Below, piece by piece: positions 1 through 64,000 of a DNA stretch of 64,000 nucleotides. A program made the position numbers and the translations under genes. The notes below the pieces were generated by a model. The model was not told the DNA's origin, searched no databases, and saw only the letters and a list, made by a program, of their open reading frames with translations. Each line of letters opens with the position of its first letter. Positions within the stretch are counted from its first letter, which is position 1. The stretch comes from Halobacterium noricense (GTDB lineage: Archaea > Halobacteriota > Halobacteria > Halobacteriales > Halobacteriaceae), in the NCBI RefSeq assembly GCF_021233435.1, contig NZ_CP089468.1, forward strand, positions 1,612,001 to 1,676,000, in the 5' to 3' direction.

Positions 1-818
1 TGCTGGGCGGTCGTGGGCGCGGACAGCATCGTGTACTGGTGGATGCGGTTCATCGACTCGATGGCTTCCGGCGGCGCGAGCGCGTAGCCCAGCCGCAGCC
101 CAGTCATCGCGTACGCCTTCGAGAAGCCGTTGAACACGACCGTGCGCTCGCGCATCCCGGGCAGCGTCGCGATGGACGTGTGGTCGTGCTCGTAGGACAG
201 CGCGGCGTAGATTTCGTCGGCGAACACGCGCAGGTCGTGCTCGCGAACGAATTCGGCAACCGGTTCGAGTTCCTCACGGGTCATCGTTGCGCCGGTTGGA
301 TTGTTCGGGTAGCACAGCACCAGCGTGTCCGCGTCGGCGGCACCCGACGCTTCGAGCACGTCGCGCGTGAGCTTGAATTCGTCCTCGCGGCGCGTCGGTA
401 CGTCGAGGACGTCAGCGCCTGCAAGCCGGGCCGCCGGCACGTAGGAGAGATACGACGGCTGCGCGACCGCGACCGTGTCGCCGGGGTCGTGGAACGCACG
501 GAACGCGAGGTCGACGGCTTCGCTCGCGCCGGCGGTGACCAGCACCTCCTCGTCGGCGTCGTAGTCGAGGTCGTAGTTGTCGTCGACGTGCTCGACGATT
601 TCCTCGCGGAGTTCGCGCAGCCCGCGGTTCGGCGTGTACGAGGTCTGCCCGCGCTCCAGCGACGTGATGGCGGCGTCGCGGGCCGCCCACGGCGGCGCGA
701 AGTCGGGTTCGCCGACGCCCAGCGAGATGATGTCGTCCTGTTCCTCGGCGAGTTCGAAGTACCGCCGGATGCCGCTGGGCGGGACGGTTTCGAGGCGTTC
801 GGACTCCTCGAAGCTCAT
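1..818 (-). CDS. Pyridoxal-phosphate aminotransferase (class I/II), partial at left edge
   Basis: PLP-dependent fold-type I aminotransferase, most like archaeal aspartate-type enzymes that move an amino group between an amino acid and a 2-oxo acid in the cytoplasm. The start is the ATG at 818; 272 codons are present and the C-terminus lies beyond the window. Visible landmarks are SLGVGEPDF near the N-terminus, the cofactor-binding stretch CYPNNPTGATM, FADEIYAAL, and the Schiff-base lysine in FNGFSKAYAMTGLRLGY. The start codon overlaps the stop of the upstream Lrp-type regulator (shared bases 815-818), so the two are co-transcribed and the regulator probably responds to an amino acid. Family is secure; substrate is not. 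Confidence 0.9.
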   Translation of the reverse strand, partial: MSFEESERLETVPPSGIRRYFELAEEQDDIISLGVGEPDFAPPWAARDAAITSLERGQTSYTPNRGLRELREEIVEHVDDNYDLDYDADEEVLVTAGASEAVDLAFRAFHDPGDTVAVAQPSYLSYVPAARLAGADVLDVPTRREDEFKLTRDVLEASGAADADTLVLCYPNNPTGATMTREELEPVAEFVREHDLRVFADEIYAALSYEHDHTSIATLPGMRERTVVFNGFSKAYAMTGLRLGYALAPPEAIESMNRIHQYTMLSAPTTAQ

Positions 819-1303
819 GGCGAGACTGAGAGCCGGTCGTCGTCGTCGCCGTCCTCGAATTCCACGCCACCCTCCTTGTACGTCTCCATGATGTAGTGGG
901 TGACCGTCTGCGTGATCTCGGGGACGGGCGCGACCTGCTCGCTGATGAAATTCGACACCTCGCTCATCGAGTCGCCCTCGACGTCCATCGCGAAGTCGTA
1001 ATCACCACTGACCAACCGCAATCCCTCCACTTCGGGGAACTTCGCGAGGCGCTCGGCGATGTCGTCGTAGCCCGTCTCGCGGTCGAGCGTGACGTTCAAC
1101 TCGACGGACGCACGCACGCGCTCGGGCTCGATTTGGTTCCGGTCGACGATGGCGCGATAGCCGCGCACGACGCCGTCGCTCTCTAACTCCCGGATGGTCG
1201 CTTCGACCTCCTCGACGTCGAGGCCGGTCTGCCGGGCCAGGTCTTCGGTAGAGTAGCGCGCGTTCTCGCGCAACAACGGGAGTATCTTCTCGCGATTGCT
1301 CAT
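815..1303 (-). CDS. Lrp/AsnC-family transcriptional regulator
   Basis: A 162-residue DNA-binding regulator with an N-terminal helix-turn-helix (about residues 5-55, with RYSTEDLARQTGLDVEEVEATI) and a C-terminal ligand-sensing RAM domain (about 65-150, with GDYDFAMDVEG). The ATG at 1303 gives the usual family length; upstream codons in frame would add residues not typical of the family. Its stop overlaps the aminotransferase start, so it most likely controls that gene and itself in response to an amino acid. It diverges from the peroxiredoxin gene across a 238-bp gap that holds a copy of the AATAGGCACCTATT element. Confidence 0.92.
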   Translation of the reverse strand: MSNREKILPLLRENARYSTEDLARQTGLDVEEVEATIRELESDGVVRGYRAIVDRNQIEPERVRASVELNVTLDRETGYDDIAERLAKFPEVEGLRLVSGDYDFAMDVEGDSMSEVSNFISEQVAPVPEITQTVTHYIMETYKEGGVEFEDGDDDDRLSVSP

Positions 1304-1424
1304 AGATACCTTCCACGGCATCACGACAAAAGGATTTCTCACCCTCGGCAGATACTGACACGCCGCCGGTTCGGAGGGCGGCCAACGAGGCAGGTGACGG
1401 AATCGACGACTACCCGGCGACTAC

Positions 1425-1462
1425 AATAGGCACCTATTTTACCTAAGTCAACTATTGAATAG
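1425..1462. repeat. Solitary AATAGG-type site, same 14-mer as upstream of parA
   Basis: The near-palindrome AATAGGCACCTATT (1425-1438) is followed by ACCTAAGTC and by CTATT-G-AATAG (1452-1462), itself an inverted repeat. The 14-mer is identical to 9218-9231 in front of parA, where the same short words are densely repeated. It lies in the gap between the divergent lrp and peroxiredoxin genes. It could be an outlying partition-complex site or an operator for a shared regulator; the sequence cannot decide. Confidence 0.6.
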
Positions 1463-1541
1463 TGGGGCCCCTACCATCGTGAGCGCCTGCCCGGCAGTGT
1501 TCGAACCTAACTTATTGTGTGAGGGCGACGTATCGAGTGAC

Positions 1542-2015
1542 ATGGTATCTACTGGCGACTCCGCACCGCAGTTCGAAGCGACGTTCGGAACGAGCGATCA
1601 CGAGGACTTCGCGCTCGAAGACCAGCTCGGTGACGGCCCGGTCGTGTTGGCGTTCTTCCCGGGCGCGTTCACGCCGCCGTGCACGAACGAGATGGTCGCG
1701 CTGCAGGACCGCCTCGACGACTTCGAGGACGCGGGCGCGACCGTCTTCGGCGTGAGCGCGGACTCGCCGTTCTCGCAGGGCGCGTTCCGCGAGGAGCACG
1801 GCATCGAGTTCGACCTCGTTAGCGACATGGCCGGCGACGCGATTCGCGCGTACGACCTCGAAATGGACATCCCCGACCTCGGACTCTACGGCATCGCCAA
1901 CCGCGCGGTGTTCGTGCTTGATGACGAGGGCGATGTGGTGTACTCGTGGGTCGCAGACGACCCCACCAACGAACCCGACTACGAAGCAATCATCGACGCG
2001 GTCGAATCGGCATAA
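1542..2015 (+). CDS. 1-Cys peroxiredoxin (AhpC/TSA/BCP family)
   Basis: Thiol peroxidase that reduces hydrogen peroxide or organic hydroperoxides in the cytoplasm. The 157-residue protein has the peroxidatic-cysteine motif in FFPGAFTPPCTNEM, preceded by the typical GDSAPQFEATF start and followed by GVSADSPFSQ. That cysteine is the only one in the protein, so it must be recycled by an external thiol rather than by a resolving cysteine of its own. The ATG at 1542 is chosen because the family begins at this point; the longer reading frame upstream has no family features. It stands alone between a divergent regulator and a membrane protein. Confidence 0.9.
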   Translation: MVSTGDSAPQFEATFGTSDHEDFALEDQLGDGPVVLAFFPGAFTPPCTNEMVALQDRLDDFEDAGATVFGVSADSPFSQGAFREEHGIEFDLVSDMAGDAIRAYDLEMDIPDLGLYGIANRAVFVLDDEGDVVYSWVADDPTNEPDYEAIIDAVESA

Positions 2016-2129
2016 CAGTCCACGTATCGACAAAATTCTTTCAGTAGCGGTTTCACATCGTCGCTTCGTCGGAGGACCCCCGACTGAAGGCCACAATTAA
2101 CATCGTTGGATGTTATTTCTTACCATGGA

Positions 2130-2771
2130 ATGAGCGAAGATCCGATCAGCGGGGACGATCTCGTCACCGACTCCCCGCGAGATGCAGCCAACGAGACATC
2201 AGAGGAGAGTAACCCGCAGCTACTGCTTTACCGCACCCTCCGCGACGAAACGCAGTCCCGGACTGCACAACACCAACAGCGGCTTCTAAGTGGGCTTTCA
2301 GTCATCGGCGTCATCATCGCCTACGCGCTCCTCTCCGGCGAATTCGTCTTTCTCGCGGTCATTCCAATCGTCGTCGGATTCGTCGCCATCCAAACCGCAC
2401 AGTACCTCAACAACCTCTACTTCATCACTCGACACCTGAGTCGAATCGAACACGCGCACACGGACGAGTACCCGCTATTCGAGTGGGAGCACCGGTACGG
2501 CATCGCTGGCACCGATCGAACTGTCGTTCGGTGGGGAATTGACTGGTCGAGTGTCCCTCAGCTCATCATCCTGGTTCTGGCTGCACTCGGATATCTCGGC
2601 AGTATCTACGTGGCCTACGTCGTCTGGCCACCGACCGGAATCGAAGTCCTCGCCATCGGACTTACACGAAGCGGCCTCCTCGGAATCTACGCTCTGTTGA
2701 CCGGCCTCATCTGTCTCGCCGGCTACTCCTTCTACCTCCATCATGCCAAACTGACAGCCGTCGAGCCGTAG
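2130..2771 (+). CDS. Hypothetical four-helix membrane protein
   Basis: I do not recognise this 213-residue protein. It has a polar, acidic N-terminus of about 50 residues and two adjacent hydrophobic segments (about 52-68 and 72-92). A soluble stretch rich in aromatic and acidic residues follows, then two more hydrophobic segments (about 142-168 and 183-205). This suggests an integral membrane protein with both ends in the cytoplasm. The ATG at 2130 is preferred to an in-frame TTG eight codons upstream. It sits alone, convergent with the quinone-reductase-like gene downstream. Confidence 0.6.
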   Translation: MSEDPISGDDLVTDSPRDAANETSEESNPQLLLYRTLRDETQSRTAQHQQRLLSGLSVIGVIIAYALLSGEFVFLAVIPIVVGFVAIQTAQYLNNLYFITRHLSRIEHAHTDEYPLFEWEHRYGIAGTDRTVVRWGIDWSSVPQLIILVLAALGYLGSIYVAYVVWPPTGIEVLAIGLTRSGLLGIYALLTGLICLAGYSFYLHHAKLTAVEP

Positions 2772-2888
2772 CGAGGACACCCGTATCGGGTCACTCGTGA
2801 CTACCTCAGTCTGGGTAGACCGTTGAATCGAGAGAGTGGCTGGGGTAGCGTAGCCTCAGCCGCTGAGGTACTGGTTTCGTTCTCGCGG

Positions 2889-3854
2889 TCAGGGCGTGAC
2901 GACGAGCTTCCCGAGGTAGCTCTCGGTGAGCATGTCGCGGTGGGCGTCGGCGGCCTCGTCGAGGTCGTACGTCTCCGCGAGCTCGATGGAGAGTTCGTCG
3001 GTCGCCATGAGGTGCGCGACGCCGCGCAACGGCACGCGCAGGTCCGGCGTGTTGAACATGCTCATGAACTGGTAGGTGACGTCCTTCTTGCGGGCCGCGG
3101 TGTCGTTCGTGAACCCGGGGTCGGGACTGTTCTCGCCGATGCCGATGACGCGAGCGTCGTGCGCGGCGACGTCCGCGTCGAACTGGAGGTAGTCGTCGAG
3201 GCGGTGGTCGAGGACGACGTCGACGCCGCCCTCGGAGGCCGACACGACGGCGTCTTCGAGGTCGTGGCGCGTGTAGTCGAGGACAGTGTCGGCACCGAGC
3301 GCACTGACGTCGTCGTGGTACTCCGGTCGCGCCGTCGTGAGCACGCGCGCGCTCACCGCGTCCGCAATCTGGACGGCAGCGTGCCCGACACCACCGGAGC
3401 CGCCGTGGACGAGCGCGTACTCGGCGGGGTCGAGAGCAGCGTGGTCGACGAGCGCGCGCCACGCCGTGACAGCCGCGACACCCGCCGCGCCCGCTTCGAC
3501 GATGTCCGCGCCGTCCGGCAGCGCGACAGTGCGGTCCGTCGGGACGGTCGCGTACTCCGCGTACGCGCCCTGATGTGCGCTGTTCCCGATACCCGTGCCG
3601 TAGACGCGGTCGCCGACTTCGAACGCGTCGACGCCCTCACCGACCTCGGCGACGGTGCCGGCGTAGTCGACGCCCGGCGTGAACGGGAGTCCGACCGGCT
3701 CGTACGACCCCTCACGGTAGTACGTGTCCACGGGGTTGACCCCCGCAGCTGCCACCTCGATGCGGAGTTCCCCTGCGTCGGGAGATGGTCGGTCGACGTC
3801 CTCGACGTGCATGACATCCGGGTCGCCGTGTTCCTGTAAGCGGACTGCTCGCAT
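2889..3854 (-). CDS. Zinc-independent MDR oxidoreductase (quinone reductase-like)
   Basis: A 321-residue NADPH-dependent medium-chain reductase of the quinone oxidoreductase type. The N-terminal GroES-like domain starts MRAVRLQEHGDPDVM and carries GVNPVDTYYREG but none of the zinc ligands of alcohol dehydrogenases. The Rossmann domain has the glycine-rich HGGSGGVGHAAVQIA. Likely a cytoplasmic enzyme reducing quinones or enones with NADPH. The start at 3854 is the natural family start. The gene is followed on the same strand by no close partner; DoxX lies upstream on the same strand with a 70-bp gap. Confidence 0.88.
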   Translation of the reverse strand: MRAVRLQEHGDPDVMHVEDVDRPSPDAGELRIEVAAAGVNPVDTYYREGSYEPVGLPFTPGVDYAGTVAEVGEGVDAFEVGDRVYGTGIGNSAHQGAYAEYATVPTDRTVALPDGADIVEAGAAGVAAVTAWRALVDHAALDPAEYALVHGGSGGVGHAAVQIADAVSARVLTTARPEYHDDVSALGADTVLDYTRHDLEDAVVSASEGGVDVVLDHRLDDYLQFDADVAAHDARVIGIGENSPDPGFTNDTAARKKDVTYQFMSMFNTPDLRVPLRGVAHLMATDELSIELAETYDLDEAADAHRDMLTESYLGKLVVTP

Positions 3855-3924
3855 ACTGCGTGGCCACGATACACGGGGGGATAAGACTACGGCCTCCCGC
3901 GGAACGAGCGGCCAAGTGGAGCCC

Positions 3925-4338
3925 TTAGAAGAGTCCGACGCCGATGCTGAGCGTCCAGCCGCCGCTGGCGACCGCTGCGACGACGAGCGACCCGCCCGCG
4001 AGGGAGACGTTCTTCAGGAAACTGTTCACTTCGTCCTGTCGCTGGTCCTCGGGGACCGCCCAGAAGTCGTGCATGACGACCGCCGAGACGACGAGGAACG
4101 CCGCGAGCGCGATTGCGGCGACGACCGGGAAGATGCCGACGATGACGCCCAAGCCGCCGAGGACGAGGAGTGCGCCGGAGGTGAGGACCGAGAGCTTCGG
4201 CGCGGGGAGGCCCTTGTACTCGGCGTAGCTGGCCATCTGTTCGGTCTGCGTGAAGTGACCGAAGCCGGTGAACGCGAGGACGCCACCGAAGAGGATGCGG
4301 CCGACGATTAGGAGGGCCGTGTCGAGTGCGAGCGCCAT
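3925..4338 (-). CDS. DoxX-family membrane protein
   Basis: A 137-residue integral membrane protein with four hydrophobic helices (about 5-25, 48-68, 72-90 and 112-132), and the early FGGVLAFTGFGHFTQ and ASYAEYKGLPAP stretches typical of the DoxX/DoxD family. Members are linked to electron transfer and redox stress in the membrane, but few have a defined reaction. It lies just upstream of the quinone-reductase-like gene on the same strand, so a shared redox role is plausible. Start is the ATG at 4338. Confidence 0.82.
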   Translation of the reverse strand: MALALDTALLIVGRILFGGVLAFTGFGHFTQTEQMASYAEYKGLPAPKLSVLTSGALLVLGGLGVIVGIFPVVAAIALAAFLVVSAVVMHDFWAVPEDQRQDEVNSFLKNVSLAGGSLVVAAVASGGWTLSIGVGLF

Positions 4339-4608
4339 CAGGCGCTCACCCGTGTCGGTGTTCGGCGTACACTATCAGCGGAACCGTGCGGAGGGTTCGT
4401 CGTCATACCGTTACTGGGGCCGTGGGACGGATACGTCCGTTGACCAAGTGGTAAACGACGGACTGAAACGTACCGAGAAACCCGGTTCCGGGAGTCGCTT
4501 CCAACCATTAAGACATCGCACGTACACGCCGCCTCGGGCGTCGGGTACTACCCGAGCTGAATCGCGGCGACGACTACTGTTAAGGTCTGGACGCCGCGTA
4601 CGAAACGT

Positions 4609-5670
4609 ATGCGCGCAGCAGTCCTACAGGAGTACGGGGAGCCGTTGGTGGTCGAGGAGGTGCCGGACCCCGATTTGGACCCCCACGGGGTCGTCGTCTC
4701 AGTCGACGCGTGTGGTATCTGTCGGAGTGACTGGCACGCCTGGAAGGGGCACGGCGAGTGGGCCGACGACCAGGTCGACCGCGGGCAGATTCTCGGCCAC
4801 GAACCCGCGGGCACGGTCGTCGAAGTCGGCGACGACGTGGACAGCATCGCCGTCGGCGACCGCGTCGCGGTTCCCTTCAACCTCGGTGAGGGAGCGTGTC
4901 CGCAGTGCCGGCGCGGCCACGGGAACGTCTGCGAGGACGGCTACGCGCTCGGGTTCGAACACGACGCACAGGGCGCGTTCGCCGAGCGCGTCCACGTACC
5001 ACACGCGGACTTCAACGCCACCGCCGTCCCCGAAGACGTGCCGATGGAGGCGGTGGCGGCGTTGGGCTGCCGGTACGCCACGGCGTTCCACGCGCTCGCC
5101 CACCGTGCGGATGTCGCGGGCGGCGACTGGGTGGCCGTCCACGGCTGCGGCGGCCTCGGACTCGCTGGGATCCAGATTGCGACTGCACTCGGAGCCGGCG
5201 TGGTCGCCGTCGACGTGCGGGAGGAACCGCTCGCGCTCGCCGAACAGGTCGGCGCTGTAGAGACCGTGCGCTCGGACCGCGTCGAGTCGGTGCCCAAGCG
5301 CATCGCGGAGTTGACCGACGGCGGCGCGCACGTCTCGATGGACGCGCTCGGGCGTGCGGAGACCTGCCGGAACAGCGTCGACTGCCTCCGCACGCGCGGC
5401 ACGCACGTCCAGGTCGGGTTGACGACCGAAGCCGAGAAGGGCGAAGTTTCGCTCCCCGTCGACGAGATCACGCGCTGGGACGTCTCCGTGCTCGGGTCGC
5501 GCGGAATGCCGCCCTCGCGGTACGACGAACTCCTGCGGATGATTGCCTCGGGACGGCTCCATCCCGGCAAACTCGTCACCGAGCGGGTTTCCCTCGAAGC
5601 TGTCTCTGACCGGTTGGCGGCGATGACCGAGTACGAAACCAGCGGTATCGAACTCGTCACGGAGTTCTAG
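4609..5670 (+). CDS. Zinc-dependent alcohol dehydrogenase
   Basis: A 353-residue medium-chain alcohol dehydrogenase. The catalytic zinc site is shown by DACGICRSDWHAW and ILGHEPAG. The structural zinc lobe has CPQCRRGHGNVC, with three cysteines of the usual four visible in that loop. The Rossmann fold has VHGCGGLGLAGIQIA. It should oxidise an alcohol or polyol with NAD(P)+ in the cytoplasm; the substrate is not predictable. A TTAAGG box about 30 bases before the ATG at 4609 fits a leaderless transcript. The next gene, an aldo/keto reductase, starts 64 bases downstream on the same strand. Confidence 0.9.
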   Translation: MRAAVLQEYGEPLVVEEVPDPDLDPHGVVVSVDACGICRSDWHAWKGHGEWADDQVDRGQILGHEPAGTVVEVGDDVDSIAVGDRVAVPFNLGEGACPQCRRGHGNVCEDGYALGFEHDAQGAFAERVHVPHADFNATAVPEDVPMEAVAALGCRYATAFHALAHRADVAGGDWVAVHGCGGLGLAGIQIATALGAGVVAVDVREEPLALAEQVGAVETVRSDRVESVPKRIAELTDGGAHVSMDALGRAETCRNSVDCLRTRGTHVQVGLTTEAEKGEVSLPVDEITRWDVSVLGSRGMPPSRYDELLRMIASGRLHPGKLVTERVSLEAVSDRLAAMTEYETSGIELVTEF

Positions 5671-5734
5671 GCGACGAGCGGGCTTGCCGCTTGCCGCACG
5701 CTTTTTCGGCCGGTGGACGTATCGCCGAACGAAT

Positions 5735-6742
5735 ATGAGTGACTCCGACGACGGGCTCGGGTTCGTGCAGTTCGGCGACACCGGCCTCCAGACCAGCGAG
5801 TTGCAGTTCGGGACGTGGCGATTCGGCAAGGAAACTGAGGAGGGGAACGTCGAAATCGGCGAGAAGCGCGCGAAGAAACTGCTGGACGCGTACGCCGACG
5901 CGGGCGGGCGCTACATCGACACGGCGGACGTCTACGGCGGCGGGAAGAGCGAGGAGTGGATCGGCGACTGGCTCGCCGACCGCGACCGCGAGCGCTACAC
6001 CATCGCCTCCAAGATTTACTGGCAGATTCGAGAAGGTGACCCGAACAGCCGCGGGAACAACCGAAAGAACATTCGTGACCGCGTGGACGCCATCCTCGAC
6101 CGCCTCGACACGGACTACATCGACGTGCTGTACATCCACCGCTGGGACGACCAGACGCCGACGCGGGAACTGATGCGGACGCTGAACGGTCTCGTCGAGG
6201 CCGGGAAGGTCCACTACATCGGCGCGTCGACGCTGCGCCCGAACGCGTGGAAAGTCGCGCAGGCGAACGAACTCGCGCGCAGCGAGGGCTGGGAGCCGTT
6301 CACGGTGCTCCAGCCGCGGTACAACCTCGTCGACCGCGAAATCGAGGGAGACTACCTGGAGATGGCCCGCAGCGAGGGGCTAGCAGTCTGCCCGTGGAGC
6401 CCGCTCGGCCAGGGCTTCCTCACCGGGAAGTACGACCGCGAGGACGGACTCACCGGGGAATCACGGGCCAGTGAATCCTCGCGATTCGAGGAGAACTACC
6501 TCACCGAGGAGAACTTCGCAGTCCACGACGTGCTCGACGAGGTTGCCGACGAAGTCGACGCGTCGCCCGCGCAGGTCTCGCTCGCGTGGCTGACTCATCG
6601 CGACGGTGTCACTGCACCTATCGTCGGCGCGCGCACCGTCGACCAACTGGAGGAGAATCTCGCGGCCGCGGCCATCAATCTCTCCGACGAGCAGGTCGAC
6701 CGACTCACCGAAGCCAAGGAAGGCCCGTACGCCGGGCTCTGA
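5735..6742 (+). CDS. Aldo/keto reductase
   Basis: A 335-residue (alpha/beta)8-barrel NADPH-dependent reductase. The tetrad is visible: Asp and Tyr in IDTADVYGGGKSEEWIG, Lys in IASKIYWQ, and His in IDVLYIHRWDD. The C-terminal cofactor loop has APIVGARTVDQLEENLAA. This is the potassium-channel-beta-like / YajO-like subgroup. The ATG at 5735 is chosen over an in-frame start 17 codons earlier because FVQFGDTGLQTSEL should lie near the N-terminus. It follows the alcohol dehydrogenase closely and may form a short redox operon with it. Confidence 0.9.
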   Translation: MSDSDDGLGFVQFGDTGLQTSELQFGTWRFGKETEEGNVEIGEKRAKKLLDAYADAGGRYIDTADVYGGGKSEEWIGDWLADRDRERYTIASKIYWQIREGDPNSRGNNRKNIRDRVDAILDRLDTDYIDVLYIHRWDDQTPTRELMRTLNGLVEAGKVHYIGASTLRPNAWKVAQANELARSEGWEPFTVLQPRYNLVDREIEGDYLEMARSEGLAVCPWSPLGQGFLTGKYDREDGLTGESRASESSRFEENYLTEENFAVHDVLDEVADEVDASPAQVSLAWLTHRDGVTAPIVGARTVDQLEENLAAAAINLSDEQVDRLTEAKEGPYAGL

Positions 6743-6785
6743 GCCGGCCGGCCGACACCTCGATAGCGGTCGATTTCTGCCGTCG

Positions 6786-7424
6786 TCAGTAGCCGGTGCC
6801 GAGGTAGGTGTGCATCGCCTCGCGGGATTCGAGTTCGTCGACGAACGCCACCGCGAAATCCTCCATGGAGATGTAGCTCTCGCCGTCCTCGTCGGCGACG
6901 AGTTCGCCCTTGGCGGTCCGGTACTCGCCGGTGCGTTCGCCGGGTTCGATGAGCGCCGCGGGCGCGACGTACGTCCAGTCGAGATCGTCGACAGCCTCGA
7001 AAACCTCGTAGGCCTCGATGGCCGCACGAGCCACTGGCTCCCACTCCTCGGGGAATTCCTCGGTCTCGATGAGGCGGGTGTCGGGGGCGACGTGGAGGCC
7101 GCCCGCACCGCCCGTCCAGACGAGGCGGTCGACGCCCGCCTCCCGCATTCCTTCGACGACGGCTTCCGCCATCTCGACGAGCACCTCGGGGTTCTCGCCC
7201 TCGCTGGGACCGAGGGCGGACGCGACTGCGTCGTGGCCCTCCGCGAGGTCCGCGATGTCGATGTGGTTGGTCGCGTCGCCGGCGACCGCCTCGAAGTCAG
7301 GGTCGTCGATGCCGTCGACCTGCCCGCTCCGGGAGATGCCGGTGACCACGTGCCCGCGGTCGAGGAGTTCGTTCGCGATTCGCTGGCCGATTCGACCGCT
7401 CGCACCGAGGAGGAGTACGTCCAT
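6786..7424 (-). CDS. NAD(P)H-binding SDR-like protein (atypical, NmrA/epimerase type)
   Basis: A 212-residue protein with an N-terminal dinucleotide-binding fold, LLLGASGRIGQRIANELL, then AVAGDATNHIDIADLAEGHDAV and a YVAPAALIEPGERTG segment as in short NAD(P)-binding proteins of the NmrA type. No complete Tyr-x3-Lys catalytic pair is evident, so it may sense the redox cofactor or isomerise a small molecule rather than act as a classical dehydrogenase. The ATG at 7424 places the glycine motif at residue 8. Convergent with the aldo/keto reductase. Confidence 0.8.
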   Translation of the reverse strand: MDVLLLGASGRIGQRIANELLDRGHVVTGISRSGQVDGIDDPDFEAVAGDATNHIDIADLAEGHDAVASALGPSEGENPEVLVEMAEAVVEGMREAGVDRLVWTGGAGGLHVAPDTRLIETEEFPEEWEPVARAAIEAYEVFEAVDDLDWTYVAPAALIEPGERTGEYRTAKGELVADEDGESYISMEDFAVAFVDELESREAMHTYLGTGY

Positions 7425-7525
7425 GTTAGCTTCAATATTATTCAGTGAGCGACATATGGTTTTGTGAAGGGGCACGCCACGGGATTGCGAAGTATCGAAC
7501 TGTGACTGCGAAAATGGACGAGCGA

Positions 7526-7870
7526 CTACTGTACGGCTTCGACGGCAGCTTCCATCGCCGCCCCCTCGTCATCGAGGTCGTCGTAGGCGGTCTCGTAGCG
7601 GTTTGCGAATTCCAGCGCACGCTCGAACGCTGGCTCCTGCTCGTCGAACGTCTCGATTGGCTCCTCGCGGTCGAACTCGTCGCGGTTCCCGCGAATCGCG
7701 CCGGCCCGATACTGCTCGGCGTCGTGGGGCGACGACGTCGACACCGGGAGCACGTGCACGCCGACGTCGTGGTTCTCCCGCACGAACAGCGTCGGGTTCG
7801 TCGCGCGGTACTTCTCGGTGATGTAGTCGGGGTTCTCTACCTCGTGCCACTCCGCCGGCAGGGACGCCAT
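7526..7870 (-). CDS. Hypothetical haloarchaeal protein
   Basis: A 114-residue acidic cytoplasmic protein I cannot assign. It is soluble, begins MASLPAEWHEVENPDY, has ENHDVGVHVLPVS in the middle and ends in a strongly acidic helix. Composition and frame look genuine: the third codon position is GC-rich like its neighbours. It lies 42 bases downstream of the parA partner on the same strand, so it may be the last gene of that unit or an unrelated housekeeping gene. Confidence 0.6.
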   Translation of the reverse strand: MASLPAEWHEVENPDYITEKYRATNPTLFVRENHDVGVHVLPVSTSSPHDAEQYRAGAIRGNRDEFDREEPIETFDEQEPAFERALEFANRYETAYDDLDDEGAAMEAAVEAVQ

Positions 7871-7912
7871 ACGTTCGCTACCGACGGCCGTGGCTTGTGT
7901 GTTCTGGCAGAT

Positions 7913-8326
7913 TCAGTCCTCGCGGCGCGCTTCCTGGACGGCCTCGGCGATTTCGTCGGGATGGTCGGCGGCCACCCGGAGCACGGCGTCGTGGAGTTCG
8001 CGCTTCTCCTCGTTGCGGACGCCTGCCTCGCGCAACGTGCGCACGACGTCCAAGTCGAGGGTGTCTTCGAGGGCCGTCCACGCCTCCGACCGTGCGTACA
8101 TCGGTGCCTGCTTGACGTCGCCGTACTCGAACGCCGGCCCCTCGCTAGTCGTGGCCTCGGACGTTGCGTCCTGCTCCGTGTCCGAGTCAGTCACGGTGTC
8201 GGTCGCGGAGTCCGCCGTCTGGTCGGCGTCCGTCTCGGACACTTCTAGGTCGTCTCCGCGCTCGCTCACCGGTTCGTCGTGACCGGTCCGGTCCTGTTCG
8301 GCGGCTTCGAGGTCGTCGAAGCCCAT
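7913..8326 (-). CDS. ParA-linked small acidic protein, candidate partition partner
   Basis: A 137-residue protein whose first 65 residues are low-complexity (Asp, Glu, Thr, Ser). The last 70 residues form a compact, mostly helical, basic/acidic segment beginning APMYARSEAWTALEDTL and ending AVQEARRED. Its start overlaps the stop of parA by one base (TGATG), so the two are translated together. ParA-type ATPases normally work with a DNA-binding partner, and the next gene in the operon is the natural candidate. No ParB, ribbon-helix-helix or winged-helix signature is obvious, so DNA binding is inference. A conserved function downstream of ParA in haloarchaea is plausible. Confidence 0.65.
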   Translation of the reverse strand: MGFDDLEAAEQDRTGHDEPVSERGDDLEVSETDADQTADSATDTVTDSDTEQDATSEATTSEGPAFEYGDVKQAPMYARSEAWTALEDTLDLDVVRTLREAGVRNEEKRELHDAVLRVAADHPDEIAEAVQEARRED

Positions 8327-9201
8327 CAGCGGGTCACCTCCCCACGCTCGACGATGGCCGCGAGTTCGTCGTACGCTCCGAGTTGGTCGCATTCGGGGTC
8401 GTAGTCGCGCAGCGGCACGCCCTCCTGGTGGGCGTCGTCGATGGCCGCACGATACCGGATGCCCGGGAGGTCGCCGTTGTAGTCGCCGGCGTCGATGGCT
8501 GCCCAGTCCCCCTCGGAGAGATACGCGAAGTTCGGGACGAGGTGGTCGATGGCGTCTCGGGTCGTAATCTCGCGGAGGAGTTTGCGGTCCCGGGTGGACT
8601 GGTCGATGCGCTTGCGGAGGTCGGAGGGAACGACCGCGAGGATGTTCAACTCGAAGTACTCGCGGGCTTCCTGGACGAGCCGGTCGAGCGTGTTTGTCAG
8701 CCCGGTCTCGTAGCCGTTCTCCGGCCGCAGCGGGATGATGAGGTTGCCGGTGGCGTACATCGCGTTGTCGTTGAGCTTCCCGCGGTTGGCGGGACAATCG
8801 ATGACGACGTAGTCGTACTCCTCGCCGAGCAGCGGGTCGACGAGGTCTCGTTTCAGCCGCGTCGTCCCCATCGTCGCCTCCTTGAGTGCGGACTGCACGC
8901 TCTCCAAGTCCTCGTGTGCGGGGAAGAGGTCCAGGCCCTCCGCGACGTTGACGACGTACTCGCGGGGGTCCTCGCCTTCGAGTAGGACGGCCTCGGCGTG
9001 GTTGCTGCCGTCGTCGTCGGTGCTGTTGTACCTGTCCTCGAATCCGAGGTTGAGCGTCATGTGTCCGTTGTCGTCGAGGTCGACGACGAGCGCGCGCTCG
9101 TTGCGGTGCGCGAGTTCGCGTGCGAGGTTGAGCGCGGTGGTCGTTTTCGCGAATCCACCCTTCAGGATGCCGACACTGACAGCGCGTGGTTCCGTTTGCA
9201 T
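8326..9201 (-). CDS. parA: ParA/Soj/MinD-family partition ATPase
   Basis: A 291-residue deviant-Walker ATPase. The Walker A' motif is GILKGGFAKTTTALN, with the signature lysine before the glycines. VVDLDDNGHMTLNLGF follows as the A'-loop partner strand, and DYVVIDCPANRG as Walker B. Such ATPases form gradients on DNA that position replicons or protein clusters. The ATG at 9201 is preceded by AATAA as a TATA-like element. The AATAGGCACCTATT near-palindrome lies 17-30 bases upstream, a position suited to autoregulation. The gene is at the left border of the AT-rich island, so it may serve an integrated replicon rather than the main chromosome. Confidence 0.9.
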   Translation of the reverse strand: MQTEPRAVSVGILKGGFAKTTTALNLARELAHRNERALVVDLDDNGHMTLNLGFEDRYNSTDDDGSNHAEAVLLEGEDPREYVVNVAEGLDLFPAHEDLESVQSALKEATMGTTRLKRDLVDPLLGEEYDYVVIDCPANRGKLNDNAMYATGNLIIPLRPENGYETGLTNTLDRLVQEAREYFELNILAVVPSDLRKRIDQSTRDRKLLREITTRDAIDHLVPNFAYLSEGDWAAIDAGDYNGDLPGIRYRAAIDDAHQEGVPLRDYDPECDQLGAYDELAAIVERGEVTR

Positions 9202-9217
9202 TATTTACCTCGTCAGG

Positions 9218-9536
9218 AATAGGCACCTATTGTGGATGTGGTGCCTACGCTGAATCAGGTAGTGATTCCGCGTCATCCGGCATAAATCAACGGGAATAGG
9301 TAGACGAGGTAGCTAAGCAAGGTGCACAAGCTACACCACCTAACTTAGCTACAATAGGTAGCTAAGGCACCCCAACTACAGATACCTATTGTAGATGTGG
9401 TGACTTCGCTGAACCAGGCGGTAATTCCGCATAATACAGCATAGAACAGCAGAATAGGTAAACTAGGAAGCTAAGCAAGGTGAACTACCTACGCCAACTA
9501 GCTTAGTTGAAATAGGCACCTGAGGCGACTTAGCTA
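9218..9536. repeat. Two 159-bp-spaced direct repeats upstream of parA (candidate parS/iteron region)
   Basis: Unit A (from about 9224) and unit B (from about 9383) align over roughly 150 bp with perhaps three quarters identity; both start [CT]ACCTATTGT[GA]GATGTGGTG and contain AGCTAAGCAAGGTG. The block holds AATAGG or its complement at 9218, 9226, 9295, 9353, 9385, 9453 and 9511, and AGCTAAG/CTTAGCT at 9311, 9344, 9360, 9469 and 9529. A perfect inverted repeat, CTTAGCTAC (9344-9352) and GTAGCTAAG (9358-9366), flanks an AATAG loop. The position beside parA suggests a centromere-like or origin-like region. No Orc1/Cdc6 or Rep gene is in the window. Confidence 0.75.
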
Positions 9537-10190
9537 CCTTCGCTCGAATTTCGTCGATAACGTCCGCGCACGAATCCTACCTCCGATAGGGGTCGTTGAT
9601 GCGTGGCGAGGCGAGACCGATTGCGGTAACCACGCCTCGTGCATCAGTCGGAAGCGCTGTGCGCTCTTTCGGCGACAGAGAGAGAGCAAGCTCCCTCAGG
9701 CAGCCGGCGGGTATGCCCGTCGGCGACAGCGAGCCGCGGGAGTGTCGTGAGTGCAACGAGCGAGACCACGGGAGACGAGCACTGCGAGTCTCCCGACAGT
9801 CGAGACCGCTGAGGGCCTTCAAAACGCAACGTCGTCTCCGCTAGGTTCGTCTGCTTATCTGAACACTGCCTGCTTGAACGGCGAACCTCACAAAAAGAGA
9901 ATCGGAGGCAAAGAGAGCACACACGGCTGCTCGGCACGACGTGTAGGGCTAGGGCCTGATGTCGGCATTCACCGATGACCACTGAATCCCAACCGGAAGC
10001 GTATTTTATATCGTGGAATATGGTTTATCTCCCGTCGAAACAGCGAGATTGCGTTCGAAAAGCAGCGTCAAACCCGATAGCTGAGACCGATACTCGAAAA
10101 CGAGACAAGTCAGCGCCACCCGTAAACGGGTGGCTTGTCGGTGGAATCACGAGTTTCGCGCTCCACGGCTGAAAACCTCCGACTTGTAAT
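9537..10190. other. Gene-poor stretch at island border
   Basis: No convincing gene. Several open frames exist on both strands (for example 9577-9844) but they are arginine/serine-rich, overlap one another and lack any recognisable domain. The stretch carries the strong hairpin at 10104-10139 described separately and ends in sequence that looks like the 3' flank of a decayed transposon gene read on the minus strand. Confidence 0.5.
10104..10139. repeat. Long hairpin, likely end of an IS200/IS605-type element
   Basis: Perfect inner stem GCCACCCG (10115-10122) and CGGGTGGC (10127-10134) around a TAAA loop, with an outer stem GACAA (10104-10108) and TTGTC (10135-10139). Subterminal hairpins of this kind are the ends recognised by HUH transposases of the IS200/IS605 family. 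On the minus strand it follows the candidate transposon tail at 10192, which supports this reading. It could instead be a terminator. Confidence 0.5.
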
Positions 10191-10191
10191 T

Positions 10192-10428
10192 CTAACGCGG
10201 GGCTTCCTCGGAGACCACAGTCGGGAAGTCGGAAGGGACTCGTTCAGCGCCCCCGACTTCGAAGGCAGGCTGACAGACTGCCCGTCTCACCGACCACTTT
10301 TGAGCCAGTGAGACATATTTTTCTATCACACCCAAAGGCCAGATAAGCCAATCACTTCCGCCCAGCCTAAGCTTCCGCAAGCACACTAGGAGCTGTTCAA
10401 CGTCCCCGGAGACTACTTGATAATTCAA
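10192..10428 (-). pseudogene. Possible C-terminal remnant of a TnpB-type gene
   Basis: A 78-codon frame with no domain of its own, ending TVVSEEAPR. The hairpin at 10104-10139 follows within 60 bases, the arrangement seen at the 3' end of IS200/IS605-type tnpB genes. The upstream part of such a gene is missing. The call rests on context more than on sequence, and the frame may be meaningless. Confidence 0.3.
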
Positions 10429-10557
10429 AACAGTGCCGTCGACCCACGAGTGTTCGACCCTACGATTTCGCTACTGCATACCGTAGGTGAGATCGACCGT
10501 CAGTATCTAGACGCTGGCGTAAGGGTAGTCGAAGCCCTCGAAGAAACCGGCGGTTGA
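10390..10557 (+). pseudogene. Short orphan fragment of an unidentified protein
   Basis: After an in-frame TAG at 10387, the plus strand reads ELFNVPGDYLIIQNS followed by ISLLHTVGEIDRQYLDAG and VVEALEETGG, then TGA at 10555-10557. The amphipathic pattern looks like the end of a real protein, but no ATG is present. The fragment overlaps the minus-strand remnant above. I do not recognise the family. Confidence 0.3.
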
Positions 10558-11011
10558 CCCTCGTAAGGCCGTAAGTCAACGACCAGACGCCTCCTTCAAC
10601 AGTCAGCGAACACGGCAATTCAGTTCCCGAGAACATCCAGCTGCGCTGAAATCACCGAATTCGGCATCGTACTCTTCGAAATCGGCAGGTGCGGGGAACT
10701 CGTGCGTGCGCACGATACGACTGATACGTCGTGAACTACCCCGACCTACCGCGCTCGGGCCTACCCGGTGCTCGTTGAGGGTGGGGCTTAGCGCCTGCAA
10801 AAAGCTAAATCGTATCTATAAACCGTATTCTAGGATATAGAGTTGTTACTACAGCGCTTCACAGATTCCGCGTTTAAATTTCTACAAACCACCAATTAGA
10901 CGATACTTCCCATAGATCCCGACCGAATTAAGCGCTTGATAAGAATCGGTCGATACCCGTCACTCAAGATTAAATCGGTAAATCTCGGGTTCTCGGACGT
11001 TTTGTAGCAGG
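10558..11011. other. Non-coding stretch with TnpB 3'-end relic
   Basis: No intact gene. At 10731-10800 the minus strand reads QALSPTLNEHR, like the SPTLNE tail of the better-preserved TnpB relic at 18673. It is followed on the minus strand by GTAGTTCAC (10731-10739), the same word that follows that relic. The rest (10800-11011) is AT-rich with no recognisable signal. Confidence 0.45.
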
Positions 11012-11327
11012 ATGTGGTTGGAACCGAGTAGGTTCCCCTCCTTCTACACTCAGGGGATTGGAAACAGCGATCACTTACAGGGGACAACAGCGTATGGGCC
11101 GCTCGATATTACGTACGCCTACAGCCAAGAATCCGACCGAGTTATTGTCGAGGTCATTCTACTGAATGACAACGAGTGTGCGTCGTGTACACGCTATTAC
11201 GAGTATGACGCAACAGTCTCATTACGGGAGGCACCCGAGGTCGTGGCGGTTGCCCATTCGGCCCCAAGAGGGACTGGAAATACAGGCATTAGTAATCGAA
11301 GAAGAGACAACCACATCCCCTGCCTGA
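11012..11327 (+). pseudogene. Frameshifted hypothetical gene
   Basis: The first frame reads TAYGPLDITYAYSQES, then VIVEVILLNDNECASC and VSLREAPEV. After about 11247 its quality drops. A neighbouring plus-strand frame then continues with RPQEGLEIQALVIEEE and stops at 11325-11327. One frameshift would join them into a protein of about 105 residues, with a CASC pair and beta-rich character. Family unknown. A sequencing error or true decay would look the same. Confidence 0.4.
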
Positions 11328-11469
11328 GCAGATTCGTAACCATTCGGCATCCTGTCTTGGCGGGCTTGACCGTCCATTCGCCGCCCACATTTACTGACTG
11401 TCAGTTAACCGTTTTGCTGTAGGCAGTGTACACTCTATATTTACGGAAATCAAGGAGAGAGATCCGCCT

Positions 11470-11707
11470 TCAGGACGGAGATGAATCCGAAACGGCCTGT
11501 TCAATTCCACGGAACAGACGATGAACTAGGAGCGATGAACCAGCAATAAACAGAAGTAATGCGAATATGGCTCCAGCGTCCCCGTTGTTGGATAGTTATT
11601 GTGTTTGGCGATGGCTTAAGTAGCAACGTCTTGAGTGTCGTATACACTGTAATAGCTAGTATTAGGAGGCCAACCGTACTTTCGATAGTGGCTGAACTAT
11701 AGTTCAT
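11470..11707 (-). pseudogene. Frameshifted two-helix small membrane protein
   Basis: From the ATG at 11707 one frame encodes a membrane helix (TVGLLILAITVYTTLKTLLL). Near 11600 the membrane-protein signal moves to another frame, with GAIFALLLFIAGSSLLVHRL and the ending AVSDSSPS before the stop at 11470. Joined, it would be a protein of about 78 residues with two transmembrane helices. The break lies in the A/C-rich stretch around 11595-11612. Function unknown. Confidence 0.4.
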
Positions 11708-11767
11708 CGTAGCTAATTACTGGTTCTGTCTATTCAGACAAAATGTTATTGGTGGTGAAATTAGCTG

Positions 11768-12155
11768 TTAGAGATCTTGGTCCCTGGCGTCATCACCCGG
11801 AAGTTCCCACCCATTAAAACCAGAAGGAAGATCGACTGAGACTCCAGTTCCCGGAATAGAAACACTCACACTTTCGAGAATATTCCATTTCGAAACATTT
11901 CCGACACTCCAAGTGTGTGAACAGTCCAGAAACGATTCCCTGAGTTGAAGTATTCTGTTTACGAACGACCATTTGTGCGTAGCCGTATCCTTCTGGATAC
12001 CAGTCCGAAGCATCATCTGTATGGAATTTAAAAGTATTATCAAACGTTACTACCCCTGCTTGAGTTGGTGCATCAGGATCAGCAATCCCAGGCTCAGATT
12101 TAGCCGATATCCAATACAGTAGATCGAATCGTTTCAGACACTGGCTGAAATAGCC
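11768..12155 (-). pseudogene. Decayed gene for a probable exported protein
   Basis: The upstream half, in one minus-strand frame from about 12155, reads AKSEPGIADPDAPTQ, then VTFDNTFKFHTDDASDWYPE and YGYAQMVVRKQNT. The downstream half, in another frame, reads NVSKWNILESVSVSIPGTG and ends ELPGDDARDQDL at 11768. Neither half has a plausible start codon. The pattern is a beta-rich surface protein broken by at least one frameshift and missing its N-terminus. Confidence 0.4.
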
Positions 12156-12320
12156 TTAAACGAACTGTTCAGATCGCAATATCGTATTCGTTATTCTTGT
12201 GGAACCAAGCATGGTCAGCTGCTTTTCGCCCGACATCCCGGTCCTCTCCGACACAAGACGTTGAATCCGAGAGATTCGTCGCGTGCGTCGTATGCCCGAC
12301 AAGAACAGCATACTTCACAC

Positions 12321-12413
12321 CATAATGATGGGGTCATCGATGAGATCACGGGAAAAGAACGCGGGAAGGTCTACCGAGCAACTGAAATCCGCGCAATCGT
12401 CGAGTCACCGTAA
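12321..12413 (+). pseudogene. C-terminal fragment resembling a Fic-family protein
   Basis: Thirty codons reading NDGVIDEITGKERGKVYRAT and then EIRAIVESP before TAA. This matches the winged-helix end found at the C-terminus of many Fic/DOC proteins, where a [LI]-[DE]-E-[IV]-T-G-[KQ]-x-R motif precedes V-[YF]. The catalytic HPFxxGNGR region is absent nearby, so only the tail survives. Fic proteins are frequent cargo of mobile islands. Confidence 0.4.
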
Positions 12414-12456
12414 CCTCTCAAACGCAGCCCCATCACCGTCCAAAATGCTGGTGTAG

Positions 12457-12510
12457 CAGTAGTTCCCAATACGGCTTCTTTATCAGTAGTTGCGAATACG
12501 GTTTCTTTAT
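12457..12510. repeat. Two tandem 27-bp repeats
   Basis: Copy 1 (12457-12483) and copy 2 (12484-12510) match at 24 of 27 positions. Both begin CAGTAGTT, contain AATACGG and end TTCTTTAT. They lie in a gene-free gap (12414-12570) of the island. A replication-slippage remnant or a binding-site pair are both possible. Confidence 0.8.
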
Positions 12511-12570
12511 TCAGAGTGAGAGCTGGAACAGTCGCTAAGTACAGGTAAATGAGTGGACGCGACTGGCCGA

Positions 12571-12822
12571 TTACTCACCTAGCGTGTGGCGTTGAATGTC
12601 GTGGTAGAAGACGGCGAGAATGGTGAGCCGACTCACGACGAACGAAATACCGTAGCACATAGTGGCGAGGGGTTCGTAACGAATTAGAAGTGTGCCGTAG
12701 GAGCCGATAACAAGTCCATTATCGGTATCAACGGTATTTCGAGAATTACGCAACATGGGCTTGAAAGTCTTGTTGATAGACTCACCGTCTGAATTAAAAT
12801 CAATCTCTGAACAAATCCTCAC
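12571..12822 (-). CDS. Doubtful hypothetical protein
   Basis: An 83-codon frame with a possible membrane segment near its end (MCYGISFVVSRLTILAVF). It has no recognisable domain, ends in HTLGE and lies upstream of and divergent from the protease gene with only about 38 bases between starts. It may be a remnant like others in this island. Confidence 0.25.
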   Translation of the reverse strand: MRICSEIDFNSDGESINKTFKPMLRNSRNTVDTDNGLVIGSYGTLLIRYEPLATMCYGISFVVSRLTILAVFYHDIQRHTLGE

Positions 12823-12860
12823 ACCTTAATGTGAAGGTACTAACACCATCAGTGATTCGT

Positions 12861-14078
12861 ATGTCTGATTCACCCAGACATGTCAGTCGGCGTCGAGTCC
12901 TGAAAGGTATCAGCGGAATCGGTCTTTCAGCGGCCACATTCGGGGCGGTTACTGGTTCCGTCACAGGCCAACAAGAATCCGGCAGCTCAAAAAAGAAGCA
13001 ATACATCGAAGAGTACAAAGTCACGTACCCGAACGGGATGAATAGCCAGCCCACGATAGAGCCAATCACGGGAACTGTCGACCGTGGTTACTGGCAAGAA
13101 ATGATGGCAGCTGAAGCAGCCGCTGCTCAAGTTCGTCAAACTCTCGCTCAGAACGGACTCGATCAACGGGCGACTGTTTCGGTCAAAACAGAAAACTCTC
13201 GTCAAGAACTCATCGATCCGACAATCTCGGTCGATTACAACGCAGCCAAGACGCTCCCCCAGACCGAAGCAATCAGCAGTAAGCAAGCTGAGATTGAATC
13301 CATCAAGAGCAACGTCCCAAAGAAAGCAGAGGGCCGTATCGAAGACGAAGGAAAGACCATCTCCCGGTCTTTCGACGTCATCGTGGATACTATCGAAAAG
13401 AAGCCAGCCACAACTCCATCTACAGCCGATATCGACTGGAAGTACGACAGTGAATATCGGCCTGTTCCAGGTGGCTGCCACATCACCACACCAAACACGA
13501 ACGGCTCACACGGGACACTCTGCCACAGTTTCTGGGAGCCAGATTCCAGTGCGCGGTTCCACATCACCGCATCGCACGTGTTAGCTGATGGCGGTACCCA
13601 AGAAAATCCAGAGTACAGTACCCGAGTCTATCAGCCCTACTCGGATGGGATTGGTTCAACAAAGCGAAGCGCTTGCGTCTACGAAGACAATTTCGAAGCT
13701 GGCTTCGTTGAACCGCAATCAGTCGATCCTGGCTACATCAACAAGATGGCCAACCAGGATGGCTCGAAGACGGACAACTACGTGTCATACTTCAAAGATT
13801 GGCAATGGCTCAGCACTGACGGTAAGACGACAGACATCACCAAGCAAGGAGCACGAACTGGCGAAACCTCCGGTTCGGTCTACGCGGCGGACAAGAGTAA
13901 CTGGACATTCTGGATGGAAGCTTCGATGAATGGTGGCGACTCTGGAGGTCCGTCCTACATCGTGGAAGACGGGAAAATCAAACTGGTCGGAATGATGCTC
14001 TGGAGTACCTCCACTCCCCAGCAAGCTGGTGGGAATGCTATCGCAGGTCTCAACGACCGTCTCGGTCTAGTTCCGTAG
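12861..14078 (+). CDS. Tat-exported trypsin-like serine protease with N-terminal pro-domain
   Basis: A 405-residue protein. Residues 9-16 (SRRRVLKG) plus a hydrophobic stretch to about 36 form a twin-arginine signal without lipobox cysteine. Residues 45-180 are a charged alpha/beta domain. Residues 195-405 are a chymotrypsin-fold protease with His239 (FHITASHVLADGG) and Ser361 (MNGGDSGGP), plus Cys206 and Cys221. Where an Asp is expected (D-[AF]-[AG]-F-[VI]-E-P) the sequence has Glu279 (NFEAGFVEP), so the triad may be unusual. The ATG at 12861 puts the Arg motif at the right distance. The next gene, 44 bases on, encodes a lipoprotein homologous to the 45-180 domain. Confidence 0.85.
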   Translation: MSDSPRHVSRRRVLKGISGIGLSAATFGAVTGSVTGQQESGSSKKKQYIEEYKVTYPNGMNSQPTIEPITGTVDRGYWQEMMAAEAAAAQVRQTLAQNGLDQRATVSVKTENSRQELIDPTISVDYNAAKTLPQTEAISSKQAEIESIKSNVPKKAEGRIEDEGKTISRSFDVIVDTIEKKPATTPSTADIDWKYDSEYRPVPGGCHITTPNTNGSHGTLCHSFWEPDSSARFHITASHVLADGGTQENPEYSTRVYQPYSDGIGSTKRSACVYEDNFEAGFVEPQSVDPGYINKMANQDGSKTDNYVSYFKDWQWLSTDGKTTDITKQGARTGETSGSVYAADKSNWTFWMEASMNGGDSGGPSYIVEDGKIKLVGMMLWSTSTPQQAGGNAIAGLNDRLGLVP

Positions 14079-14122
14079 CATAAGCCACAAAGCGTTTAAT
14101 CACACCATTATTATTAGACATT

Positions 14123-14713
14123 ATGGCCCCCGTGTATAAGTCAAAGCTTCCTCTCTGCCTGTTGGCCCTCACCATGATCACGGCAGGCTGTTTGGGGAAT
14201 CCAACGTCTCCCAGTTCAACATCGACAGAGAATCCATCGGCCACCATCTCGGAAATGCCCAACCACCTCGAGGTCAACAAAGAATTCACTACCAACCACA
14301 CGTACCACGCAAAGAACAATACTATCGAGTACATCGAGGAATACCGGGTTTCAGTTAACGAAACGACTGGGAATGTAACCAGAAAACCAGTCTACGGGAC
14401 TTCCCCCGCAGACGTTTGGCTGAAGCACATGGGTGCATCGGTTGCAGCCCAAGCAGTTCGTCAAGAACTCACTGCGAATGTATCTAATCAAACCTTAGAC
14501 GGTATCACAGTTGAATCAGTCTCTAAGCCAACCGTGCACGTCGCGGTCGTCTGGACGCGCAACAAGGTCGGTGACACCGCCCAAACGCCACGCCTCTCCC
14601 AAGAGACCCTCCGCGAAAACATCCCCAAGGATGTAACTGTCACACTTAGCGTCGATGAAAAGCAAATGACGCGAACCTACAACGTCACCGTCGAGGAACG
14701 AACCAAGATGTGA
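14123..14713 (+). CDS. Lipoprotein homologous to the pro-domain of the upstream protease
   Basis: A 196-residue protein with a signal peptide and lipobox ending at Cys23 (MITAGC), then a Ser/Thr/Pro linker to about residue 45. The remaining 150 residues parallel residues 45-180 of the upstream protease. EYIEEYRVSV matches QYIEEYKVTY; VAAQAVRQELTANV matches AAAQVRQTLAQNG; TLRENIPKDV matches IKSNVPKKAE; MTRTYNVTVEERTK matches ISRSFDVIVDTIEK. I infer duplication of the pro-domain as a membrane-anchored protein, perhaps an inhibitor, chaperone or anchor for the protease. Same strand, 44-bp gap, so probably one operon. Codon use is AT-richer than the flanks of the island. Confidence 0.8.
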   Translation: MAPVYKSKLPLCLLALTMITAGCLGNPTSPSSTSTENPSATISEMPNHLEVNKEFTTNHTYHAKNNTIEYIEEYRVSVNETTGNVTRKPVYGTSPADVWLKHMGASVAAQAVRQELTANVSNQTLDGITVESVSKPTVHVAVVWTRNKVGDTAQTPRLSQETLRENIPKDVTVTLSVDEKQMTRTYNVTVEERTKM

Positions 14714-14841
14714 AACCTAACAGGAGTTGCTAGCGCTGTTTCTTTATTTAGCGGGATGTGTGAAACTGGAATGGCTAAATCGGTAAGTAGGCAATTCCAC
14801 TTAGCGGTTCGACGTGCTTCAGGACTTCCAAGACCACGAGT

Positions 14842-15594
14842 TCAGCTACGACCATGCTGCTTAGATTGGACTATTTTCTTTCTTGTCCATTCTACAGTAT
14901 CTGGGCGTGTATTCCGAATTACCGCTGAGAGGTGATTCGTATCTGTGAAAATTAACGTATACGAGACAGCCCCATCAACCAAAATAAGTCCATACTGGGG
15001 AAGGGCATCGGAAACAACTAATTGATCTATCAGTCTGGAATCATCGGTTAGCGAATTCGCGGCACCGGTATTAAACGTCTCAGCGACCGTTTCTGTAGTT
15101 ATCAGGCTAATTTCGATCTGGCTTGCGTTACGTTGGTTACTGATTTCTTCCAGGTATGGAGATATGAGCACAGGAGTCATCACAACAATATTGTCAGCTT
15201 GCAAGAGATCATCAACTAAAGGATCGATTGTTGTGTAGGGAGCGTGGTCGGGTGTTTGAAATAACGAAGCACCTTCCAGAATCGTTCCTGGGAGCGTTGT
15301 TTCGACTGGGAGTGCTGCTAACTCCTGTTCAATTTTGGAAAGCCTGCCGAAAGATTGCTCAAACTGTTCGTATAGTTCATTCGCTAGTTGACCGGCGGAA
15401 GTGGGCTTGCAGAGCCCGTTGTCCCGGCATACGAGATGTTCTTCTTCTAGTTCGCGGATTGCTCGATCAATAGTTGGGCGTGACTTGGCTACCTCATCTT
15501 CTAAGTTCCGTTTCTCCGGCATCTCGTTACAGACCAGATGGAGGACTTCGGCACGCCTGAGGACAGTTTTGAGCATGTTATTGCCTTCAGACAT
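14842..15594 (-). CDS. HTH regulator with FilR1-type sensor domain
   Basis: A 250-residue regulator common in archaea. The N-terminal winged helix (about 10-70) contains KRNLEDEVAKSRPTIDRAIR; a helical linker follows. The C-terminal half (about 115-245) resembles the FilR1/DUF1724 sensor domain, with LLQADNIVVMTPVLIS and YGLILVDGAVSYTLIF. Such proteins are transcriptional regulators; the ligand is usually unknown. It is an isolated gene in the island, convergent with the lipoprotein across a 128-bp gap, and may regulate the protease-lipoprotein unit. Confidence 0.8.
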   Translation of the reverse strand: MSEGNNMLKTVLRRAEVLHLVCNEMPEKRNLEDEVAKSRPTIDRAIRELEEEHLVCRDNGLCKPTSAGQLANELYEQFEQSFGRLSKIEQELAALPVETTLPGTILEGASLFQTPDHAPYTTIDPLVDDLLQADNIVVMTPVLISPYLEEISNQRNASQIEISLITTETVAETFNTGAANSLTDDSRLIDQLVVSDALPQYGLILVDGAVSYTLIFTDTNHLSAVIRNTRPDTVEWTRKKIVQSKQHGRS

Positions 15595-15833
15595 GGGTTT
15601 GACATCCTAACTCCTCATTTAGCCACTGAGTTGGGTATGTAGTCAACCAGACACCAGATTTCATCATCGTATTCAGATTAATAATTGGACACCATCAACC
15701 CAAAATAGGATTTTATCCACCTGAATAACGGCGAAATCTATTTATGTGTTAGATTATTACATCTCTAACTCATGGGTCAATTCATAACATGTAGGCAGAT
15801 GATTTTGTAGACTAGCACACGAATGCGATTCCT

Positions 15834-16370
15834 TCACCGATTCATCTCTTCGGTTTCGTCGTCTGAGATGGGTATGAGGTCTTCTTCCATCTGTTGGAAT
15901 TTCGCTTCGCGAAGCGCTTCTTCCGACGGCTCTTTCTGCACAAGAGATTCTCCTTCGGGTAAATCCATGTCCTCTTCCTCCAGTGGGTCTGAGTCGGCTA
16001 CCATCTTGCGGATTTCTATATCCCGATTGAGCTTCCCAATCAGCTGCTCGAACGACGTATCACGCTCGTGACGCAGCCGACGCAGTTTTCGAACCTTCCG
16101 CTCGAACTCCGTCTGTTCTGCCCAATCATAGATCCGACGACCAAGCAGTGTGAGCTTATACCGCTTTTCGGTTCCATGCTCAGTCGGACTGTGACTCACT
16201 GTGAAAATATCACGTTCAACACCCTCAGATAACCGTGAGGACACTGTTGAGGAACTCACTGCAACCGCGTCGACGAGTGCGTTAAACGTCGCTGTTCTCG
16301 TCCCGATCTCCGTGACGAGTTCCGGTGCGCCCTTCTGCCGGAGAAACCCCTCTAAGTCGTCTAATCCCAT
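15834..16370 (-). CDS. Winged-helix regulator with coiled-coil C-terminus
   Basis: A 178-residue protein starting MGLDDLEGFL at the ATG at 16370; 38 in-frame codons further upstream look non-coding. A winged-helix domain (about 5-95) includes TATFNALVDAVAVSSSTVSS as the recognition helix and a YKLTLLGRRIYDW wing/helix typical of HxlR/MarR-like archaeal regulators. Residues 100-178 are highly charged and probably helical, with RKVRKLRRLRHERD. It may pair with the FilR1-type regulator next door, 239 bp away on the same strand. Targets unknown. Confidence 0.7.
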   Translation of the reverse strand: MGLDDLEGFLRQKGAPELVTEIGTRTATFNALVDAVAVSSSTVSSRLSEGVERDIFTVSHSPTEHGTEKRYKLTLLGRRIYDWAEQTEFERKVRKLRRLRHERDTSFEQLIGKLNRDIEIRKMVADSDPLEEEDMDLPEGESLVQKEPSEEALREAKFQQMEEDLIPISDDETEEMNR

Positions 16371-16588
16371 CGTATCCACGCATTCGCCATCACGCACTAT
16401 AAATCCAACCAATATATAACTCACACCGATATTTGGTCTATACCGTATTTTAGCCACAACCAATTCTGCAACTACAGCCTGCATACCCTTTCATACATCC
16501 GCAGTGACAAGCCCCAGACAGACTACCAACGCTAATGGCTGACCCCGATTTTACTCTATTCTATACCGATATTCGTCATCCCAGCAGG

Positions 16589-18436
16589 GCTACACTGGGA
16601 CTGAACCACTCCACAATCTGGCTAGCATCACGCTACCAGTGCAGTAGCGCGGCTCGGAGGCAGGATAATGATGAGTGACCCGTCGGCGGTCGCCCAGTCA
16701 ATCGTCGTTCACGCGGAGACGCTCTGTGAGCGCGAAGACCACCTCTGGGATGTCATTCGCCAGCTCTCGATTCCAGTTAACGATCTCGAGGACGCCCGCG
16801 ACCAGAACCGCGTCAACTTCGGAACCGACGAAATGTTTCGCACGCTCCTATTCAAAGGCATTCGCGGGATCTCACAGAACGAATTAGCGCAACGACTCGG
16901 ACGAGAGCCAAGTCTTGTCAAGAGCTTCCACTTCGATATTACTGACCTCGAGAAGACGCCGACCCAACAGCAACTCTCGTACACGCACGGAAAATTCAGC
17001 GAGGACACCCAAGAAGTCCTCAACCGGACTGTGGCTGGCGTCCGGCAAGTTGCGCTCGACCATAATGTTGTCACGGAAGGCCTCGTGCCGTCCGTCCCAA
17101 CCAAAACCGATGAAGAGGAGTCACAGAGCACGAGCGAGTACAAGAAGGAGAAGGCCCAGAAGACGCTGACGCTTGCTCGCAAACACGTCATCCCCGAGTT
17201 CGACACCCACCGAGCGGCCCACAAGACGTACTCCGACGAGGTGATCTTGGATATGTTCGCGAGTATTTGTGCAAACAACGGGAGTGCTCATTCAGAAGCG
17301 GAGTACGGCTGGCTCACCGACGACGACCTCACCTGCGACGACTCAACGTTCCTGCGGGCAATCAAGAAAATCGCCACGCTCGAGGAGTCAGACGGGCAGC
17401 TCACGTTCGAGGATTTCGAGGACGATGATTCGATGCCCGAAATCGACCAGATTCGGGACGCGATTATGACGGCGTTCAACGCCGCCACGGAGAACATCAT
17501 CAACTCAATTCGCGGTGATGATCCCTTCGACTCACGGGAGACTGTTGCAGCGATAGACATCACCCACGAGCAGTTTCACGTCTGGCCGTGGGAAGACAAG
17601 GAAGCAGGTGTCGCGAAGCCGGACTATCCGAAGATGGTGAGCGGCTACAAAAAGGACGGCGAGTACAAACGCGGCTACAAGTACGCGACCATCACGCTGG
17701 TTGGCGACCACGCACCACTCATCCTTGGTATTGAGCCAGTCAAAGAAGACTCTACGTGGGAGCCCGACGGTTCGCCGTCGTACTCGAAAGCTGACCTGGT
17801 GAGTCGATTGCTCGACCGAGCGGAGCAGTTCGTCGACCTGGACATGGTGATGTTCGACCGTGGGTTCTACGCCAATCGCGTGTACGCAAATGTTGACGAG
17901 CGCGGGCTCACGTACCTGTCGCCGGTCCCTCGATACGAAGACGATTTAGCAGCGATCCAGGATGTCCAAGCGCATCCGACAGCAGACAAGGCCGTCAAAC
18001 ACGATGTCCCGCTAGGGATCGACGGCGACGTTCATCACGAGGCGGAGTTCCTCTACACGCCAAGCACGAGCGATGATGCTGACGGGAAGTACGCAGTGTT
18101 CGTGACGAACCAGGACCACGTCGAGCCGGAGGAGATTGGGAGCGTGGTGAATGGGTATAGTCGGCGGTGGGACATCGAGAACCAGTACAAGTCGATCAAG
18201 GACTTTCTGCCGAAGACATCGTCGACGGACTACCGGCTGCGCCTGTGTAACTTCGCGTTGTCGACATTGATATATAATCTGTGGCGGCTCACAGACTATC
18301 TGATCAAGGTCGCACTCGATAAACCGATTCGGTCGCCGCCAGTGATCACGGCGAAGACGTTCGTACGGGCGTTAGGTGACTTCCTACGGGAGTTCGGGTA
18401 ACGCTTTTCTCACGCCGGGTTCATCGATTCAGTAGC
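16589..18436 (+). mobile_element. Insertion sequence with intact DDE transposase
   Basis: The element contains one gene (16668-18401). Both ends carry GCTAC-N8-TGAACC as an inverted repeat: 16589-16607 on the left and 18418-18436 (as complement) on the right. The eight central bases do not match. These may be the terminal inverted repeats or part of them; I found no clear target duplication, so the exact ends are uncertain by about 10 bases. Confidence 0.6.
16668..18401 (+). CDS. DDE (IS4-like) transposase
   Basis: A 577-residue transposase. An N-terminal DNA-binding region contains the HTH-like MFRTLLFKGIRGISQNELAQ. The RNase-H-fold catalytic core has the three acids in context: Asp in VAAIDITHEQFHVW, Asp in LDMVMFDRGFYANRV, and Glu in GYSRRWDIENQYKSIKDFLP, which matches the Y-x6-E-x6-K pattern of IS4-type elements. 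The frame is intact, so the element may be active. It lies in the middle of the AT-rich island, beside relics of other elements. Confidence 0.88.
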   Translation: MMSDPSAVAQSIVVHAETLCEREDHLWDVIRQLSIPVNDLEDARDQNRVNFGTDEMFRTLLFKGIRGISQNELAQRLGREPSLVKSFHFDITDLEKTPTQQQLSYTHGKFSEDTQEVLNRTVAGVRQVALDHNVVTEGLVPSVPTKTDEEESQSTSEYKKEKAQKTLTLARKHVIPEFDTHRAAHKTYSDEVILDMFASICANNGSAHSEAEYGWLTDDDLTCDDSTFLRAIKKIATLEESDGQLTFEDFEDDDSMPEIDQIRDAIMTAFNAATENIINSIRGDDPFDSRETVAAIDITHEQFHVWPWEDKEAGVAKPDYPKMVSGYKKDGEYKRGYKYATITLVGDHAPLILGIEPVKEDSTWEPDGSPSYSKADLVSRLLDRAEQFVDLDMVMFDRGFYANRVYANVDERGLTYLSPVPRYEDDLAAIQDVQAHPTADKAVKHDVPLGIDGDVHHEAEFLYTPSTSDDADGKYAVFVTNQDHVEPEEIGSVVNGYSRRWDIENQYKSIKDFLPKTSSTDYRLRLCNFALSTLIYNLWRLTDYLIKVALDKPIRSPPVITAKTFVRALGDFLREFG

Positions 18437-18672
18437 GGCTGCGCTGTTCATTTTCCCGTATTTTCGCGGTATCTGTCAGTAGTTCGAGCGATGGTCAGTC
18501 GGTAAGTCGATCTCGTCCGGTTTTCGAGCTGCTTGCGGACTCACCAACTCCCAGAATTCCTAGTTTCGTTTGTAGACTTAAAAGGACGCGAAGAATGTGG
18601 CGCTTCGTTCGACGATGAGGATATCGGCTCCAAGATCCGTTAGCTTGGGAGAAGTATCTGTGAACTACCCAC
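18402..18672. other. Gap between IS and TnpB relic
   Basis: No gene. The first 35 bases hold the right inverted repeat of the insertion sequence. From 18660 leftwards on the minus strand lies the 3' flank of the TnpB relic, beginning GTAGTTCAC. In TnpB elements this flank encodes the guide RNA end, so a relic guide RNA may lie here. Confidence 0.5.
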
Positions 18673-19020
18673 CTACTCAGCCGCTGGTGCGGCTTCGTTG
18701 AGGGTTGGGCTTCCTGTTTTGATAACGCGCTTTGCAGACACCTGAGTAGCGTGCGTAGGGAGGCAGTCTCCAAAGGCGTCTTTTCAGGCCATCCCAGCCC
18801 TAACACAACAAACCCGCCTGTAGAACGCTCATCACCGCATTCGCCTCCCAGTTTGCTTCGAATCCACACGAGACGCAGGAGTGTTCTCGAGCCCAGATAG
18901 GTTTCGCTGTCTCCACACCACACTTCGCGCACTCTTTGGTCGTCCCCGCCGCTTCGACGCCGAGGAAGCCTAGTTGCTCCGGGAGCGCCGCGTGGTGGGA
19001 GAACGTGAACTCTTGTGGGG
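18673..19020 (-). pseudogene. TnpB (IS1341-type) C-terminal relic, two frameshifts
   Basis: The zinc ribbon is clear in the first frame: TTKECAKCGVETAKPIWARE, then HSCVSCGFEANWEANAVMSV, i.e. two CxxC pairs followed by a degraded DxNAA motif (here EANAV). A second frame continues VVLGLGWPEKTPLETASL and a third ends VSAKRVIKTGSPTLNEAAPA followed by TAG at 18673. All three pieces are in the order of haloarchaeal TnpB C-termini, so the gene has suffered two frameshifts and lost its catalytic N-terminal part. TnpB is an RNA-guided nuclease of IS200/IS605 elements. Confidence 0.8.
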
Positions 19021-19249
19021 GCCACGTCGCGTACGCAGACCCCTGAAAGGAGACGATGACGACGACCAGCAGCTCGAGTGGGAACACAAGCGTCCCGGAC
19101 AGCAGCGCCTGGTAGCCGACGATGACCATCAGTGCGATGCCGATTAAAATAACAAGAGTAATCGTGTTATTCTTGTTCCGGACGGGTGGTCCGCCACAGA
19201 CTTCGGCAAATACGAACGAGTTTCTGGCGGTCAGTTTCGTGCGAACCAC
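19021..19249 (-). CDS. Small membrane protein fused to the TnpB relic
   Basis: A GTG at 19249 opens a frame encoding about 75 residues with two membrane helices (TITLVILIGIALMVIVGYQA and TLVFPLELLVVVIVSF). It runs without a stop into the TnpB zinc-ribbon remnant. The original C-terminus was probably replaced when the transposon relic joined. A native protein of unknown function truncated by insertion is the likeliest reading. Confidence 0.45.
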
Positions 19250-19543
19250 CGGTGTACGCCGCGGACTCTCGGTTCGTTCGGTGTAATCGGGTAGAGATTC
19301 GAGTTCGTGGCGTCGAGTCCGTGGATTAGTGATTAGTTCACAGCGACACGTACCAGCAGATGGTCATTACTCGTCTCGTTCTCTATTTCCGAAATACGAA
19401 TATTTCGACTCCCGAAGAAGCTCTGAGGGAGTGAATCCGTCATATTTCACGTTGTTAGGCCAAGCAGGCACAGAAATACAATCCCCCGTTCGTATTTCAG
19501 AAATTCCAAGTCGTATTTCGGGAATCGGGCGGTGAGCGTGGAG
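19250..19543. other. Gap with GAAATACGAA motifs
   Basis: No gene. It contains three copies of a GAAATACGA-type word in either orientation, at 19387-19407, 19489-19507 and 19510-19522, described under the motif entries. It marks the return to GC-rich sequence at the right border of the island. Confidence 0.55.
19387..19522. promoter_or_regulatory. Three GAAATACGAA-type motifs 3' of iclR
   Basis: TTCCGAAATACGAATATTTC begins at 19387, TTCGTATTTCAGAAATTCC at 19489 and TCGTATTTCGGGAA at 19511. The core GAAATACGA and its complement recur a fourth time in the iclR promoter. Repetition of a 9-10 base word four times within 1 kb suggests binding sites for the adjacent regulator, though the three here are downstream of the gene. 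Confidence 0.5.
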
Positions 19544-20314
19544 CTACGAATGCGAGAGGTTGAGTTCGACGATGTTCTTGGCGTTTCGGAGCTGCTGCTT
19601 GAGTTCGCCCTCGATTCGCTCCTCGGACATCCGGCTGGTCGGACCCGTGATGCTGATGCCACCGGCGACGTCGCCGTCGTTGAACACCGGCGTCGCGATG
19701 CACTTCAGGCCGTGAATCCGCTCCTCGCGGTCGTAGGAGAATCCTTCCTTACGGATGTCGTCGAGCGCGTCGTAGAGCGCCTCGCGGTCGGTAATCGTCC
19801 GGTCGGTCTTCTCGGGGAGTCCGTGGCGCGCGAGGATGGCTTCGACGCGCTCCTCGGGCAGGTTCGCGAGAATCGCCTTGCCGACGGCGGTCGTATGGAG
19901 GTGTATCTGCTGGCCGTTGTAGGAGTCGATTTTCACGGCGTTCTCGCCTTTCTTCCGGTAGATGAACGTGCCGCGGCCGTCCTGTTCGACGAGGAGGTTC
20001 GCGAGCTCGCCGGTCTCCTCGGCGATGGTCTCCAGTTCGGGTTCGGCGACAGGGTACAGCGGGACGTTGGTACGGGCGTACGCGCCCAGGTCGAGAAAGC
20101 GGAGGCCGACCTCGTAAACGCCGTCGGTCTCCACGACGTAGCCGCAGTGTTCGAGCGTCTTCAGGTAGTTGTGGACGCTGCTCTTCGGGAGGTCGAGCGC
20201 ATCCGTCGCTTCCGTCAGCGTCGCGCCGTCGACGTCCTTGAGGAACTCTACGAGCTCGAACGTGCGCTCGGCCGTCTTCACGGGGGCTTGTGGACCCGTG
20301 TTCTGCTGTACCAT
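19544..20314 (-). CDS. IclR-family transcriptional regulator
   Basis: A 256-residue regulator. The N-terminal winged helix (about 10-75) has ALDLPKSSVHNYLKTLEHCG; the C-terminal effector domain (about 85-250) has TTAVGKAILANLPEER, RIHGLKCIATPVFND and GISITGPTSRMSEERI, all family hallmarks. IclR proteins usually control catabolic operons in response to a small organic acid. The 2-oxoacid dehydrogenase operon ends 94 bases upstream on the same strand. A GAAATACGAA motif 33-50 bases before its start suggests autoregulation. It is a paralogue of the regulator at 42010, sharing the IELNL ending. Confidence 0.92.
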   Translation of the reverse strand: MVQQNTGPQAPVKTAERTFELVEFLKDVDGATLTEATDALDLPKSSVHNYLKTLEHCGYVVETDGVYEVGLRFLDLGAYARTNVPLYPVAEPELETIAEETGELANLLVEQDGRGTFIYRKKGENAVKIDSYNGQQIHLHTTAVGKAILANLPEERVEAILARHGLPEKTDRTITDREALYDALDDIRKEGFSYDREERIHGLKCIATPVFNDGDVAGGISITGPTSRMSEERIEGELKQQLRNAKNIVELNLSHS

Positions 20315-20346
20315 ACCTACGTAGAGGCGGGACGCCGAGAAAAGTG

Positions 20347-20364
20347 TTCGGGAAATACGAATCC
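20347..20364. promoter_or_regulatory. GAAATACGAA motif in iclR promoter
   Basis: TTCGGGAAATACGAATCC lies 33-50 bases upstream of the iclR start, over the expected TATA/BRE region. It matches the three copies at 19387-19522. Likely autoregulatory operator; inference from position and repetition. Confidence 0.5.
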
Positions 20365-20408
20365 GGGAGGTCCCTAGCTTGTCACCGCCGCTGGCCGCGG
20401 CTGCACGG

Positions 20409-21833
20409 TTACCGGTTCAGCGTGTGAATCGCCTGACCCTGTGCGTGCTCGGCGGCCTCCATCACGGCCTCCGAGAGCGTCGGATGCGTGTGAATCGTGG
20501 AGGCGACGTCGGCGAGCGTGGCACCCATCTCGATGGCGAGGGTCACTTCAGCGACGAGTTCGCTGGCCTCCGGGCCGACGATCTGTGCGCCGAGCACGAA
20601 GCCGGCGTCCCCACCTGCGACGATTCGCACGAACCCATCGTCGTTGCCAGTTGTCAGCGACCGGCCGTTCGCACGGAACGGCATCTCGCCGACGACCGGG
20701 TCGAAGCCCGCCTCCGCGGCGTCTGCCTCGGTCATACCGACGGTCGCGATTTCGGGGTCGGTGAACACGACTTTCGGGACGGCCTGAGAATCGAGGGCCG
20801 CTGGCTCGCCCGCAACGACCTCCGCCGCGACGATACCCTCCTTGCTGGCTTTGTGCGCGAGCATCGGTTCGCCCGCGACATCGCCGACGGCGAAGATGTT
20901 CTCGACGGCCGTGCGCGCCTGGTCGTCCGTCGCGAGGAAGCCGTTCTCGTCGGGTTCGAGTCCGATTGCGTCGAGTTCGAGCGTGTCCGTCACCGGCTCG
21001 CGACCGACCGCCACGAGCACCTTCTCGGCGTCGTACGTCGACTCTGCACCATCCTCCGTCTCCGTGGTGACGGTGATGTCGCCGTCCTCGCCCTCCCAGC
21101 CGGCCGCGCCCTCGCCGAACTGGAAGTCGATACCGAGGTCCTTCGCGCGCGCTTTCACGACGTCCGTGAGGCGGCTGTCGTAGCCGGGGAGCACGTCGTC
21201 GAGCATCTCCACGACGGTGACGTCAGCGCCGGCTTTCGCAAACGTCGTCGAGAGTTCCATGCCGATGTAGCCCGCGCCCACGACGACGATCTCCTCCGGG
21301 AGTTCGTCCGTCGCGAGCGCATCCCGCGAGGACCACACCGGGTCGTCGGCGTACTCGAAGCCCGGCACCTCGATGGGTCGGGAGCCGGTCGCGACGATGG
21401 CGTGCTCGAATTCGATGGTTTCCATGCCTTGCCCGCTGCCGTCGTGCGCGATGCGGGCGGTGTGTTCGTCCTCGAACGCCGCCGTACCGTCGACGAGGTT
21501 GACGCCGTTGGCCTTGCAGAGCTTCTCGACGCCGCCGGTGAGTTGGTCGACGACGTCGTCTTTCCAGTCGGCCATCGCTGCCACGTCGATTTCGGGGTTC
21601 GCGCTGACGCCCATCGCCTCGGCGTTACCCGCGTCGTGTGCGAGGTCCGTCGCCGTGATGAACGCCTTCGAGGGGATGCAGCCGTAGTTCAGGCACGTCC
21701 CGCCGTACGCGTCGCGTTCGACGAGCGTCGTGTCGAGGTCGTGTTGTGCCGCACGAATCGCCGCAACGTATCCGCCGGGACCGCCGCCGACGACGAGGAC
21801 GTCCGTCCCGGTCGCTATGTCGCCCATTACCAT
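20409..21833 (-). CDS. lpdA: Dihydrolipoyl dehydrogenase (E3)
   Basis: Flavoprotein that reoxidises the dihydrolipoyl group of E2 with NAD+. About 474 residues. The FAD-binding start DVLVVGGGPGGYVAAIRAAQ, redox disulfide GGTCLNYGCIPSKAF, NAD-binding VVVGAGYIGMELSTTFAKAG and the dimer-interface catalytic His in TIHTHPTLSEA are all present. Two in-frame ATGs, 21833 and 21827, are equally plausible starts. Last gene of the E1 alpha-E1 beta-E2-E3 operon, 63 bases after E2. Confidence 0.96.
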   Translation of the reverse strand: MVMGDIATGTDVLVVGGGPGGYVAAIRAAQHDLDTTLVERDAYGGTCLNYGCIPSKAFITATDLAHDAGNAEAMGVSANPEIDVAAMADWKDDVVDQLTGGVEKLCKANGVNLVDGTAAFEDEHTARIAHDGSGQGMETIEFEHAIVATGSRPIEVPGFEYADDPVWSSRDALATDELPEEIVVVGAGYIGMELSTTFAKAGADVTVVEMLDDVLPGYDSRLTDVVKARAKDLGIDFQFGEGAAGWEGEDGDITVTTETEDGAESTYDAEKVLVAVGREPVTDTLELDAIGLEPDENGFLATDDQARTAVENIFAVGDVAGEPMLAHKASKEGIVAAEVVAGEPAALDSQAVPKVVFTDPEIATVGMTEADAAEAGFDPVVGEMPFRANGRSLTTGNDDGFVRIVAGGDAGFVLGAQIVGPEASELVAEVTLAIEMGATLADVASTIHTHPTLSEAVMEAAEHAQGQAIHTLNR

Positions 21834-21896
21834 ACTACTCGCTTCGCGGTCCCCTGTCAAAAGTCCACGTGTTCGGCGGCCGTTTGCCGCCGCGAC

Positions 21897-23339
21897 TTAC
21901 AGCAGCAGGCGCGCGGGCTGCCCGAGCAGTTCCTGCACGCGGTTCGTGAACTGCGCAGCCTCCGCGCCGTCGACGAGCCGGTGGTCGACGGACATCGACA
22001 GCCGCATCGTCTCGCGGGCGACGACCTCGTCGTCGACGACCCACGGGCGCTTCGCAATCGGCCCCATCGCGAGGATAGCAGCTTCGGGATGGTTGATGAT
22101 GGGCGCGGAGAACTCCCCGCCGATGACGCCGATGTTCGTGATGGTGAACGTCCCGCCCTGCATCTCCTCGCGGGAGAGCTCGCGATTGCGCGCACGGGTC
22201 GCGAGGTCGTCGATTTCCGCCGCGAGTTCGACGAGGCTCTTCTCGTCGGCGTGCTCTACCACCGGTACCATTAACCCGGCGTCGGTGGCGACGGCGATGC
22301 CGATGTTGTACTCGTCGTGGAGTACGATCTCCTCGGCGTCCTCGTCGAGGCTGGAGTTCAAGAAGGGGAACTCCTGGAGTGCGCGCGTGACCGCCTTCAC
22401 GACGAATGGCAGGTACGTGAGGTTCACACCCTCCGCCTCTGCGGGGTCACGGAGGTCTTCGCGGACCGCCACGAGGTCCGTAGCGTCGAATTCGTCGTGG
22501 TGGGCGACGTGGGGTGCGGTGTACTTCGAGCGCGCCATCTGCTCGCCGATGGTCCGGCGAACCCCGCTGTACGGCACGCGCTCGCCCGACGTCGGCCCGA
22601 CTCCCGCAGTCTCTGCTTCCGCGGGCTCAGCTGCTTTCCCGCCGGATTCGACGTACGCGCGCACGTCCGACTGCGTGACGAACGCCTCGCCGTCGCGCTC
22701 CTCGCTCGTGGGCACGTCGTTGATGTCGACGCCTTTCTCGCGGGCGAGTTGCCGGGTCGCTGGCATGGCGAGCGTGCGGTCGCGTGCCGCACCGTCGCTC
22801 TCCACGAGCACAGGCTCCTCCGCTTCCGTGGACTCACTCTCGGTCGCGTCTGCGGTCTGCGCAGGCTCGGCGGCCTCACCGCTGGATTCGACGTGGGCTC
22901 GGACGTCGGCAGCGGTGATGCGGCCGCCCGGCCCGCTACCCGAAACGTCGGCGAGGTCGGCGTCGAGTTCGCGCGCCAGCGTCCGCGTGCTCGGTGCTGC
23001 GAACACGCGCCCCCCGGACTCGCCCGTCTCGCTTGCTTCGCCTTCTTCGACGGGTTCGACCGCGGACTGCACTTCCTCCGCTGCTTCACCCTCATCGTCT
23101 TCAACCTCGAACGCGACGATGACGGAGTCCACGGGAACCGTCTCGCCCTCCGCCGCGTGGAGTTCTTTCACGGTGCCGTCGTAGGGTGACGGCACCTCCA
23201 CGAGTGCCTTGTCGGTCTCGACCTCCGCTATCGTCTGGTCGGCTTCTACGACGTCACCGGGCTCGACGAGCCAGGAAACGAGTTCGCCCTCAGCGATGCC
23301 TTCTCCGAGGTCCGGTAGCTCGAACGTCTGCTCGGCCAT
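21897..23339 (-). CDS. 2-oxoacid dehydrogenase E2 (dihydrolipoamide acyltransferase)
   Basis: Core acyltransferase of a 2-oxoacid dehydrogenase complex, 480 residues. A lipoyl domain (1-80) carries Lys44 in EVETDKALVEVP. A long acidic linker follows, then two peripheral-subunit-binding-like domains: STRTLARELDADLADVSGSG (about 112-147) and ATRQLAREKGVDINDVPTSE (about 185-222). The catalytic domain (about 245-480) has the HHDEFDATDL entry and the active-site DHRLVDGAEAA. Two binding domains in one E2 are unusual; one is the norm. Substrate could be pyruvate, branched-chain 2-oxoacids or others. Between E1 beta and E3 in the operon. Confidence 0.94.
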   Translation of the reverse strand: MAEQTFELPDLGEGIAEGELVSWLVEPGDVVEADQTIAEVETDKALVEVPSPYDGTVKELHAAEGETVPVDSVIVAFEVEDDEGEAAEEVQSAVEPVEEGEASETGESGGRVFAAPSTRTLARELDADLADVSGSGPGGRITAADVRAHVESSGEAAEPAQTADATESESTEAEEPVLVESDGAARDRTLAMPATRQLAREKGVDINDVPTSEERDGEAFVTQSDVRAYVESGGKAAEPAEAETAGVGPTSGERVPYSGVRRTIGEQMARSKYTAPHVAHHDEFDATDLVAVREDLRDPAEAEGVNLTYLPFVVKAVTRALQEFPFLNSSLDEDAEEIVLHDEYNIGIAVATDAGLMVPVVEHADEKSLVELAAEIDDLATRARNRELSREEMQGGTFTITNIGVIGGEFSAPIINHPEAAILAMGPIAKRPWVVDDEVVARETMRLSMSVDHRLVDGAEAAQFTNRVQELLGQPARLLL

Positions 23340-23396
23340 ACGTTGTACGCGTCGGCTGCCCCTTTCAGTATTTCCGTCTATCAGAAAACAGAGTGG

Positions 23397-24362
23397 TTAG
23401 ACGGCGAGTGCGCGCTCGATGGCGTCGAGGATGCGCGGCGGGTGCGGGAAGTAGTAGTCCTCCATCGACAGCAGCGGCACGGGCGTGTCGAAGCCAGTGA
23501 CGCGCTCGACGGGAGCTTCGAGGTACATCAGCGCCTCGTCGTTGATGCGCGCGACGACGTCCGCGCCGACGCCGTTGCTCCGCGGCCCCTCGTGGACGAC
23601 GACCGCGCGTCCAGTCTTCTTCACGGACTCGACGACCGTCTCGGTGTCCAGCGGCGAGATGGTGCGGAGGTCCACGACTTCCGCGTCGGCGTCGAGTTCG
23701 TCGACAGCCTCCAGCGTCGCGGGCATCATCGACCCCCAGCTAATCACCGTGACGTCCTCGCCTTCCTGCCGGATTGCGGCCTCGCCGAGGGGGACCTCGT
23801 AGTCCTCGTCGGGGACTTCCTCGCGGAACGACCGGTAGATGCGCTTGGGTTCCATGAACAGCACCGGGTCGGGGTCGCGAATCGACGCGAGCAACAGCCC
23901 CTTCGTGTCGTGTGGGGTGCTCGGCGCGACCACCTTCAGGCCCGGAATGTGGGCGTACGCGCCCTCCATGCTCTCGGAGTGGTGTTCGAGCGCGCGCACG
24001 CCAGCGCCGTACGGCATCCGGACGACCATCGGCGCGGTGAGTTCGCCGCGGGTGCGCCAGCGGATGCGGCTGGCGTTCGTCACGAGCTGGTCGAACGCCG
24101 GCGGCAGGAACCCCGAGAACTGAATCTCGGCGACCGGCCGCAGGCCGTACATCGCCAGCCCCGTCGCGGCACCGACGATGGCAATCTCGGACAGCGGCGT
24201 GTCGACCACGCGGTTCTCGCCGAACGCTTCGAGGAGTTCGTCGGTCGCGCGGAACACGCCGCCGCTCTCAGCGACGTCCTCGCCGAAGACGACTACGTCG
24301 TCGTCGGCGTCCATCTCCGTGTGTAATGCGTCGTTGACTGCTTCTACGATAGTTGCCTGCAT
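23397..24362 (-). CDS. 2-oxoacid dehydrogenase E1 beta subunit
   Basis: Beta subunit of the thiamin-diphosphate-dependent decarboxylase, 321 residues. Recognisable by VFGEDVAESGGVFRATDELL, TPLSEIAIVGAATGLAMYGL and VISWGSMMPATLEAVDEL, with the C-terminal EAPVERVTGFDTPVPL. It pairs with E1 alpha, whose stop is three bases before this start, and shows translational coupling. Substrate specificity cannot be read from the sequence. Confidence 0.95.
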   Translation of the reverse strand: MQATIVEAVNDALHTEMDADDDVVVFGEDVAESGGVFRATDELLEAFGENRVVDTPLSEIAIVGAATGLAMYGLRPVAEIQFSGFLPPAFDQLVTNASRIRWRTRGELTAPMVVRMPYGAGVRALEHHSESMEGAYAHIPGLKVVAPSTPHDTKGLLLASIRDPDPVLFMEPKRIYRSFREEVPDEDYEVPLGEAAIRQEGEDVTVISWGSMMPATLEAVDELDADAEVVDLRTISPLDTETVVESVKKTGRAVVVHEGPRSNGVGADVVARINDEALMYLEAPVERVTGFDTPVPLLSMEDYYFPHPPRILDAIERALAV

Positions 24363-24365
24363 GAG

Positions 24366-25529
24366 TCACCCTTTGGGCCGCTGCTCGATGTAGTCGTACA
24401 TCTCCGGGCGGCGTTCGAGGAGGTCGACGAACTCCTCGTACTGGCGCTGGAGTTCGGGCGGCATCTCCTCGTAGACGTGCGCGAAGATTTCGACGATTTC
24501 GCGCTCGGCGAACTCGTTGGCGGCATCGAGCGCGGCGTCGAACTCCGCCTCGATTTCGTCGACGATGGCGTCGTGGTCGATGTCCGCCCACAGGTCCTCG
24601 GCTTTCAGGAACTCGCGGTAACGCTCCAGTGGGTCCTGCCTCTCCCACGCTTCGACTTCCTCGTCGCTACGATAGCGCGTCGGGTCGTCGCTGGTGGTGT
24701 GGGCGTCCAGACGGTACGTGACGGACTCGACGAAGACGGGTTCGCCCTCGCGGACGCGCTCTCGGGCCTCCTCGACGGCTTCGTAGACGGCGAGCACGTC
24801 TTGGCCGTCGACGCGGATGGCATCCATGCCGTACGCCAGCGCTTTCTGCGCGATCGTGCTGGCGCCGGTCTGTTCGTCCGCGGACAGTGAGATGGCGTAC
24901 TGGTTGTTCTGGCAGTAGAACAACGCGGGGACGCCGAGCGCGCCCGCGAAGTTGATGGCCTCGTGGGCGGCGCCCGTCGAAGTCGCGCCGTCCCCGAGGT
25001 ACGCGGTGGCGATGGCGTCGTCGTCGCTGAGGTCCATCCCCCACGCCAGCCCCGCGACCAGCGGCAGGTGGCTGCCGATGGAGATGGCGATCTGGGAGTT
25101 GTGCTCGGCGAACGACTGCTGGCCCTCCTCGATGCCGCGCCAGAACAGAATCATGTCCTTCATCGGGACGCCGCGCATGAACATCGGCGTCCACGCGCGG
25201 CCGACGTACAGCCAGTCGTCGGGATCGAGGGTGTACGCGCTCCCGATGATGCTTGCTTCCTGGCCGCGGGTGGACCCGAAGGTCCCGAGTTCGCCGCGGC
25301 GCTGGATGCTCACCATGCGTCGGCTGAACACGCGGTCGGTCAGCATCCACCGGTAGAGGTCCCGGAACTGCTCGGCGTCGAGGTCGGGGACGTCGTCGGC
25401 GTCGTAAGACCCGTCCGGTCCCACTATCTGGTGGGTGTCGACCGTGAGGTCGTCCTGCGTGAGGAACCGGGGTTCGCCAGCGCTAACGGCAGCGTTGGCT
25501 GGGTGGTCGGTTGGAACGTTCTCGGTCAT
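24366..25529 (-). CDS. 2-oxoacid dehydrogenase E1 alpha subunit
   Basis: Alpha subunit of the E1 decarboxylase, 387 residues. The thiamin-diphosphate motif begins at YLGDGATSTGAAHEAINFAG and continues through FYCQNNQYAIS; the phosphorylation-loop region TYRLDAHTTSDDPTRYRSDE is typical of the family. First gene of the operon E1 alpha-E1 beta-E2-E3, so all four components of a complete complex are encoded together. A TTTATTTAG box 28-35 bases upstream of the ATG at 25529 fits a leaderless mRNA. Confidence 0.95.
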   Translation of the reverse strand: MTENVPTDHPANAAVSAGEPRFLTQDDLTVDTHQIVGPDGSYDADDVPDLDAEQFRDLYRWMLTDRVFSRRMVSIQRRGELGTFGSTRGQEASIIGSAYTLDPDDWLYVGRAWTPMFMRGVPMKDMILFWRGIEEGQQSFAEHNSQIAISIGSHLPLVAGLAWGMDLSDDDAIATAYLGDGATSTGAAHEAINFAGALGVPALFYCQNNQYAISLSADEQTGASTIAQKALAYGMDAIRVDGQDVLAVYEAVEEARERVREGEPVFVESVTYRLDAHTTSDDPTRYRSDEEVEAWERQDPLERYREFLKAEDLWADIDHDAIVDEIEAEFDAALDAANEFAEREIVEIFAHVYEEMPPELQRQYEEFVDLLERRPEMYDYIEQRPKG

Positions 25530-25556
25530 TCGACGGATACGACGTTGTGAGCGGGA

Positions 25557-25570
25557 CTAAATAAATTAGG
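25557..25570 (-). promoter_or_regulatory. TATA-like box of the 2-oxoacid dehydrogenase operon
   Basis: CTAAATAAATTAGG, read on the minus strand as CCTAATTTATTTAG, lies 28-41 bases before the E1 alpha start. Spacing fits transcription starting at or beside the start codon. Confidence 0.6.
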
Positions 25571-25615
25571 GGGTGGGGTTCGCTGACAGGACCGAACAAA
25601 TTCGACCCGAGTAAA

Positions 25616-25683
25616 GATTTATTACAAATCACGCCGACCGACTGCGTATGCCGCCCGTTCACACAGCGGTGGTGAGTCGATGA
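25616..25683 (+). promoter_or_regulatory. TATA box and 11-codon leader ORF before the amidohydrolase
   Basis: GATTTATTA (25616-25624) is placed about 27 bases before an ATG at 25648, not before the amidohydrolase start. That ATG opens MPPVHTAVVSR, whose TGA (25681-25683) overlaps the amidohydrolase ATG (25680-25682). A leaderless transcript would therefore begin with the micro-ORF and couple its translation to the enzyme. Whether the peptide is made is inference. Confidence 0.5.
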
Positions 25684-26768
25684 TAGACCCCAGCGAGCAC
25701 CTCGTCGTCGACTGCGACTGGCACTACGCGGACACCTTCGAACAGGTCGCGCCGTACATGCCAGAACCGTGGAAGACGAAGTTCCAGAAGAGCGGCTGGG
25801 GTGGCACCGGCGTCAAACAGAACCTCTCGGCGTTCTTCCCCGCCTCCACGGGGAACCGCTTCAACTACGGGAAAATCGAACGCGAGTTCTCCGAGTACCC
25901 TGACGGCGGCGACGACAAACAGGACGTCGTCGAGGGCATGGACCACCTCGACATCGACGTCACCCTCCAGATTTCGCACCTCATCCTCGCGATGGGCGGC
26001 ATCAGCGCCGACGACCGCCGCGTCGAGTCGTTCGTCAAGGGGTACATCGACTACATGCTCGAAGAAGTGCTCGACCCCGACGAGGGCATCTACGGGCTCG
26101 CGCCGATGCCGTACCACGACATCGACGCCTCCATCGACGTGCTCGACCGCATCGAGGACGAGGAAGCGTTCGTGGGCGTCGTGATGGTCACCGCGGGCGC
26201 GAGCCCGCCGCTGGGCAACCGCAAGTACGACCCCATCTACGAGCGCTGCGAGGAGGAAGGCTACCCCGTCGTCTACCACACCGGCGGCTCCGGGCTGGAC
26301 GACTACGTCCGCGCGGGCTACCAGGACATGATCGAGACGCACACGCTGGGCTTCCTCGAATCGAACATGTCCCAAATCGTCAGCGTGGCGTGTCAGGGCG
26401 TCGCCGAGAAGTTCCCGGACCTCGAAATCGTGTTCATGGAGTCCGGCGTGACCTACATCCCGGGGCTGGTCAGCCGCATCAACGAGGAGTACCTCAAGCG
26501 CTCCGAGGAGGCTCCGATGCTGGAGAAGAAGCCCGGCGACTACATCACGGACTTCTACTTCGGCACGCAGCCCCTGGAGGTCTCGGCGCGCCCGGACCTG
26601 CTGGAGCTGTGTTTCGACATGATCGGCACCGACAGGATGCTGTACGCGTCGGACTATCCTCACTGGGACTTCGACAGCCCGAGCGTCATCACTGACCTCC
26701 CGATGCTCAGCGACGAGGACCGGAAGAACATTCTCGGCCAGAACGCCGTGGAGGTGTTCGACCTATGA
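25680..26768 (+). CDS. Amidohydrolase-2 family metal-dependent hydrolase/decarboxylase
   Basis: A 362-residue TIM-barrel metalloenzyme of the ACMSD/amidohydrolase-2 type, a family of decarboxylases and hydrolases acting on ring-cleavage or aromatic acids. Visible are the N-terminal metal-binding DCDWHYADTF, VVYHTGGSGLDDYV, the mid-barrel VFMESGVTYIPGLVSRINEE and the final SDYPHWDFDSP with the catalytic Asp. The gene overlaps the Rieske ferredoxin by four bases (ATGA), so the two act together. Its start is also overlapped by a short leader ORF. The exact substrate is unknown; an aromatic or heterocyclic acid is likely. Confidence 0.85.
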   Translation: MIDPSEHLVVDCDWHYADTFEQVAPYMPEPWKTKFQKSGWGGTGVKQNLSAFFPASTGNRFNYGKIEREFSEYPDGGDDKQDVVEGMDHLDIDVTLQISHLILAMGGISADDRRVESFVKGYIDYMLEEVLDPDEGIYGLAPMPYHDIDASIDVLDRIEDEEAFVGVVMVTAGASPPLGNRKYDPIYERCEEEGYPVVYHTGGSGLDDYVRAGYQDMIETHTLGFLESNMSQIVSVACQGVAEKFPDLEIVFMESGVTYIPGLVSRINEEYLKRSEEAPMLEKKPGDYITDFYFGTQPLEVSARPDLLELCFDMIGTDRMLYASDYPHWDFDSPSVITDLPMLSDEDRKNILGQNAVEVFDL

Positions 26769-27142
26769 GCGCCGACGACCGCGTCGAAGTCGGCCCCGCG
26801 TCGGAGTTCGAGGACGGCGACGCCGCCATCGTGCAGGTCGGTCGCGTGGACGTCGGCGTCATCAAAGCGGACGGCGAGTTCTACGCGCTGCGCAACGAGT
26901 GCCCCCACGACGGCGGTCCGGTCTGTGAGGGGAAAGTCGAGCCGCGACTCGTCGGCGAGTGGGGCGGCCCCGGCGAGCGCGTCGACCAGCACTACGACGA
27001 CGACCAGTGCATCGTCTCGTGTCCGTGGCACGGCTGGTCGTTCGACGTCGAGACGGGCGAGCACATCGGCGACGACCGCTACATCCTCCCGATGTACGAC
27101 GTCGTCGTCGAGGATGGACTCGTCTACGTGAACGACGAGTAA
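26765..27142 (+). CDS. Rieske-type [2Fe-2S] ferredoxin
   Basis: A 125-residue small Rieske protein. The cluster ligands are in NECPHDGGPVC (Cys and His) and VSCPWHGWSFD (Cys and His). Between them is an insertion of some 30 residues (WGGPGERVDQHYDDDQC) longer than in typical ferredoxins. Such proteins pass electrons to ring-hydroxylating oxygenases, but no oxygenase is in the window. The overlap with the amidohydrolase gene ties it to that enzyme. Short 3' spacing, then the ABC substrate-binding gene on the same strand. Confidence 0.9.
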   Translation: MSADDRVEVGPASEFEDGDAAIVQVGRVDVGVIKADGEFYALRNECPHDGGPVCEGKVEPRLVGEWGGPGERVDQHYDDDQCIVSCPWHGWSFDVETGEHIGDDRYILPMYDVVVEDGLVYVNDE

Positions 27143-27290
27143 CACCGCTCGCGGTCCGCTCCGTCTACGGGAAGTTCCGTTCTGGGGCTTCTTCGGGCGC
27201 GTTCCCGGGTTCCGGTTTATCCACCGACGTTCGTGTTGATTATCCAACATACAGACATCTTTTTGTAATTTGAGTGTGGTGCATGGTACG

Positions 27291-28319
27291 ATGACACAGA
27301 GGAGCACTAACAGGCGCACGTTTCTGAAGAGTGGCACGGCTGCCGCGGCGGTCGGTCTCACGGGAATCACGGGTTGCCTCGGTGGCGGTGGGGGCGGCAC
27401 GTCGAGTCTCACCCTCGCGTTCACCGTCCCGGTCGAGAACCTCGGGTCGCTGTTCGACATCCCGGACATCCGCGACCAGGTGTCGAACGCGGGCGACGCC
27501 TACGAACTCAGCGTCACGCGCAACGAGAGCACGCCCGACTCGCTGAACTCGATGGCGGCCGGCGAGGTCGACCTCGCGCTGCTCACCACCGTGAGCTACG
27601 GGTCCGCGGTGCGCGAGGAGGCGGTCCCCGGAAACATCTCGATGATTTCGACGGACTTCTGGGACGCCCACTCCGAATGGTACGGCTTCACGATTTTCTC
27701 CGGGCCGGACACCGGCGTCACCGAACCGGCCGACCTCGAGGGCGCGAACGTCGCGCTGAACTCGCAGGGGACTGGGGTCCACGCGGTCGTCCGCAAGGCT
27801 ATCACGAGCGCGGGGCTTGACCCCGAGAACGACGTCAACATCGTCGAGATTCCGTTCCCGTCGATTACGTCGGCCATCAACGACGGCCGTGTCGACGCCG
27901 GCATCTACCCGGCGCTGTTCGCGGGCGGCGCGCGCGCCGAAGGGTTCAACGAGGTCGTCGCGAGCCAGGACCTCTGGGACGAGGCGTACCCGTTCGCGTA
28001 CACTGTCGCGTCCAACGACTCCCTCGACAACAAGTCCGAGGCCATCGAGCTGTTCGGCGAGGACCTCGCGGAGCTCGTCGAGTACAGCTACGACAACCGC
28101 TCGGAGGTCGTCTCGCTGGCCGCCGAGCACTTCGAACTCCCCGAGCCGGTCGTCGACGGCTTCTTCCTGAACAACAACGACTACTACCGACAGGACATCA
28201 ACGTCAACATGGACCGCCTCCAGAGCACGATGGACGAGCTCGTCGAGATGGGCTTCCTCGAGGACACCTTCGACGTCACCGAGTACGCCACCAACGACTA
28301 CGTCCCGTCGATCAACTGA
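27291..28319 (+). CDS. ABC transporter substrate-binding lipoprotein (nitrate/sulfonate type)
   Basis: A 342-residue exported binding protein. NRRTFLKSG is a twin-arginine signal and GITGC a lipobox, so it is anchored outside the membrane. The body is a periplasmic-binding fold of the SsuA/NMT1/TauA type, with SMAAGEVDLALLTTVSYGSA and ALNSQGTGVHAVVRKA. Permeases and ATPase are encoded convergently downstream (28388-30722), which identify the system. The ATG at 27291 is overlapped by a three-codon frame (MVR, 27283-27294) ending in CGATGA. Likely substrate is an organic acid or sulfonate, possibly the substrate of the adjacent amidohydrolase. Confidence 0.88.
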   Translation: MTQRSTNRRTFLKSGTAAAAVGLTGITGCLGGGGGGTSSLTLAFTVPVENLGSLFDIPDIRDQVSNAGDAYELSVTRNESTPDSLNSMAAGEVDLALLTTVSYGSAVREEAVPGNISMISTDFWDAHSEWYGFTIFSGPDTGVTEPADLEGANVALNSQGTGVHAVVRKAITSAGLDPENDVNIVEIPFPSITSAINDGRVDAGIYPALFAGGARAEGFNEVVASQDLWDEAYPFAYTVASNDSLDNKSEAIELFGEDLAELVEYSYDNRSEVVSLAAEHFELPEPVVDGFFLNNNDYYRQDINVNMDRLQSTMDELVEMGFLEDTFDVTEYATNDYVPSIN

Positions 28320-28387
28320 GACCGAGGCACAGCCGGTTTCGACCCGATAGACACTTTTTGCGCGCGCCGGGAGGAAAAGAGAGAACG

Positions 28388-29155
28388 CTACGTCCAGCGA
28401 AGCAGCCGGCTCCGAGCGAGTCGGAGCAGCCGGTCGAGGAACAGCCCGACGAGCATGATGGCGATGATGGCGGCGTACGTCTGCGTCGACTGGAACGACC
28501 GCACGCCCTCGATTTCGAGCGCGCCGAGGCCGCCGCCGCCCGCAATCATCTCGAAGACGAACGTGATGATGAGCGACAGCGGCAGCGCAATCTGGATGCC
28601 GGTGACGATGCCCGGAGCGGCCGCGGGGAGGACGACCCGCCACAGCAGCCGCGTGTCGCTGGTCCCCATCATGCGCGCCGCCCACACGAGGTTCTTCTCG
28701 ACCTGCTTGGTCGCCTCTCTGGCGTTCACCGCGATGGGCCAGAACGTCCCCACGGCGACCATGATTATCTTGGACATGTCGCCGATGCCGAACCACAGCA
28801 TGAACACCGGGATGAGCGCGATAATCGGCACCGGATAGCCGATTTTGATGATGGGGTCGAAGAACCAGTCGGCGACTCGGTTCCGCGCGCTGAGCACGCC
28901 GACGACCACGCCGAACACCACGGCGATGGCGAGCCCGACGAACGCGCGTTTCAGCGTGAGGTAGGCGTTCTCCAGCATCTCGCCGGACGCAGTTAGTTCG
29001 TAGAATCTCGCGAGGACGTCCGACAGCGGCGGCAGGAAGTAGTAGTGAATCATCCCGAGCTGGGTGACGACCTCCCAGAGCACGAGGATGATGACCAGCG
29101 AGTAGACGGACTTCAGCGCGCTGACGAGGTCGAACCGGCGGACGTTCACGTCCAT
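28388..29155 (-). CDS. ABC transporter permease (SsuC/TauC type) B
   Basis: A 255-residue inner-membrane permease with about six helices and the conserved EAA loop in REATKQVEKNLVWAARMMG followed by RVVLPAAAPGIVTGIQIALP. It pairs with the other permease, whose last bases overlap its start (29146-29155), and with the ATPase. Sulfonate/nitrate/taurine-type importers normally need two permease copies; two distinct genes here suggest a heterodimer. Confidence 0.9.
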   Translation of the reverse strand: MDVNVRRFDLVSALKSVYSLVIILVLWEVVTQLGMIHYYFLPPLSDVLARFYELTASGEMLENAYLTLKRAFVGLAIAVVFGVVVGVLSARNRVADWFFDPIIKIGYPVPIIALIPVFMLWFGIGDMSKIIMVAVGTFWPIAVNAREATKQVEKNLVWAARMMGTSDTRLLWRVVLPAAAPGIVTGIQIALPLSLIITFVFEMIAGGGGLGALEIEGVRSFQSTQTYAAIIAIMLVGLFLDRLLRLARSRLLRWT

Positions 29156-29937
29156 ACTAACACCCGTTCACGGAGGATTTCGAATCCACGGACGGCGAAG
29201 TACGCGACCGCGGAGATGACGACGATATTCGCGAACATCGTCGGGTAGTTGCCGATCTGGCCGGCCGTCAGGATGAGGTAGCCGATGCCCTGGTCGGAGG
29301 CGATGAGTTCCGCGCTCACCAGCGCGATGAACGCGATGGGAACCGCCTGCCGGATGCCGGTCATTATGTCGGGAATCGTGGCCGGGATGATGACCTTGAC
29401 GAACAACCGGCGGCCCTCGGTCCCCATCATCTTCGCCGCCCACACGAGGTTCTGGTCGACGTTCTCGGCGGCGTTGTACGCGTTCATCACGATGGGGAGC
29501 AGGCACGCGAGGAACACGATGAGGACCGCGGTCTCGGTACCGACGCCCAGCCAGAGAATCGCGAGCGGGACCAACGCGGTCTTCGGAATCGGGTACGTGA
29601 GCGCGAGCAGCACCTCGAAGAAGTTCTCGACGGGGTCGAGGCGGGCCATCCCGATGCCGAGCAGCACGCCGGCGGCGATGCTCAGTCCGAGGCCGACGCC
29701 GATACGGTACAGTGAGACGAACAGGTGCGAGAACATCGTGCCCTCCACGATGAGCACCTGTATTTCGCCGGCAACGATGCTCGGCGATGGCAGCACTTCC
29801 GCGGGAACGACGGTCCCGCTGGCGTACTCCCACAGGAGCGCGAGGACGGCGAGCGGAATCCAGTCGAAGACGAACTTCCCGGCGCGCCGGACGGATTCCG
29901 GGACGCTGTCCGTCGACTGGACGGTGGCGTTGCTCAC
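29146..29937 (-). CDS. ABC transporter permease (SsuC/TauC type) A
   Basis: A 263-residue paralogue of the following permease, with NAAENVDQNLVWAAKMMGTE and KVIIPATIPDIMTGIRQAVP in the EAA-loop region. It overlaps the next permease by ten bases and follows the ATPase with two bases between, so the three genes are one tight operon. The binding protein lies convergently and is probably expressed separately. Confidence 0.9.
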   Translation of the reverse strand: MSNATVQSTDSVPESVRRAGKFVFDWIPLAVLALLWEYASGTVVPAEVLPSPSIVAGEIQVLIVEGTMFSHLFVSLYRIGVGLGLSIAAGVLLGIGMARLDPVENFFEVLLALTYPIPKTALVPLAILWLGVGTETAVLIVFLACLLPIVMNAYNAAENVDQNLVWAAKMMGTEGRRLFVKVIIPATIPDIMTGIRQAVPIAFIALVSAELIASDQGIGYLILTAGQIGNYPTMFANIVVISAVAYFAVRGFEILRERVLVWT

Positions 29938-29939
29938 GG

Positions 29940-30722
29940 TTACGGTTGCACCTCCGGTTGGGTCTCCTCCCTGAGCGACTTCCAGACCTCGTTTTTCGTC
30001 TCGGTGAACGCGTCGCTGGTGATAATGTCCTCGCGGGACTGCGAGCGGTCGATGTCGACCTCCGTGACGGTCTTCTTCGTGCCGGGGTGGCGGGTCATCA
30101 CCATCACTGTGTCCGAGAGGTAGACGGCTTCCTCGACGTCGTGGGTGACGAAGATGACGGTCTTGTCGAGGTCACCCCAGATGTCGATGAGTTGGTCCTG
30201 GAGGTCCTCGCGCAGCGGTTGGTCGAGCGCGCCGAACGGCTCGTCCATCAACAGAATCTTCGGGTCGTAGGCCAGGGTGCGCGCGAGCCCGACGCGCTGT
30301 TTCATCCCGCCGGAGAGCTCCTTCGGGTAGTTGTCCTCGAAGCCCGAGAGGTCCATCATGTCGATGTACTTCTGGGCGGTCGAGCGGCGCTCCTCCTCGG
30401 GCATGTCCTGTTCTTCGAGCCCGTAGGTCACGTTCTCCATGACCGTCCGCCACGGGAACAGCGCGTAGTCCTGGAAGACGACACCGCGGTCGGTTCCGGG
30501 ACCGTCGATGGGCGTCCCGTCGATGTCGATGGTGCCGGAGGTCTCGTCGAGGAAGCCGGCGACGAGGTACAGCAGCGTGCTCTTCCCACACCCGGACGGC
30601 CCGACGACGCTGACGAACTCGCCGCCGTCGATGTCGAAAGAGAGGTCCTCGACGGCGATGGTCCGCTCGGAGCCGTCGTCGTACACTTTTTCGAGGTTGG
30701 ATATCGTGACGTTTCCGTCCAT
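29940..30722 (-). CDS. ABC transporter ATPase (SsuB/TauB type)
   Basis: A 260-residue nucleotide-binding subunit: Walker [19 protein letters not shown], signature [19 protein letters not shown], Walker [17 protein letters not shown]-loop in [16 protein letters not shown]. First gene of the permease operon. Sequence features match importers for nitrate, sulfonates or aromatic acids. The GTG- or ATG-type start at 30722 is the ATG. Its promoter carries an AGTGTCACACT palindrome about 145 bases upstream. Confidence 0.92.
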
Positions 30723-30865
30723 GAGTTCAGTTCAACGCTCGTTTCCGCGGGCGAACCGTCGTTCGCTCGGGGTCTGTGCCTTCGGCTGGATGGGACCGTG
30801 TCGGGCCTGTGCGCGGTGGTGTGCGGACGTGGTCGTGGGACTGCAACCCACGCTCACTGTGGTGG

Positions 30866-30905
30866 AGTGTCACACTGCACTTGAAGTAGTAACCGTATAA
30901 AAAAT
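30866..30905 (-). promoter_or_regulatory. Promoter and operator-like palindrome of the SsuBC-type operon
   Basis: On the minus strand a TTTTTTATACGG stretch (about 30893-30905) is followed after 17 bases by AGTGTGACACT (30866-30876), a perfect palindrome around one base. The palindrome would lie near the transcription start, giving a 5' leader of about 145 bases before the ATPase gene. A related GTGTGA/TCACAC pair occurs at 43737-43755. Regulator unknown. Confidence 0.5.
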
Positions 30906-30996
30906 TTTCCCGTAACGCGGGCATCGGGCGCGCTGCGGCGTCGTTTCAGCGCGTACGCACGGCCGGTGAGCCGCCCCGATTCGGCTGGCTCGCCGG

Positions 30997-33195
30997 CTAC
31001 TCCGGCGCGACGAGTTCGACGGGGTGTGTCGACGCCTGCGGGAGCAGCGACCCGAGTTGCTCGTGGCAGGACGCGCCACTGGCGACGAGCTCGCGCTGGG
31101 CGACGTCCTGAGCCTCGAACTGGTCGGCGAGCGTCTCCCCGACGTCGACGCTGAGCTCGTAGTACTCGGACTTGTAGCCGAAGCTCCCCGCCATCCCACA
31201 ACACTCCACGTCCGACGTGACGACGTCGTAGCCGAGGCGCTCGAACACCGCCTCCGTGTAGACGTCGACGTCGAGCGTGCGCTGCTGGCAGTGGCTGTGG
31301 AACGCCACCTCGCCGCCCGAGGCGAGCAGGTCGGCGTCCGCGCCGTTCTCCAAGAGGCCGTAGACGTACTCCATGACCTCGTAGCTGTGCTCGGCGAGGC
31401 GCTCGGCGCGGTCGTCGTCGAGGAGGTGCTCGTACTCGCGGCGGAACGCCGCCAGGTCCGAGGGTTCGACAACGACCACGTCGCGTCCCGAATCGAGGTG
31501 CGGGTCGAGACTGTCGGCGACGCGTTCGGCGTTCTCGCGCGCGGTTGCAATCATCCCCTGGGAGAGCGGTGCGCGCCCACTCTCGTGGCACGGTGCGACG
31601 GCCACGTCCACGCCGAGCGCTTCCAGCGTCCGGACGGCGGCCTTCCCGCGGTCGACGAGCACGTAGTTGGTGTAGGCGTCCGGGTAGAGGACGACCTCGC
31701 GGTCGGCGTCGCCGGCAGCCGGGAGCGGGTCTCGGGCCTCGAACCAGTCCACGAGCGTTTCGCGCTGGAACTCCGGGAGGTCGCGGCGGCGGTCTACGCC
31801 CGCGACGCGCTCCATCACCGCGCGCGTCGGCCCCCAGTCGGCGAGCCAGTTCGAGACCGGCGCGGTCGCGGAGCCGAGCTTCGCGAGCGTCCCGAAATTC
31901 CCGAACAGGCGCTTCTGGAGGTCCACGCCACCCGGGTCGGCGTCCGGCGTGAGCCCCTCGACGAGCCAGTCGAACTCCGCGTCTGCGCCGCGGTTGATGC
32001 GGTCGCGGACGACCGTGTTGATCCACGGAATGTCGATTTTCACCGGGCAGGCGTCGACACAGCGCGAACAGCCCGTGCAGAGGTCGTTGAACTCCGCCGC
32101 CGAGTCGAGGCCGTGGACGCCGGCCTCCCAGCCGGTCGCGATGCCACCAGTGTACGTCTCGCCGCCGAACGCGTGCCCGCCGACGTGCTGGAAGTTCGCA
32201 CACGAATTCGCGCACGCGCCACAGCGGATGCAGTACAGGGTCTCCCGGAGGTCGTCGTCCTCGCGCATCTCCGTGCGGCCGTTGTCCAGCAACACGAGGT
32301 GGAACTCGCGGTCGTCCGTACTCGCGTCCAGTGGTTCGTCCGGCTCGTCGAAGTCCACGACCGGCGAGTCGACGGGCGGGGAGAGCAGCGAGAGGTACGT
32401 CGCGATGTCCTGGCCGCCGGCGGCGCGCGCGATGAGTTCCGCGAACGGCGGGAAGTCGTCGACGCTCGGAATCAGTTTCTCGATGCCCGCGACCGCGACG
32501 TGCGTGTCCGGCGTGACCGCGCACTTCCGGGCGTTGCCCTCGTTGGTGACGAGCGCGACGGTGCCCGACTCGGCGAACACGAAGTTCGCGCCGGTCATCC
32601 CCACGTCGGCGTCCACTATCTTCTCGCCGACGTGGTCGCGCGCGAACTGCGTCAGGTCCTCGGCGGTTTCGAATGGCTCGTCGGGGTCGAAGTGAGCGTT
32701 GAACAGCTCCGCGATGTCCTCGGTGGACTTGTGGAACGCCGGCCCGACGAGGTGGGAGGGCGCTTCGTCGGCGACCTGCACGACGAACTCCCCGAGGTCC
32801 GTCTCCGTGACGTCGACGCCTGCGTCCGCCAGCGCGTCGTTCACGTCGATTTCCTCGGTCGTCATCGACTTCGACTTCGCCAACGTCTCCGCGCCCTTGG
32901 ACTCGGTGACCTCCGTGATGTAGCGGTTCGCGTCGGCGGCGTCGTCGGCGACGTACACTTCGCCGCCGTTGGCCTCCACGGACTCCTTGACCGTCTCGAC
33001 GAGTTCGGGGAGGCGCTCGATGGCGTCCTCCTTGATGGCGCGGGCCGCGTCCCGCAGCTCGTCGATGTCGTCGCGGTGGCTGTTGGTCTCGTAGCGACCC
33101 GCGTTGACGTGCGTAGTGTTCTCGAAGACGGCGTCGCCCTCGGTTTCGAGCAGGTGGCGAATCTTCGCGGCCTTGCGCTCGCGGTCGGCGCTCAT
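30997..33195 (-). CDS. LutB-LutA fusion: LUD domain, two 4Fe-4S clusters and CCG domains
   Basis: A 732-residue iron-sulfur protein of L-lactate (or similar 2-hydroxyacid) oxidation. Residues to about 300 form the LUD/LutB domain (FVFAESGTVALVTNEGNARK). Ferredoxin clusters follow at about 320 (CIRCGACANSC) and 375 (CTGCSRCVDACP). The last 260 residues are the cysteine-rich CCG region found in LutA/GlpC/HdrB, with HSHCQQ and CCGMAGSFGYKSEY. In bacteria LutA and LutB are separate proteins; here they are joined. The start ATG overlaps the stop of LutC by four bases. Its C-terminal module is closely similar to that of the FAD fusion at 38829. Confidence 0.88.
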   Translation of the reverse strand: MSADRERKAAKIRHLLETEGDAVFENTTHVNAGRYETNSHRDDIDELRDAARAIKEDAIERLPELVETVKESVEANGGEVYVADDAADANRYITEVTESKGAETLAKSKSMTTEEIDVNDALADAGVDVTETDLGEFVVQVADEAPSHLVGPAFHKSTEDIAELFNAHFDPDEPFETAEDLTQFARDHVGEKIVDADVGMTGANFVFAESGTVALVTNEGNARKCAVTPDTHVAVAGIEKLIPSVDDFPPFAELIARAAGGQDIATYLSLLSPPVDSPVVDFDEPDEPLDASTDDREFHLVLLDNGRTEMREDDDLRETLYCIRCGACANSCANFQHVGGHAFGGETYTGGIATGWEAGVHGLDSAAEFNDLCTGCSRCVDACPVKIDIPWINTVVRDRINRGADAEFDWLVEGLTPDADPGGVDLQKRLFGNFGTLAKLGSATAPVSNWLADWGPTRAVMERVAGVDRRRDLPEFQRETLVDWFEARDPLPAAGDADREVVLYPDAYTNYVLVDRGKAAVRTLEALGVDVAVAPCHESGRAPLSQGMIATARENAERVADSLDPHLDSGRDVVVVEPSDLAAFRREYEHLLDDDRAERLAEHSYEVMEYVYGLLENGADADLLASGGEVAFHSHCQQRTLDVDVYTEAVFERLGYDVVTSDVECCGMAGSFGYKSEYYELSVDVGETLADQFEAQDVAQRELVASGASCHEQLGSLLPQASTHPVELVAPE

Positions 33196-33698
33196 CGGTC
33201 CGTCACCACCACTGCGTGCACCGACTGCGGGCCGTGGACACCGTGGACGAGTTCGCCCATGTCGGCGGTGGCGCTGGCACCCGTCGCCAACACCGCGGCG
33301 TCGCGGCCGGCGTCGAACTCCTCGCCGAGCCACGACGCGGTCTCCTCGACATCCGCGTGGAGGTCGCTGGCGCGGACGACGCCGACGTGTGTCCGCGGGT
33401 AGAGGCTCACCGGTTCGGTGCCCGCGGCGTCGGCCTGAATCACGAAGCTCCCGTGGTCGACGATGCCGTGGACGCGTGTCACGCCAGTTTCGGCCTCCCG
33501 GAGCAGGCGTGGCGTCGGCGGCAACTCGACGGCAGTATCGTCCAGTGAGACGCCGTCAATGCCGAGTGGGACGCCGACGGCCGGTGCATCGACGACGTCG
33601 TCGAGCGCCGCGGAGAACTCCGCAGCCTCGACGCGGGTGCAGGCGACGTCGGCGGCCGCTAGCGAGGACGCGAACTGGTCTATGGTGTCCGTTCGCAT
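33192..33698 (-). CDS. lutC: LutC-like LUD-domain protein
   Basis: A 168-residue LUD-domain protein, the LutC subunit of the lactate-utilisation complex. Landmarks are HGIVDHGSFVIQADAAGTEP, LYPRTHVGVVRASDLHADV and the final ATGASATADMGELVHGVHGP, which forms the conserved glycine/histidine stretch. It overlaps the LutB-LutA fusion by four bases, making a two-gene lutC-lutBA operon on the minus strand. Confidence 0.88.
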   Translation of the reverse strand: MRTDTIDQFASSLAAADVACTRVEAAEFSAALDDVVDAPAVGVPLGIDGVSLDDTAVELPPTPRLLREAETGVTRVHGIVDHGSFVIQADAAGTEPVSLYPRTHVGVVRASDLHADVEETASWLGEEFDAGRDAAVLATGASATADMGELVHGVHGPQSVHAVVVTDR

Positions 33699-33737
33699 GT
33701 CACGTACATCCTCCCAGACCGGGCTTATGTCTACCGG

Positions 33738-34226
33738 TCACTCTTCGGTCATGACCGTCACGACCGGAACCGACGCGTTGAGGAGGAACGACTGGGTGGA
33801 ACTCCCGAAGACGGCCTTGCCGACGGGCGTACGCTTCCGGCCGCCGACGACGAGATACGTCGGGTCGCGGTCGTCGACGACACCGAGCACCTCCGAGACC
33901 ACTTCGCTGACGCGCCCGACGTACGAGACGTCCGTCGGAGAGTCGTCGAGCGTCTCTGTCGCGACGTCGCGAGCGACGCCGCCGGCATCCCGGCGCGCCT
34001 GGTCGATGGAGTACGACTCGCCGTCGTTGCCGCCGTACTCGGTGCCGGACGCGGTCGGGAAGCCGAAATCCGGCGTCTTCCCGCCGCTGGCGCGCTCCTC
34101 GTAGGTGTCCTGTGGCATCACGTGGACGACGACGAGTTCTTCGTCGTACTGCGTGGCGAGGTCGGCACCGACCTCGACGACCCGGTCTGGAATCTGTTCG
34201 CCGTCGACTGCTGCGACGATGGCCAT
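33738..34226 (-). CDS. Universal stress protein (UspA family)
   Basis: A 162-residue alpha/beta nucleotide-binding-type protein with MAIVAAVDGEQIPDRVVEVG at the start, an EELVVVHVMPQD strand, and the C-terminal ATP-binding signature DPTYLVVGGRKRTPVGKAVF followed by GSSTQSFLLNASVPVVTV. The ATG at 34226 is chosen over in-frame starts further upstream because the family begins there. Cytoplasmic stress-response function, precise role unknown. 40 bases upstream of lutC on the same strand. Confidence 0.9.
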   Translation of the reverse strand: MAIVAAVDGEQIPDRVVEVGADLATQYDEELVVVHVMPQDTYEERASGGKTPDFGFPTASGTEYGGNDGESYSIDQARRDAGGVARDVATETLDDSPTDVSYVGRVSEVVSEVLGVVDDRDPTYLVVGGRKRTPVGKAVFGSSTQSFLLNASVPVVTVMTEE

Positions 34227-34338
34227 GCACGGCGGTTCACAGTGGGGGACCAAAAAGTACACCCCGAAATCGGCGGCCCCGTGGCTCTCGGATAGGCCCC
34301 TGAGTAGCAATTATGTATCCCGAGGCGAACACGGGGGT

Positions 34339-34827
34339 ATGCCAGGAGTTATCGACGAACACAGCAACGAGCACCTCACACCGTCGCTGGAGCACGTTCT
34401 CGACCTCGACATCGAGGTCGCCGACCCCATCGAAATCGGGGAGACCGGGAACGGCGAGCGCCGCATCATCCAAATTACCGACGGGACAGTGTCGGGTCGC
34501 ATCGACGGGCACGTGCTCCCCGGCGGCGCGGACTACCAACTCTACCGCACCGAGCGCCCCACGGAACTAGTGGCGAAGTACGCCTTCGAGACGGACAGCG
34601 GCTCGCGCGTCTACGTGGAGAATCGCGGCATCCGGTACGCATCCCCCGAGGACAGCCGCCGACTGCGCGACGGGGAGGAAGTCGACCCCGAGGACGTCTA
34701 CTTCCGCTCGGTGCCGGAGTTCGAGACCGCCGACCCGGAGCTCGACTGGCTGACCCAGAGCGTGTTCGTCGCGACCGGCGTCCGCCAGCCGTACGGCGTG
34801 AAACTGGCAGTGTACCGCGTCGCCTGA
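34339..34827 (+). CDS. DUF3237-family protein
   Basis: A 162-residue beta-barrel-like protein: LTPSLEHVLDLDIEVADPIE, IDGHVLPGGADYQLYRTE, YVENRGIRYASPEDSRRLRD and VFVATGVRQPYGVKLAVYRVA match the DUF3237 pattern. Function is unknown; bacterial members occur near degradation genes. Divergent from the universal stress gene. The ATG at 34339 gives the family length; an upstream extension in the same frame overlaps that gene and is rejected. Confidence 0.75.
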   Translation: MPGVIDEHSNEHLTPSLEHVLDLDIEVADPIEIGETGNGERRIIQITDGTVSGRIDGHVLPGGADYQLYRTERPTELVAKYAFETDSGSRVYVENRGIRYASPEDSRRLRDGEEVDPEDVYFRSVPEFETADPELDWLTQSVFVATGVRQPYGVKLAVYRVA

Positions 34828-35399
34828 CCAGCGACCGAGTCGTGCGCGAGAGACGCGTCGTGTGGTGGCAAAACACTCACTCTTCTGAGTGTATCCAAAA
34901 ATGATACAAACGTTGAAATACATAGTGTGGTCGTCAAACCACCGCCGCGAGTCGTACTAGCTAACCGCAGGGAGTGACACCGAGGACACCTGACACCGGA
35001 AGAGTAGTCGATGATAGTCCTTATATACCCATTATATACAAATATACGCCAAATAATAGGGCAGTGTAGCAAGTAAATATCTATACTTGTTGGGAAAGCC
35101 GCGCTGACGGTTTGGCATTCGATATGGAGTGGCGTGACTGTTGTGTACGACTGACGAGACTGAACGACCGCTGTCTCGACCCGAGTTTTCAATCGTAATA
35201 GTAGTCTGTACTTCCGAGTAGTTTGGATACTGCGCCGAGATGAGGAGTGATTACTGGTGTAGAATCCGTCGATGAACGAGCGACGAAAATCGCGGCACCT
35301 GCGGGAGGTCATATACTGGTAAGCGTTCGGGCGAGGTTAGCTCACATACAATTCAATTCTAACGGAAACATTTAACATAATGATTGTCGAGTAGGGTGT
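34828..35399. other. 572-base gene-free, AT-rich gap
   Basis: No gene recognised. It holds a possible terminator hairpin at 34874-34891, an inverted repeat GTATC/GATAC at 34891-34907, and a very AT-rich block (35015-35095) with several TATA-like words. The last 60 bases are the promoter of the binding-protein gene, with TTTAACATAA at 35371-35380, 20-29 bases before the ATG. A small RNA could be encoded in the block but nothing proves it. Confidence 0.5.
34874..34891 (+). terminator. Hairpin after the DUF3237 gene
   Basis: CACTCA (34874-34879) and TGAGTG (34886-34891) form a perfect six-base stem with a six-base loop, 47 bases after the stop codon. It lacks a T-run, so it may mark an RNA 3' end in a protein-independent way only weakly. 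Confidence 0.35.
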
Positions 35400-36641
35400 A
35401 TGGGCACGTTTGACAAAGGCCAGACGCGGCGGTCGTACCTGAAGTCGGCCGGCGCAGCCGGCGCGCTCGGCATCACTGGACTGGCAGGCTGTACAGCCTT
35501 CGGTGGCGGCGGGAGCAACGATACGATTACCGTCGCGGCCGCGGTTCCGGAGACGGGGCGGCTCTCCTCGGTCGGGACCGAGATGCTGCGCGGCTACGAA
35601 CTCGGCGTCGACGTCATCAACGAGAACGGCGGCATCGACGGCCAAGAGGTCGAACTTATCGTGAAAGACGACGAGAGCGACCCCACGACGCTGCGCCAGG
35701 TCATGCAGGAGACCCTCAGCAACAACGACGTCGACATGATTTGGGGGAGCTTCTCCAGCCCGCTCGTGATGGCGGGCAGCGCGCTCGCCGAGAACGAGGG
35801 GCTGCCGTTCCTCGCGGTCGCCACCTGCTACGAGGCGCCACTGACCGACGAAGGCAAGGAGTGGACGTACACGCCGTTCCCGAAGACGCGGGACGTGACG
35901 CGCGCGACCACCGGCATGCTAGAGCTGGTCCCGGAAGCCGACCGCCCCGAGCGGGTCGGCATCTGGGAGGAGAACTCCGGCTGGGGCGAGGAGATGGCCG
36001 AAGCCTGGGAGACGAAGCTCTCGGAGGCCGGCTACGAAGTCGCGATGCGGGAGACGTACAACACGGGCAACCAGGACTTCTCGACGCTCATCTCCCAGTC
36101 CGAGAGCGCGAACGTCGAGGCGCTGGTTGCGTGCCCGCAGCCCCCGGACGGCATCACGGCGATGACCCAGATCAACAACAGCGGCTACACGCCCGACTTC
36201 ATCGAGTTCGTGCGGGCGTCGGACCCGCAGGCGTGGTGGTCGGCGCTCGGCGAATCGGGCAACTACGTGACGATGTGCCCCGGCTGGGCCCCCGGGATGA
36301 CCGGGAACGGCAACCAGACGCTGCTGGACACCTACCGTGCGAACACGGAGGACGCGGGCGAAAACGCCGTGCCGCGCGTGATGGTCGGCGTCGGCTACAA
36401 CCTCGTACAGACCGCCCAGCAGGCGCTCTCCGGGGCCGAGTCCACGGAGCCGGACGCGATTCGGTCGACACTCGACGAATCGGAGTTCCAGACCGTCATC
36501 GGCGAGTTCAGCTTCGACGAGTACGGCATGCCCGAGCCGGGCCAGCTATCGGCCGCGAGCGCGCAGTGGTGGAACGGCGACCAGCAGCTCGTCTACCCGC
36601 AGACGGAGAACGCCGCGGACCTGCGCTTCCCCATCGAGTAG
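35400..36641 (+). CDS. Branched-chain/amide-type ABC substrate-binding lipoprotein (first copy)
   Basis: A 413-residue exported binding protein. RRSYLKSAG is a twin-arginine signal, GLAGC a lipobox. The mature part is a LivK/amide-urea-type fold: VAAAVPETGRLSSVGTEMLR, GIDGQEVELIVKDDESDP and MIWGSFSSPLVMAGSALAE. A close paralogue is encoded at 52954, adjacent to LivH and LivM genes. No permease or ATPase gene flanks this copy, so it may feed that transporter. The aldehyde dehydrogenase gene follows 83 bases downstream. Confidence 0.9.
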   Translation: MGTFDKGQTRRSYLKSAGAAGALGITGLAGCTAFGGGGSNDTITVAAAVPETGRLSSVGTEMLRGYELGVDVINENGGIDGQEVELIVKDDESDPTTLRQVMQETLSNNDVDMIWGSFSSPLVMAGSALAENEGLPFLAVATCYEAPLTDEGKEWTYTPFPKTRDVTRATTGMLELVPEADRPERVGIWEENSGWGEEMAEAWETKLSEAGYEVAMRETYNTGNQDFSTLISQSESANVEALVACPQPPDGITAMTQINNSGYTPDFIEFVRASDPQAWWSALGESGNYVTMCPGWAPGMTGNGNQTLLDTYRANTEDAGENAVPRVMVGVGYNLVQTAQQALSGAESTEPDAIRSTLDESEFQTVIGEFSFDEYGMPEPGQLSAASAQWWNGDQQLVYPQTENAADLRFPIE

Positions 36642-36724
36642 CGATAGCAGGAACAGCCGGTAAGATGCGGTAGTCCACGCCCGCGCGCGTACTTTTATCT
36701 GAGACGGCTCACAATCAGTAGACG

Positions 36725-38215
36725 ATGTCACTGGAACTTTCGATCGACGCGGACTGGAGCGAGCAGTTCATCGGCGGCGAGTGGGTGGCCGCCGACAGCG
36801 GGGAGACCATCGCCGTCGAGGACCCTTCGACGCGCGAAACGGTCGCCGAAGTTCCCGAGGGGACCGAAGCCGACGTCGACGCCGCCTACGAGGCCGCCGC
36901 CGAAGCACAAGAAGAGTGGGCACAAGCGCCGCCTGCGCAACGACAGGAAGTCCTGGAGAACGTCCTCCACCTCCTCGAAGAACACGAGGAGGACATCGTC
37001 GGCCTGCTCGGCCGCGAGGCCGGCGGCTCCGCCGTCATGGGCGGGACGTCCGTCCACCTCGCCAGCGACCAGACGAACGAGGCGGCGACCCTGCCGCGGC
37101 GGATGAAAGGCGAGCACGCCGCCTCGAACATCCCGGGCAAGGAGAACATCGTCGAACGCCAGCCGAAAGGCGTCGTCACGGTCATCTCGCCGTGGAACTT
37201 CCCGCTGAACCTCTCGATGCGCGCCGTCGCGCCCGCCATCGCCGCCGGCAACAGCGTCGTGCTCAAGCCCTCCACGAACACCCCCATCGTGGGCGGGCTC
37301 CTGCTCGCGAAGCTCTTCGAGGAAGCCGGCCTTCCCGAGGGCGTGCTGAACGTCGTCACCGGCCGCGGCTCCGAAATCGGCGACCGCGTCGCCAGCCACC
37401 CCGAGAGCTCCGTCGTCGCGTTCACCGGTTCGACGCCCGTCGGCCGCCACGTCGCGGGGCTCGCCGGCGAGAACCTCGCCGTCCCGGCGATGGAGCTCGG
37501 CGGCAACAACGCCCACATCGTGACTGCGGACGCGGACCTCGACCAGGCCATCGATGCGGCAGTCTTCGGGTCGTTCGTCCACCAGGGCCAGGTCTGTATC
37601 TCCATCAATCGCCACCTCGTCCACGAGGACATCTACGACGAGTACGTCCAGAAGCTCACCGAGCGCGCGGAATCGCTGCCCGTCGGGAGCGCCCACGACC
37701 CGGAGACGGTCGTCGGGCCCATCATCGACGAGTCCCAGCGCGACGAGATGCTCGAATACGTCGAGGAAACTATCGACGCCGGCGCAACCCTCGAAACCGG
37801 CGGCGAAACCCTCGGCGTGGAGGGCGTCTCCGACTCGCTGGTCGTCGAGCCGACCGTGCTCTCGGACGTGACGAACGACATGTCCGCGGCGTGCTTCGAG
37901 CACTTCGGCCCCATCGCGCCGGTCATCCCGTTCTCGGACGTCGACGAGGCCGTCGAACTCGCCAACGATACGGAGTACGGTCTCTCCGGGAGCGTGCACG
38001 CGGGCGACCTCGGAACGGGTCGGGAGATTGCCGACCGGATGGACACCGGGATGGTCCACGTCAACGACCAGCCCATCAACGACGAAGCCCACGTGCCGTT
38101 CAGCGGGACGAACGCGTCCGGCGTCGGCGGCTACAACACCACGGACTTCCTCGACGAAGTCACCGAGCAGAAGTGGATTAGCGTCCAGCACGAACCCCGC
38201 GAGTACCCCTTCTAG
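36725..38215 (+). CDS. NAD(P)-dependent aldehyde dehydrogenase
   Basis: A 496-residue ALDH-superfamily enzyme. The general-base Glu lies in AVPAMELGGNNAHIV (about residue 257), and the catalytic Cys in HQGQVCISINRHLV (about residue 290). The cofactor and oxyanion region is in ISPWNFPLNLSMRAVAPAIA and AFTGSTPVGRHVAG. Similar proteins oxidise benzaldehyde, vanillin or succinate semialdehyde; the exact substrate cannot be told. Following a binding-protein gene and preceding lactate-type oxidation genes, it suits a carboxylate-producing pathway. Confidence 0.92.
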   Translation: MSLELSIDADWSEQFIGGEWVAADSGETIAVEDPSTRETVAEVPEGTEADVDAAYEAAAEAQEEWAQAPPAQRQEVLENVLHLLEEHEEDIVGLLGREAGGSAVMGGTSVHLASDQTNEAATLPRRMKGEHAASNIPGKENIVERQPKGVVTVISPWNFPLNLSMRAVAPAIAAGNSVVLKPSTNTPIVGGLLLAKLFEEAGLPEGVLNVVTGRGSEIGDRVASHPESSVVAFTGSTPVGRHVAGLAGENLAVPAMELGGNNAHIVTADADLDQAIDAAVFGSFVHQGQVCISINRHLVHEDIYDEYVQKLTERAESLPVGSAHDPETVVGPIIDESQRDEMLEYVEETIDAGATLETGGETLGVEGVSDSLVVEPTVLSDVTNDMSAACFEHFGPIAPVIPFSDVDEAVELANDTEYGLSGSVHAGDLGTGREIADRMDTGMVHVNDQPINDEAHVPFSGTNASGVGGYNTTDFLDEVTEQKWISVQHEPREYPF

Positions 38216-38271
38216 CGGGGTCGGGGCCGCCAACCAGTAGGAATTTCACGGCCCCCGCCCGACTCACGGGC

Positions 38272-38832
38272 ATGCCAGCGAACGGGCCAGACGACTCAGT
38301 CTCCCCCCGAAACATCGTCATTCTGAAGGTGCGCGTCGCGAACCCGACCGCGTCGACGCGCGAACTCAGCGGGATTCTCGCCGACGAGTACGGCATCGAA
38401 CTCTCCCACAATCGCATCAGCGAAATTCTCCGCGAGATGGGCGAAGACGGCCTCTACCGGGAGACGGTCATCCCCGACCAGAGCATCTTCAACCACTACC
38501 TGTTCCGGCTGTCCTTCCACTACCCGAACTTCGCCGACCAGTGGGAGGACTGCTACTGGGCGCTCCGTGACGACCCACACGTGTTGATGTTCTTCAACGC
38601 GGACTCGGAGTACCACTGGCAGTTCATCACGCAGTTCCGCGACAACGACCACATGCAGCGCTGGATTCACGAGTTCTTCAAGGAGTTCGGCGGGTTCATC
38701 TCGGGGTTCCACAACACCGTCCTCCATCAGGTCCACAAGTTCCAGACGGACGCCGCGGTGTTCGACGAGATGCTGCGCGAAACCGAGGAAGGCCGACAGT
38801 ATCTCGCGGAGAACGAGAGGACTGAGAGCTAG
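38272..38832 (+). CDS. Winged-helix regulator, haloarchaeal type
   Basis: A 186-residue DNA-binding regulator. A winged helix (about 12-65) reads LKVRVANPTASTRELSGILA, EYGIELSHNRISEILREMG. The remainder (about 70-175) is unusual, rich in aromatic residues and histidines (FNHYLFRLSFHYPNFADQWE), and may bind a ligand or metal. It lies between the aldehyde dehydrogenase on the same strand and the convergent FAD/Fe-S dehydrogenase; its TAG stop shares the palindrome CTAG with the stop of that gene. Likely controls this catabolic block. Confidence 0.75.
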   Translation: MPANGPDDSVSPRNIVILKVRVANPTASTRELSGILADEYGIELSHNRISEILREMGEDGLYRETVIPDQSIFNHYLFRLSFHYPNFADQWEDCYWALRDDPHVLMFFNADSEYHWQFITQFRDNDHMQRWIHEFFKEFGGFISGFHNTVLHQVHKFQTDAAVFDEMLRETEEGRQYLAENERTES

Positions 38833-41800
38833 TTCTGGACGGCTGCGGCGAGCAGTTCGACGGGCGTCGGCGGGCTCTCGCGGTCCTCGGGGACGAGGTC
38901 CGCGGCGTCACGGGCGTCCTCGTCGAGCATGTCGCCGAGCTGGGTGCGGCAGGACGCGCCGGGCGCGACCGCGAGTTCGCCGTCGCTGTCGTCGAGCTGG
39001 TCGACGAGGATGTCGCCGATTGCTTCGCTCATGGCGTGGTGTTCGGCCTCGTAACCGAACGTCCCGGCCATCCCACAGCACGTCGAGTCCACGGGGTCGG
39101 TCGCGTAGCCCGCGCGGCGCAGCACGCCGACCGCGTGGTGGTCTTTCTTCGTCGCCTTCTGGTGACAGTGGCCGTGGTAGGACAGCGACGCCTCGGGCGC
39201 GCTCCACTCGACTTCCTCGCCCAGCCGGAACACGTCCAGATACTCGCAGACGCCGTACGTGTTCGCGGCGAGCGTCTCGACGGTGTCACCCGAGAGCAAG
39301 TCGAGGTAGTCCGACTGGAACATCACGGCGTCGGAGGGCTCGACGAGCACGACGTCCCAGCCGTCGGCGACCCGCGGTTCGAGCGCCGCGACGTTCTGCC
39401 GAGCGGTCTCGCGGGACTTGTCGAGGAAGCCCTTCGAGTGAGCGGGCCGGCCGCTGTCGGTGCGGTCGGCGAGGTCGACGTGGACGCCCGCGGCTTCGAG
39501 CACCTGGACGGCAGCCTTCCCGATTTCGGGGTGCGCGTAGTTCGTGTAGGTGTCCGGGAACAGCACGGCCTTCCGGTCGGCGTCGCCGGCCGGGACGGTC
39601 GTGCCGCCGCGCGCGTCGAACCAGTCCTTGAGGGTCTCGCGCTCGAAGCTCGGGAGCGTGCGCTCGCTGGCGATACCCACGGTCTTCTCCATCACCGTGC
39701 GAGCGCCCGGCACCTTCGAGACGAGGTTCGAGACGGGCGCGGTCGCGCTGCCGAGCGCGGCGAGCGTGTCGACGTTGGCGAACAGTTTGTCGCGGACGCT
39801 GGCCCCCTCGCGCTGGTGGCGCTCGTGGGTGACCTCGGCTTTCATCTTCGCCATGTCGACCTCGCTAGGGCAGTCTTTCGCACAGCCCTTACAGCCGACA
39901 CAGAGGTCCAGCACTTCCTCGGCGAACTCGTCGCCGGTCGGGTCGTCCGGGAGGTCGCCGCTCATCGCCTGCCGGAGCATGTTCGCGCGGCCCCGCGTCG
40001 ACGTGATTTCCTCGTCGGCGGCGCGGTAGGTCGGGCACATCACGCCGCCCGTGGTGTCCTGCTCGGTGCGGCAGCCGCCACAGCCGTGGCAGAGTTCGAC
40101 CATGCCGCGGAGGCCGTTCTCGTTGTCCCAGTTGAGTTCCGCGTCGAAGCCCGCGTCGAACTCGTAGTCGGGGCTGAACCGGAGGTTCTCGGTCATGTCG
40201 ACGTCCCCGCAGACCTGCCCGGGGTTGAGCAGCCAGTCCGGGTCGAAGGCGGTCTTGAGGTCTCGGAACGCGCCCCAGAGCTGGTCGCCGTAGAGTTTGC
40301 GGTTCCACTGGGTGCGCGCGCGGCCGTCGCCGTGCTCGCCGGAGACGCTCCCGCCGAACTCCACGACCATGTCGGTGACGCGGTCGGCGATGTCCTCCAT
40401 CGCCGCGAGATCGGTCTCGGATTTGGTGTTGATGAGCGGGCGGACGTGGAGGACGCCCGGGCCGGCGTGCGCGTAGAACGACGCGAACGTGTCGTTGTCG
40501 CCGAGAATCTCCTGGAAGCGCGTGACGAACTCCGGGAGGTGTTCGGGCGGAATCGCGCAGTCCTCGATGAACGAGATGTGTTTCCCGTCGCTCGTACGGC
40601 CCAGCAGAATCGGCATCCCGGCCTTGCGGAGCTTCCAGTAGGTCGCGCGCTCCTCGTCGTCGTGGGCTTCGAGGGCGTCGAAGGCGTACCGGTCGCCGCC
40701 GCCAGCGACGTCGGGTTCGCCGCCGTCGTGGCCGCCCGCCACGCGATCGGCGACGAGGCTGGCGGTCTTCTCCTGGCCGTCCTCGTCGTCCTCGGCGTAG
40801 AACTCCACGAGCAGTGCGGCGCGCGTTCCTTCGGGGAGCAACGCGGTGACGTCCTCGAACTCCGCGGTGTTGCTGGCGAGGTCGATGAGCGTGTCGTCGA
40901 TGAGTTCGACCGCCGCGGGGTCGTGGTCGAGGACGTGCTGGACGTCGGTGACGGCGTCGACGACGCTCTCGTAGGTCAACAGCGTGACCGACTTCGTCTC
41001 CGGAACCGGTTCGAGGGAGACGGTCGCCTCGGTGACGATGGCCAGCGTGCCCTCGCTGCCCGCGAGCAGGCGTGCGAGGTTCACGGTGCCGTCGTTGGCT
41101 TCGTCGACGAGCCGGTCGAGGTTGTAGCCGGAGACGTTGCGCTTCATGTCCGGGAAGCGCGCTTCGACCTCGTCGGCGTGATCGTCGAGGATGGCGACGA
41201 CGCCCGCGTAGACGCGCGGCAGGAGGTCGTCGGCGTCCGCGTCGGCCTGCTCGCGGAGTTCCTCGACGTCCATCTCGCCGAGCGTCGCGGTCGACCCGTC
41301 CGCGAGCACGACCTCACACTCCTCGACGTAGGCGTCGGTCTTCCCGTACTTCAGGGAGTGCGCGCCCGTGGAGTTGTTCCCGATAGCGCCGCCGACGGCG
41401 CTCCGGTTGCCGGCTGCGGGGTCGGGCGCGAACTTCAGGTCGTGTGGGGCGAGCCGTTGGTTCAGGTCTTCGAGGACGGTGCCCGCCTGCACGTGGGCCT
41501 CCCGGCCCTCGGGGTCGACGTCGATGATGCCGTCCATGTACCGCGTGAAGTCGAGGACGATGGCCTCGTTGACCGCCTGGCCCGCGAGGCTCGTGCCGCC
41601 GCCGCGGGGCAGCACGGGAATCTCGCGCGTGGCGCAGTAGTCGACGACCGCCGCGACGTCCTCGGTGCCGGTGGGGAAGACGACGCCGACCGGCGTCACC
41701 TCGTAGGCGGACGCGTCGGTCGCGTACAGTTGGCGCGTGTACGTGTCGAAGCGCACGTCGCCGGCGACGCGGTCCTCCAGGTCGTCGACGAGTCCGGGTC

Positions 41801-41897
41801 GCTCGACGTCGCCACTAACGTAGTCGTACTCCGACCGGTCGTCCGCCGCCGGGGGCGTCGCGTCGCGCCCCGGGACTCCGTGTTCGTTGGAAGCCAT
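38829..41897 (-). CDS. FAD-linked dehydrogenase fused to Fe-S/CCG module (D-lactate/glycolate type)
   Basis: A 1022-residue enzyme. Residues about 45-270 are the FAD-binding (PCMH) domain with LPRGGGTSLAGQAVNEAIVL and NSTGAHSLKYGKTDAYVE. Residues about 275-560 are the FAD-oxidase C-terminal domain with FASFYAHAGPGVLHVRPLIN and GSVSGEHGDGRARTQW, which contains the flavin-linked His motif. Two iron-sulfur clusters follow (CHGCGGCRTEQ near 604, CVGCKGCAKDCP near 669), then a CCG region (HGHCHQ and CCGMAGTFGYEAEH). It oxidises a D-2-hydroxyacid and passes electrons to the quinone pool. The ATG at 41897 starts at MASNEHG. Confidence 0.92.
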   Translation of the reverse strand: MASNEHGVPGRDATPPAADDRSEYDYVSGDVERPGLVDDLEDRVAGDVRFDTYTRQLYATDASAYEVTPVGVVFPTGTEDVAAVVDYCATREIPVLPRGGGTSLAGQAVNEAIVLDFTRYMDGIIDVDPEGREAHVQAGTVLEDLNQRLAPHDLKFAPDPAAGNRSAVGGAIGNNSTGAHSLKYGKTDAYVEECEVVLADGSTATLGEMDVEELREQADADADDLLPRVYAGVVAILDDHADEVEARFPDMKRNVSGYNLDRLVDEANDGTVNLARLLAGSEGTLAIVTEATVSLEPVPETKSVTLLTYESVVDAVTDVQHVLDHDPAAVELIDDTLIDLASNTAEFEDVTALLPEGTRAALLVEFYAEDDEDGQEKTASLVADRVAGGHDGGEPDVAGGGDRYAFDALEAHDDEERATYWKLRKAGMPILLGRTSDGKHISFIEDCAIPPEHLPEFVTRFQEILGDNDTFASFYAHAGPGVLHVRPLINTKSETDLAAMEDIADRVTDMVVEFGGSVSGEHGDGRARTQWNRKLYGDQLWGAFRDLKTAFDPDWLLNPGQVCGDVDMTENLRFSPDYEFDAGFDAELNWDNENGLRGMVELCHGCGGCRTEQDTTGGVMCPTYRAADEEITSTRGRANMLRQAMSGDLPDDPTGDEFAEEVLDLCVGCKGCAKDCPSEVDMAKMKAEVTHERHQREGASVRDKLFANVDTLAALGSATAPVSNLVSKVPGARTVMEKTVGIASERTLPSFERETLKDWFDARGGTTVPAGDADRKAVLFPDTYTNYAHPEIGKAAVQVLEAAGVHVDLADRTDSGRPAHSKGFLDKSRETARQNVAALEPRVADGWDVVLVEPSDAVMFQSDYLDLLSGDTVETLAANTYGVCEYLDVFRLGEEVEWSAPEASLSYHGHCHQKATKKDHHAVGVLRRAGYATDPVDSTCCGMAGTFGYEAEHHAMSEAIGDILVDQLDDSDGELAVAPGASCRTQLGDMLDEDARDAADLVPEDRESPPTPVELLAAAVQN

Positions 41898-42009
41898 CTG
41901 GTTGCAAGCGACTACGGCGGACACCCTCCTTGTGTTTTCGGATGCGTCGAACTTTGGTCCCGTCGCGCGTTCGTGAAACAGTTTAGTGGCTCCGCGCGAA
42001 GGGAAACGT

Positions 42010-42777
42010 ATGCCAAACGGGCCCACGACGCGAACGGGGGTGAAGTCCGACGAGACGCTGTTCGCGGTGTTAGCGGCGCTACGGGAGGCCGACGGCGCAG
42101 GCGTCACCGAACTCGCCGACCGCCTCGACGTCGCGAAGAGCACCGTCCACAACCACCTCGCGACGATGCGCGAGCACGGGTTCGTCGTCAAGCGCGACGG
42201 GAAGTACCACCTCGGGCTGGAGCTGTTCGACTACGGACAGGCGGTCCGCAACGGCCGCGACGTCTACCGAGCGGCGCGCCCCGTCGTCGACGACCTCGTC
42301 GAGACGACTGGGGAGATGGTGTGGCTGTTCACTCCCGAGAGCGGGCGCGTGATGTACCTCTACGGCGGTGCCGGCGAGACGGGCATCGACGTGGACACGA
42401 TACTCGGCTCGTGGGACTACATGCACTGCACGTCCGGCGGGAAGGCGATTCTGGCGTACTACTCCGAGGAAGAAGTCGACGCGGTCGTCGAGCGCCACGG
42501 GCTGCCCGCACGCACCCCGAACACGGTCACGGACCGCGAGGAACTGGGCGCGGAACTAGAGACGGTCCGCGAGCAGGAGTACGCGTTGAACCTCGGCGAG
42601 GACCTCGAAGGCATCCACGCGCTCGCGGTGCCGCTACGCTACGAGGACGAACTCGTAGGGTCGCTGGCGGTCGCGGGGCCGGCCCACCGCGTGAGCCGCG
42701 AGCGCTGCGAGACCGAACTCCTCGACCAACTGCGCGCGTCCTCGAACGACATCGAGCTCAATCTCGCGTATTCGTAG
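42010..42777 (+). CDS. IclR-family transcriptional regulator
   Basis: A 255-residue regulator with the N-terminal winged helix (LADRLDVAKSTVHNHLATMR) and the C-terminal effector domain (MHCTSGGKAILAYYSEEEV, LEGIHALAVPLRYEDE, AGPAHRVSRERCETELL). It is paralogous to the regulator at 19544. It lies divergently to the FAD/Fe-S dehydrogenase (113-bp gap), so it probably controls that gene in response to an organic acid. The ATG at 42010 gives standard length. Confidence 0.92.
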   Translation: MPNGPTTRTGVKSDETLFAVLAALREADGAGVTELADRLDVAKSTVHNHLATMREHGFVVKRDGKYHLGLELFDYGQAVRNGRDVYRAARPVVDDLVETTGEMVWLFTPESGRVMYLYGGAGETGIDVDTILGSWDYMHCTSGGKAILAYYSEEEVDAVVERHGLPARTPNTVTDREELGAELETVREQEYALNLGEDLEGIHALAVPLRYEDELVGSLAVAGPAHRVSRERCETELLDQLRASSNDIELNLAYS

Positions 42778-43641
42778 TCAGCCCGCGAGTCCCGCGACTT
42801 CTGCCGCCGCACACCCTGTGCTCGCACACTGCGCCGCGAGCAGCGCTGCCGTGAACGGGTACGCCAGCGCCATCTGCGCGCGGACCGACCAGCGCGGCGC
42901 GACGGCAACCGCGAGCACCGCGTCGGCGAGGGCGGCCGCGGCGGCAATCAGCGCGAGCGTGGGAAGGATAGATGCCGCGACGAAGCCGGCGACGAGTACC
43001 GCTGCAAGCACGTGGACAGCAGCGGCGACGCGCGCACTCGTGCGGTCCCCAAGCAGGACGGGGAGCGTGTGCTTGTGGATGGTGCGGTCGAACGCCTGGT
43101 CCAATCGGTCGATGGAGATTTTCAGCCCGGAGAGTGAGACGACGAGGACGACGGCGACAGCGGCGATACCGGGCGCGAGGTGGCCCGTTTGGGCGAGATA
43201 GCCGCCAGCGAACGCGAGCGCGACGCCGACCGGGTAGTCGACAGTGACGGTCACCGGGTGTTTGTCGAGCACGGGTGCGTGGAGGACGGCGAGCGCCCAC
43301 AGCGGGAGCGTTGCGGCGACAGCAGCACGGGCGCCAGCGACCCACAGGGCCGTGGCCAGCACGGCGAACGCGAGCGTTGACGCGACCGCAGCAGCCGTGG
43401 CGGCGGCCGCCGAGAGAACCGGGTCGTGCTCGCCACGCACGTGGGCGTCGACGTACTCGTCGACGACGTGCGCTGTGTAGAGGGCGGTGCCGACAGCTGC
43501 CGCGTGAGCGACGGCGAGCAGGAGCGAGATGGTGGGCGCGAGCGCGCTGCCGGCGAGCGCCAGGGCGACTGCGGGGAGCATGAACGTCGGCTTGACGCCG
43601 GCGAGGAATCCGCGGCGCACCCTGGTCGAGTCGGCGACCAT
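42778..43641 (-). CDS. UbiA-type prenyltransferase-like membrane protein
   Basis: A 287-residue membrane protein with about eight hydrophobic segments. The first aspartate-rich motif, HVVDEYVDAHVRGEHDP, matches the polyprenyl-diphosphate binding site of UbiA prenyltransferases; the second is in ISIDRLDQAFDRTIHKHTLP. In haloarchaea the family makes archaeal lipids, menaquinone or other prenylated compounds. The acceptor is unknown. Its stop abuts the regulator's stop (42777/42778), with no partner on the same strand. The ATG at 43641 places the first helix correctly. Confidence 0.65.
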   Translation of the reverse strand: MVADSTRVRRGFLAGVKPTFMLPAVALALAGSALAPTISLLLAVAHAAAVGTALYTAHVVDEYVDAHVRGEHDPVLSAAAATAAAVASTLAFAVLATALWVAGARAAVAATLPLWALAVLHAPVLDKHPVTVTVDYPVGVALAFAGGYLAQTGHLAPGIAAVAVVLVVSLSGLKISIDRLDQAFDRTIHKHTLPVLLGDRTSARVAAAVHVLAAVLVAGFVAASILPTLALIAAAAALADAVLAVAVAPRWSVRAQMALAYPFTAALLAAQCASTGCAAAEVAGLAG

Positions 43642-43714
43642 GTCGACCGTTCGTTGACCTCCCGGAAAAAGTAGCCGTCCACTGGAAAATTCCGCCGACG
43701 GCATCCCGAACGAT

Positions 43715-43755
43715 TAACCGACACTGTTATTATCTGGTGTGAGCTTGAGTCACAC
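43715..43755 (+). promoter_or_regulatory. Promoter of the acyl-CoA synthetase with shared 11-mer and inverted repeat
   Basis: TAACCGACACT (43715-43725) directly precedes the TATA-like GTTATTATCT (43726-43735). Just downstream is GTGTGA (43737-43742) and TCACAC (43750-43755), a perfect inverted repeat with seven bases between, in the place of a repressor site. The same 11-mer and TATA-like arrangement occurs at 61876-61895. Confidence 0.55.
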
Positions 43756-43768
43756 AGCACAGTAACGC

Positions 43769-45316
43769 ATGCATTATTTGGAAGCATTCGAGCGGAGTGT
43801 CCGCGTCCACGGCGACGACACCGCAATCGTCACCGACGACGGTCGGTCGTTCACGTACGACGAGTTCGACCGCCGGAGCACCGAACTCACGAACGCAGTC
43901 ACCGACCGCGTCGGTGACTCCCCACTCGCGGTTCTCGCGCTGAACGGACCGGCCGCCGCCGAAGCGATGATTACCGGTCACAAGCGCGGCTCGCCGACCG
44001 TCCAGCTGTCGTTCCGCGGGACGGCCGGCGAACTCGTCGACATGGTCGAGACCGCGGGTGCCGACGCCCTCCTCTTCGACGACGCCAACGCCGACACCGC
44101 CGTCGACGTCATCGACGGCGCGGACCTCTCGGTCGGCTTCCACGCCGGGTCGAAGAACGTCGACCACCCTGACGTCCTCGACTACGAGGAAACGCTGGAC
44201 GCCGCCGCGTCCACGCTCCCCGACCGCCTCCCCGCGGACGGCAAGACGAACGTCTTCTACACGAGCGGCACCACGTCCACGCCGAAGGCCGTCGCGTTCG
44301 ACGGCGAGCAGATGTGGACCGGCGCGTACCAGGGCGTCATGGAGCACGGCATCGACCAGACCGACCTCGCCATCGTGACGACGCCGTGGTACCACATGGT
44401 CACCTCGGACGCGTGGCTGTACCCCCACTGGCTTGCGGGCGCGACCGTCCTCCTACACGCCGAGTTCGACCCCGTCGAGGCGCTCGAACTCGTCGAGGAC
44501 AACGCCGCGACTGGCCTGCTGGCGGTGCCCACGCAGCTCTCGCTGCTCACCGACGTCCAGGAGAACGGGGCCGACCCCTACGACACGAGCACGCTATCGT
44601 ACATCCGGACCGGTGGGTCGGTCGTTACCGAGGAACTCGTCGAGCGCACCTCGGAGTTCCTCTCGGAGAACCTCTACAACACGTACGGGATGACCGAGGG
44701 CGGCCCGAACTTCACGTTCGCACACCCCTCAGTGCAGGACGAGCACCCGGGCACCATCGGCAAGGAGTCGTTCTCGTGGGAGCTGCGCGTCGTCGAGACC
44801 GCACCCATCACCGAACACCCCGACCCCGAGGCGGAAGTCGGGCCCGGCGAGCAGGGCGAAATCATCGCTCGCGGGCCGGGCGTCCCGGACGGCTACATCG
44901 ACAACCCCGAAGCCGAGGAGAAGTCCTTCTTCGACGAGTGGCTGCGCACCCGCGACGTCGCCGAAGTCGACGAGGACGGCTTCCTCTACATCACGGACCG
45001 CGTGGACAACATGTTCATCAGCGGCGGGGAGAACATCTACCCCGCGGAGGTCGAGCGCGCCATCGACGGCCACCCCGCGGTCGCGGAGACGCTCGTATTC
45101 GGCCGCGACGACGAGGAGTGGGGGCAGAAGGTCACCGCCATCGTCGTCGCCGAGGGCGAGGTCGACGCCGACGAGCTCGACAACTTCTGCTGCAAGCACG
45201 ACGGACTGGCGAACTACAAGCGTCCCCGCGAGTACGTCGTCTGCGAGGAGCCGCTGCCGCGCACGGACACCGGCACGGTCCAGCGCCAGCAGGCCATCGA
45301 CCAGCACTTCGACTGA
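43769..45316 (+). CDS. Acyl/aryl-CoA synthetase (AMP-binding family) lacking the usual lysine
   Basis: A 515-residue member of the adenylate-forming family, which activates a carboxylic acid to acyl-AMP and then acyl-CoA. The phosphate loop FYTSGTTSTPKAV (about 165-177), YNTYGMTEGG, and the hinge IYPAEVERAIDGHP are typical. The C-terminal A10 motif, normally PRTxTGKxxR, reads LPRTDTGTVQRQ: Thr503 replaces the catalytic Lys. It may make acyl-CoA poorly, or perform another reaction. Neighbour genes suit an aromatic or medium-chain acid. The promoter carries an inverted repeat. Confidence 0.9.
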   Translation: MHYLEAFERSVRVHGDDTAIVTDDGRSFTYDEFDRRSTELTNAVTDRVGDSPLAVLALNGPAAAEAMITGHKRGSPTVQLSFRGTAGELVDMVETAGADALLFDDANADTAVDVIDGADLSVGFHAGSKNVDHPDVLDYEETLDAAASTLPDRLPADGKTNVFYTSGTTSTPKAVAFDGEQMWTGAYQGVMEHGIDQTDLAIVTTPWYHMVTSDAWLYPHWLAGATVLLHAEFDPVEALELVEDNAATGLLAVPTQLSLLTDVQENGADPYDTSTLSYIRTGGSVVTEELVERTSEFLSENLYNTYGMTEGGPNFTFAHPSVQDEHPGTIGKESFSWELRVVETAPITEHPDPEAEVGPGEQGEIIARGPGVPDGYIDNPEAEEKSFFDEWLRTRDVAEVDEDGFLYITDRVDNMFISGGENIYPAEVERAIDGHPAVAETLVFGRDDEEWGQKVTAIVVAEGEVDADELDNFCCKHDGLANYKRPREYVVCEEPLPRTDTGTVQRQQAIDQHFD

Positions 45317-45349
45317 CGCGGCCGTCGCTCTTCTCGAAATTTTCGGGTT

Positions 45350-46762
45350 TCAGAACGCGAGCGCGAAGACGCCGATTTGAATCGGGAGCAGGACGAGCAG
45401 CGTCGCCAGCGAGCACAGCGCCGCCATCTTGATGAGTTCCATCGAGTCCACGACGTCGAGGCCGAGAATCGCGACGAGGACCGCCGACTGGTAGGGGAAG
45501 AAGTACGTGTTGAGCGCGACCGCTTCGGTCATCGCGACGGGGACCAGCGGGAGGCCCGCGCCCTGGGCGAACGCCACGAGCACGGGCGTCAGCACGCTCG
45601 CGACCGCCAGCCCTTCCATGAGGAACGTCAGCGAAATCGACGCGACGGCGAGAAATCCGAGCGCGACCGCCAGCGACGCGTCCTGCGGGAACGCCGCGAG
45701 GATGGCGTCGGTGGCGACATCCGTGAACCCGGTCTGCTGAAGGCCCGCGGCGATGGCGAAGATAGCCCCGAGGAAGAACACGATGGAGAAGTTGGCTTTC
45801 CCGACGGCGTCCGGGCCGACGACGCCGATGCGCGGCGTGAACGCGAGGATGGCGACGACGAGCGCGCCGTACAGCGGGTGGAGGCCGTGGATGGAGTCGG
45901 TCGCCCAGATGGCGACGCCCACGAGGAGGAACGCCATCATGCGGCGCGCTTCCGGCGACGTCGCGGTGGCGTCCTCGGCGCGGTCGCTCGCGTCGATGGC
46001 GTCGGGGTCCGTCGGTCGGTAGCGGAGGTACGCGATGGCGGTGATCGTGGCAGCGCGGCCGACGGCCATCACGGGGCCGAGCCAGACCGCCCACTCCACC
46101 CAGCCGATGGAGACGCCGGCGTTCGTCTCGACCAGTCCCGTGATGATGATGTTCGCCAGCGACCCGGTGAGAATGCCGGTGCCGGCGTAGTAGGTGACGA
46201 ACAGCGGCCCGAGGAACAGGCCGACCCGGGTGCGGCGCTCGGTGAAGCGCTTGCCGACGGAGATGAGGATGGGGCCGAGGATGAGCACGCGCACGAGCGA
46301 GGACGGCACGAGCACGACGAACCCGAGCGCGGCGGCACACAGCACGACCAGCAGATTCCGGTACGTGGTCGTCGCGTTCGTGGTGGCGTCCCCGGGTATC
46401 ACGCCGAGTGCGGCGCGTTCGACGGCGGCAGCGAGCCCGCTCTGCCGAGTGGCTTCCCCGAGCAGGATGCCGAGGACGACCAGCCACGTGGCGGCCGACC
46501 CGAACCCGGTGAGCGCGAGCTCCGTCGAGAACGCGACACCGACCAGCCCGATTGCGAGCAGGCCGGTGAGCCACGGGTCGACGGGCGAACCGACCCAGAG
46601 ACTGATGGAGAAGACGGTGATGGCGAGCATCGTCGCCATGTCGGGGGCGACGGGTGCGTACAGGAAGACGGCCGCGGCGGCCGCGCCGCCGACCGGCAGC
46701 GAGAGCCACGCGGGGTCGAACTCCCCGCGGAGCACGTCGGACCACGTCGATTCAGTCGTCAC
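45350..46762 (-). CDS. SLC13/DASS-type anion transporter
   Basis: A 470-residue integral membrane carrier with about 11-12 helices. Sequence signatures are ITVFSISLWVGSPVDPWLTG, a helix-hairpin region GTGILTGSLANIIITGLVE, and the C-terminal mirror SLTFLMEGLAVASVLTPVLV. DASS/ArsB-like carriers move dicarboxylates, sulfate or related anions with sodium. The start is the GTG at 46762. Convergent with the acyl-CoA synthetase; may import the acid that it activates. Confidence 0.85.
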   Translation of the reverse strand: MTTESTWSDVLRGEFDPAWLSLPVGGAAAAAVFLYAPVAPDMATMLAITVFSISLWVGSPVDPWLTGLLAIGLVGVAFSTELALTGFGSAATWLVVLGILLGEATRQSGLAAAVERAALGVIPGDATTNATTTYRNLLVVLCAAALGFVVLVPSSLVRVLILGPILISVGKRFTERRTRVGLFLGPLFVTYYAGTGILTGSLANIIITGLVETNAGVSIGWVEWAVWLGPVMAVGRAATITAIAYLRYRPTDPDAIDASDRAEDATATSPEARRMMAFLLVGVAIWATDSIHGLHPLYGALVVAILAFTPRIGVVGPDAVGKANFSIVFFLGAIFAIAAGLQQTGFTDVATDAILAAFPQDASLAVALGFLAVASISLTFLMEGLAVASVLTPVLVAFAQGAGLPLVPVAMTEAVALNTYFFPYQSAVLVAILGLDVVDSMELIKMAALCSLATLLVLLPIQIGVFALAF

Positions 46763-46869
46763 GTTGGAACACCGTTTGCACGGACGCAGGGAAACCGGCC
46801 TAATCTGTCTTCCGGAACAGTGGAGTGTGGCGGAAGATGTTTGGGTCTCCCACCGCCACCGTCGAAGCG

Positions 46870-47496
46870 ATGATTACGGAGCTAGCCACCGACGTCTACG
46901 ACGTCACACTCGCGGAGTTGAACGGCGGCCGCTACCGGGTGTTCGTCTTCGGCGGCGACGTGCCGACACTCGTGGACGCGGGCCTCGAAGGCACGACGGA
47001 CGCGGTCGCGGACGCCCTCGCGGACCTCGGTATCGAGCCCGAACGCCTCGTCGTCACGCACGGCGACGGCGACCACGTCGGCGGCCTCCCCGATCTCGTC
47101 GAACGCTACGACCTCGAAACGTGGCTCCCCGAAGTCCTCGACGTCGAAGGGCACGAGCCCGACCACCGCTTCGGCGACGGCGACGAGGTCGGCCAGTTCA
47201 CGGCCGTCCACACGCCCGGCCACGCGCCCGAACACCACTCGCTCGTCGACGAGGACAGCGGCGTGGCGGTCATCGGTGACGCGGTGTTCGGGGCGGACGC
47301 CCGCGGCCTCCCGGAAGGCTACTTCGTGCTACCGACGGGGTACTACTCGGCGGACCTCCACGCCGCCGACGAGTCGCTGGCGAAACTGTTGGCGTACGAC
47401 TTCGACGTCGGCCTCGTCTACCACGGGGAGAGCGTCACAGAGAACGCCAGCGAGAAACTTGATCGGTTCGTGAACTTCGCCGGGAAACCGGCGTAG
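46870..47496 (+). CDS. MBL-fold metallohydrolase
   Basis: A 208-residue metallo-beta-lactamase-fold protein. The metal motif reads VTHGDGDHVGGLPDLV, with Asp in place of the second His of the usual HxHxDH, as in a haloarchaeal sub-branch. HTPGHAPEHHSLV holds the next His, and GDAVFGADARG the bridging Asp. The last metal His is in DVGLVYHGES. Substrate unknown; could be a thioester or lactone. The ATG at 46870 is chosen; in-frame codons upstream belong to the divergent gap to the SLC13 carrier. Confidence 0.85.
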   Translation: MITELATDVYDVTLAELNGGRYRVFVFGGDVPTLVDAGLEGTTDAVADALADLGIEPERLVVTHGDGDHVGGLPDLVERYDLETWLPEVLDVEGHEPDHRFGDGDEVGQFTAVHTPGHAPEHHSLVDEDSGVAVIGDAVFGADARGLPEGYFVLPTGYYSADLHAADESLAKLLAYDFDVGLVYHGESVTENASEKLDRFVNFAGKPA

Positions 47497-48252
47497 TCAG
47501 TCCGCGCCGGCGTCCGCGGTGTCGCCGATGGCTTCGCCCGCGTTCTCGCCGAGGTAGGCTTCGATGACCCGGCGGTCGTTCTGAATCTCGTCGGGCGTGC
47601 CGGTGGCGATGAGGTTCGCGTTGTCGAGGACGAACACGCGCTCGCTGACGGACATCAGCGCGCGCATCACGTGGTCGATGAGGAAGACGGTCTTGCCGCG
47701 GTCACCGATGTCGCGGATGAGGTCGACGATGGCCTCCGTCTCGTCGGTGTCGAGGCCGCCCGCGACCTCGTCGAACAGCAGGACTTCCGGGTCCGTTGCG
47801 AGCGCGCGAGCGATTTCGAGGCGTTTGAGCGCGCCGACGCTGAGTTCGTCGGGCGTGGTGTGTGCCATGTCGTCGAGCCCGACGAATTCGAGCGCTTCGT
47901 ACGCGCGCTCTTTCGGCTCGCCGGTGTTCCGGCCGCCGAACTCCGCGCCGACGGCGGCGTTCTCGACGAGCGTGAGGTTCTCGAACGGGTGGACAATCTG
48001 GTGCGTACGGACGAGTCCACGGTGACAGATTTCGTGCGGCGTCATCCCCGTGATGTCCTCGCCGTCGAGGTAGACGGTCCCCTCGGTCGGCTCCTGAACG
48101 CCGGAGATGAGCCGGAACAGCGTCGACTTCCCGGCACCGTTCGGCCCGATGAGTCCCACGGTCTCCCCCTTGTCGATGGAGAAGGAGACGTCGTCGACGG
48201 CGACGATACCGCCGAAGTTCTTCGTGAGGTGCTCGCCTTCGAGTACGGTCAT
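47497..48252 (-). CDS. livG: Branched-chain-type ABC transporter ATPase LivG
   Basis: A 251-residue ATPase of the LivG branch: Walker A GLIGPNGAGKSTLFRLISGV, signature LSVGALKRLEIARALATDP, Walker B VLLFDEVAGGLDTDETEA. The first residues TVLEGEHLTKNFGGIVAVDD match LivG rather than LivF. LivH and LivM are encoded 6 kb away at 54247-56144, LivF at 56220 and the binding proteins at 35400 and 52954, so the complex is split. Stop adjacent to the MBL-fold stop. Confidence 0.92.
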   Translation of the reverse strand: MTVLEGEHLTKNFGGIVAVDDVSFSIDKGETVGLIGPNGAGKSTLFRLISGVQEPTEGTVYLDGEDITGMTPHEICHRGLVRTHQIVHPFENLTLVENAAVGAEFGGRNTGEPKERAYEALEFVGLDDMAHTTPDELSVGALKRLEIARALATDPEVLLFDEVAGGLDTDETEAIVDLIRDIGDRGKTVFLIDHVMRALMSVSERVFVLDNANLIATGTPDEIQNDRRVIEAYLGENAGEAIGDTADAGAD

Positions 48253-48345
48253 CTTGGTAGCCGTTCCCTACCCACCCGCATAAATGTAGCCCTCGCCGCC
48301 GAGTGTCCCAAAAGCATGTAACCGGCGGCGTCGACTACGGAGACG

Positions 48346-48867
48346 ATGCTTCGAGCTTACGACGGCGTGACGCCGACGGTCGCGGAGTCGGCGTACGTCG
48401 ACGAGCGCGCGACCGTCATCGGGAACGTGGAAATCGGGCCGGAAGCGAGCGTGTGGCCGGGCGCGGTGTTGCGCGGCGACCACGGTCGTATCGTGCTCGG
48501 GGAGCGCGCGAACGTCCAGGACAACGCGACGCTGCACGAGCACGCGGTGCTGGAGGCCGGTGCGACCATCGGCCACAACGCAGTCGTCCACGACGCGACC
48601 GTCGGCGAGCGCAGCGTCGTCGGCATCGGCGCGGTCGTCCTCGACGACGCCGAAATCGGGCCGAGGAGCGTCGTCGGCGCGAACAGTACGGTCACCGAGG
48701 AGACCGAGATTCCCGGTGGCGTGCTCGCCGTCGGGACGCCCGCCGAAGGCCGCCGAGAGTTGGCGGGCGACTTCTGGGCGGGCACGGGCGACCGGTACGC
48801 AGAACTCGCGAAGGAGTACGCCGGAACGACGCGCGTCGTCGAGGACGGTCCCGTACTCCCGGAATGA
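48346..48867 (+). CDS. Gamma-carbonic anhydrase/hexapeptide-repeat protein
   Basis: A 173-residue left-handed beta-helix protein. Hexapeptide repeats run from about 10 to 130. The zinc ligands of the gamma-carbonic anhydrase family are visible as His in ATLHEHAVLEAG and GHNAVVHDATVG, and the RGDHGRIVLGERANVQDNAT block is characteristic. Could hydrate CO2 or act as a carnitine/acyl-CoA-metabolism related homologue. Divergent from LivG, upstream of the acyl-CoA synthetase pair. Confidence 0.88.
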   Translation: MLRAYDGVTPTVAESAYVDERATVIGNVEIGPEASVWPGAVLRGDHGRIVLGERANVQDNATLHEHAVLEAGATIGHNAVVHDATVGERSVVGIGAVVLDDAEIGPRSVVGANSTVTEETEIPGGVLAVGTPAEGRRELAGDFWAGTGDRYAELAKEYAGTTRVVEDGPVLPE

Positions 48868-48957
48868 GGACGAGACGCGAGTGCAGCGAGAGCGACACGA
48901 TGGCCAGCGATTGACGCAGGGAAAACCGTTTTAGTGGCATTCGGTGTACTGTGGGAC

Positions 48958-50334
48958 GTGAACTTACAGCGCCTGTTCCGTCCCGAGCGTATCGCAGTCG
49001 TCGGTGCTTCCGCCACGGAAGGGAAGCTCGGCTACGAGGCGATGGCGAACGCCGTCGAGTTCGAGGGAACTGTCTACCCGGTGAACCCGTCCGGCGAGGG
49101 CGAAGTGTTCGGCGAGCCGTTCGTAGAGTCCGTCACCGACATCGAGGAGACCGTCGACCTCGCGCTGCTGGCGGTCCCCGCGCACGTCGTCCCGGACGTC
49201 GTCGAGGAGTGCGGCGAGGCCGGCGTCGGCGGCGCGGTCATCTACGCCGGCGGCTTCGCGGAGGCCGGCGGTGAGGGCGAGGAACTCCAGGACGCCGTCG
49301 TCGCGGCGGCCGACGAACACGACGTCGCGCTGCTCGGGCCGAACACCAGTGGGTTCGTCGCGCCCGCCAGCAATCTACTGGCGTCGTTTGCGGGCGGCGT
49401 CGAGCGCCTCCGCCCGGGCGGCGTGACGATTCTCGCGCAGAGCGGCGGGGTCGCCCACCAGTTGGCGTTCAGCGCGCACCGCGAGGGACGCGGCGTCGCG
49501 ACGATGGTCGGCCTCGGGAACCGCGCGAACGTCGGCTTCGAGGAGGCCATCCCGTACTTCGACTCGGACCCGAACACGGACGCCATCGTCCTCCACGTCG
49601 AGGGGACCGACGACGGCCGCGCGCTCCTCGAAGCGTGCCGCGAGTCCGACACGCCGGTCGTCGCGTACAAGGTCGGGCAGGCCGACGTCGGCGACTTCGC
49701 GGAGTCCCACACGGGCGCGCTCACTGGCGACCACGCGCTCTACACCGCCGGCTTCGCGCAGTACGGCGTACCCACAGTCGAATCCACGACCGAACTGTTC
49801 GACGGCGGACAGGCGCTCGCGAACTCCCCGGAGCCCGACGGCGCGAACGTCGGCGTCGTCACCGCGCAGGCCGGCCCGGGCATCATCATCGCGGACCGCC
49901 TGCAGCGAGCGGGCGCGACGCTCCCCGACCTCGCCGCGGACACGCAGGACGAGGTCGGGGAGATTCTCCCCGGCATCACGTACGCGGAGAACCCCGTCGA
50001 TACCGGGCGCCCGATGCCCGAGTTCGGTGACGTCGTGGAGGCCGTCGCGGAGGACGAGCACGTCGACGCCGTGCTCGTCTACGAACTGTTCGAGGAAGCG
50101 CTGGGCTTCCCGCAGGAGACCCTGGACGGCCTCGCCGAGCGCGTGGACAAGCCCGTCCTGTTCGCGACCGAAGGCCCAGTCGAGTCGATGTCCGGCGACC
50201 TCGACGCACTCAGAGCGGCCGACGTGCCCGTGTTCACGTCGCCGGAGCGCGGTGCGGACGCCGCTGCGGTGCTCGCGCGGTACGCGACACTGGACGACGC
50301 TGCCGCGGACGAGGAGGTGAGCGCCGATGTCTGA
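48958..50334 (+). CDS. ADP-forming acyl-CoA synthetase, alpha (CoA-binding/ligase) subunit
   Basis: A 458-residue protein of the archaeal ADP-forming acetyl/acyl-CoA synthetase family, converting acyl-CoA + ADP + Pi to acid + ATP + CoA. The CoA-binding domain starts FRPERIAVVGASATEGKLGY; the catalytic-His region is in SHTGALTGDHALYTAG (about 251). The GTG at 48958 is preferred to the GTG at 48934, because a TTTTAG box lies about 27 bases before it. It overlaps the beta gene by eight bases. Confidence 0.9.
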   Translation: MNLQRLFRPERIAVVGASATEGKLGYEAMANAVEFEGTVYPVNPSGEGEVFGEPFVESVTDIEETVDLALLAVPAHVVPDVVEECGEAGVGGAVIYAGGFAEAGGEGEELQDAVVAAADEHDVALLGPNTSGFVAPASNLLASFAGGVERLRPGGVTILAQSGGVAHQLAFSAHREGRGVATMVGLGNRANVGFEEAIPYFDSDPNTDAIVLHVEGTDDGRALLEACRESDTPVVAYKVGQADVGDFAESHTGALTGDHALYTAGFAQYGVPTVESTTELFDGGQALANSPEPDGANVGVVTAQAGPGIIIADRLQRAGATLPDLAADTQDEVGEILPGITYAENPVDTGRPMPEFGDVVEAVAEDEHVDAVLVYELFEEALGFPQETLDGLAERVDKPVLFATEGPVESMSGDLDALRAADVPVFTSPERGADAAAVLARYATLDDAAADEEVSADV

Positions 50335-51028
50335 GGGCCCCATCGCGGCCGCGCAGGCCGATGGCCGCACCACGCTCACGGAAGCGGAGGCGAAGTCGCT
50401 GCTCGCGGACGCGGGCATCGAAACGCCCGCATTCTCGGTCACCGCAGATTCGGACGCGGCCGTCGACGCCGCCGCGGACATCGGCTTCCCGGTCGTCGTG
50501 AAGGTGTCCTCGCCCTCGGTCACGCACAAGAGCGAGTGGGCGGGCGGCGCGGGCGTCGCGGTCGGGCTGGACTCGGCGGAAGCAGTCCGGGCTGCTGCGG
50601 ACGCCATCTTCGACGCGGCGGACGCACGCGACATCGACGCCGACGTGCTCGTGGAGGAGGCGCGGGACGTGGACGCCGGCACGGAAGTCATCGTCGGCGG
50701 GCTGCGCGACCCGTCGTTCGGCCCGGTCGTGCTGACCGGCTTGGGTGGTATCTTCACGGAGGTCTACGAGGACACCAGCCACCGCATCGCGCCAATCGAC
50801 GCGGCGGAGGCCCGCGAGGCCATCGAGGAGTTGACCGCCATCGAACTGCTGGAGGGATACCGCGGCCGCGAGCCCGCTGACGTCGGCGCGCTCGCCGAGG
50901 TCGTGGCGGCGGTCGGCGACCTCGTCGACGAGCACGAGGCGATTTCGGAAGTGGACGTGAACCCGGTGCTGGCGACCGAGGAGGGCGCTGTGGCGCTTGA
51001 CGCGCTCGTCGTGCTGGGGGGTGAGTGA
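50327..51028 (+). CDS. ADP-forming acyl-CoA synthetase, beta (ATP-grasp) subunit
   Basis: A 233-residue ATP-grasp subunit with VVVKVSSPSVTHKSEWAGGA, EVIVGGLRDPSFGPVVLTGL and EDTSHRIAPID, plus the ending DVNPVLATEEGAVALDAL. Overlap of eight bases with the alpha gene shows tight co-translation. Together they make ATP from an acyl-CoA thioester, yielding the free acid, a route typical of archaea. Which acyl-CoA is used is unknown. The thioesterase gene starts two bases after its stop. Confidence 0.9.
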   Translation: MSEGPIAAAQADGRTTLTEAEAKSLLADAGIETPAFSVTADSDAAVDAAADIGFPVVVKVSSPSVTHKSEWAGGAGVAVGLDSAEAVRAAADAIFDAADARDIDADVLVEEARDVDAGTEVIVGGLRDPSFGPVVLTGLGGIFTEVYEDTSHRIAPIDAAEAREAIEELTAIELLEGYRGREPADVGALAEVVAAVGDLVDEHEAISEVDVNPVLATEEGAVALDALVVLGGE

Positions 51029-51029
51029 G

Positions 51030-51437
51030 ATGGCGGGCTACGAGCGCGAGTGGACCGTGCGATTCTCGGACACGGACCCGTTCGGCATCGCGCACTACCC
51101 GCGCATCGTGGACGCGCTCCACGAGACCTCGGACATGTTCATGCAGGAACTCGGGTTCCCGTTCTGGGAGATCTCCCAGGAGCACGGGTTCGGGCTGCCG
51201 CTCGTGGAGATGAACTTCGAGTTCGAGAATCCTGTCGAAGCCGGCGACGAGGTGACCATCGAACTCACGCCGAATCCCGGCGGACGGAGTGTGCGCTTCG
51301 AGTACGTCGCGCGTTGTGACGGCGAGGTGGCGTTCTCGGGGTACGAGCAGCGGGTCTGCGCGCACCACGGCGGCGGCGGGTCGATGGAACTCCCCGACGA
51401 CTTGCGCGCGGCGTTCGAGGCGTACGCCGAAGACTGA
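51030..51437 (+). CDS. Hot-dog thioesterase (4-hydroxybenzoyl-CoA thioesterase type)
   Basis: A 135-residue hot-dog-fold enzyme. The 4HBT signature is RFSDTDPFGIAHYPRIVDAL, with the catalytic Asp, followed by GDEVTIELTPNPGGRSVRFE and the ending with HHGGGG. It hydrolyses acyl- or aryl-CoA thioesters. The ATG at 51030 follows the beta subunit by two bases. Given gentisate dioxygenase nearby, an aryl-CoA such as gentisyl-CoA is a good substrate candidate. Confidence 0.85.
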   Translation: MAGYEREWTVRFSDTDPFGIAHYPRIVDALHETSDMFMQELGFPFWEISQEHGFGLPLVEMNFEFENPVEAGDEVTIELTPNPGGRSVRFEYVARCDGEVAFSGYEQRVCAHHGGGGSMELPDDLRAAFEAYAED

Positions 51438-51491
51438 GCAGGCGGTTCCGTTGACGGTACGTTTTTGCTGTTCGGTGCGCGAGGTACTGAC

Positions 51492-51674
51492 ATGGCCGAG
51501 TTCACGAACCCGTACGCGGAGGCCGACCCGTTCGTGGAAGCGCACTTCGACTGCCTGAACTGCGGCGGGAAGCTCTGGGAGTACGCCATCCAGGGGGCGA
51601 TGGTCTGCGAGGACTGCCGTGCGATGTTCCGCTCGAAGGACGTCTTCGCCGAGCAGATCGCGGAAGGAGCCTAA
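51492..51674 (+). CDS. Small zinc-ribbon protein
   Basis: A 60-residue protein with two CxxC knuckles (DCLNCGGK and VCEDCRAMF) about 20 residues apart, enough for one zinc. It begins MAEFTNPYAEADPFVEAHF. Such small zinc proteins can be subunits or regulators; no function is known to me. It lies between the thioesterase (55 bases upstream) and gentisate dioxygenase on the same strand, so it may belong to that pathway. Confidence 0.65.
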   Translation: MAEFTNPYAEADPFVEAHFDCLNCGGKLWEYAIQGAMVCEDCRAMFRSKDVFAEQIAEGA

Positions 51675-51706
51675 CACGTTCGTCTCCGCTGGACGCCGGG
51701 TCCAGT

Positions 51707-51716
51707 ACACTTATGA
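51707..51716 (+). promoter_or_regulatory. TATA-like box of the gentisate dioxygenase gene
   Basis: ACACTTATGA is centred about 28 bases before the ATG at 51740, the spacing of a leaderless archaeal promoter. Confidence 0.5.
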
Positions 51717-51739
51717 GATTTCTATGCTAATGTAACACT

Positions 51740-52819
51740 ATGGCAACGCAAGAGCCAGAGGACCTCCTAGAGATGAGTGCGGACACGAGGGGGCTTCTCG
51801 ACGAACACGACCTCGTCCCGTTGTGGGAGGTCGAGAACGACATGGGCGACCTCCTCGACGACATCGGGGCGAACATCTGGAAGTGGGACGACATCCAGGC
51901 CGCCATCGACGGCATCGAGGAAGACGTGCCTATCGAGGACCTGCCGCCGGGCTTCCAGCGCCGGGTCGCCGTCCCCATCAACGCGCCCCACGCGATTTCG
52001 AACACCATCTACGTGGGCGTCCAGACGGTGTCCCCCGGTGAGACTGCGCCCGCGCACCGCCACGCGTCGAGCGCGCTCCGGTTCACCATCGACGGCCACG
52101 AGGACATGAAGACGGTCGTCGCGGGCGAGGAGTTCCCGATGCACGACCACGACCTCATCACCACCCCGCAGTGGGAGTGGCACGACCACGTCAACGACTC
52201 CGACGAGACGGCGGCGTGGCTGGACATCCTCGACCTGCCGCTGTTCCTGGACACGCTGAACAACTCCCACGTCTTCGAGAACCACGAACTCGAACGCCAG
52301 CCGGTGACGAAGACGCAGGGCTACTGGGACTCCCAGTACGGCCGCGGCCGCCCGACCAACGAGGACGACGACGGTTCCATCCCCGGCCCCTTCGAGGGCA
52401 ACCGAGAGGCGACGCCCCCGTACCGGTTCGGCTGGGACGAGATGCTGGAGACGCTGCGCCAGCACGCGGACAACGACGACCCGGACCCGTACGACGGCCA
52501 CAGTCTCGCGTACGTCAACCCGGCGACGGGTGAGCCACCGGCGACGCCGACGATGTCGTTCCGCGCGCAACTCCTCCAGGAGGCCACCGACCGCCACTTC
52601 CACAACTCCACGGAGGTGTACTTCGTCATCGAGGGCGAAGGCGTCACCCACGTCGGCGACGAGGCCCTGGAGTGGGGCGAGAAGGACATCTTCGTCGTGC
52701 CGCCGGACGAGATTCACCACCACGAACCGGACAGCGAGGAAGCCATCCTGCTCGGCATCACCGACGAGCCGGTGCTGCGCGCGCTCAACTTCTACGCCGA
52801 AGCCGAGCCGTCCTCGTAA
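51740..52819 (+). CDS. Gentisate 1,2-dioxygenase (bicupin)
   Basis: A 359-residue ring-cleavage dioxygenase converting gentisate and O2 to maleylpyruvate with Fe(II). The N-terminal cupin has the iron-binding HxH in APAHRHASSALRFTIDG and the following LITTPQWEWHDHVN; the second cupin lies around RHFHNSTEVYFVIEGEG and PDEIHHHEPDSEEAI. Length matches the family. The downstream FAH-family gene at 58438 would complete the pathway. Maleylpyruvate isomerase is not in the window. Confidence 0.93.
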   Translation: MATQEPEDLLEMSADTRGLLDEHDLVPLWEVENDMGDLLDDIGANIWKWDDIQAAIDGIEEDVPIEDLPPGFQRRVAVPINAPHAISNTIYVGVQTVSPGETAPAHRHASSALRFTIDGHEDMKTVVAGEEFPMHDHDLITTPQWEWHDHVNDSDETAAWLDILDLPLFLDTLNNSHVFENHELERQPVTKTQGYWDSQYGRGRPTNEDDDGSIPGPFEGNREATPPYRFGWDEMLETLRQHADNDDPDPYDGHSLAYVNPATGEPPATPTMSFRAQLLQEATDRHFHNSTEVYFVIEGEGVTHVGDEALEWGEKDIFVVPPDEIHHHEPDSEEAILLGITDEPVLRALNFYAEAEPSS

Positions 52820-52953
52820 CCCGCATCTCGACTCGCGTTCGTTTTCTTTCACTCGCTGGGAGGAGGAAGGAGCCGTGAGCCTGTCCAGTAGTGTCAGTAT
52901 TTGTAGAGTTACCGCATGTTTTATGATGTGAGTGATGTAGGTGTGGGTATAGC

Positions 52954-54207
52954 ATGGTGGACAGTGACAGGTCCCAGAGCAGGCGTACGTATCTCAAAAC
53001 ACTCGGCGCAGCCGGCACCGTCGGCATGTCCGGACTCGCTGGCTGTACCCTCCTCGGCGGCAGTGGTGGAGGCGGCGAGACCGTCACGATAGCAGCAACG
53101 ATCCCCGAATCCGGCCAGTTCTCCTCGCTGGGCGCGGCGGTCAAGCGCGGGTACGAACTCGGCGTCGCCATGATGGACGAAGCGCTCGACCAAGACGTCG
53201 AGCTCATCATGCAGGACGACGAGAGCGACCCCGAAGTCGTCCGGCAGAGCCTCACCCAGATTACGAGCAACAACGAAGTCGACATGATCTGGGGGAGCTT
53301 CTCCAGCCTCCTCGTGACTGCCGGCTCCGCGTTCGCGGAGGGACAAGGAATCCCGTTCATCGGCGCGTTCTTCGCCTACGAGGCCCCGCACCGCAACGAA
53401 GGATACGAGTGGACGTACTCGCCGTTCCCGAAGTCCCGCGACGTCGCGCGCTCGACGGCGGGCCTGCTCGACCTCATCCCCGAGAGCGAGCGCCCGAGCA
53501 ACGTCGGCCTCTGGGAGCCCAACAGCGGCTGGGGCGAAGAGCAGGCCGACTACTGGGAGCAGACGCTCACGGACGCCGGTTACGACGTCGTGCTCCGGGA
53601 GACGTTCTCGCTGGGCAACCAGGACTTCGCGACGCTCATCTCCCAGTCCGAGAGCGCGAACGTCGAGGCGCTGCTGTCGACGCCGACGCCGCCCGGCGGC
53701 ATCACCGCCGTCAACCAGATGCAGGAGAACAACTGGTCGCCGGACGTGCTGAAGTTCGTCCGCGCCGCGGACCCGACGGCGTGGTGGTCCGCACTCGGCG
53801 AGTCGGGCGCGTACGCCTGCATGTGCCCCGGCTGGGTGCCCGGCCTCACCGGCGGCGGCAACGAGGCGATGTGGTCGGCCTACGAGGAGGAGTACGGGCT
53901 CGACGACGGCGAACTCATCCGGACGCCCGTCGGCGGCGCGTACAACGTCGCCCAGACCGCGCTCCAGGCAATCGAGGGCTCGAGTTCCACGGACCCGGGC
54001 GCGCTCCAGGAGACGCTGCGCTCCGCGGAGTTCGAGACGGTCATCGGCTCGTTCGGCTTCGAGAACAACGGCCTGCCCTCCGAAGGCGACCTCACGGCAC
54101 CGACCGGTCAGTGGTGGGAAGGCAACCAGCACACGGTCTACCCCGATGCGGACGGCCGCGGGGCCATCGACTTCCAGTACCCGATTCCGCCGTGGAGCGA
54201 ACGGTAA
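52954..54207 (+). CDS. Branched-chain-type ABC substrate-binding lipoprotein (second copy)
   Basis: A 417-residue paralogue of the binding protein at 35400. RRTYLKTLG is a twin-arginine signal and GLAGC a lipobox. The shared core includes MIWGSFSSLLVTAGSAFAEG and TLISQSESANVEALL. It is followed directly (39 bases) by LivH and LivM, so it is the dedicated binding protein of this transporter. The cargo may be an aromatic or organic acid, given gentisate dioxygenase upstream; amino acids remain possible. Confidence 0.92.
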   Translation: MVDSDRSQSRRTYLKTLGAAGTVGMSGLAGCTLLGGSGGGGETVTIAATIPESGQFSSLGAAVKRGYELGVAMMDEALDQDVELIMQDDESDPEVVRQSLTQITSNNEVDMIWGSFSSLLVTAGSAFAEGQGIPFIGAFFAYEAPHRNEGYEWTYSPFPKSRDVARSTAGLLDLIPESERPSNVGLWEPNSGWGEEQADYWEQTLTDAGYDVVLRETFSLGNQDFATLISQSESANVEALLSTPTPPGGITAVNQMQENNWSPDVLKFVRAADPTAWWSALGESGAYACMCPGWVPGLTGGGNEAMWSAYEEEYGLDDGELIRTPVGGAYNVAQTALQAIEGSSSTDPGALQETLRSAEFETVIGSFGFENNGLPSEGDLTAPTGQWWEGNQHTVYPDADGRGAIDFQYPIPPWSER

Positions 54208-54246
54208 TCTCTTAGCCCCCCACTCTCTCGGTACACATATCCACAC

Positions 54247-55128
54247 ATGGTAGCAACCGACCTACTCGTTCAGTCGCTGCTCAACGGCCTCCTCCTCGGC
54301 GGGATTTACGCCGTCGCCGCGCTCGGGCTCTCGCTCGTGTTCGGCATCATGGACATCGTCAATCTCGCCCACGGCCACATGCTGATGGTCGGCGCGTACG
54401 TCGCCATCGTCCTGTTCACGGCGCTCGGCCTCACGCCCATCGTCGGGATGGTCGTCGCGTTCGCCGTGCTGTTCGTGCTCGGCATGGCGCTCCAGCGATT
54501 CGTCCTCGAACCCGTCGTCGGCGAAGGCATGGAACAACCGATTATCGTCCTATTCGGGCTGGCACTGATGCTCCAGAGCATCGGCCGTATCGTCGTCGGG
54601 AGCGACGCACAGGCGACGGACATCGGCATCCCCGGCGAAGCCATCACCATCGGCGCGGCGACGCTGTCGTTCCCCCGCGTCGTGACGTTCGTGCTCTCTA
54701 TCGTCCTCATCCTCGGAACGTGGGCGTTCCTGAAGTACACGACCACCGGACTGGCGATCCGCGCGACCGCCCAGAACAGCTCCGCTGCCCAGTACATGGG
54801 CATCGACACGGACAACATCTACGTGCTCACGCTCGGCATCGGCACCGGGCTCGCCGGCGCGGCGGGCGCGCTCCTCTCGATGCTGTTCCCGATTACGCCG
54901 TTCGTCGGCTGGTCGTACCTCCTGAAGGCGTTCGCCGTGGTCGTCCTCGGCGGCGTCGGCAGCGTCGCCGGCACGCTCGTCGGCGGGCTCATCCTCGGCG
55001 TCTCCGAGAACGTCGGCGTGCTCTACCTCGGCGGCGGCTTCCGGGACATCATCAGCTTCAGTATCTTCGTGCTGGTGTTGCTCGTGCGGCCACACGGCCT
55101 GTTCGGCAGCTCCGGGGGTGGTGAGTGA
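54247..55128 (+). CDS. livH: ABC permease LivH
   Basis: A 293-residue permease with about eight helices and the LivH hallmarks LLNGLLLGGIYAVAALGLSL, FGIMDIVNLAHGHMLMVGAY and VVVLGGVGSVAGTLVGGLIL. It forms a heterodimer with LivM, whose start overlaps its stop by one base (TGATG). Together with LivF and LivG it makes the branched-chain-type importer. Confidence 0.93.
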   Translation: MVATDLLVQSLLNGLLLGGIYAVAALGLSLVFGIMDIVNLAHGHMLMVGAYVAIVLFTALGLTPIVGMVVAFAVLFVLGMALQRFVLEPVVGEGMEQPIIVLFGLALMLQSIGRIVVGSDAQATDIGIPGEAITIGAATLSFPRVVTFVLSIVLILGTWAFLKYTTTGLAIRATAQNSSAAQYMGIDTDNIYVLTLGIGTGLAGAAGALLSMLFPITPFVGWSYLLKAFAVVVLGGVGSVAGTLVGGLILGVSENVGVLYLGGGFRDIISFSIFVLVLLVRPHGLFGSSGGGE

Positions 55129-56144
55129 TGGTGTCACTCACTGAGCCTTTCGAGGGCCTGTTCGGGAACCGCCGCCGCCTCGCCGTCGCCATTATCGGCT
55201 TGCTCGCACTCGCCGTCATCCCGTTCTCGACGACGGCGTACGTCACCGACCTCGTGTTCACCGGGCTCGTCTTCGTCGTGTTGGGCGTGTCGTGGAACCT
55301 CGTCGCCGGCTACGCCGGCCAGGTCTCGCTCGGTCACCACGCGTTCTTCGGGCTCGGCGCGTTCGTCTCCGCGTGGTTGACCACGCCGGCGCGAGCAGGG
55401 CTCCCGGAAGCAATCCAGTCGCCGGCGCTGGTCGCCGTCGCCGGCGGGACGCTCGCCGCAGGCCTGCTCGCGCTCGTACTCGGGCCGATTCTGTTCCGCC
55501 TGACCGGCCACTACTTCGCCATCGGGACGCTCGCGGTCGCGGCAATCATCCAGCTCGTGTTGCTCGACCAGCGCCGGTTCTCCGGCGGGTCGACGGGCTA
55601 CTACGTCCAGAACAACCTCAGCGAGCCGACAGTGTTCCTGCTGATGCTGGCCGCGACTGTCGGCGTCGTTCTCGTCACGTACGCTATCGTGAACAGCCGC
55701 TCCGGGCTGGGCATGCGTGCCATCCACGACGACGAGGACGCGGCTAGCAGCCTCGGCGTCAACCCGCTGCGGTACAAGCTGCTCGCGTTCGCTGTCGCCT
55801 CCGCGATGGCAGGGCTGGCTGGCGGGTTCTACGCGCAGTTCTCGCTGTACGTCAACCCCGACTCGACGCTCGGCGTCACGTGGATGGTGGACACGCTCGT
55901 CGTGGTCGTCCTCGGCGGCATGGGGACGATGGCCGGACCGCTGCTCGGCGCGGGCCTGTTCCTGACGCTGGACACGGTCCTGCGCGAGACGGCCGGCGAG
56001 TTCGCCACCACCATCGAGGGCGCGCTCATCATCATCTTCGTCATCTTCGTGCCGGGCGGCCTCTACAAGCTCATCACGAACCGCTCGGGCGGCGACGAAT
56101 CCCGGGAGACTGAGGGAGAAGCCGCAGCCGAACGAGCCGAGTAA
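55128..56144 (+). CDS. livM: ABC permease LivM
   Basis: A 338-residue permease: NLVAGYAGQVSLGHHAFFGL, a lateral helix region, and VVVLGGMGTMAGPLLGAGLF. Start is the ATG at 55128, overlapping LivH; a GTG one codon earlier is in frame. C-terminus is charged and cytoplasmic. Convergent with LivF 75 bases away. Confidence 0.93.
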   Translation: MVSLTEPFEGLFGNRRRLAVAIIGLLALAVIPFSTTAYVTDLVFTGLVFVVLGVSWNLVAGYAGQVSLGHHAFFGLGAFVSAWLTTPARAGLPEAIQSPALVAVAGGTLAAGLLALVLGPILFRLTGHYFAIGTLAVAAIIQLVLLDQRRFSGGSTGYYVQNNLSEPTVFLLMLAATVGVVLVTYAIVNSRSGLGMRAIHDDEDAASSLGVNPLRYKLLAFAVASAMAGLAGGFYAQFSLYVNPDSTLGVTWMVDTLVVVVLGGMGTMAGPLLGAGLFLTLDTVLRETAGEFATTIEGALIIIFVIFVPGGLYKLITNRSGGDESRETEGEAAAERAE

Positions 56145-56219
56145 CGTCGGCGAACCGCTTCGGTGCCGACTTTTCTGTCGACACTTCGGCTTCCGGAGAA
56201 GTGAGTCGTCAGTCCGCGT

Positions 56220-56924
56220 TTAGCCGCCGAGGTACGACGCCGCGACGCGGTCGTCGGTCGCGAGCTCTTCGGCGTCGCCCGAGAGCGTCATCCGGCCGGA
56301 TTCGAGAACGTAGCCGCGGTCGGCGATGCGGAGCGCGTTGTTGACGTCCTGCTCGACGAGCAACACCGTCGTCCCTTCCTCGTTGATGCGTTCGATGGCG
56401 TCGAAGACGTCCTCGACGAGCACGGGCGCGAGCCCGAGACTGGCCTCGTCGAGCAGGATGAGGTCCGGGTCGCTCATCAGCCCGCGGCCGATGGCGAGCA
56501 TCTGCTGTTCGCCGCCGGAGAGCGTCCCCGCCTTCTGGCCTTTCCGCTCCTCGAGGCGCGGGAAGATTTCGTACACGCGTTCGAGGTGCTCGCTCATGCC
56601 GTCGCGGTTCGTGTACGCGCCCAGCCGGAGATTCTCGCGGACGGTGCTGTCCGAGAAGATTTCCCGGCCTTCGGGGATGTGCGTGACGCCCTCGGGGACG
56701 ACCTCGTCCTGCTGGAGGTGGCCGACGGACTCGCCCTGAAACGTTATTTCGCCGTCGCTGGGGGTGAGCGGGCCACAGATTGTCTTCAGCACGGTCGTCT
56801 TCCCGGCTCCGTTCGCGCCCAGCAGCGCGACGGTTTCGCCTTCCGTCACCGAGAAGCTGACGTCCCAGACGACCTGCACGTCACCGTACGCGACGTCGAT
56901 ACCGTCTACTTCGAGCAGGGTCAT
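56220..56924 (-). CDS. livF: ABC transporter ATPase LivF
   Basis: A 234-residue ATPase of the LivF branch: Walker A LLGANGAGKTTVLKTICGPL, signature LSGGEQQMLAIGRGLMSDP, Walker B LILLDEASLGLAPVLVEDV. Opposite strand to LivH/LivM, so expressed from its own promoter; LivG is 8 kb away. The ATG at 56924 fits the family start MTLLEVDG. Confidence 0.93.
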   Translation of the reverse strand: MTLLEVDGIDVAYGDVQVVWDVSFSVTEGETVALLGANGAGKTTVLKTICGPLTPSDGEITFQGESVGHLQQDEVVPEGVTHIPEGREIFSDSTVRENLRLGAYTNRDGMSEHLERVYEIFPRLEERKGQKAGTLSGGEQQMLAIGRGLMSDPDLILLDEASLGLAPVLVEDVFDAIERINEEGTTVLLVEQDVNNALRIADRGYVLESGRMTLSGDAEELATDDRVAASYLGG

Positions 56925-56999
56925 TGCGCCACCGTACACAGGTCCTCCATAAAAGAGTATCTCCGTCCGCAAACGACAGCGGCCCACCGTCGGTGAGGG

Positions 57000-58385
57000 C
57001 TACCGGAGGACGTGTGCGTCGTCGTAATGCGTTCGGAACGCGAACCAGAGGCCGTGGCGGCCGGGAATCCGTTCGCGCGTCGCTCCGTCGGCGCGGAGTT
57101 CGTTGCGCGTGACCGTCCACGCTGTGCCGTCGGCGTCGACGAGCACACCCTCGTCGCGTTCGACCGGCGTCGGCGGTGCCTCGTAGACGGCGACGTCGCC
57201 GGTCGCGTCCCGAATGACGACGACCTCGCGGCCGTCGACCGTACTGACGAGCGGGTCGTCGAACTCGTCGACGGGAATTACCCAGACTTCGCTGGCGTCC
57301 TCGGAGACGAGGCCGTAGACGTCGGCCTTCTCCGGGAGTTCGCCGTCGACTTGCTGGACGCCGGGCTGAACGACGTCCTCGTTGTTCCAGTAATGTCGGA
57401 AGAACCCGATGTGGTCGTCGTAGTGGCTGTAGTCGTAGTCGTAGCCGGTGTCAGGGTCGAGCACGCGCGTCTCGGGGTACTCGGCGCGCCACTCGCCGTA
57501 CGTCGTCTGCGTGACGGCGAACTGGTCGAGCGCGAGGTCCGGGTGCTCTTCGAGGTACTGTCCCGCGGTCGGCACGCCAGCGTGCTGGTCCCACAGCGTC
57601 TCGGTCTCCTCGTCGTACATCACCTTGTTCCCGGATGCGAGCATCCCCGTACTCCCGAACGTGAGCACGTCGTGGTCGCCGACGTCGACTCTCCGGTCAT
57701 ACAGAATCGGCGCGTTGCACAGCGTGCAGTACGTCAGGCTCACGGGAGTGCCGTCGAGGGTGACGTTCAGCAGTTCGTGCGGGAACAGCACCTCTCGCGG
57801 GACGGCGTACTGCGTGCCCTCGATTTCGAAGCCGAAGACGGTGTCCTCGTCGTCGAGGTAGCTGCCCTCGGCAGCGGGCAGGAAGTCGGGGGCGTTCAGC
57901 GCCGCGAGGAACGAGCGGTCGCAGTTCCCCCAGCGAATCGCCTGGAGGTCGAAGTTCCGTGGTTCGGCGTCGAGCAGGCCGCCAACGGGCGGCAGGTAGG
58001 ACTTGTAGAGGCGGAGCTTCCACTCGTCGAAGCCCGCCAGGGGCTCGATGTCCTGCTGTGAGTACCACGACTCCCACTCGACCCACGCGTGGTCGGAGTC
58101 GAAACTCGGCTCCGCGAGGTCGGCGAGCGCATCACGGACGCCCGACCACCGGACGTCGGGGAGGTCGAGGTAGCGCGGCGGGTCGCGGCTCCGGAGGACT
58201 TCCGGGAAGCCGAACTGCGCCCAGTCGTTGCCGATAGCGTCGATGACGAGCACTTCCAGCAGATGCGGGACGACGCGCTCGTCGCCGTGCTCGGCGAGCG
58301 CGTCGACGGCGTCGGCGTGTGCGTCTGCGTCGCGGACGAGCAACTGCTCGACGTACTCCTGCAGGTCTGGCGGATCGGTCGACAT
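57000..58385 (-). CDS. DUF3179-domain protein
   Basis: A 461-residue protein. The first 150 residues are an alpha-helical, HEAT-like segment (LQEYVEQLLVRDADAHADAV, DERVVPHLLEVLVIDAIGND). The rest is the DUF3179 domain, with YAVPREVLFPHELLNVTLDG, VSLTYCTLCNAPILYDRRV and the VLTFGSTGMLASGNKVMYDE block containing paired cysteines. Function is unknown. No signal peptide is visible although bacterial homologues are exported. The ATG at 58385 is preferred. Same strand as LivF and the FAH gene. Confidence 0.8.
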   Translation of the reverse strand: MSTDPPDLQEYVEQLLVRDADAHADAVDALAEHGDERVVPHLLEVLVIDAIGNDWAQFGFPEVLRSRDPPRYLDLPDVRWSGVRDALADLAEPSFDSDHAWVEWESWYSQQDIEPLAGFDEWKLRLYKSYLPPVGGLLDAEPRNFDLQAIRWGNCDRSFLAALNAPDFLPAAEGSYLDDEDTVFGFEIEGTQYAVPREVLFPHELLNVTLDGTPVSLTYCTLCNAPILYDRRVDVGDHDVLTFGSTGMLASGNKVMYDEETETLWDQHAGVPTAGQYLEEHPDLALDQFAVTQTTYGEWRAEYPETRVLDPDTGYDYDYSHYDDHIGFFRHYWNNEDVVQPGVQQVDGELPEKADVYGLVSEDASEVWVIPVDEFDDPLVSTVDGREVVVIRDATGDVAVYEAPPTPVERDEGVLVDADGTAWTVTRNELRADGATRERIPGRHGLWFAFRTHYDDAHVLR

Positions 58386-58437
58386 ACTCCGGATTGTGCG
58401 AGCGACCGGCAAAAATGTGCGTGTCGGGGAACTGCGA

Positions 58438-59313
58438 CTACTCCTGGCCGCCCTTCGTCACGTGAACGTCCTCGAAGCGCACGTCGCGCTCGGTGACGTC
58501 GACGAGCATCCGGCCGACGTCCTCGATTTCGGCGTCGATGGTGTCGCCGTCGGAGAGTTCGCTGACGCCCTCGGGGGTGCCCGTGGTGATGACGTCGCCG
58601 GCTTCGATGGTCGCGCCCAGCGAGGCGTACTCGACGATGTCCGCGCACGTGTACACCATGTCACCGGTGTTCTCGTACTGCTCGCGGTCGCCGTTCAGTT
58701 CGAGCTCCATCTGGAGGTCCTGCGGGTCCTCGATTTCGTCGGCCGTGACGACCGCCGGGCCGATGACCGTGAACGTGTCGTAGGATTTCCGATTCGAGCG
58801 GTCCTGGTCGCCGCGCACGGAGATGTCCAGCAGAATCGTGTACCCGAAGATGTGGTCCCAGGCGTCCTCGGCGTCGACGTCTTTGACGTCCTCGCCCATG
58901 ACGAACGCGAGCTCGATTTCGTGGTCGACGCGGCGGTCCGAGAACGGCAGTTCGACGCCGTGGTCGGAGCCGACGACGCTGGAGGGCGCTTTCAGGAAGT
59001 AGCCCTTGTCCTCGATGCTGAACCACTCCTCGGTGGTGATGTCGCGGTCGGCCAGCGCCTCCTCGATGTGGTTCTCGTAGTTCAGCGGCGCTGCGATGAC
59101 CTTCCCGGGGCGCTCGACGGGGGAGCCGAGTTCGACCTCGTCGCGGTCGTAGTCCGGTTCCGCGTCGGCGTACTCGCTGGCGTCGTAGTCGCCGTTGATG
59201 TACTCGACGAGCGGGTCGGCGGCGTCGATGCCGAGGCGGTCGGTGAGGTCGACGACGCCGTCGTCGTCGGTGAGCAAGCCCAGTCGGTCCTCGTTGAAGC
59301 GAACGAATCGCAT
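58438..59313 (-). CDS. FAH-family hydrolase (fumarylpyruvate hydrolase candidate)
   Basis: A 291-residue fumarylacetoacetate-hydrolase-fold enzyme. The metal-binding acids are in HEIELAFVMGEDVKDVDAED and the catalytic region in NHIEEALADRD (preceded by PLNYE), with the loop FLKAPSSVVGSDHGVELPFS. The family includes fumarylpyruvate hydrolase, the last enzyme of the gentisate route, and other C-C-bond hydrolases/decarboxylases. Linkage with gentisate dioxygenase supports the former. The ATG at 59313 gives the expected start MRFVRFNEDRLG. Confidence 0.85.
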   Translation of the reverse strand: MRFVRFNEDRLGLLTDDDGVVDLTDRLGIDAADPLVEYINGDYDASEYADAEPDYDRDEVELGSPVERPGKVIAAPLNYENHIEEALADRDITTEEWFSIEDKGYFLKAPSSVVGSDHGVELPFSDRRVDHEIELAFVMGEDVKDVDAEDAWDHIFGYTILLDISVRGDQDRSNRKSYDTFTVIGPAVVTADEIEDPQDLQMELELNGDREQYENTGDMVYTCADIVEYASLGATIEAGDVITTGTPEGVSELSDGDTIDAEIEDVGRMLVDVTERDVRFEDVHVTKGGQE

Positions 59314-59449
59314 GTGTCGTCGTGGGGCGAGCATCCTCATAAAACATCGCGTTCGCCCACAGACTAGCCGGGGTCCCCGACACCGCCAGTTTCGCTTTCG
59401 ATAATCGCGGTGAACGCTTATTACGCATAATCACAGAGTAAAGACCATC

Positions 59450-60805
59450 ATGGCCTCACGACACCGCGAGCACGACACTACGGCCGCCTCGCTGTACGAC
59501 CCGCCGAACGACGCCAGCGAGGTCGAGCGACTGCGCCACGAGCGGAACTTCTGGAAACACCTCTTCGAGGACCTCACCGAGCGGTTCCCCGAGCCCGCGC
59601 TGGTGGTCGACGACGACGGCCGGGTCGCCCACTGGAACCGCGAGCAGGAGGACATCCAGAACACGCCCGCCGAGGACGTGCTCGGGGAGGTCGCCCACGA
59701 CGTCATCGGCACCGACGACGTCACCGACACGCTCGCCGAGGAGGTCGTCCGCACCGAGGAAACCGTCAACGAGGACCGGGTGCGCTCGGGCACGAACGAG
59801 GACGGCAGCGAGTGGCACGTCAGCGCCGCAGCGCTGCCGCTGTACGACCCCGACGGCGACGTTGTCGGCTCGTTCGAGATGGTGTCGCGGGTGACCGACC
59901 TCGTGGAGCAGCGCCACGCCGTCGAGGACGCCCAGGAGCAGATTACCTCGGAGGTCGATTCGACCGTCGAGGAGCTGCTGGAGTCCTCGGAGACGGTCGC
60001 GGAGAACAGCCAGTTCATCGAGGCAACCGCCCGCGAGCAGGTGGAGTCGCTGGCGGAGGTGCGCAACGAGGTGGAGTCGCTGTCCGCGACCGTCGAGGAA
60101 ATCGCCTCCCAGACCGACGAGGTCGACAGTCGCGCACGGAACGTCGCGGAGAACGCGGCGGCGTCCGTGGACGCGACCGACGAGGCGCAAGCGCTCTTGG
60201 ACGACGTCGAGAACGCCGCGACCGACCTCGACACGACCGCCGTCGAGTTGGACTCGCAGGTCGAGGAAATCGAGTCCGTCGTGGACGTCATCAGCGACAT
60301 CGTCTCCCAGATTAATCTGCTCGCGCTGAACGCGAACATCGAGGCCGCGCGCACGGCCGGGAACAACGACGGCTTCGCGGTCGTCGCGGACGAAATCAAG
60401 GAACTCGCCGACCAGTCGAAAGACGAAGTGGACGCCATCGAGTCCACCATCGAGCGGGTGACCGACATCGTCGACGAGACCACGGAGGGCGTCGAACGCA
60501 CGACCGACGGCATCGAACAGACCGTCGAGCGCGTGGAGACGATTCGGGAGCGCCAGAGCGAGATTCACGCCGCCGCCGAGGAGACCTCCACGGGGATGGC
60601 GGAGATCGCGGAGGCGACCGACGAGCAGGCGGTCAGCGCCGAGGAGGTCACGACGATGCTCAACGACGCGCTGGAGAGCCTCGAAGACGTGGTCGAAGAA
60701 ATCGGGGAGCTCGCCGACGAGAACGACGAACAGACCGAGCTGGCGCGCAGCGTCCGGGAGCGCGTCCACGACGTGGAAGCCGAACTCGAAGCCACCATCG
60801 ACTAG
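59450..60805 (+). CDS. Soluble PAS-containing methyl-accepting chemotaxis transducer
   Basis: A 451-residue cytoplasmic signal transducer. No membrane helix. A PAS domain (about 40-155) starts PEPALVVDDDGRVAHWN and ends VSRVTDLVEQRH. The remaining helical rod carries the signalling hairpin IVSQINLLALNANIEAARTA and GFAVVADEIKELADQS (about 285-325), which contacts CheA/CheW. The transducer may sense redox or a metabolite. Its TAG stop lies in the same CTAG as the stop of the SDR gene opposite. AT-rich TTATTACGCATAAT sits about 25 bases before the ATG. Confidence 0.92.
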   Translation: MASRHREHDTTAASLYDPPNDASEVERLRHERNFWKHLFEDLTERFPEPALVVDDDGRVAHWNREQEDIQNTPAEDVLGEVAHDVIGTDDVTDTLAEEVVRTEETVNEDRVRSGTNEDGSEWHVSAAALPLYDPDGDVVGSFEMVSRVTDLVEQRHAVEDAQEQITSEVDSTVEELLESSETVAENSQFIEATAREQVESLAEVRNEVESLSATVEEIASQTDEVDSRARNVAENAAASVDATDEAQALLDDVENAATDLDTTAVELDSQVEEIESVVDVISDIVSQINLLALNANIEAARTAGNNDGFAVVADEIKELADQSKDEVDAIESTIERVTDIVDETTEGVERTTDGIEQTVERVETIRERQSEIHAAAEETSTGMAEIAEATDEQAVSAEEVTTMLNDALESLEDVVEEIGELADENDEQTELARSVRERVHDVEAELEATID

Positions 60806-61698
60806 AAGAAGCGCTCCGTTCTCGTGAGGTCGACGTCGCCGGCGACGTCGTCTTCGAAGTGTTCGGCGAGGGCTTCGACGCTCCAACCGCCGGGCTGGAC
60901 GCCGACGCGGTCCAGCGTGGGTTCGGAGAAGACGCCGACGCGGTCGCCGCCCGCGTACAGCGCGCAGCCGGTGACGTCGACCGCGTGGTCGCTCGCGAGG
61001 AACGCGGCGAACGCAGCGACGCGCTCGGGCGGCATCTCCTCGCGCGTGTACGGGCGGTGTTCTTCGGAGACGGTCTCGGTCATCCGCGTGTAGGCGTTCG
61101 GGACGAGCGCGTTCACGCGGACGCCGTGGCGGTGCATCTCCGAGGAGACGGTGCGCATCATCCCCAGGATGCCGGCCTTCGCGGCGGCGTAGTTCACCTG
61201 GCCGACGTTGCCGCGCGCGGAGTGCGCGCTCGCGGCGAGATACGACCGCTGGCTGTCGAAGCCGCCATCGCCTGCGGCGTCTCGCCAGTGCTTGCAGGCG
61301 GCCTGCAGGAGCGTGAACTGGCCGGTGAGGTTCGTCTCGACGACGGCCTGCCAGTCCTCGGCGTCGAGCTTGTAACTGAGGTCGTCCCGGAGGATGCCCG
61401 CGAAGTTGAGCACGCTGTCTACGCGCCCGTGCTCGGCGACGGTGTCGGCGACGAGGTCGTCGGCGTACGCGAACTCCGTGAGGTCGCCGGCGTGTGCGGT
61501 CGCATCGCCGCCGTTCTCGCGGATGGATTCGGCGATGCGTTCGGCGACGTCTGGGTCGCTGCCTTCTCCGTGGACGGAGGTGCCGAGGTCGTTGACGACG
61601 ACAGTCGCGCCGTGGTCGGCGAGCGCTCGCGCGGTCGCTTCGCCGAGGCCGTTGCCGCCGCCACCGACGATGCAGACCTTCTCGTCGAGGCTCGTCAT
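60802..61698 (-). CDS. Short-chain dehydrogenase (3-hydroxyacyl-CoA dehydrogenase type)
   Basis: A 298-residue SDR. The NAD-binding motif is VCIVGGGGNGLGEATARALA, followed by VVVNDLGTSV as in multifunctional-enzyme-type 3-hydroxyacyl-CoA dehydrogenases. The catalytic set is visible: Asn in LNFAGILRDD, Ser in YLAASAHSARGN, and Tyr and Lys in QVNYAAAKAGILG. It probably oxidises a 3-hydroxyacyl-CoA. It lies between the transducer and the fused HACD/ECH gene, divergent from the latter across 220 bp. The ATG at 61698 is the family start. Confidence 0.88.
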   Translation of the reverse strand: MTSLDEKVCIVGGGGNGLGEATARALADHGATVVVNDLGTSVHGEGSDPDVAERIAESIRENGGDATAHAGDLTEFAYADDLVADTVAEHGRVDSVLNFAGILRDDLSYKLDAEDWQAVVETNLTGQFTLLQAACKHWRDAAGDGGFDSQRSYLAASAHSARGNVGQVNYAAAKAGILGMMRTVSSEMHRHGVRVNALVPNAYTRMTETVSEEHRPYTREEMPPERVAAFAAFLASDHAVDVTGCALYAGGDRVGVFSEPTLDRVGVQPGGWSVEALAEHFEDDVAGDVDLTRTERFF

Positions 61699-61875
61699 CG
61701 CTGTCCCTCCATCCGCGCGGGAGCGCGGTCGTTGGTCGATTTGTGGTCGGTCGGATTGCAGGTGTGAACGCGTCGAGAGCGCATGTCGCGGAATTCGACG
61801 ACCCGGCATGCAAAGCTTTGGGAGTGCGCGCACCGCATCAGTAGTTAACTAAAATGGGCATATCACGAAACAGAA

Positions 61876-61895
61876 TAACCGACACTTTAAATATC
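61876..61895 (+). promoter_or_regulatory. Promoter of the HACD/ECH fusion with shared 11-mer
   Basis: TAACCGACACT (61876-61886) sits directly before TTAAATAT (61888-61895), about 26 bases before the ATG at 61918: a leaderless promoter. The same 11-mer lies before the TATA box of the acyl-CoA synthetase (43715). It may be the BRE/regulator site common to two acyl-CoA genes. Confidence 0.6.
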
Positions 61896-61917
61896 GAGGT
61901 TAACTTGTACTCGAACG

Positions 61918-63855
61918 ATGGGAGAAAGTGACATACAGCGCGTGACCGTGCTCGGCGCGGGAAGCATGGGCCACGGCATCGCGGAAATCGCAGCCGTCGC
62001 GGGCTACGACGTCGTGCTCCGCGACGTCGAACGCGAGTACGTCGACGACGGCCTCGAACAGATCGAGTGGAGCCTCGGCAAACTCGAAGAGAAGGGCCGC
62101 ATCGGCGAGACGGCCGACGACGTGCGCGCCCGCATCGAGGGCGCAGTCGACCTCGAAACCGCCACCGAATCGGCGGACCTCGTCGTCGAGGCGATTCCCG
62201 AAGACCTCGACCTCAAGAAGGACACCTTCGCCGAAGTCGACGACTACGCCCCCGACCACGCGATTCTCGCGTCGAACACCTCCGGGCTCAGTATCACCGC
62301 CATCGGCGCGGCGACCGACCGACCCGAACAGGTCGTCGGCGCGCACTTCTTCAACCCGCCCGTGAAGATGGACCTCGTGGAGGTCGTTCACGGCGAGGAG
62401 ACCAGCGAGGCGACGCTCGAGGCCATCCACGCGTTCGTCGACGACCTCGACAAGCGCGCCATCGACGTCAAGCGCGACGTCCACGGCTTCATCGTGAACA
62501 ACGTGATGCTGCCGTTCATCGAGGAGGCCGCGTGGATGCTCGGCGACGACGAGACGACGGTTCAGCAGGCCGACGCCGCGATGGTCTACCAGCGCGGCTA
62601 CCCGATGGGCCCGTTCGAACTCGCTGACTACACGGGCATCGACATCGCCTCCCACTTCCGCGAGGGCACGGACCTCGACTCCCCGCCGGCAATCGCGGAG
62701 AAGGTCGAGAACGAGAACCTCGGGAAGAAGACGGGGCAGGGCTTCTACGACTGGGAAGCCGAGGGGCCGAACTACGAGCCCGGCGACGGCGAAGACTTCG
62801 ACTGGCTGCGCGTGGAGGCACGAATGGTCAACGAGGCCGCGAAGCTCGTCGGCGGCGACGTCGCCACACCCGACGACGTGGACCTCGGGAGCCGCCTCGG
62901 CGCGCGCTTCCCCGAGGGCGTCTGCCGGCTCGGCGACCAAATCGGCCTCGACAAGGTGCTCGACAAACTCCAGACGCTCCACGAGGAAACGGGCTCGGAA
63001 CGCTTCGCGCCCGCGGACTACCTCGTCGAACTCGTGAACGCCGGCCACACGGGCGTGGACGCCGGTCGCGGGTTCCACGATTACGCCGGTGACGGTCCCT
63101 ACCAGTACATCAACAAGGAACTCACCGAACGCGGCGTCCTCGAAATCGAGTTCGACCGCCCGGAGCGCCTGAACGCGTTCTCCGAGACGATGTTCGGCGA
63201 GGTCGAGGAGGCGCTCGACAACGCCGACACCGACGAGGTGTCCTGCGTGGTCTTCTCCGGCGCGGGGCAGGCGTTCAGCTCCGGCGCGGACATCACGGCC
63301 TTCATGGCCGCCGAACCGACGGAACTGATGGACGTCGACGAGACGATTCAGGCCATCGACCAGTTCGAGCGTCCGACGCTCGCGCGCATCGACGGCTTCT
63401 GTCTGGGCGCGGGCTTCGAAATCGCGCTCGCGTGCGACCTCCGCATCGCCACCGAGGACTCCTCGCTGGGCGCGCCCGAAATCAACCTCGGGCTCATCCC
63501 GGGCGGCGGCGGCACGCAGCGGCTCACGCGCATCGTCGGCGAGGGCCGCGCGAAGGAGTTGGTCTTCCGCGGCGAGCAGATTTCCGCCGAGCGCGCCGCC
63601 GACTGGGGGCTGCTCAACCGCGCGGTGCCCGAAGACGAATTCGACGACGTCGTCGGCGAGTTCGTCGACGACCTCGCTGACGGGCCGAAGACGGCGCTGA
63701 AAGTCGCCAAGCGCGTCATCGACGACGGACAGGACGCCAGCCTGCAGGCCGGCCTCGACTCCGAGAGCCAGGCGTTCGGGCTGCTGACGACGACCGAGGA
63801 CATGGTCGAGGGCGTCACGGCGTTCCGTGACGACCGCGAACCGGAGTTCGAGTGA
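61918..63855 (+). CDS. Fused 3-hydroxyacyl-CoA dehydrogenase/enoyl-CoA hydratase
   Basis: A 645-residue bifunctional beta-oxidation enzyme. Residues 1-280 are the NAD-dependent dehydrogenase (VTVLGAGSMGHGIAEIAAV, AHFFNPPVKMDLVEVVHG, YPMGPFELADYTG); about 290-390 is the second helical domain; about 395-645 is the crotonase (FSGAGQAFSSGADITAFMA, GFCLGAGFEIALACDLRIAT, APEINLGLIPGGGGTQRL) with its oxyanion glycines and the catalytic Glu region. Domain order dehydrogenase-hydratase is the archaeal type. Start overlaps nothing upstream; the stop overlaps the thiolase-like gene by one base. Confidence 0.95.
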   Translation: MGESDIQRVTVLGAGSMGHGIAEIAAVAGYDVVLRDVEREYVDDGLEQIEWSLGKLEEKGRIGETADDVRARIEGAVDLETATESADLVVEAIPEDLDLKKDTFAEVDDYAPDHAILASNTSGLSITAIGAATDRPEQVVGAHFFNPPVKMDLVEVVHGEETSEATLEAIHAFVDDLDKRAIDVKRDVHGFIVNNVMLPFIEEAAWMLGDDETTVQQADAAMVYQRGYPMGPFELADYTGIDIASHFREGTDLDSPPAIAEKVENENLGKKTGQGFYDWEAEGPNYEPGDGEDFDWLRVEARMVNEAAKLVGGDVATPDDVDLGSRLGARFPEGVCRLGDQIGLDKVLDKLQTLHEETGSERFAPADYLVELVNAGHTGVDAGRGFHDYAGDGPYQYINKELTERGVLEIEFDRPERLNAFSETMFGEVEEALDNADTDEVSCVVFSGAGQAFSSGADITAFMAAEPTELMDVDETIQAIDQFERPTLARIDGFCLGAGFEIALACDLRIATEDSSLGAPEINLGLIPGGGGTQRLTRIVGEGRAKELVFRGEQISAERAADWGLLNRAVPEDEFDDVVGEFVDDLADGPKTALKVAKRVIDDGQDASLQAGLDSESQAFGLLTTTEDMVEGVTAFRDDREPEFE

Positions 63856-64000
63856 TGCCCCGGAACGCTGCAATCGTCGGCGGCGGGCACGCGGACTGGG
63901 GCAAGCGCGAAGCGACGTGGAAAGACCTCGCCCAGGAGGCCGGGAAGGCTACCTTCGACGACGTGGACGGTCTCGGGCCCGACGACGTCGAGGGCCTGTT
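63855..64000 (+). CDS. Thiolase-like protein, N-terminus only (runs off the right edge)
   Basis: Forty-eight complete codons starting PRNAAIVGGGHADWGKREAT at the ATG at 63855, then a run of acidic residues. The start AAIVG-G-x-T/H-x-[WF]-G-x-R is that of archaeal thiolases and SCP2-like acetyl-CoA acetyltransferases. It overlaps the fusion gene's stop by one base (TGATG), so it completes a beta-oxidation operon. The catalytic Cys lies beyond the window. Confidence 0.65.
   Translation, partial: MPRNAAIVGGGHADWGKREATWKDLAQEAGKATFDDVDGLGPDDVEGL

Follow-up and report, generated by a model that had tools for sequence, protein, structure and literature searches.

The stretch of DNA that was analyzed, in the following called the window, comprises 64,000 nucleotides of the genome of Halobacterium noricense. 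A gene for an exported serine protease and, downstream of it on the same strand, a gene for a lipoprotein were found in it, with the following features (positions within the window):

12861..14078, plus strand: P0001, exported S1 (streptogrisin-like) serine protease of 405 amino acids, ATG start, from the open reading frame and the family profile
12885..12905, plus strand: twin-arginine motif SRRRVLK in the signal peptide of the protease, read from the translation
12993..13400, plus strand: N-terminal (pro-like) domain of the protease, residues 45-180, from homology to the lipoprotein domain
13455..14075, plus strand: S1 catalytic domain of the protease, residues 199-405, from the streptogrisin B profile match
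13575..13577, plus strand: codon of the catalytic His239 (H in 59 of 59 aligned sequences)
13695..13697, plus strand: codon of Glu279, in the column of the catalytic Asp (58 of 59 sequences have D, the protein of the window alone has E)
13941..13943, plus strand: codon of the catalytic Ser361 in GDSGG (S in 59 of 59)
14079..14122, plus strand: 44-base intergenic gap; a TTTAAT stretch lies about 29 bases ahead of the ATG of the lipoprotein gene
14123..14713, plus strand: P0002, lipoprotein of 196 amino acids with a Sec-type signal and no twin arginine
14180..14191, plus strand: lipobox TAGC (Cys23) of the lipoprotein, read from the sequence
14303..14701, plus strand: free-standing relative of the pro-like domain, lipoprotein residues 61-193, from BLASTP and profiles

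An alternative GTG start, which is also open, lies 30 bases upstream of the ATG of the protease gene. A preliminary description of this locus had proposed Tat export of the protease, and the motif SRRRVLK, which is conserved in the family alignment, is consistent with it; the TAT_signal_seq match is weak (E = 0.26). P0001 alone gave no Pfam match. Among its relatives, the Pfam family Trypsin was matched by 11 of 18, and Trypsin_2 was matched as well. A profile of 18 relatives matched streptogrisin B in a search against solved structures (E = 2.4e-6), and via these relatives a chymotrypsin-fold catalytic domain, as expected of a member of the S1 family, is detectable by sequence. Another haloarchaeal S1 protease group aligns with the family from end to end, N-terminal region included, although the N-terminal parts of the two groups alone show merely faint similarity.

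In the family profile alignment, the column of E279 corresponds to the catalytic aspartate of streptogrisin B. The other 58 aligned relatives have an aspartate at residue 279, so that the earlier remark on an odd glutamate at this position was right. The His-Asp-Ser triad is present in the family, and the protease of the window departs from it at this one residue. With E279, the activity of the enzyme may be low or changed. That it is inactive or nearly so, and acts together with the lipoprotein as a decoy or binding protein, appears very improbable: the residue is unique among 59 relatives and the branch of the N-terminal domain is long, but His, Ser and GDSGG are intact, and glutamate is the third member of the triad in some chymotrypsin-fold viral proteases. 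Elsewhere, several genes of proteases with the same N-terminal domain (L156, L163 and G082:C1:130049-131218) are split or interrupted by an in-frame stop, which suggests that such genes decay often.

P0002 combines a signal peptide with a lipobox cysteine, as is characteristic of haloarchaeal lipoproteins, and the TAGC core has been confirmed to be functional in haloarchaea (PMC2945643). The lipobox thus supports the predicted tethering to the membrane. Just upstream of both start codons, at about 12820-12833 and 14101-14113, the sequence TCACACC is followed by TTA, possibly a common regulatory motif, or chance. A gene for a FilR1/HVO_A0261-type regulator lies convergent to the lipoprotein gene (14842-15594, minus strand), and an HTH-type regulator is also encoded upstream of the protease in the loci L123 and L172.

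The stretch with the gene pair has a GC content of 46-57%, compared with 66% in its flanks, and the same region contains a DDE transposase (16668-18401) and a ParA-like ATPase (8326-9201). Because of this low GC content between regions of 66% and the presence of these two genes, the region looks acquired.

The domain shared by protease and lipoprotein

Protease and lipoprotein have a homologous domain of about 135 residues in common. The aligned blocks named in the preliminary description were all found (QYIEEYKV/EYIEEYRV, AAQVRQTL/AQAVRQEL, NVPKK/NIPKD and SRSFDVIV/TRTYNVTV). BLASTP aligned protease residues 47-176 with lipoprotein residues 69-191 at 27% identity (E = 8e-10), and the Smith-Waterman score of the pair was 121, compared with 34.0 ± 5.9 and a maximum of 63 in 2000 shuffles. 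The profile-profile comparison, which had been suggested as a check, gave a probability of 99.3 (E = 2e-20) for 18 proteases against 24 lipoproteins. Most weight is carried by the same comparison restricted to the domain and with both proteins of the window removed, which covered the whole domain with a probability of 99.5 (E = 4e-22). The homology is beyond doubt.

The domain family defined here is represented in numerous genomes of the order. It is missing from Pfam, NCBIfam and PHROGs, where the shared domain found no match. In a sample of 247 genomes of the phylum, matches were confined to the order of the window. No relative was found in the viral contigs that were scanned, and a plasmid collection contained four distant proteases and no lipoprotein of the domain family. 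A scan of named genomes yielded four loci, three of them real.

A sequence search of the PDB with the lipoprotein profile gave no match. AF2 models, which were built from six sequences, reached a pLDDT of 42 for the protease and 64 for the lipoprotein; the N-terminal domain inside the protease was modeled with a pLDDT of about 40-80 and the catalytic part without a confident fold. Both domains were predicted with the same order of elements (strand-strand-helix-strand-strand-helix-strand-strand). This agreement is not independent proof of the homology, since both alignments contain the same sequences. Foldseek and VIA-align recognized no convincing known fold in these low-to-middling models. 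The best VIA hit, an OsmC/Ohr-type fold (Z 5.8), was within the range of chance and was rejected.

The lipoprotein had been described as a copy of the protease's own N-terminal domain, and as a local duplicate this does not hold. In a tree of 45 domains, the 26 lipoproteins and 19 protease domains are separated by one branch with a support of 100/98, which makes the split an old one; the N-terminal domain of the protease of the window sits on a long branch. Forcing the two domains of the window together costs 23 log units, at an AU test p = 0.08 that is no formal rejection. Recent duplication was also rejected, as was gene conversion from one gene to the other: 16 of 32 codons of shared residues are identical where 13.8 are expected (p = 0.26). 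Codons that are no more alike than by chance speak against a recent copy and point to constraint acting on the protein.

Nevertheless, the two proteins resemble each other more than their families would suggest. After correction for the general similarity of each protein to the other class, P0001 and P0002 rank first of 494 lipoprotein-protease cross pairs, and they have 18 rare residues in common (mean 5.0, sd 2.4). Such similarity without excess codon identity is to be expected where one binding surface constrains both domains. Second by rare residues (14) is the lipoprotein of L033, whose genome lacks the protease, so that the resemblance is a property of a small lipoprotein clade and partly older than the species of the window. 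Judged from these sequence comparisons, the lipoprotein is a member of a separate old family that is here unusually matched to its neighbor.

Distribution of the gene pair

Lipoproteins with the domain adjoin the protease at four loci, namely in the window and in the genomes G130, G241 and G260 (39 proteases of the family, 342 genomes). The pair in G130 has the same order and strand as in the window with a gap of 40 bases, and its partner-specific similarity ranks 3 by score and 66 by rare residues. In G260, the convergent lipoprotein gene encodes two copies of the domain in one open frame (L160, 3249-4487), and partner-specific similarity is absent. The pair in G241 has a gap of 59 bases and a 5′-truncated protease gene (L162, 5187-5825, minus strand): signal and N-terminal domain are missing and the upstream sequence is degenerate, next to an intact lipoprotein gene. 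Independent origins of the pairing were considered and not upheld, as a single clade of the lipoproteins of the window, G130 and G241 was not rejected (p = 0.41); adding the G260 lipoprotein to this clade was nearly rejected (p = 0.055).

Most lipoproteins of the domain family stand alone beside unrelated genes. Within the genus, the protease is present in the genome of the window only (1 of 13 genomes), and the closest relatives of the lipoprotein (74% and 47% identical) belong to two congeners without the protease. Across all 342 genomes, the lipoprotein is present in 12 of 31 with the protease and in 67 of 311 without it, a weak association (p = 0.04). The survey for the gene pair that had been suggested therefore had a divided outcome: the pair recurs in other genera far above chance, but it is not generally co-inherited, as the genus has the protease in one genome while two congeners keep the lipoprotein, and most lipoproteins are alone.

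It is unlikely that the neighborhood is incidental, with two common haloarchaeal families joined in a mobile low-GC island without any functional link. The base composition, the nearby transposase and ParA-like gene and the lack of conservation within the genus fit this explanation. It is opposed by the recurrence in other genera, since the probability of four or more pairings by chance is at most 4.5e-6, allowing five lipoproteins per genome (expected number well under 1), and furthermore by the partner-specific similarity and by a general excess of lipoproteins next to the proteases. In an automatic count, 21 of 37 proteases have some lipoprotein gene within 400 nt downstream, compared with 15 of 165 background genes; the background genes were drawn from the rest of the genes at these loci. 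The p of about 1e-9 should not be read strictly, because genes and lipoboxes were called by crude criteria and because the proteases are related to one another. With three cases added by inspection and the window, 25 of 39 proteases have a downstream lipoprotein.

These partner lipoproteins form at least five groups that have no homology to the N-terminal domain or to one another, among them Ig-like proteins, a small family with the motif Y....G.V..L, PQQ-type beta-propellers and others. The four loci including the window are the only pairings with a shared domain; in the other pairings, the lipoproteins are unrelated. As this applies to most sister proteases, the shared domain is not required, and that no single partner family is needed fits interchangeable guards as well as mere surface partners.

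Small lipoproteins with a C-terminal Y....G.V..L are located beside N-domain proteases in L128, L142, L143, L148, L158, L159 and L163; the two that were tested matched no Pfam family, and they are possibly one undescribed family. PQQ-type beta-propeller-like lipoproteins are encoded immediately downstream of N-domain proteases in L152, L154 and L155. In the metagenome-assembled genome Ods02 (L123, 5974-12650), two protease-lipoprotein units lie in tandem and are followed by a row of more small lipoproteins with CEG.VY.L as their final motif (see also L006 and L126). BsuPI-type inhibitors were rejected as an identity of the partner lipoproteins, as there was one weak match below the cut-off, which genome search and profile comparison did not uphold.

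It is conceivable, though doubtful, that a general and so far undescribed system of surface protease and immunity exists in haloarchaea, in which Tat-exported S1 proteases would each be guarded by an adjacent lipoprotein from interchangeable, unrelated families. The guard in the window would then have been recruited from the pro-domain family. We give a similarly modest chance to the domain being a general haloarchaeal module for interaction or anchoring at the cell surface, which would dock the protease to the surface or to substrates; the neighboring lipoprotein would be the docking site or adaptor, and other lipoproteins would have other tasks. The wide distribution of the lipoprotein family, mostly beside unrelated genes, agrees with such a module, as do the many unrelated kinds of partners of the sister proteases, including beta-propellers and Ig-like domains. 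As in pro-enzymes, the domain follows the signal peptide and precedes the catalytic part; this location and the partner-specific similarity of the pair in the window are harder to explain in this way.

A candidate propeptide-like inhibitor

The alignment with streptogrisin B starts at its residue 3, immediately past the N-terminal domain, which places this domain where a pro-region would be. From this position, it is reasonable to regard it as a pro-domain. Like the streptogrisins and the alpha-lytic group, the protease of the window has an S1 catalytic domain after a domain of the size of a pro-region; it differs from them by Tat export, by the partner lipoprotein and by its N-terminal domain, as PF02983, the pro-region of that group, was not matched among 18 proteases at E ≤ 0.1.

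We tentatively favor, at somewhat less than an even chance, that the lipoprotein is a propeptide-like, membrane-tethered inhibitor or immunity protein for an S1 protease that has a pro-domain of its own. The N-terminal domain would keep the protease folded yet silent until Tat passage and would then presumably be trimmed off. The lipoprotein would present its homologous domain at the outside of the membrane, where it may bind the mature protease at the surface to which the N-terminal domain would also bind. The mature enzyme would thereby be blocked near its own cell, although both the inhibition and the direction of the effect are what we infer. The homology, the motifs for export and lipid anchoring, the pro-region position, the recurrent neighborhood and the partner-specific similarity support this reading. 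The intact lipoprotein gene beside the truncated protease gene in G241 fits an immunity gene, as immunity genes often stay intact beside a decayed partner. On the other side, most lipoproteins occur without a protease, as do the closest ones in the congeners, and the co-occurrence in genomes is weak; the unrelated partners of the sister proteases, and a partner-specific similarity that is weaker in G130 and absent in G260, would also speak against inhibition. Additionally, Glu279 raises the question of whether the protease of the window is active.

The pro-regions of alpha-lytic protease and the streptogrisins are foldases and also inhibitors. Together with the pro-region position of the N-terminal domain, this leaves a small chance that the lipoprotein is not primarily an inhibitor but a folding helper, i.e., a pro-domain acting in trans as foldase or stabilizer at the membrane. 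However, Tat substrates fold before export, so that a foldase outside the membrane would come late, and the protease already has its own N-terminal domain.

As to the inhibitor reading, a full-text literature search that had most subscription papers outside its reach found no archaeal system of this kind. The earlier statement that none is described stands to this extent for archaea, but the arrangement is known outside them from Spi/SpeB and SUB1-ProM. As in propeptide-like inhibitors, the lipoprotein is homologous to the N-terminal domain of its partner, and its gene is adjacent to the protease gene (four loci in 342 genomes). Spi, which is encoded next to SpeB of Streptococcus pyogenes and has been described as a propeptide analogue (PMC2873492), likewise stands alone, is related to the propeptide of its protease and has its gene directly beside the protease gene. 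However, SpeB is a cysteine protease (C10), and Spi is thought to act in the cytoplasm and is not described as a lipoprotein. In Plasmodium, the propeptide-like protein SUB1-ProM also stands alone and is a potent inhibitor, encoded adjacent to subtilase genes (PMC6993865); it differs by the subtilisin family with its propeptide fold and by its eukaryotic host, and the abstract describes no lipid anchor. In Bacteroides, exported C10 proteases with a propeptide, partly on mobile elements, are encoded next to predicted lipoprotein inhibitors that are staphostatin-like (PMC2873492; PMC3462683). These are bacterial cysteine proteases, however, and the inhibitor is unrelated to the propeptide.

Halolysins such as SptA are haloarchaeal, Tat-exported serine proteases with an N-terminal propeptide as well, but belong to the subtilisin family, and no partner lipoprotein was seen in the passages on them in PMC6085418. 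When such a Tat-exported enzyme becomes active too early, haloarchaeal cells die (PMC6085418), so that a guard would make sense. If the proposed function is true, the locus would provide a case of a membrane-bound, propeptide-like inhibitor in archaea, and one for a serine protease. It would also point to a wider set of haloarchaeal protease-lipoprotein pairs, which can be tested individually.
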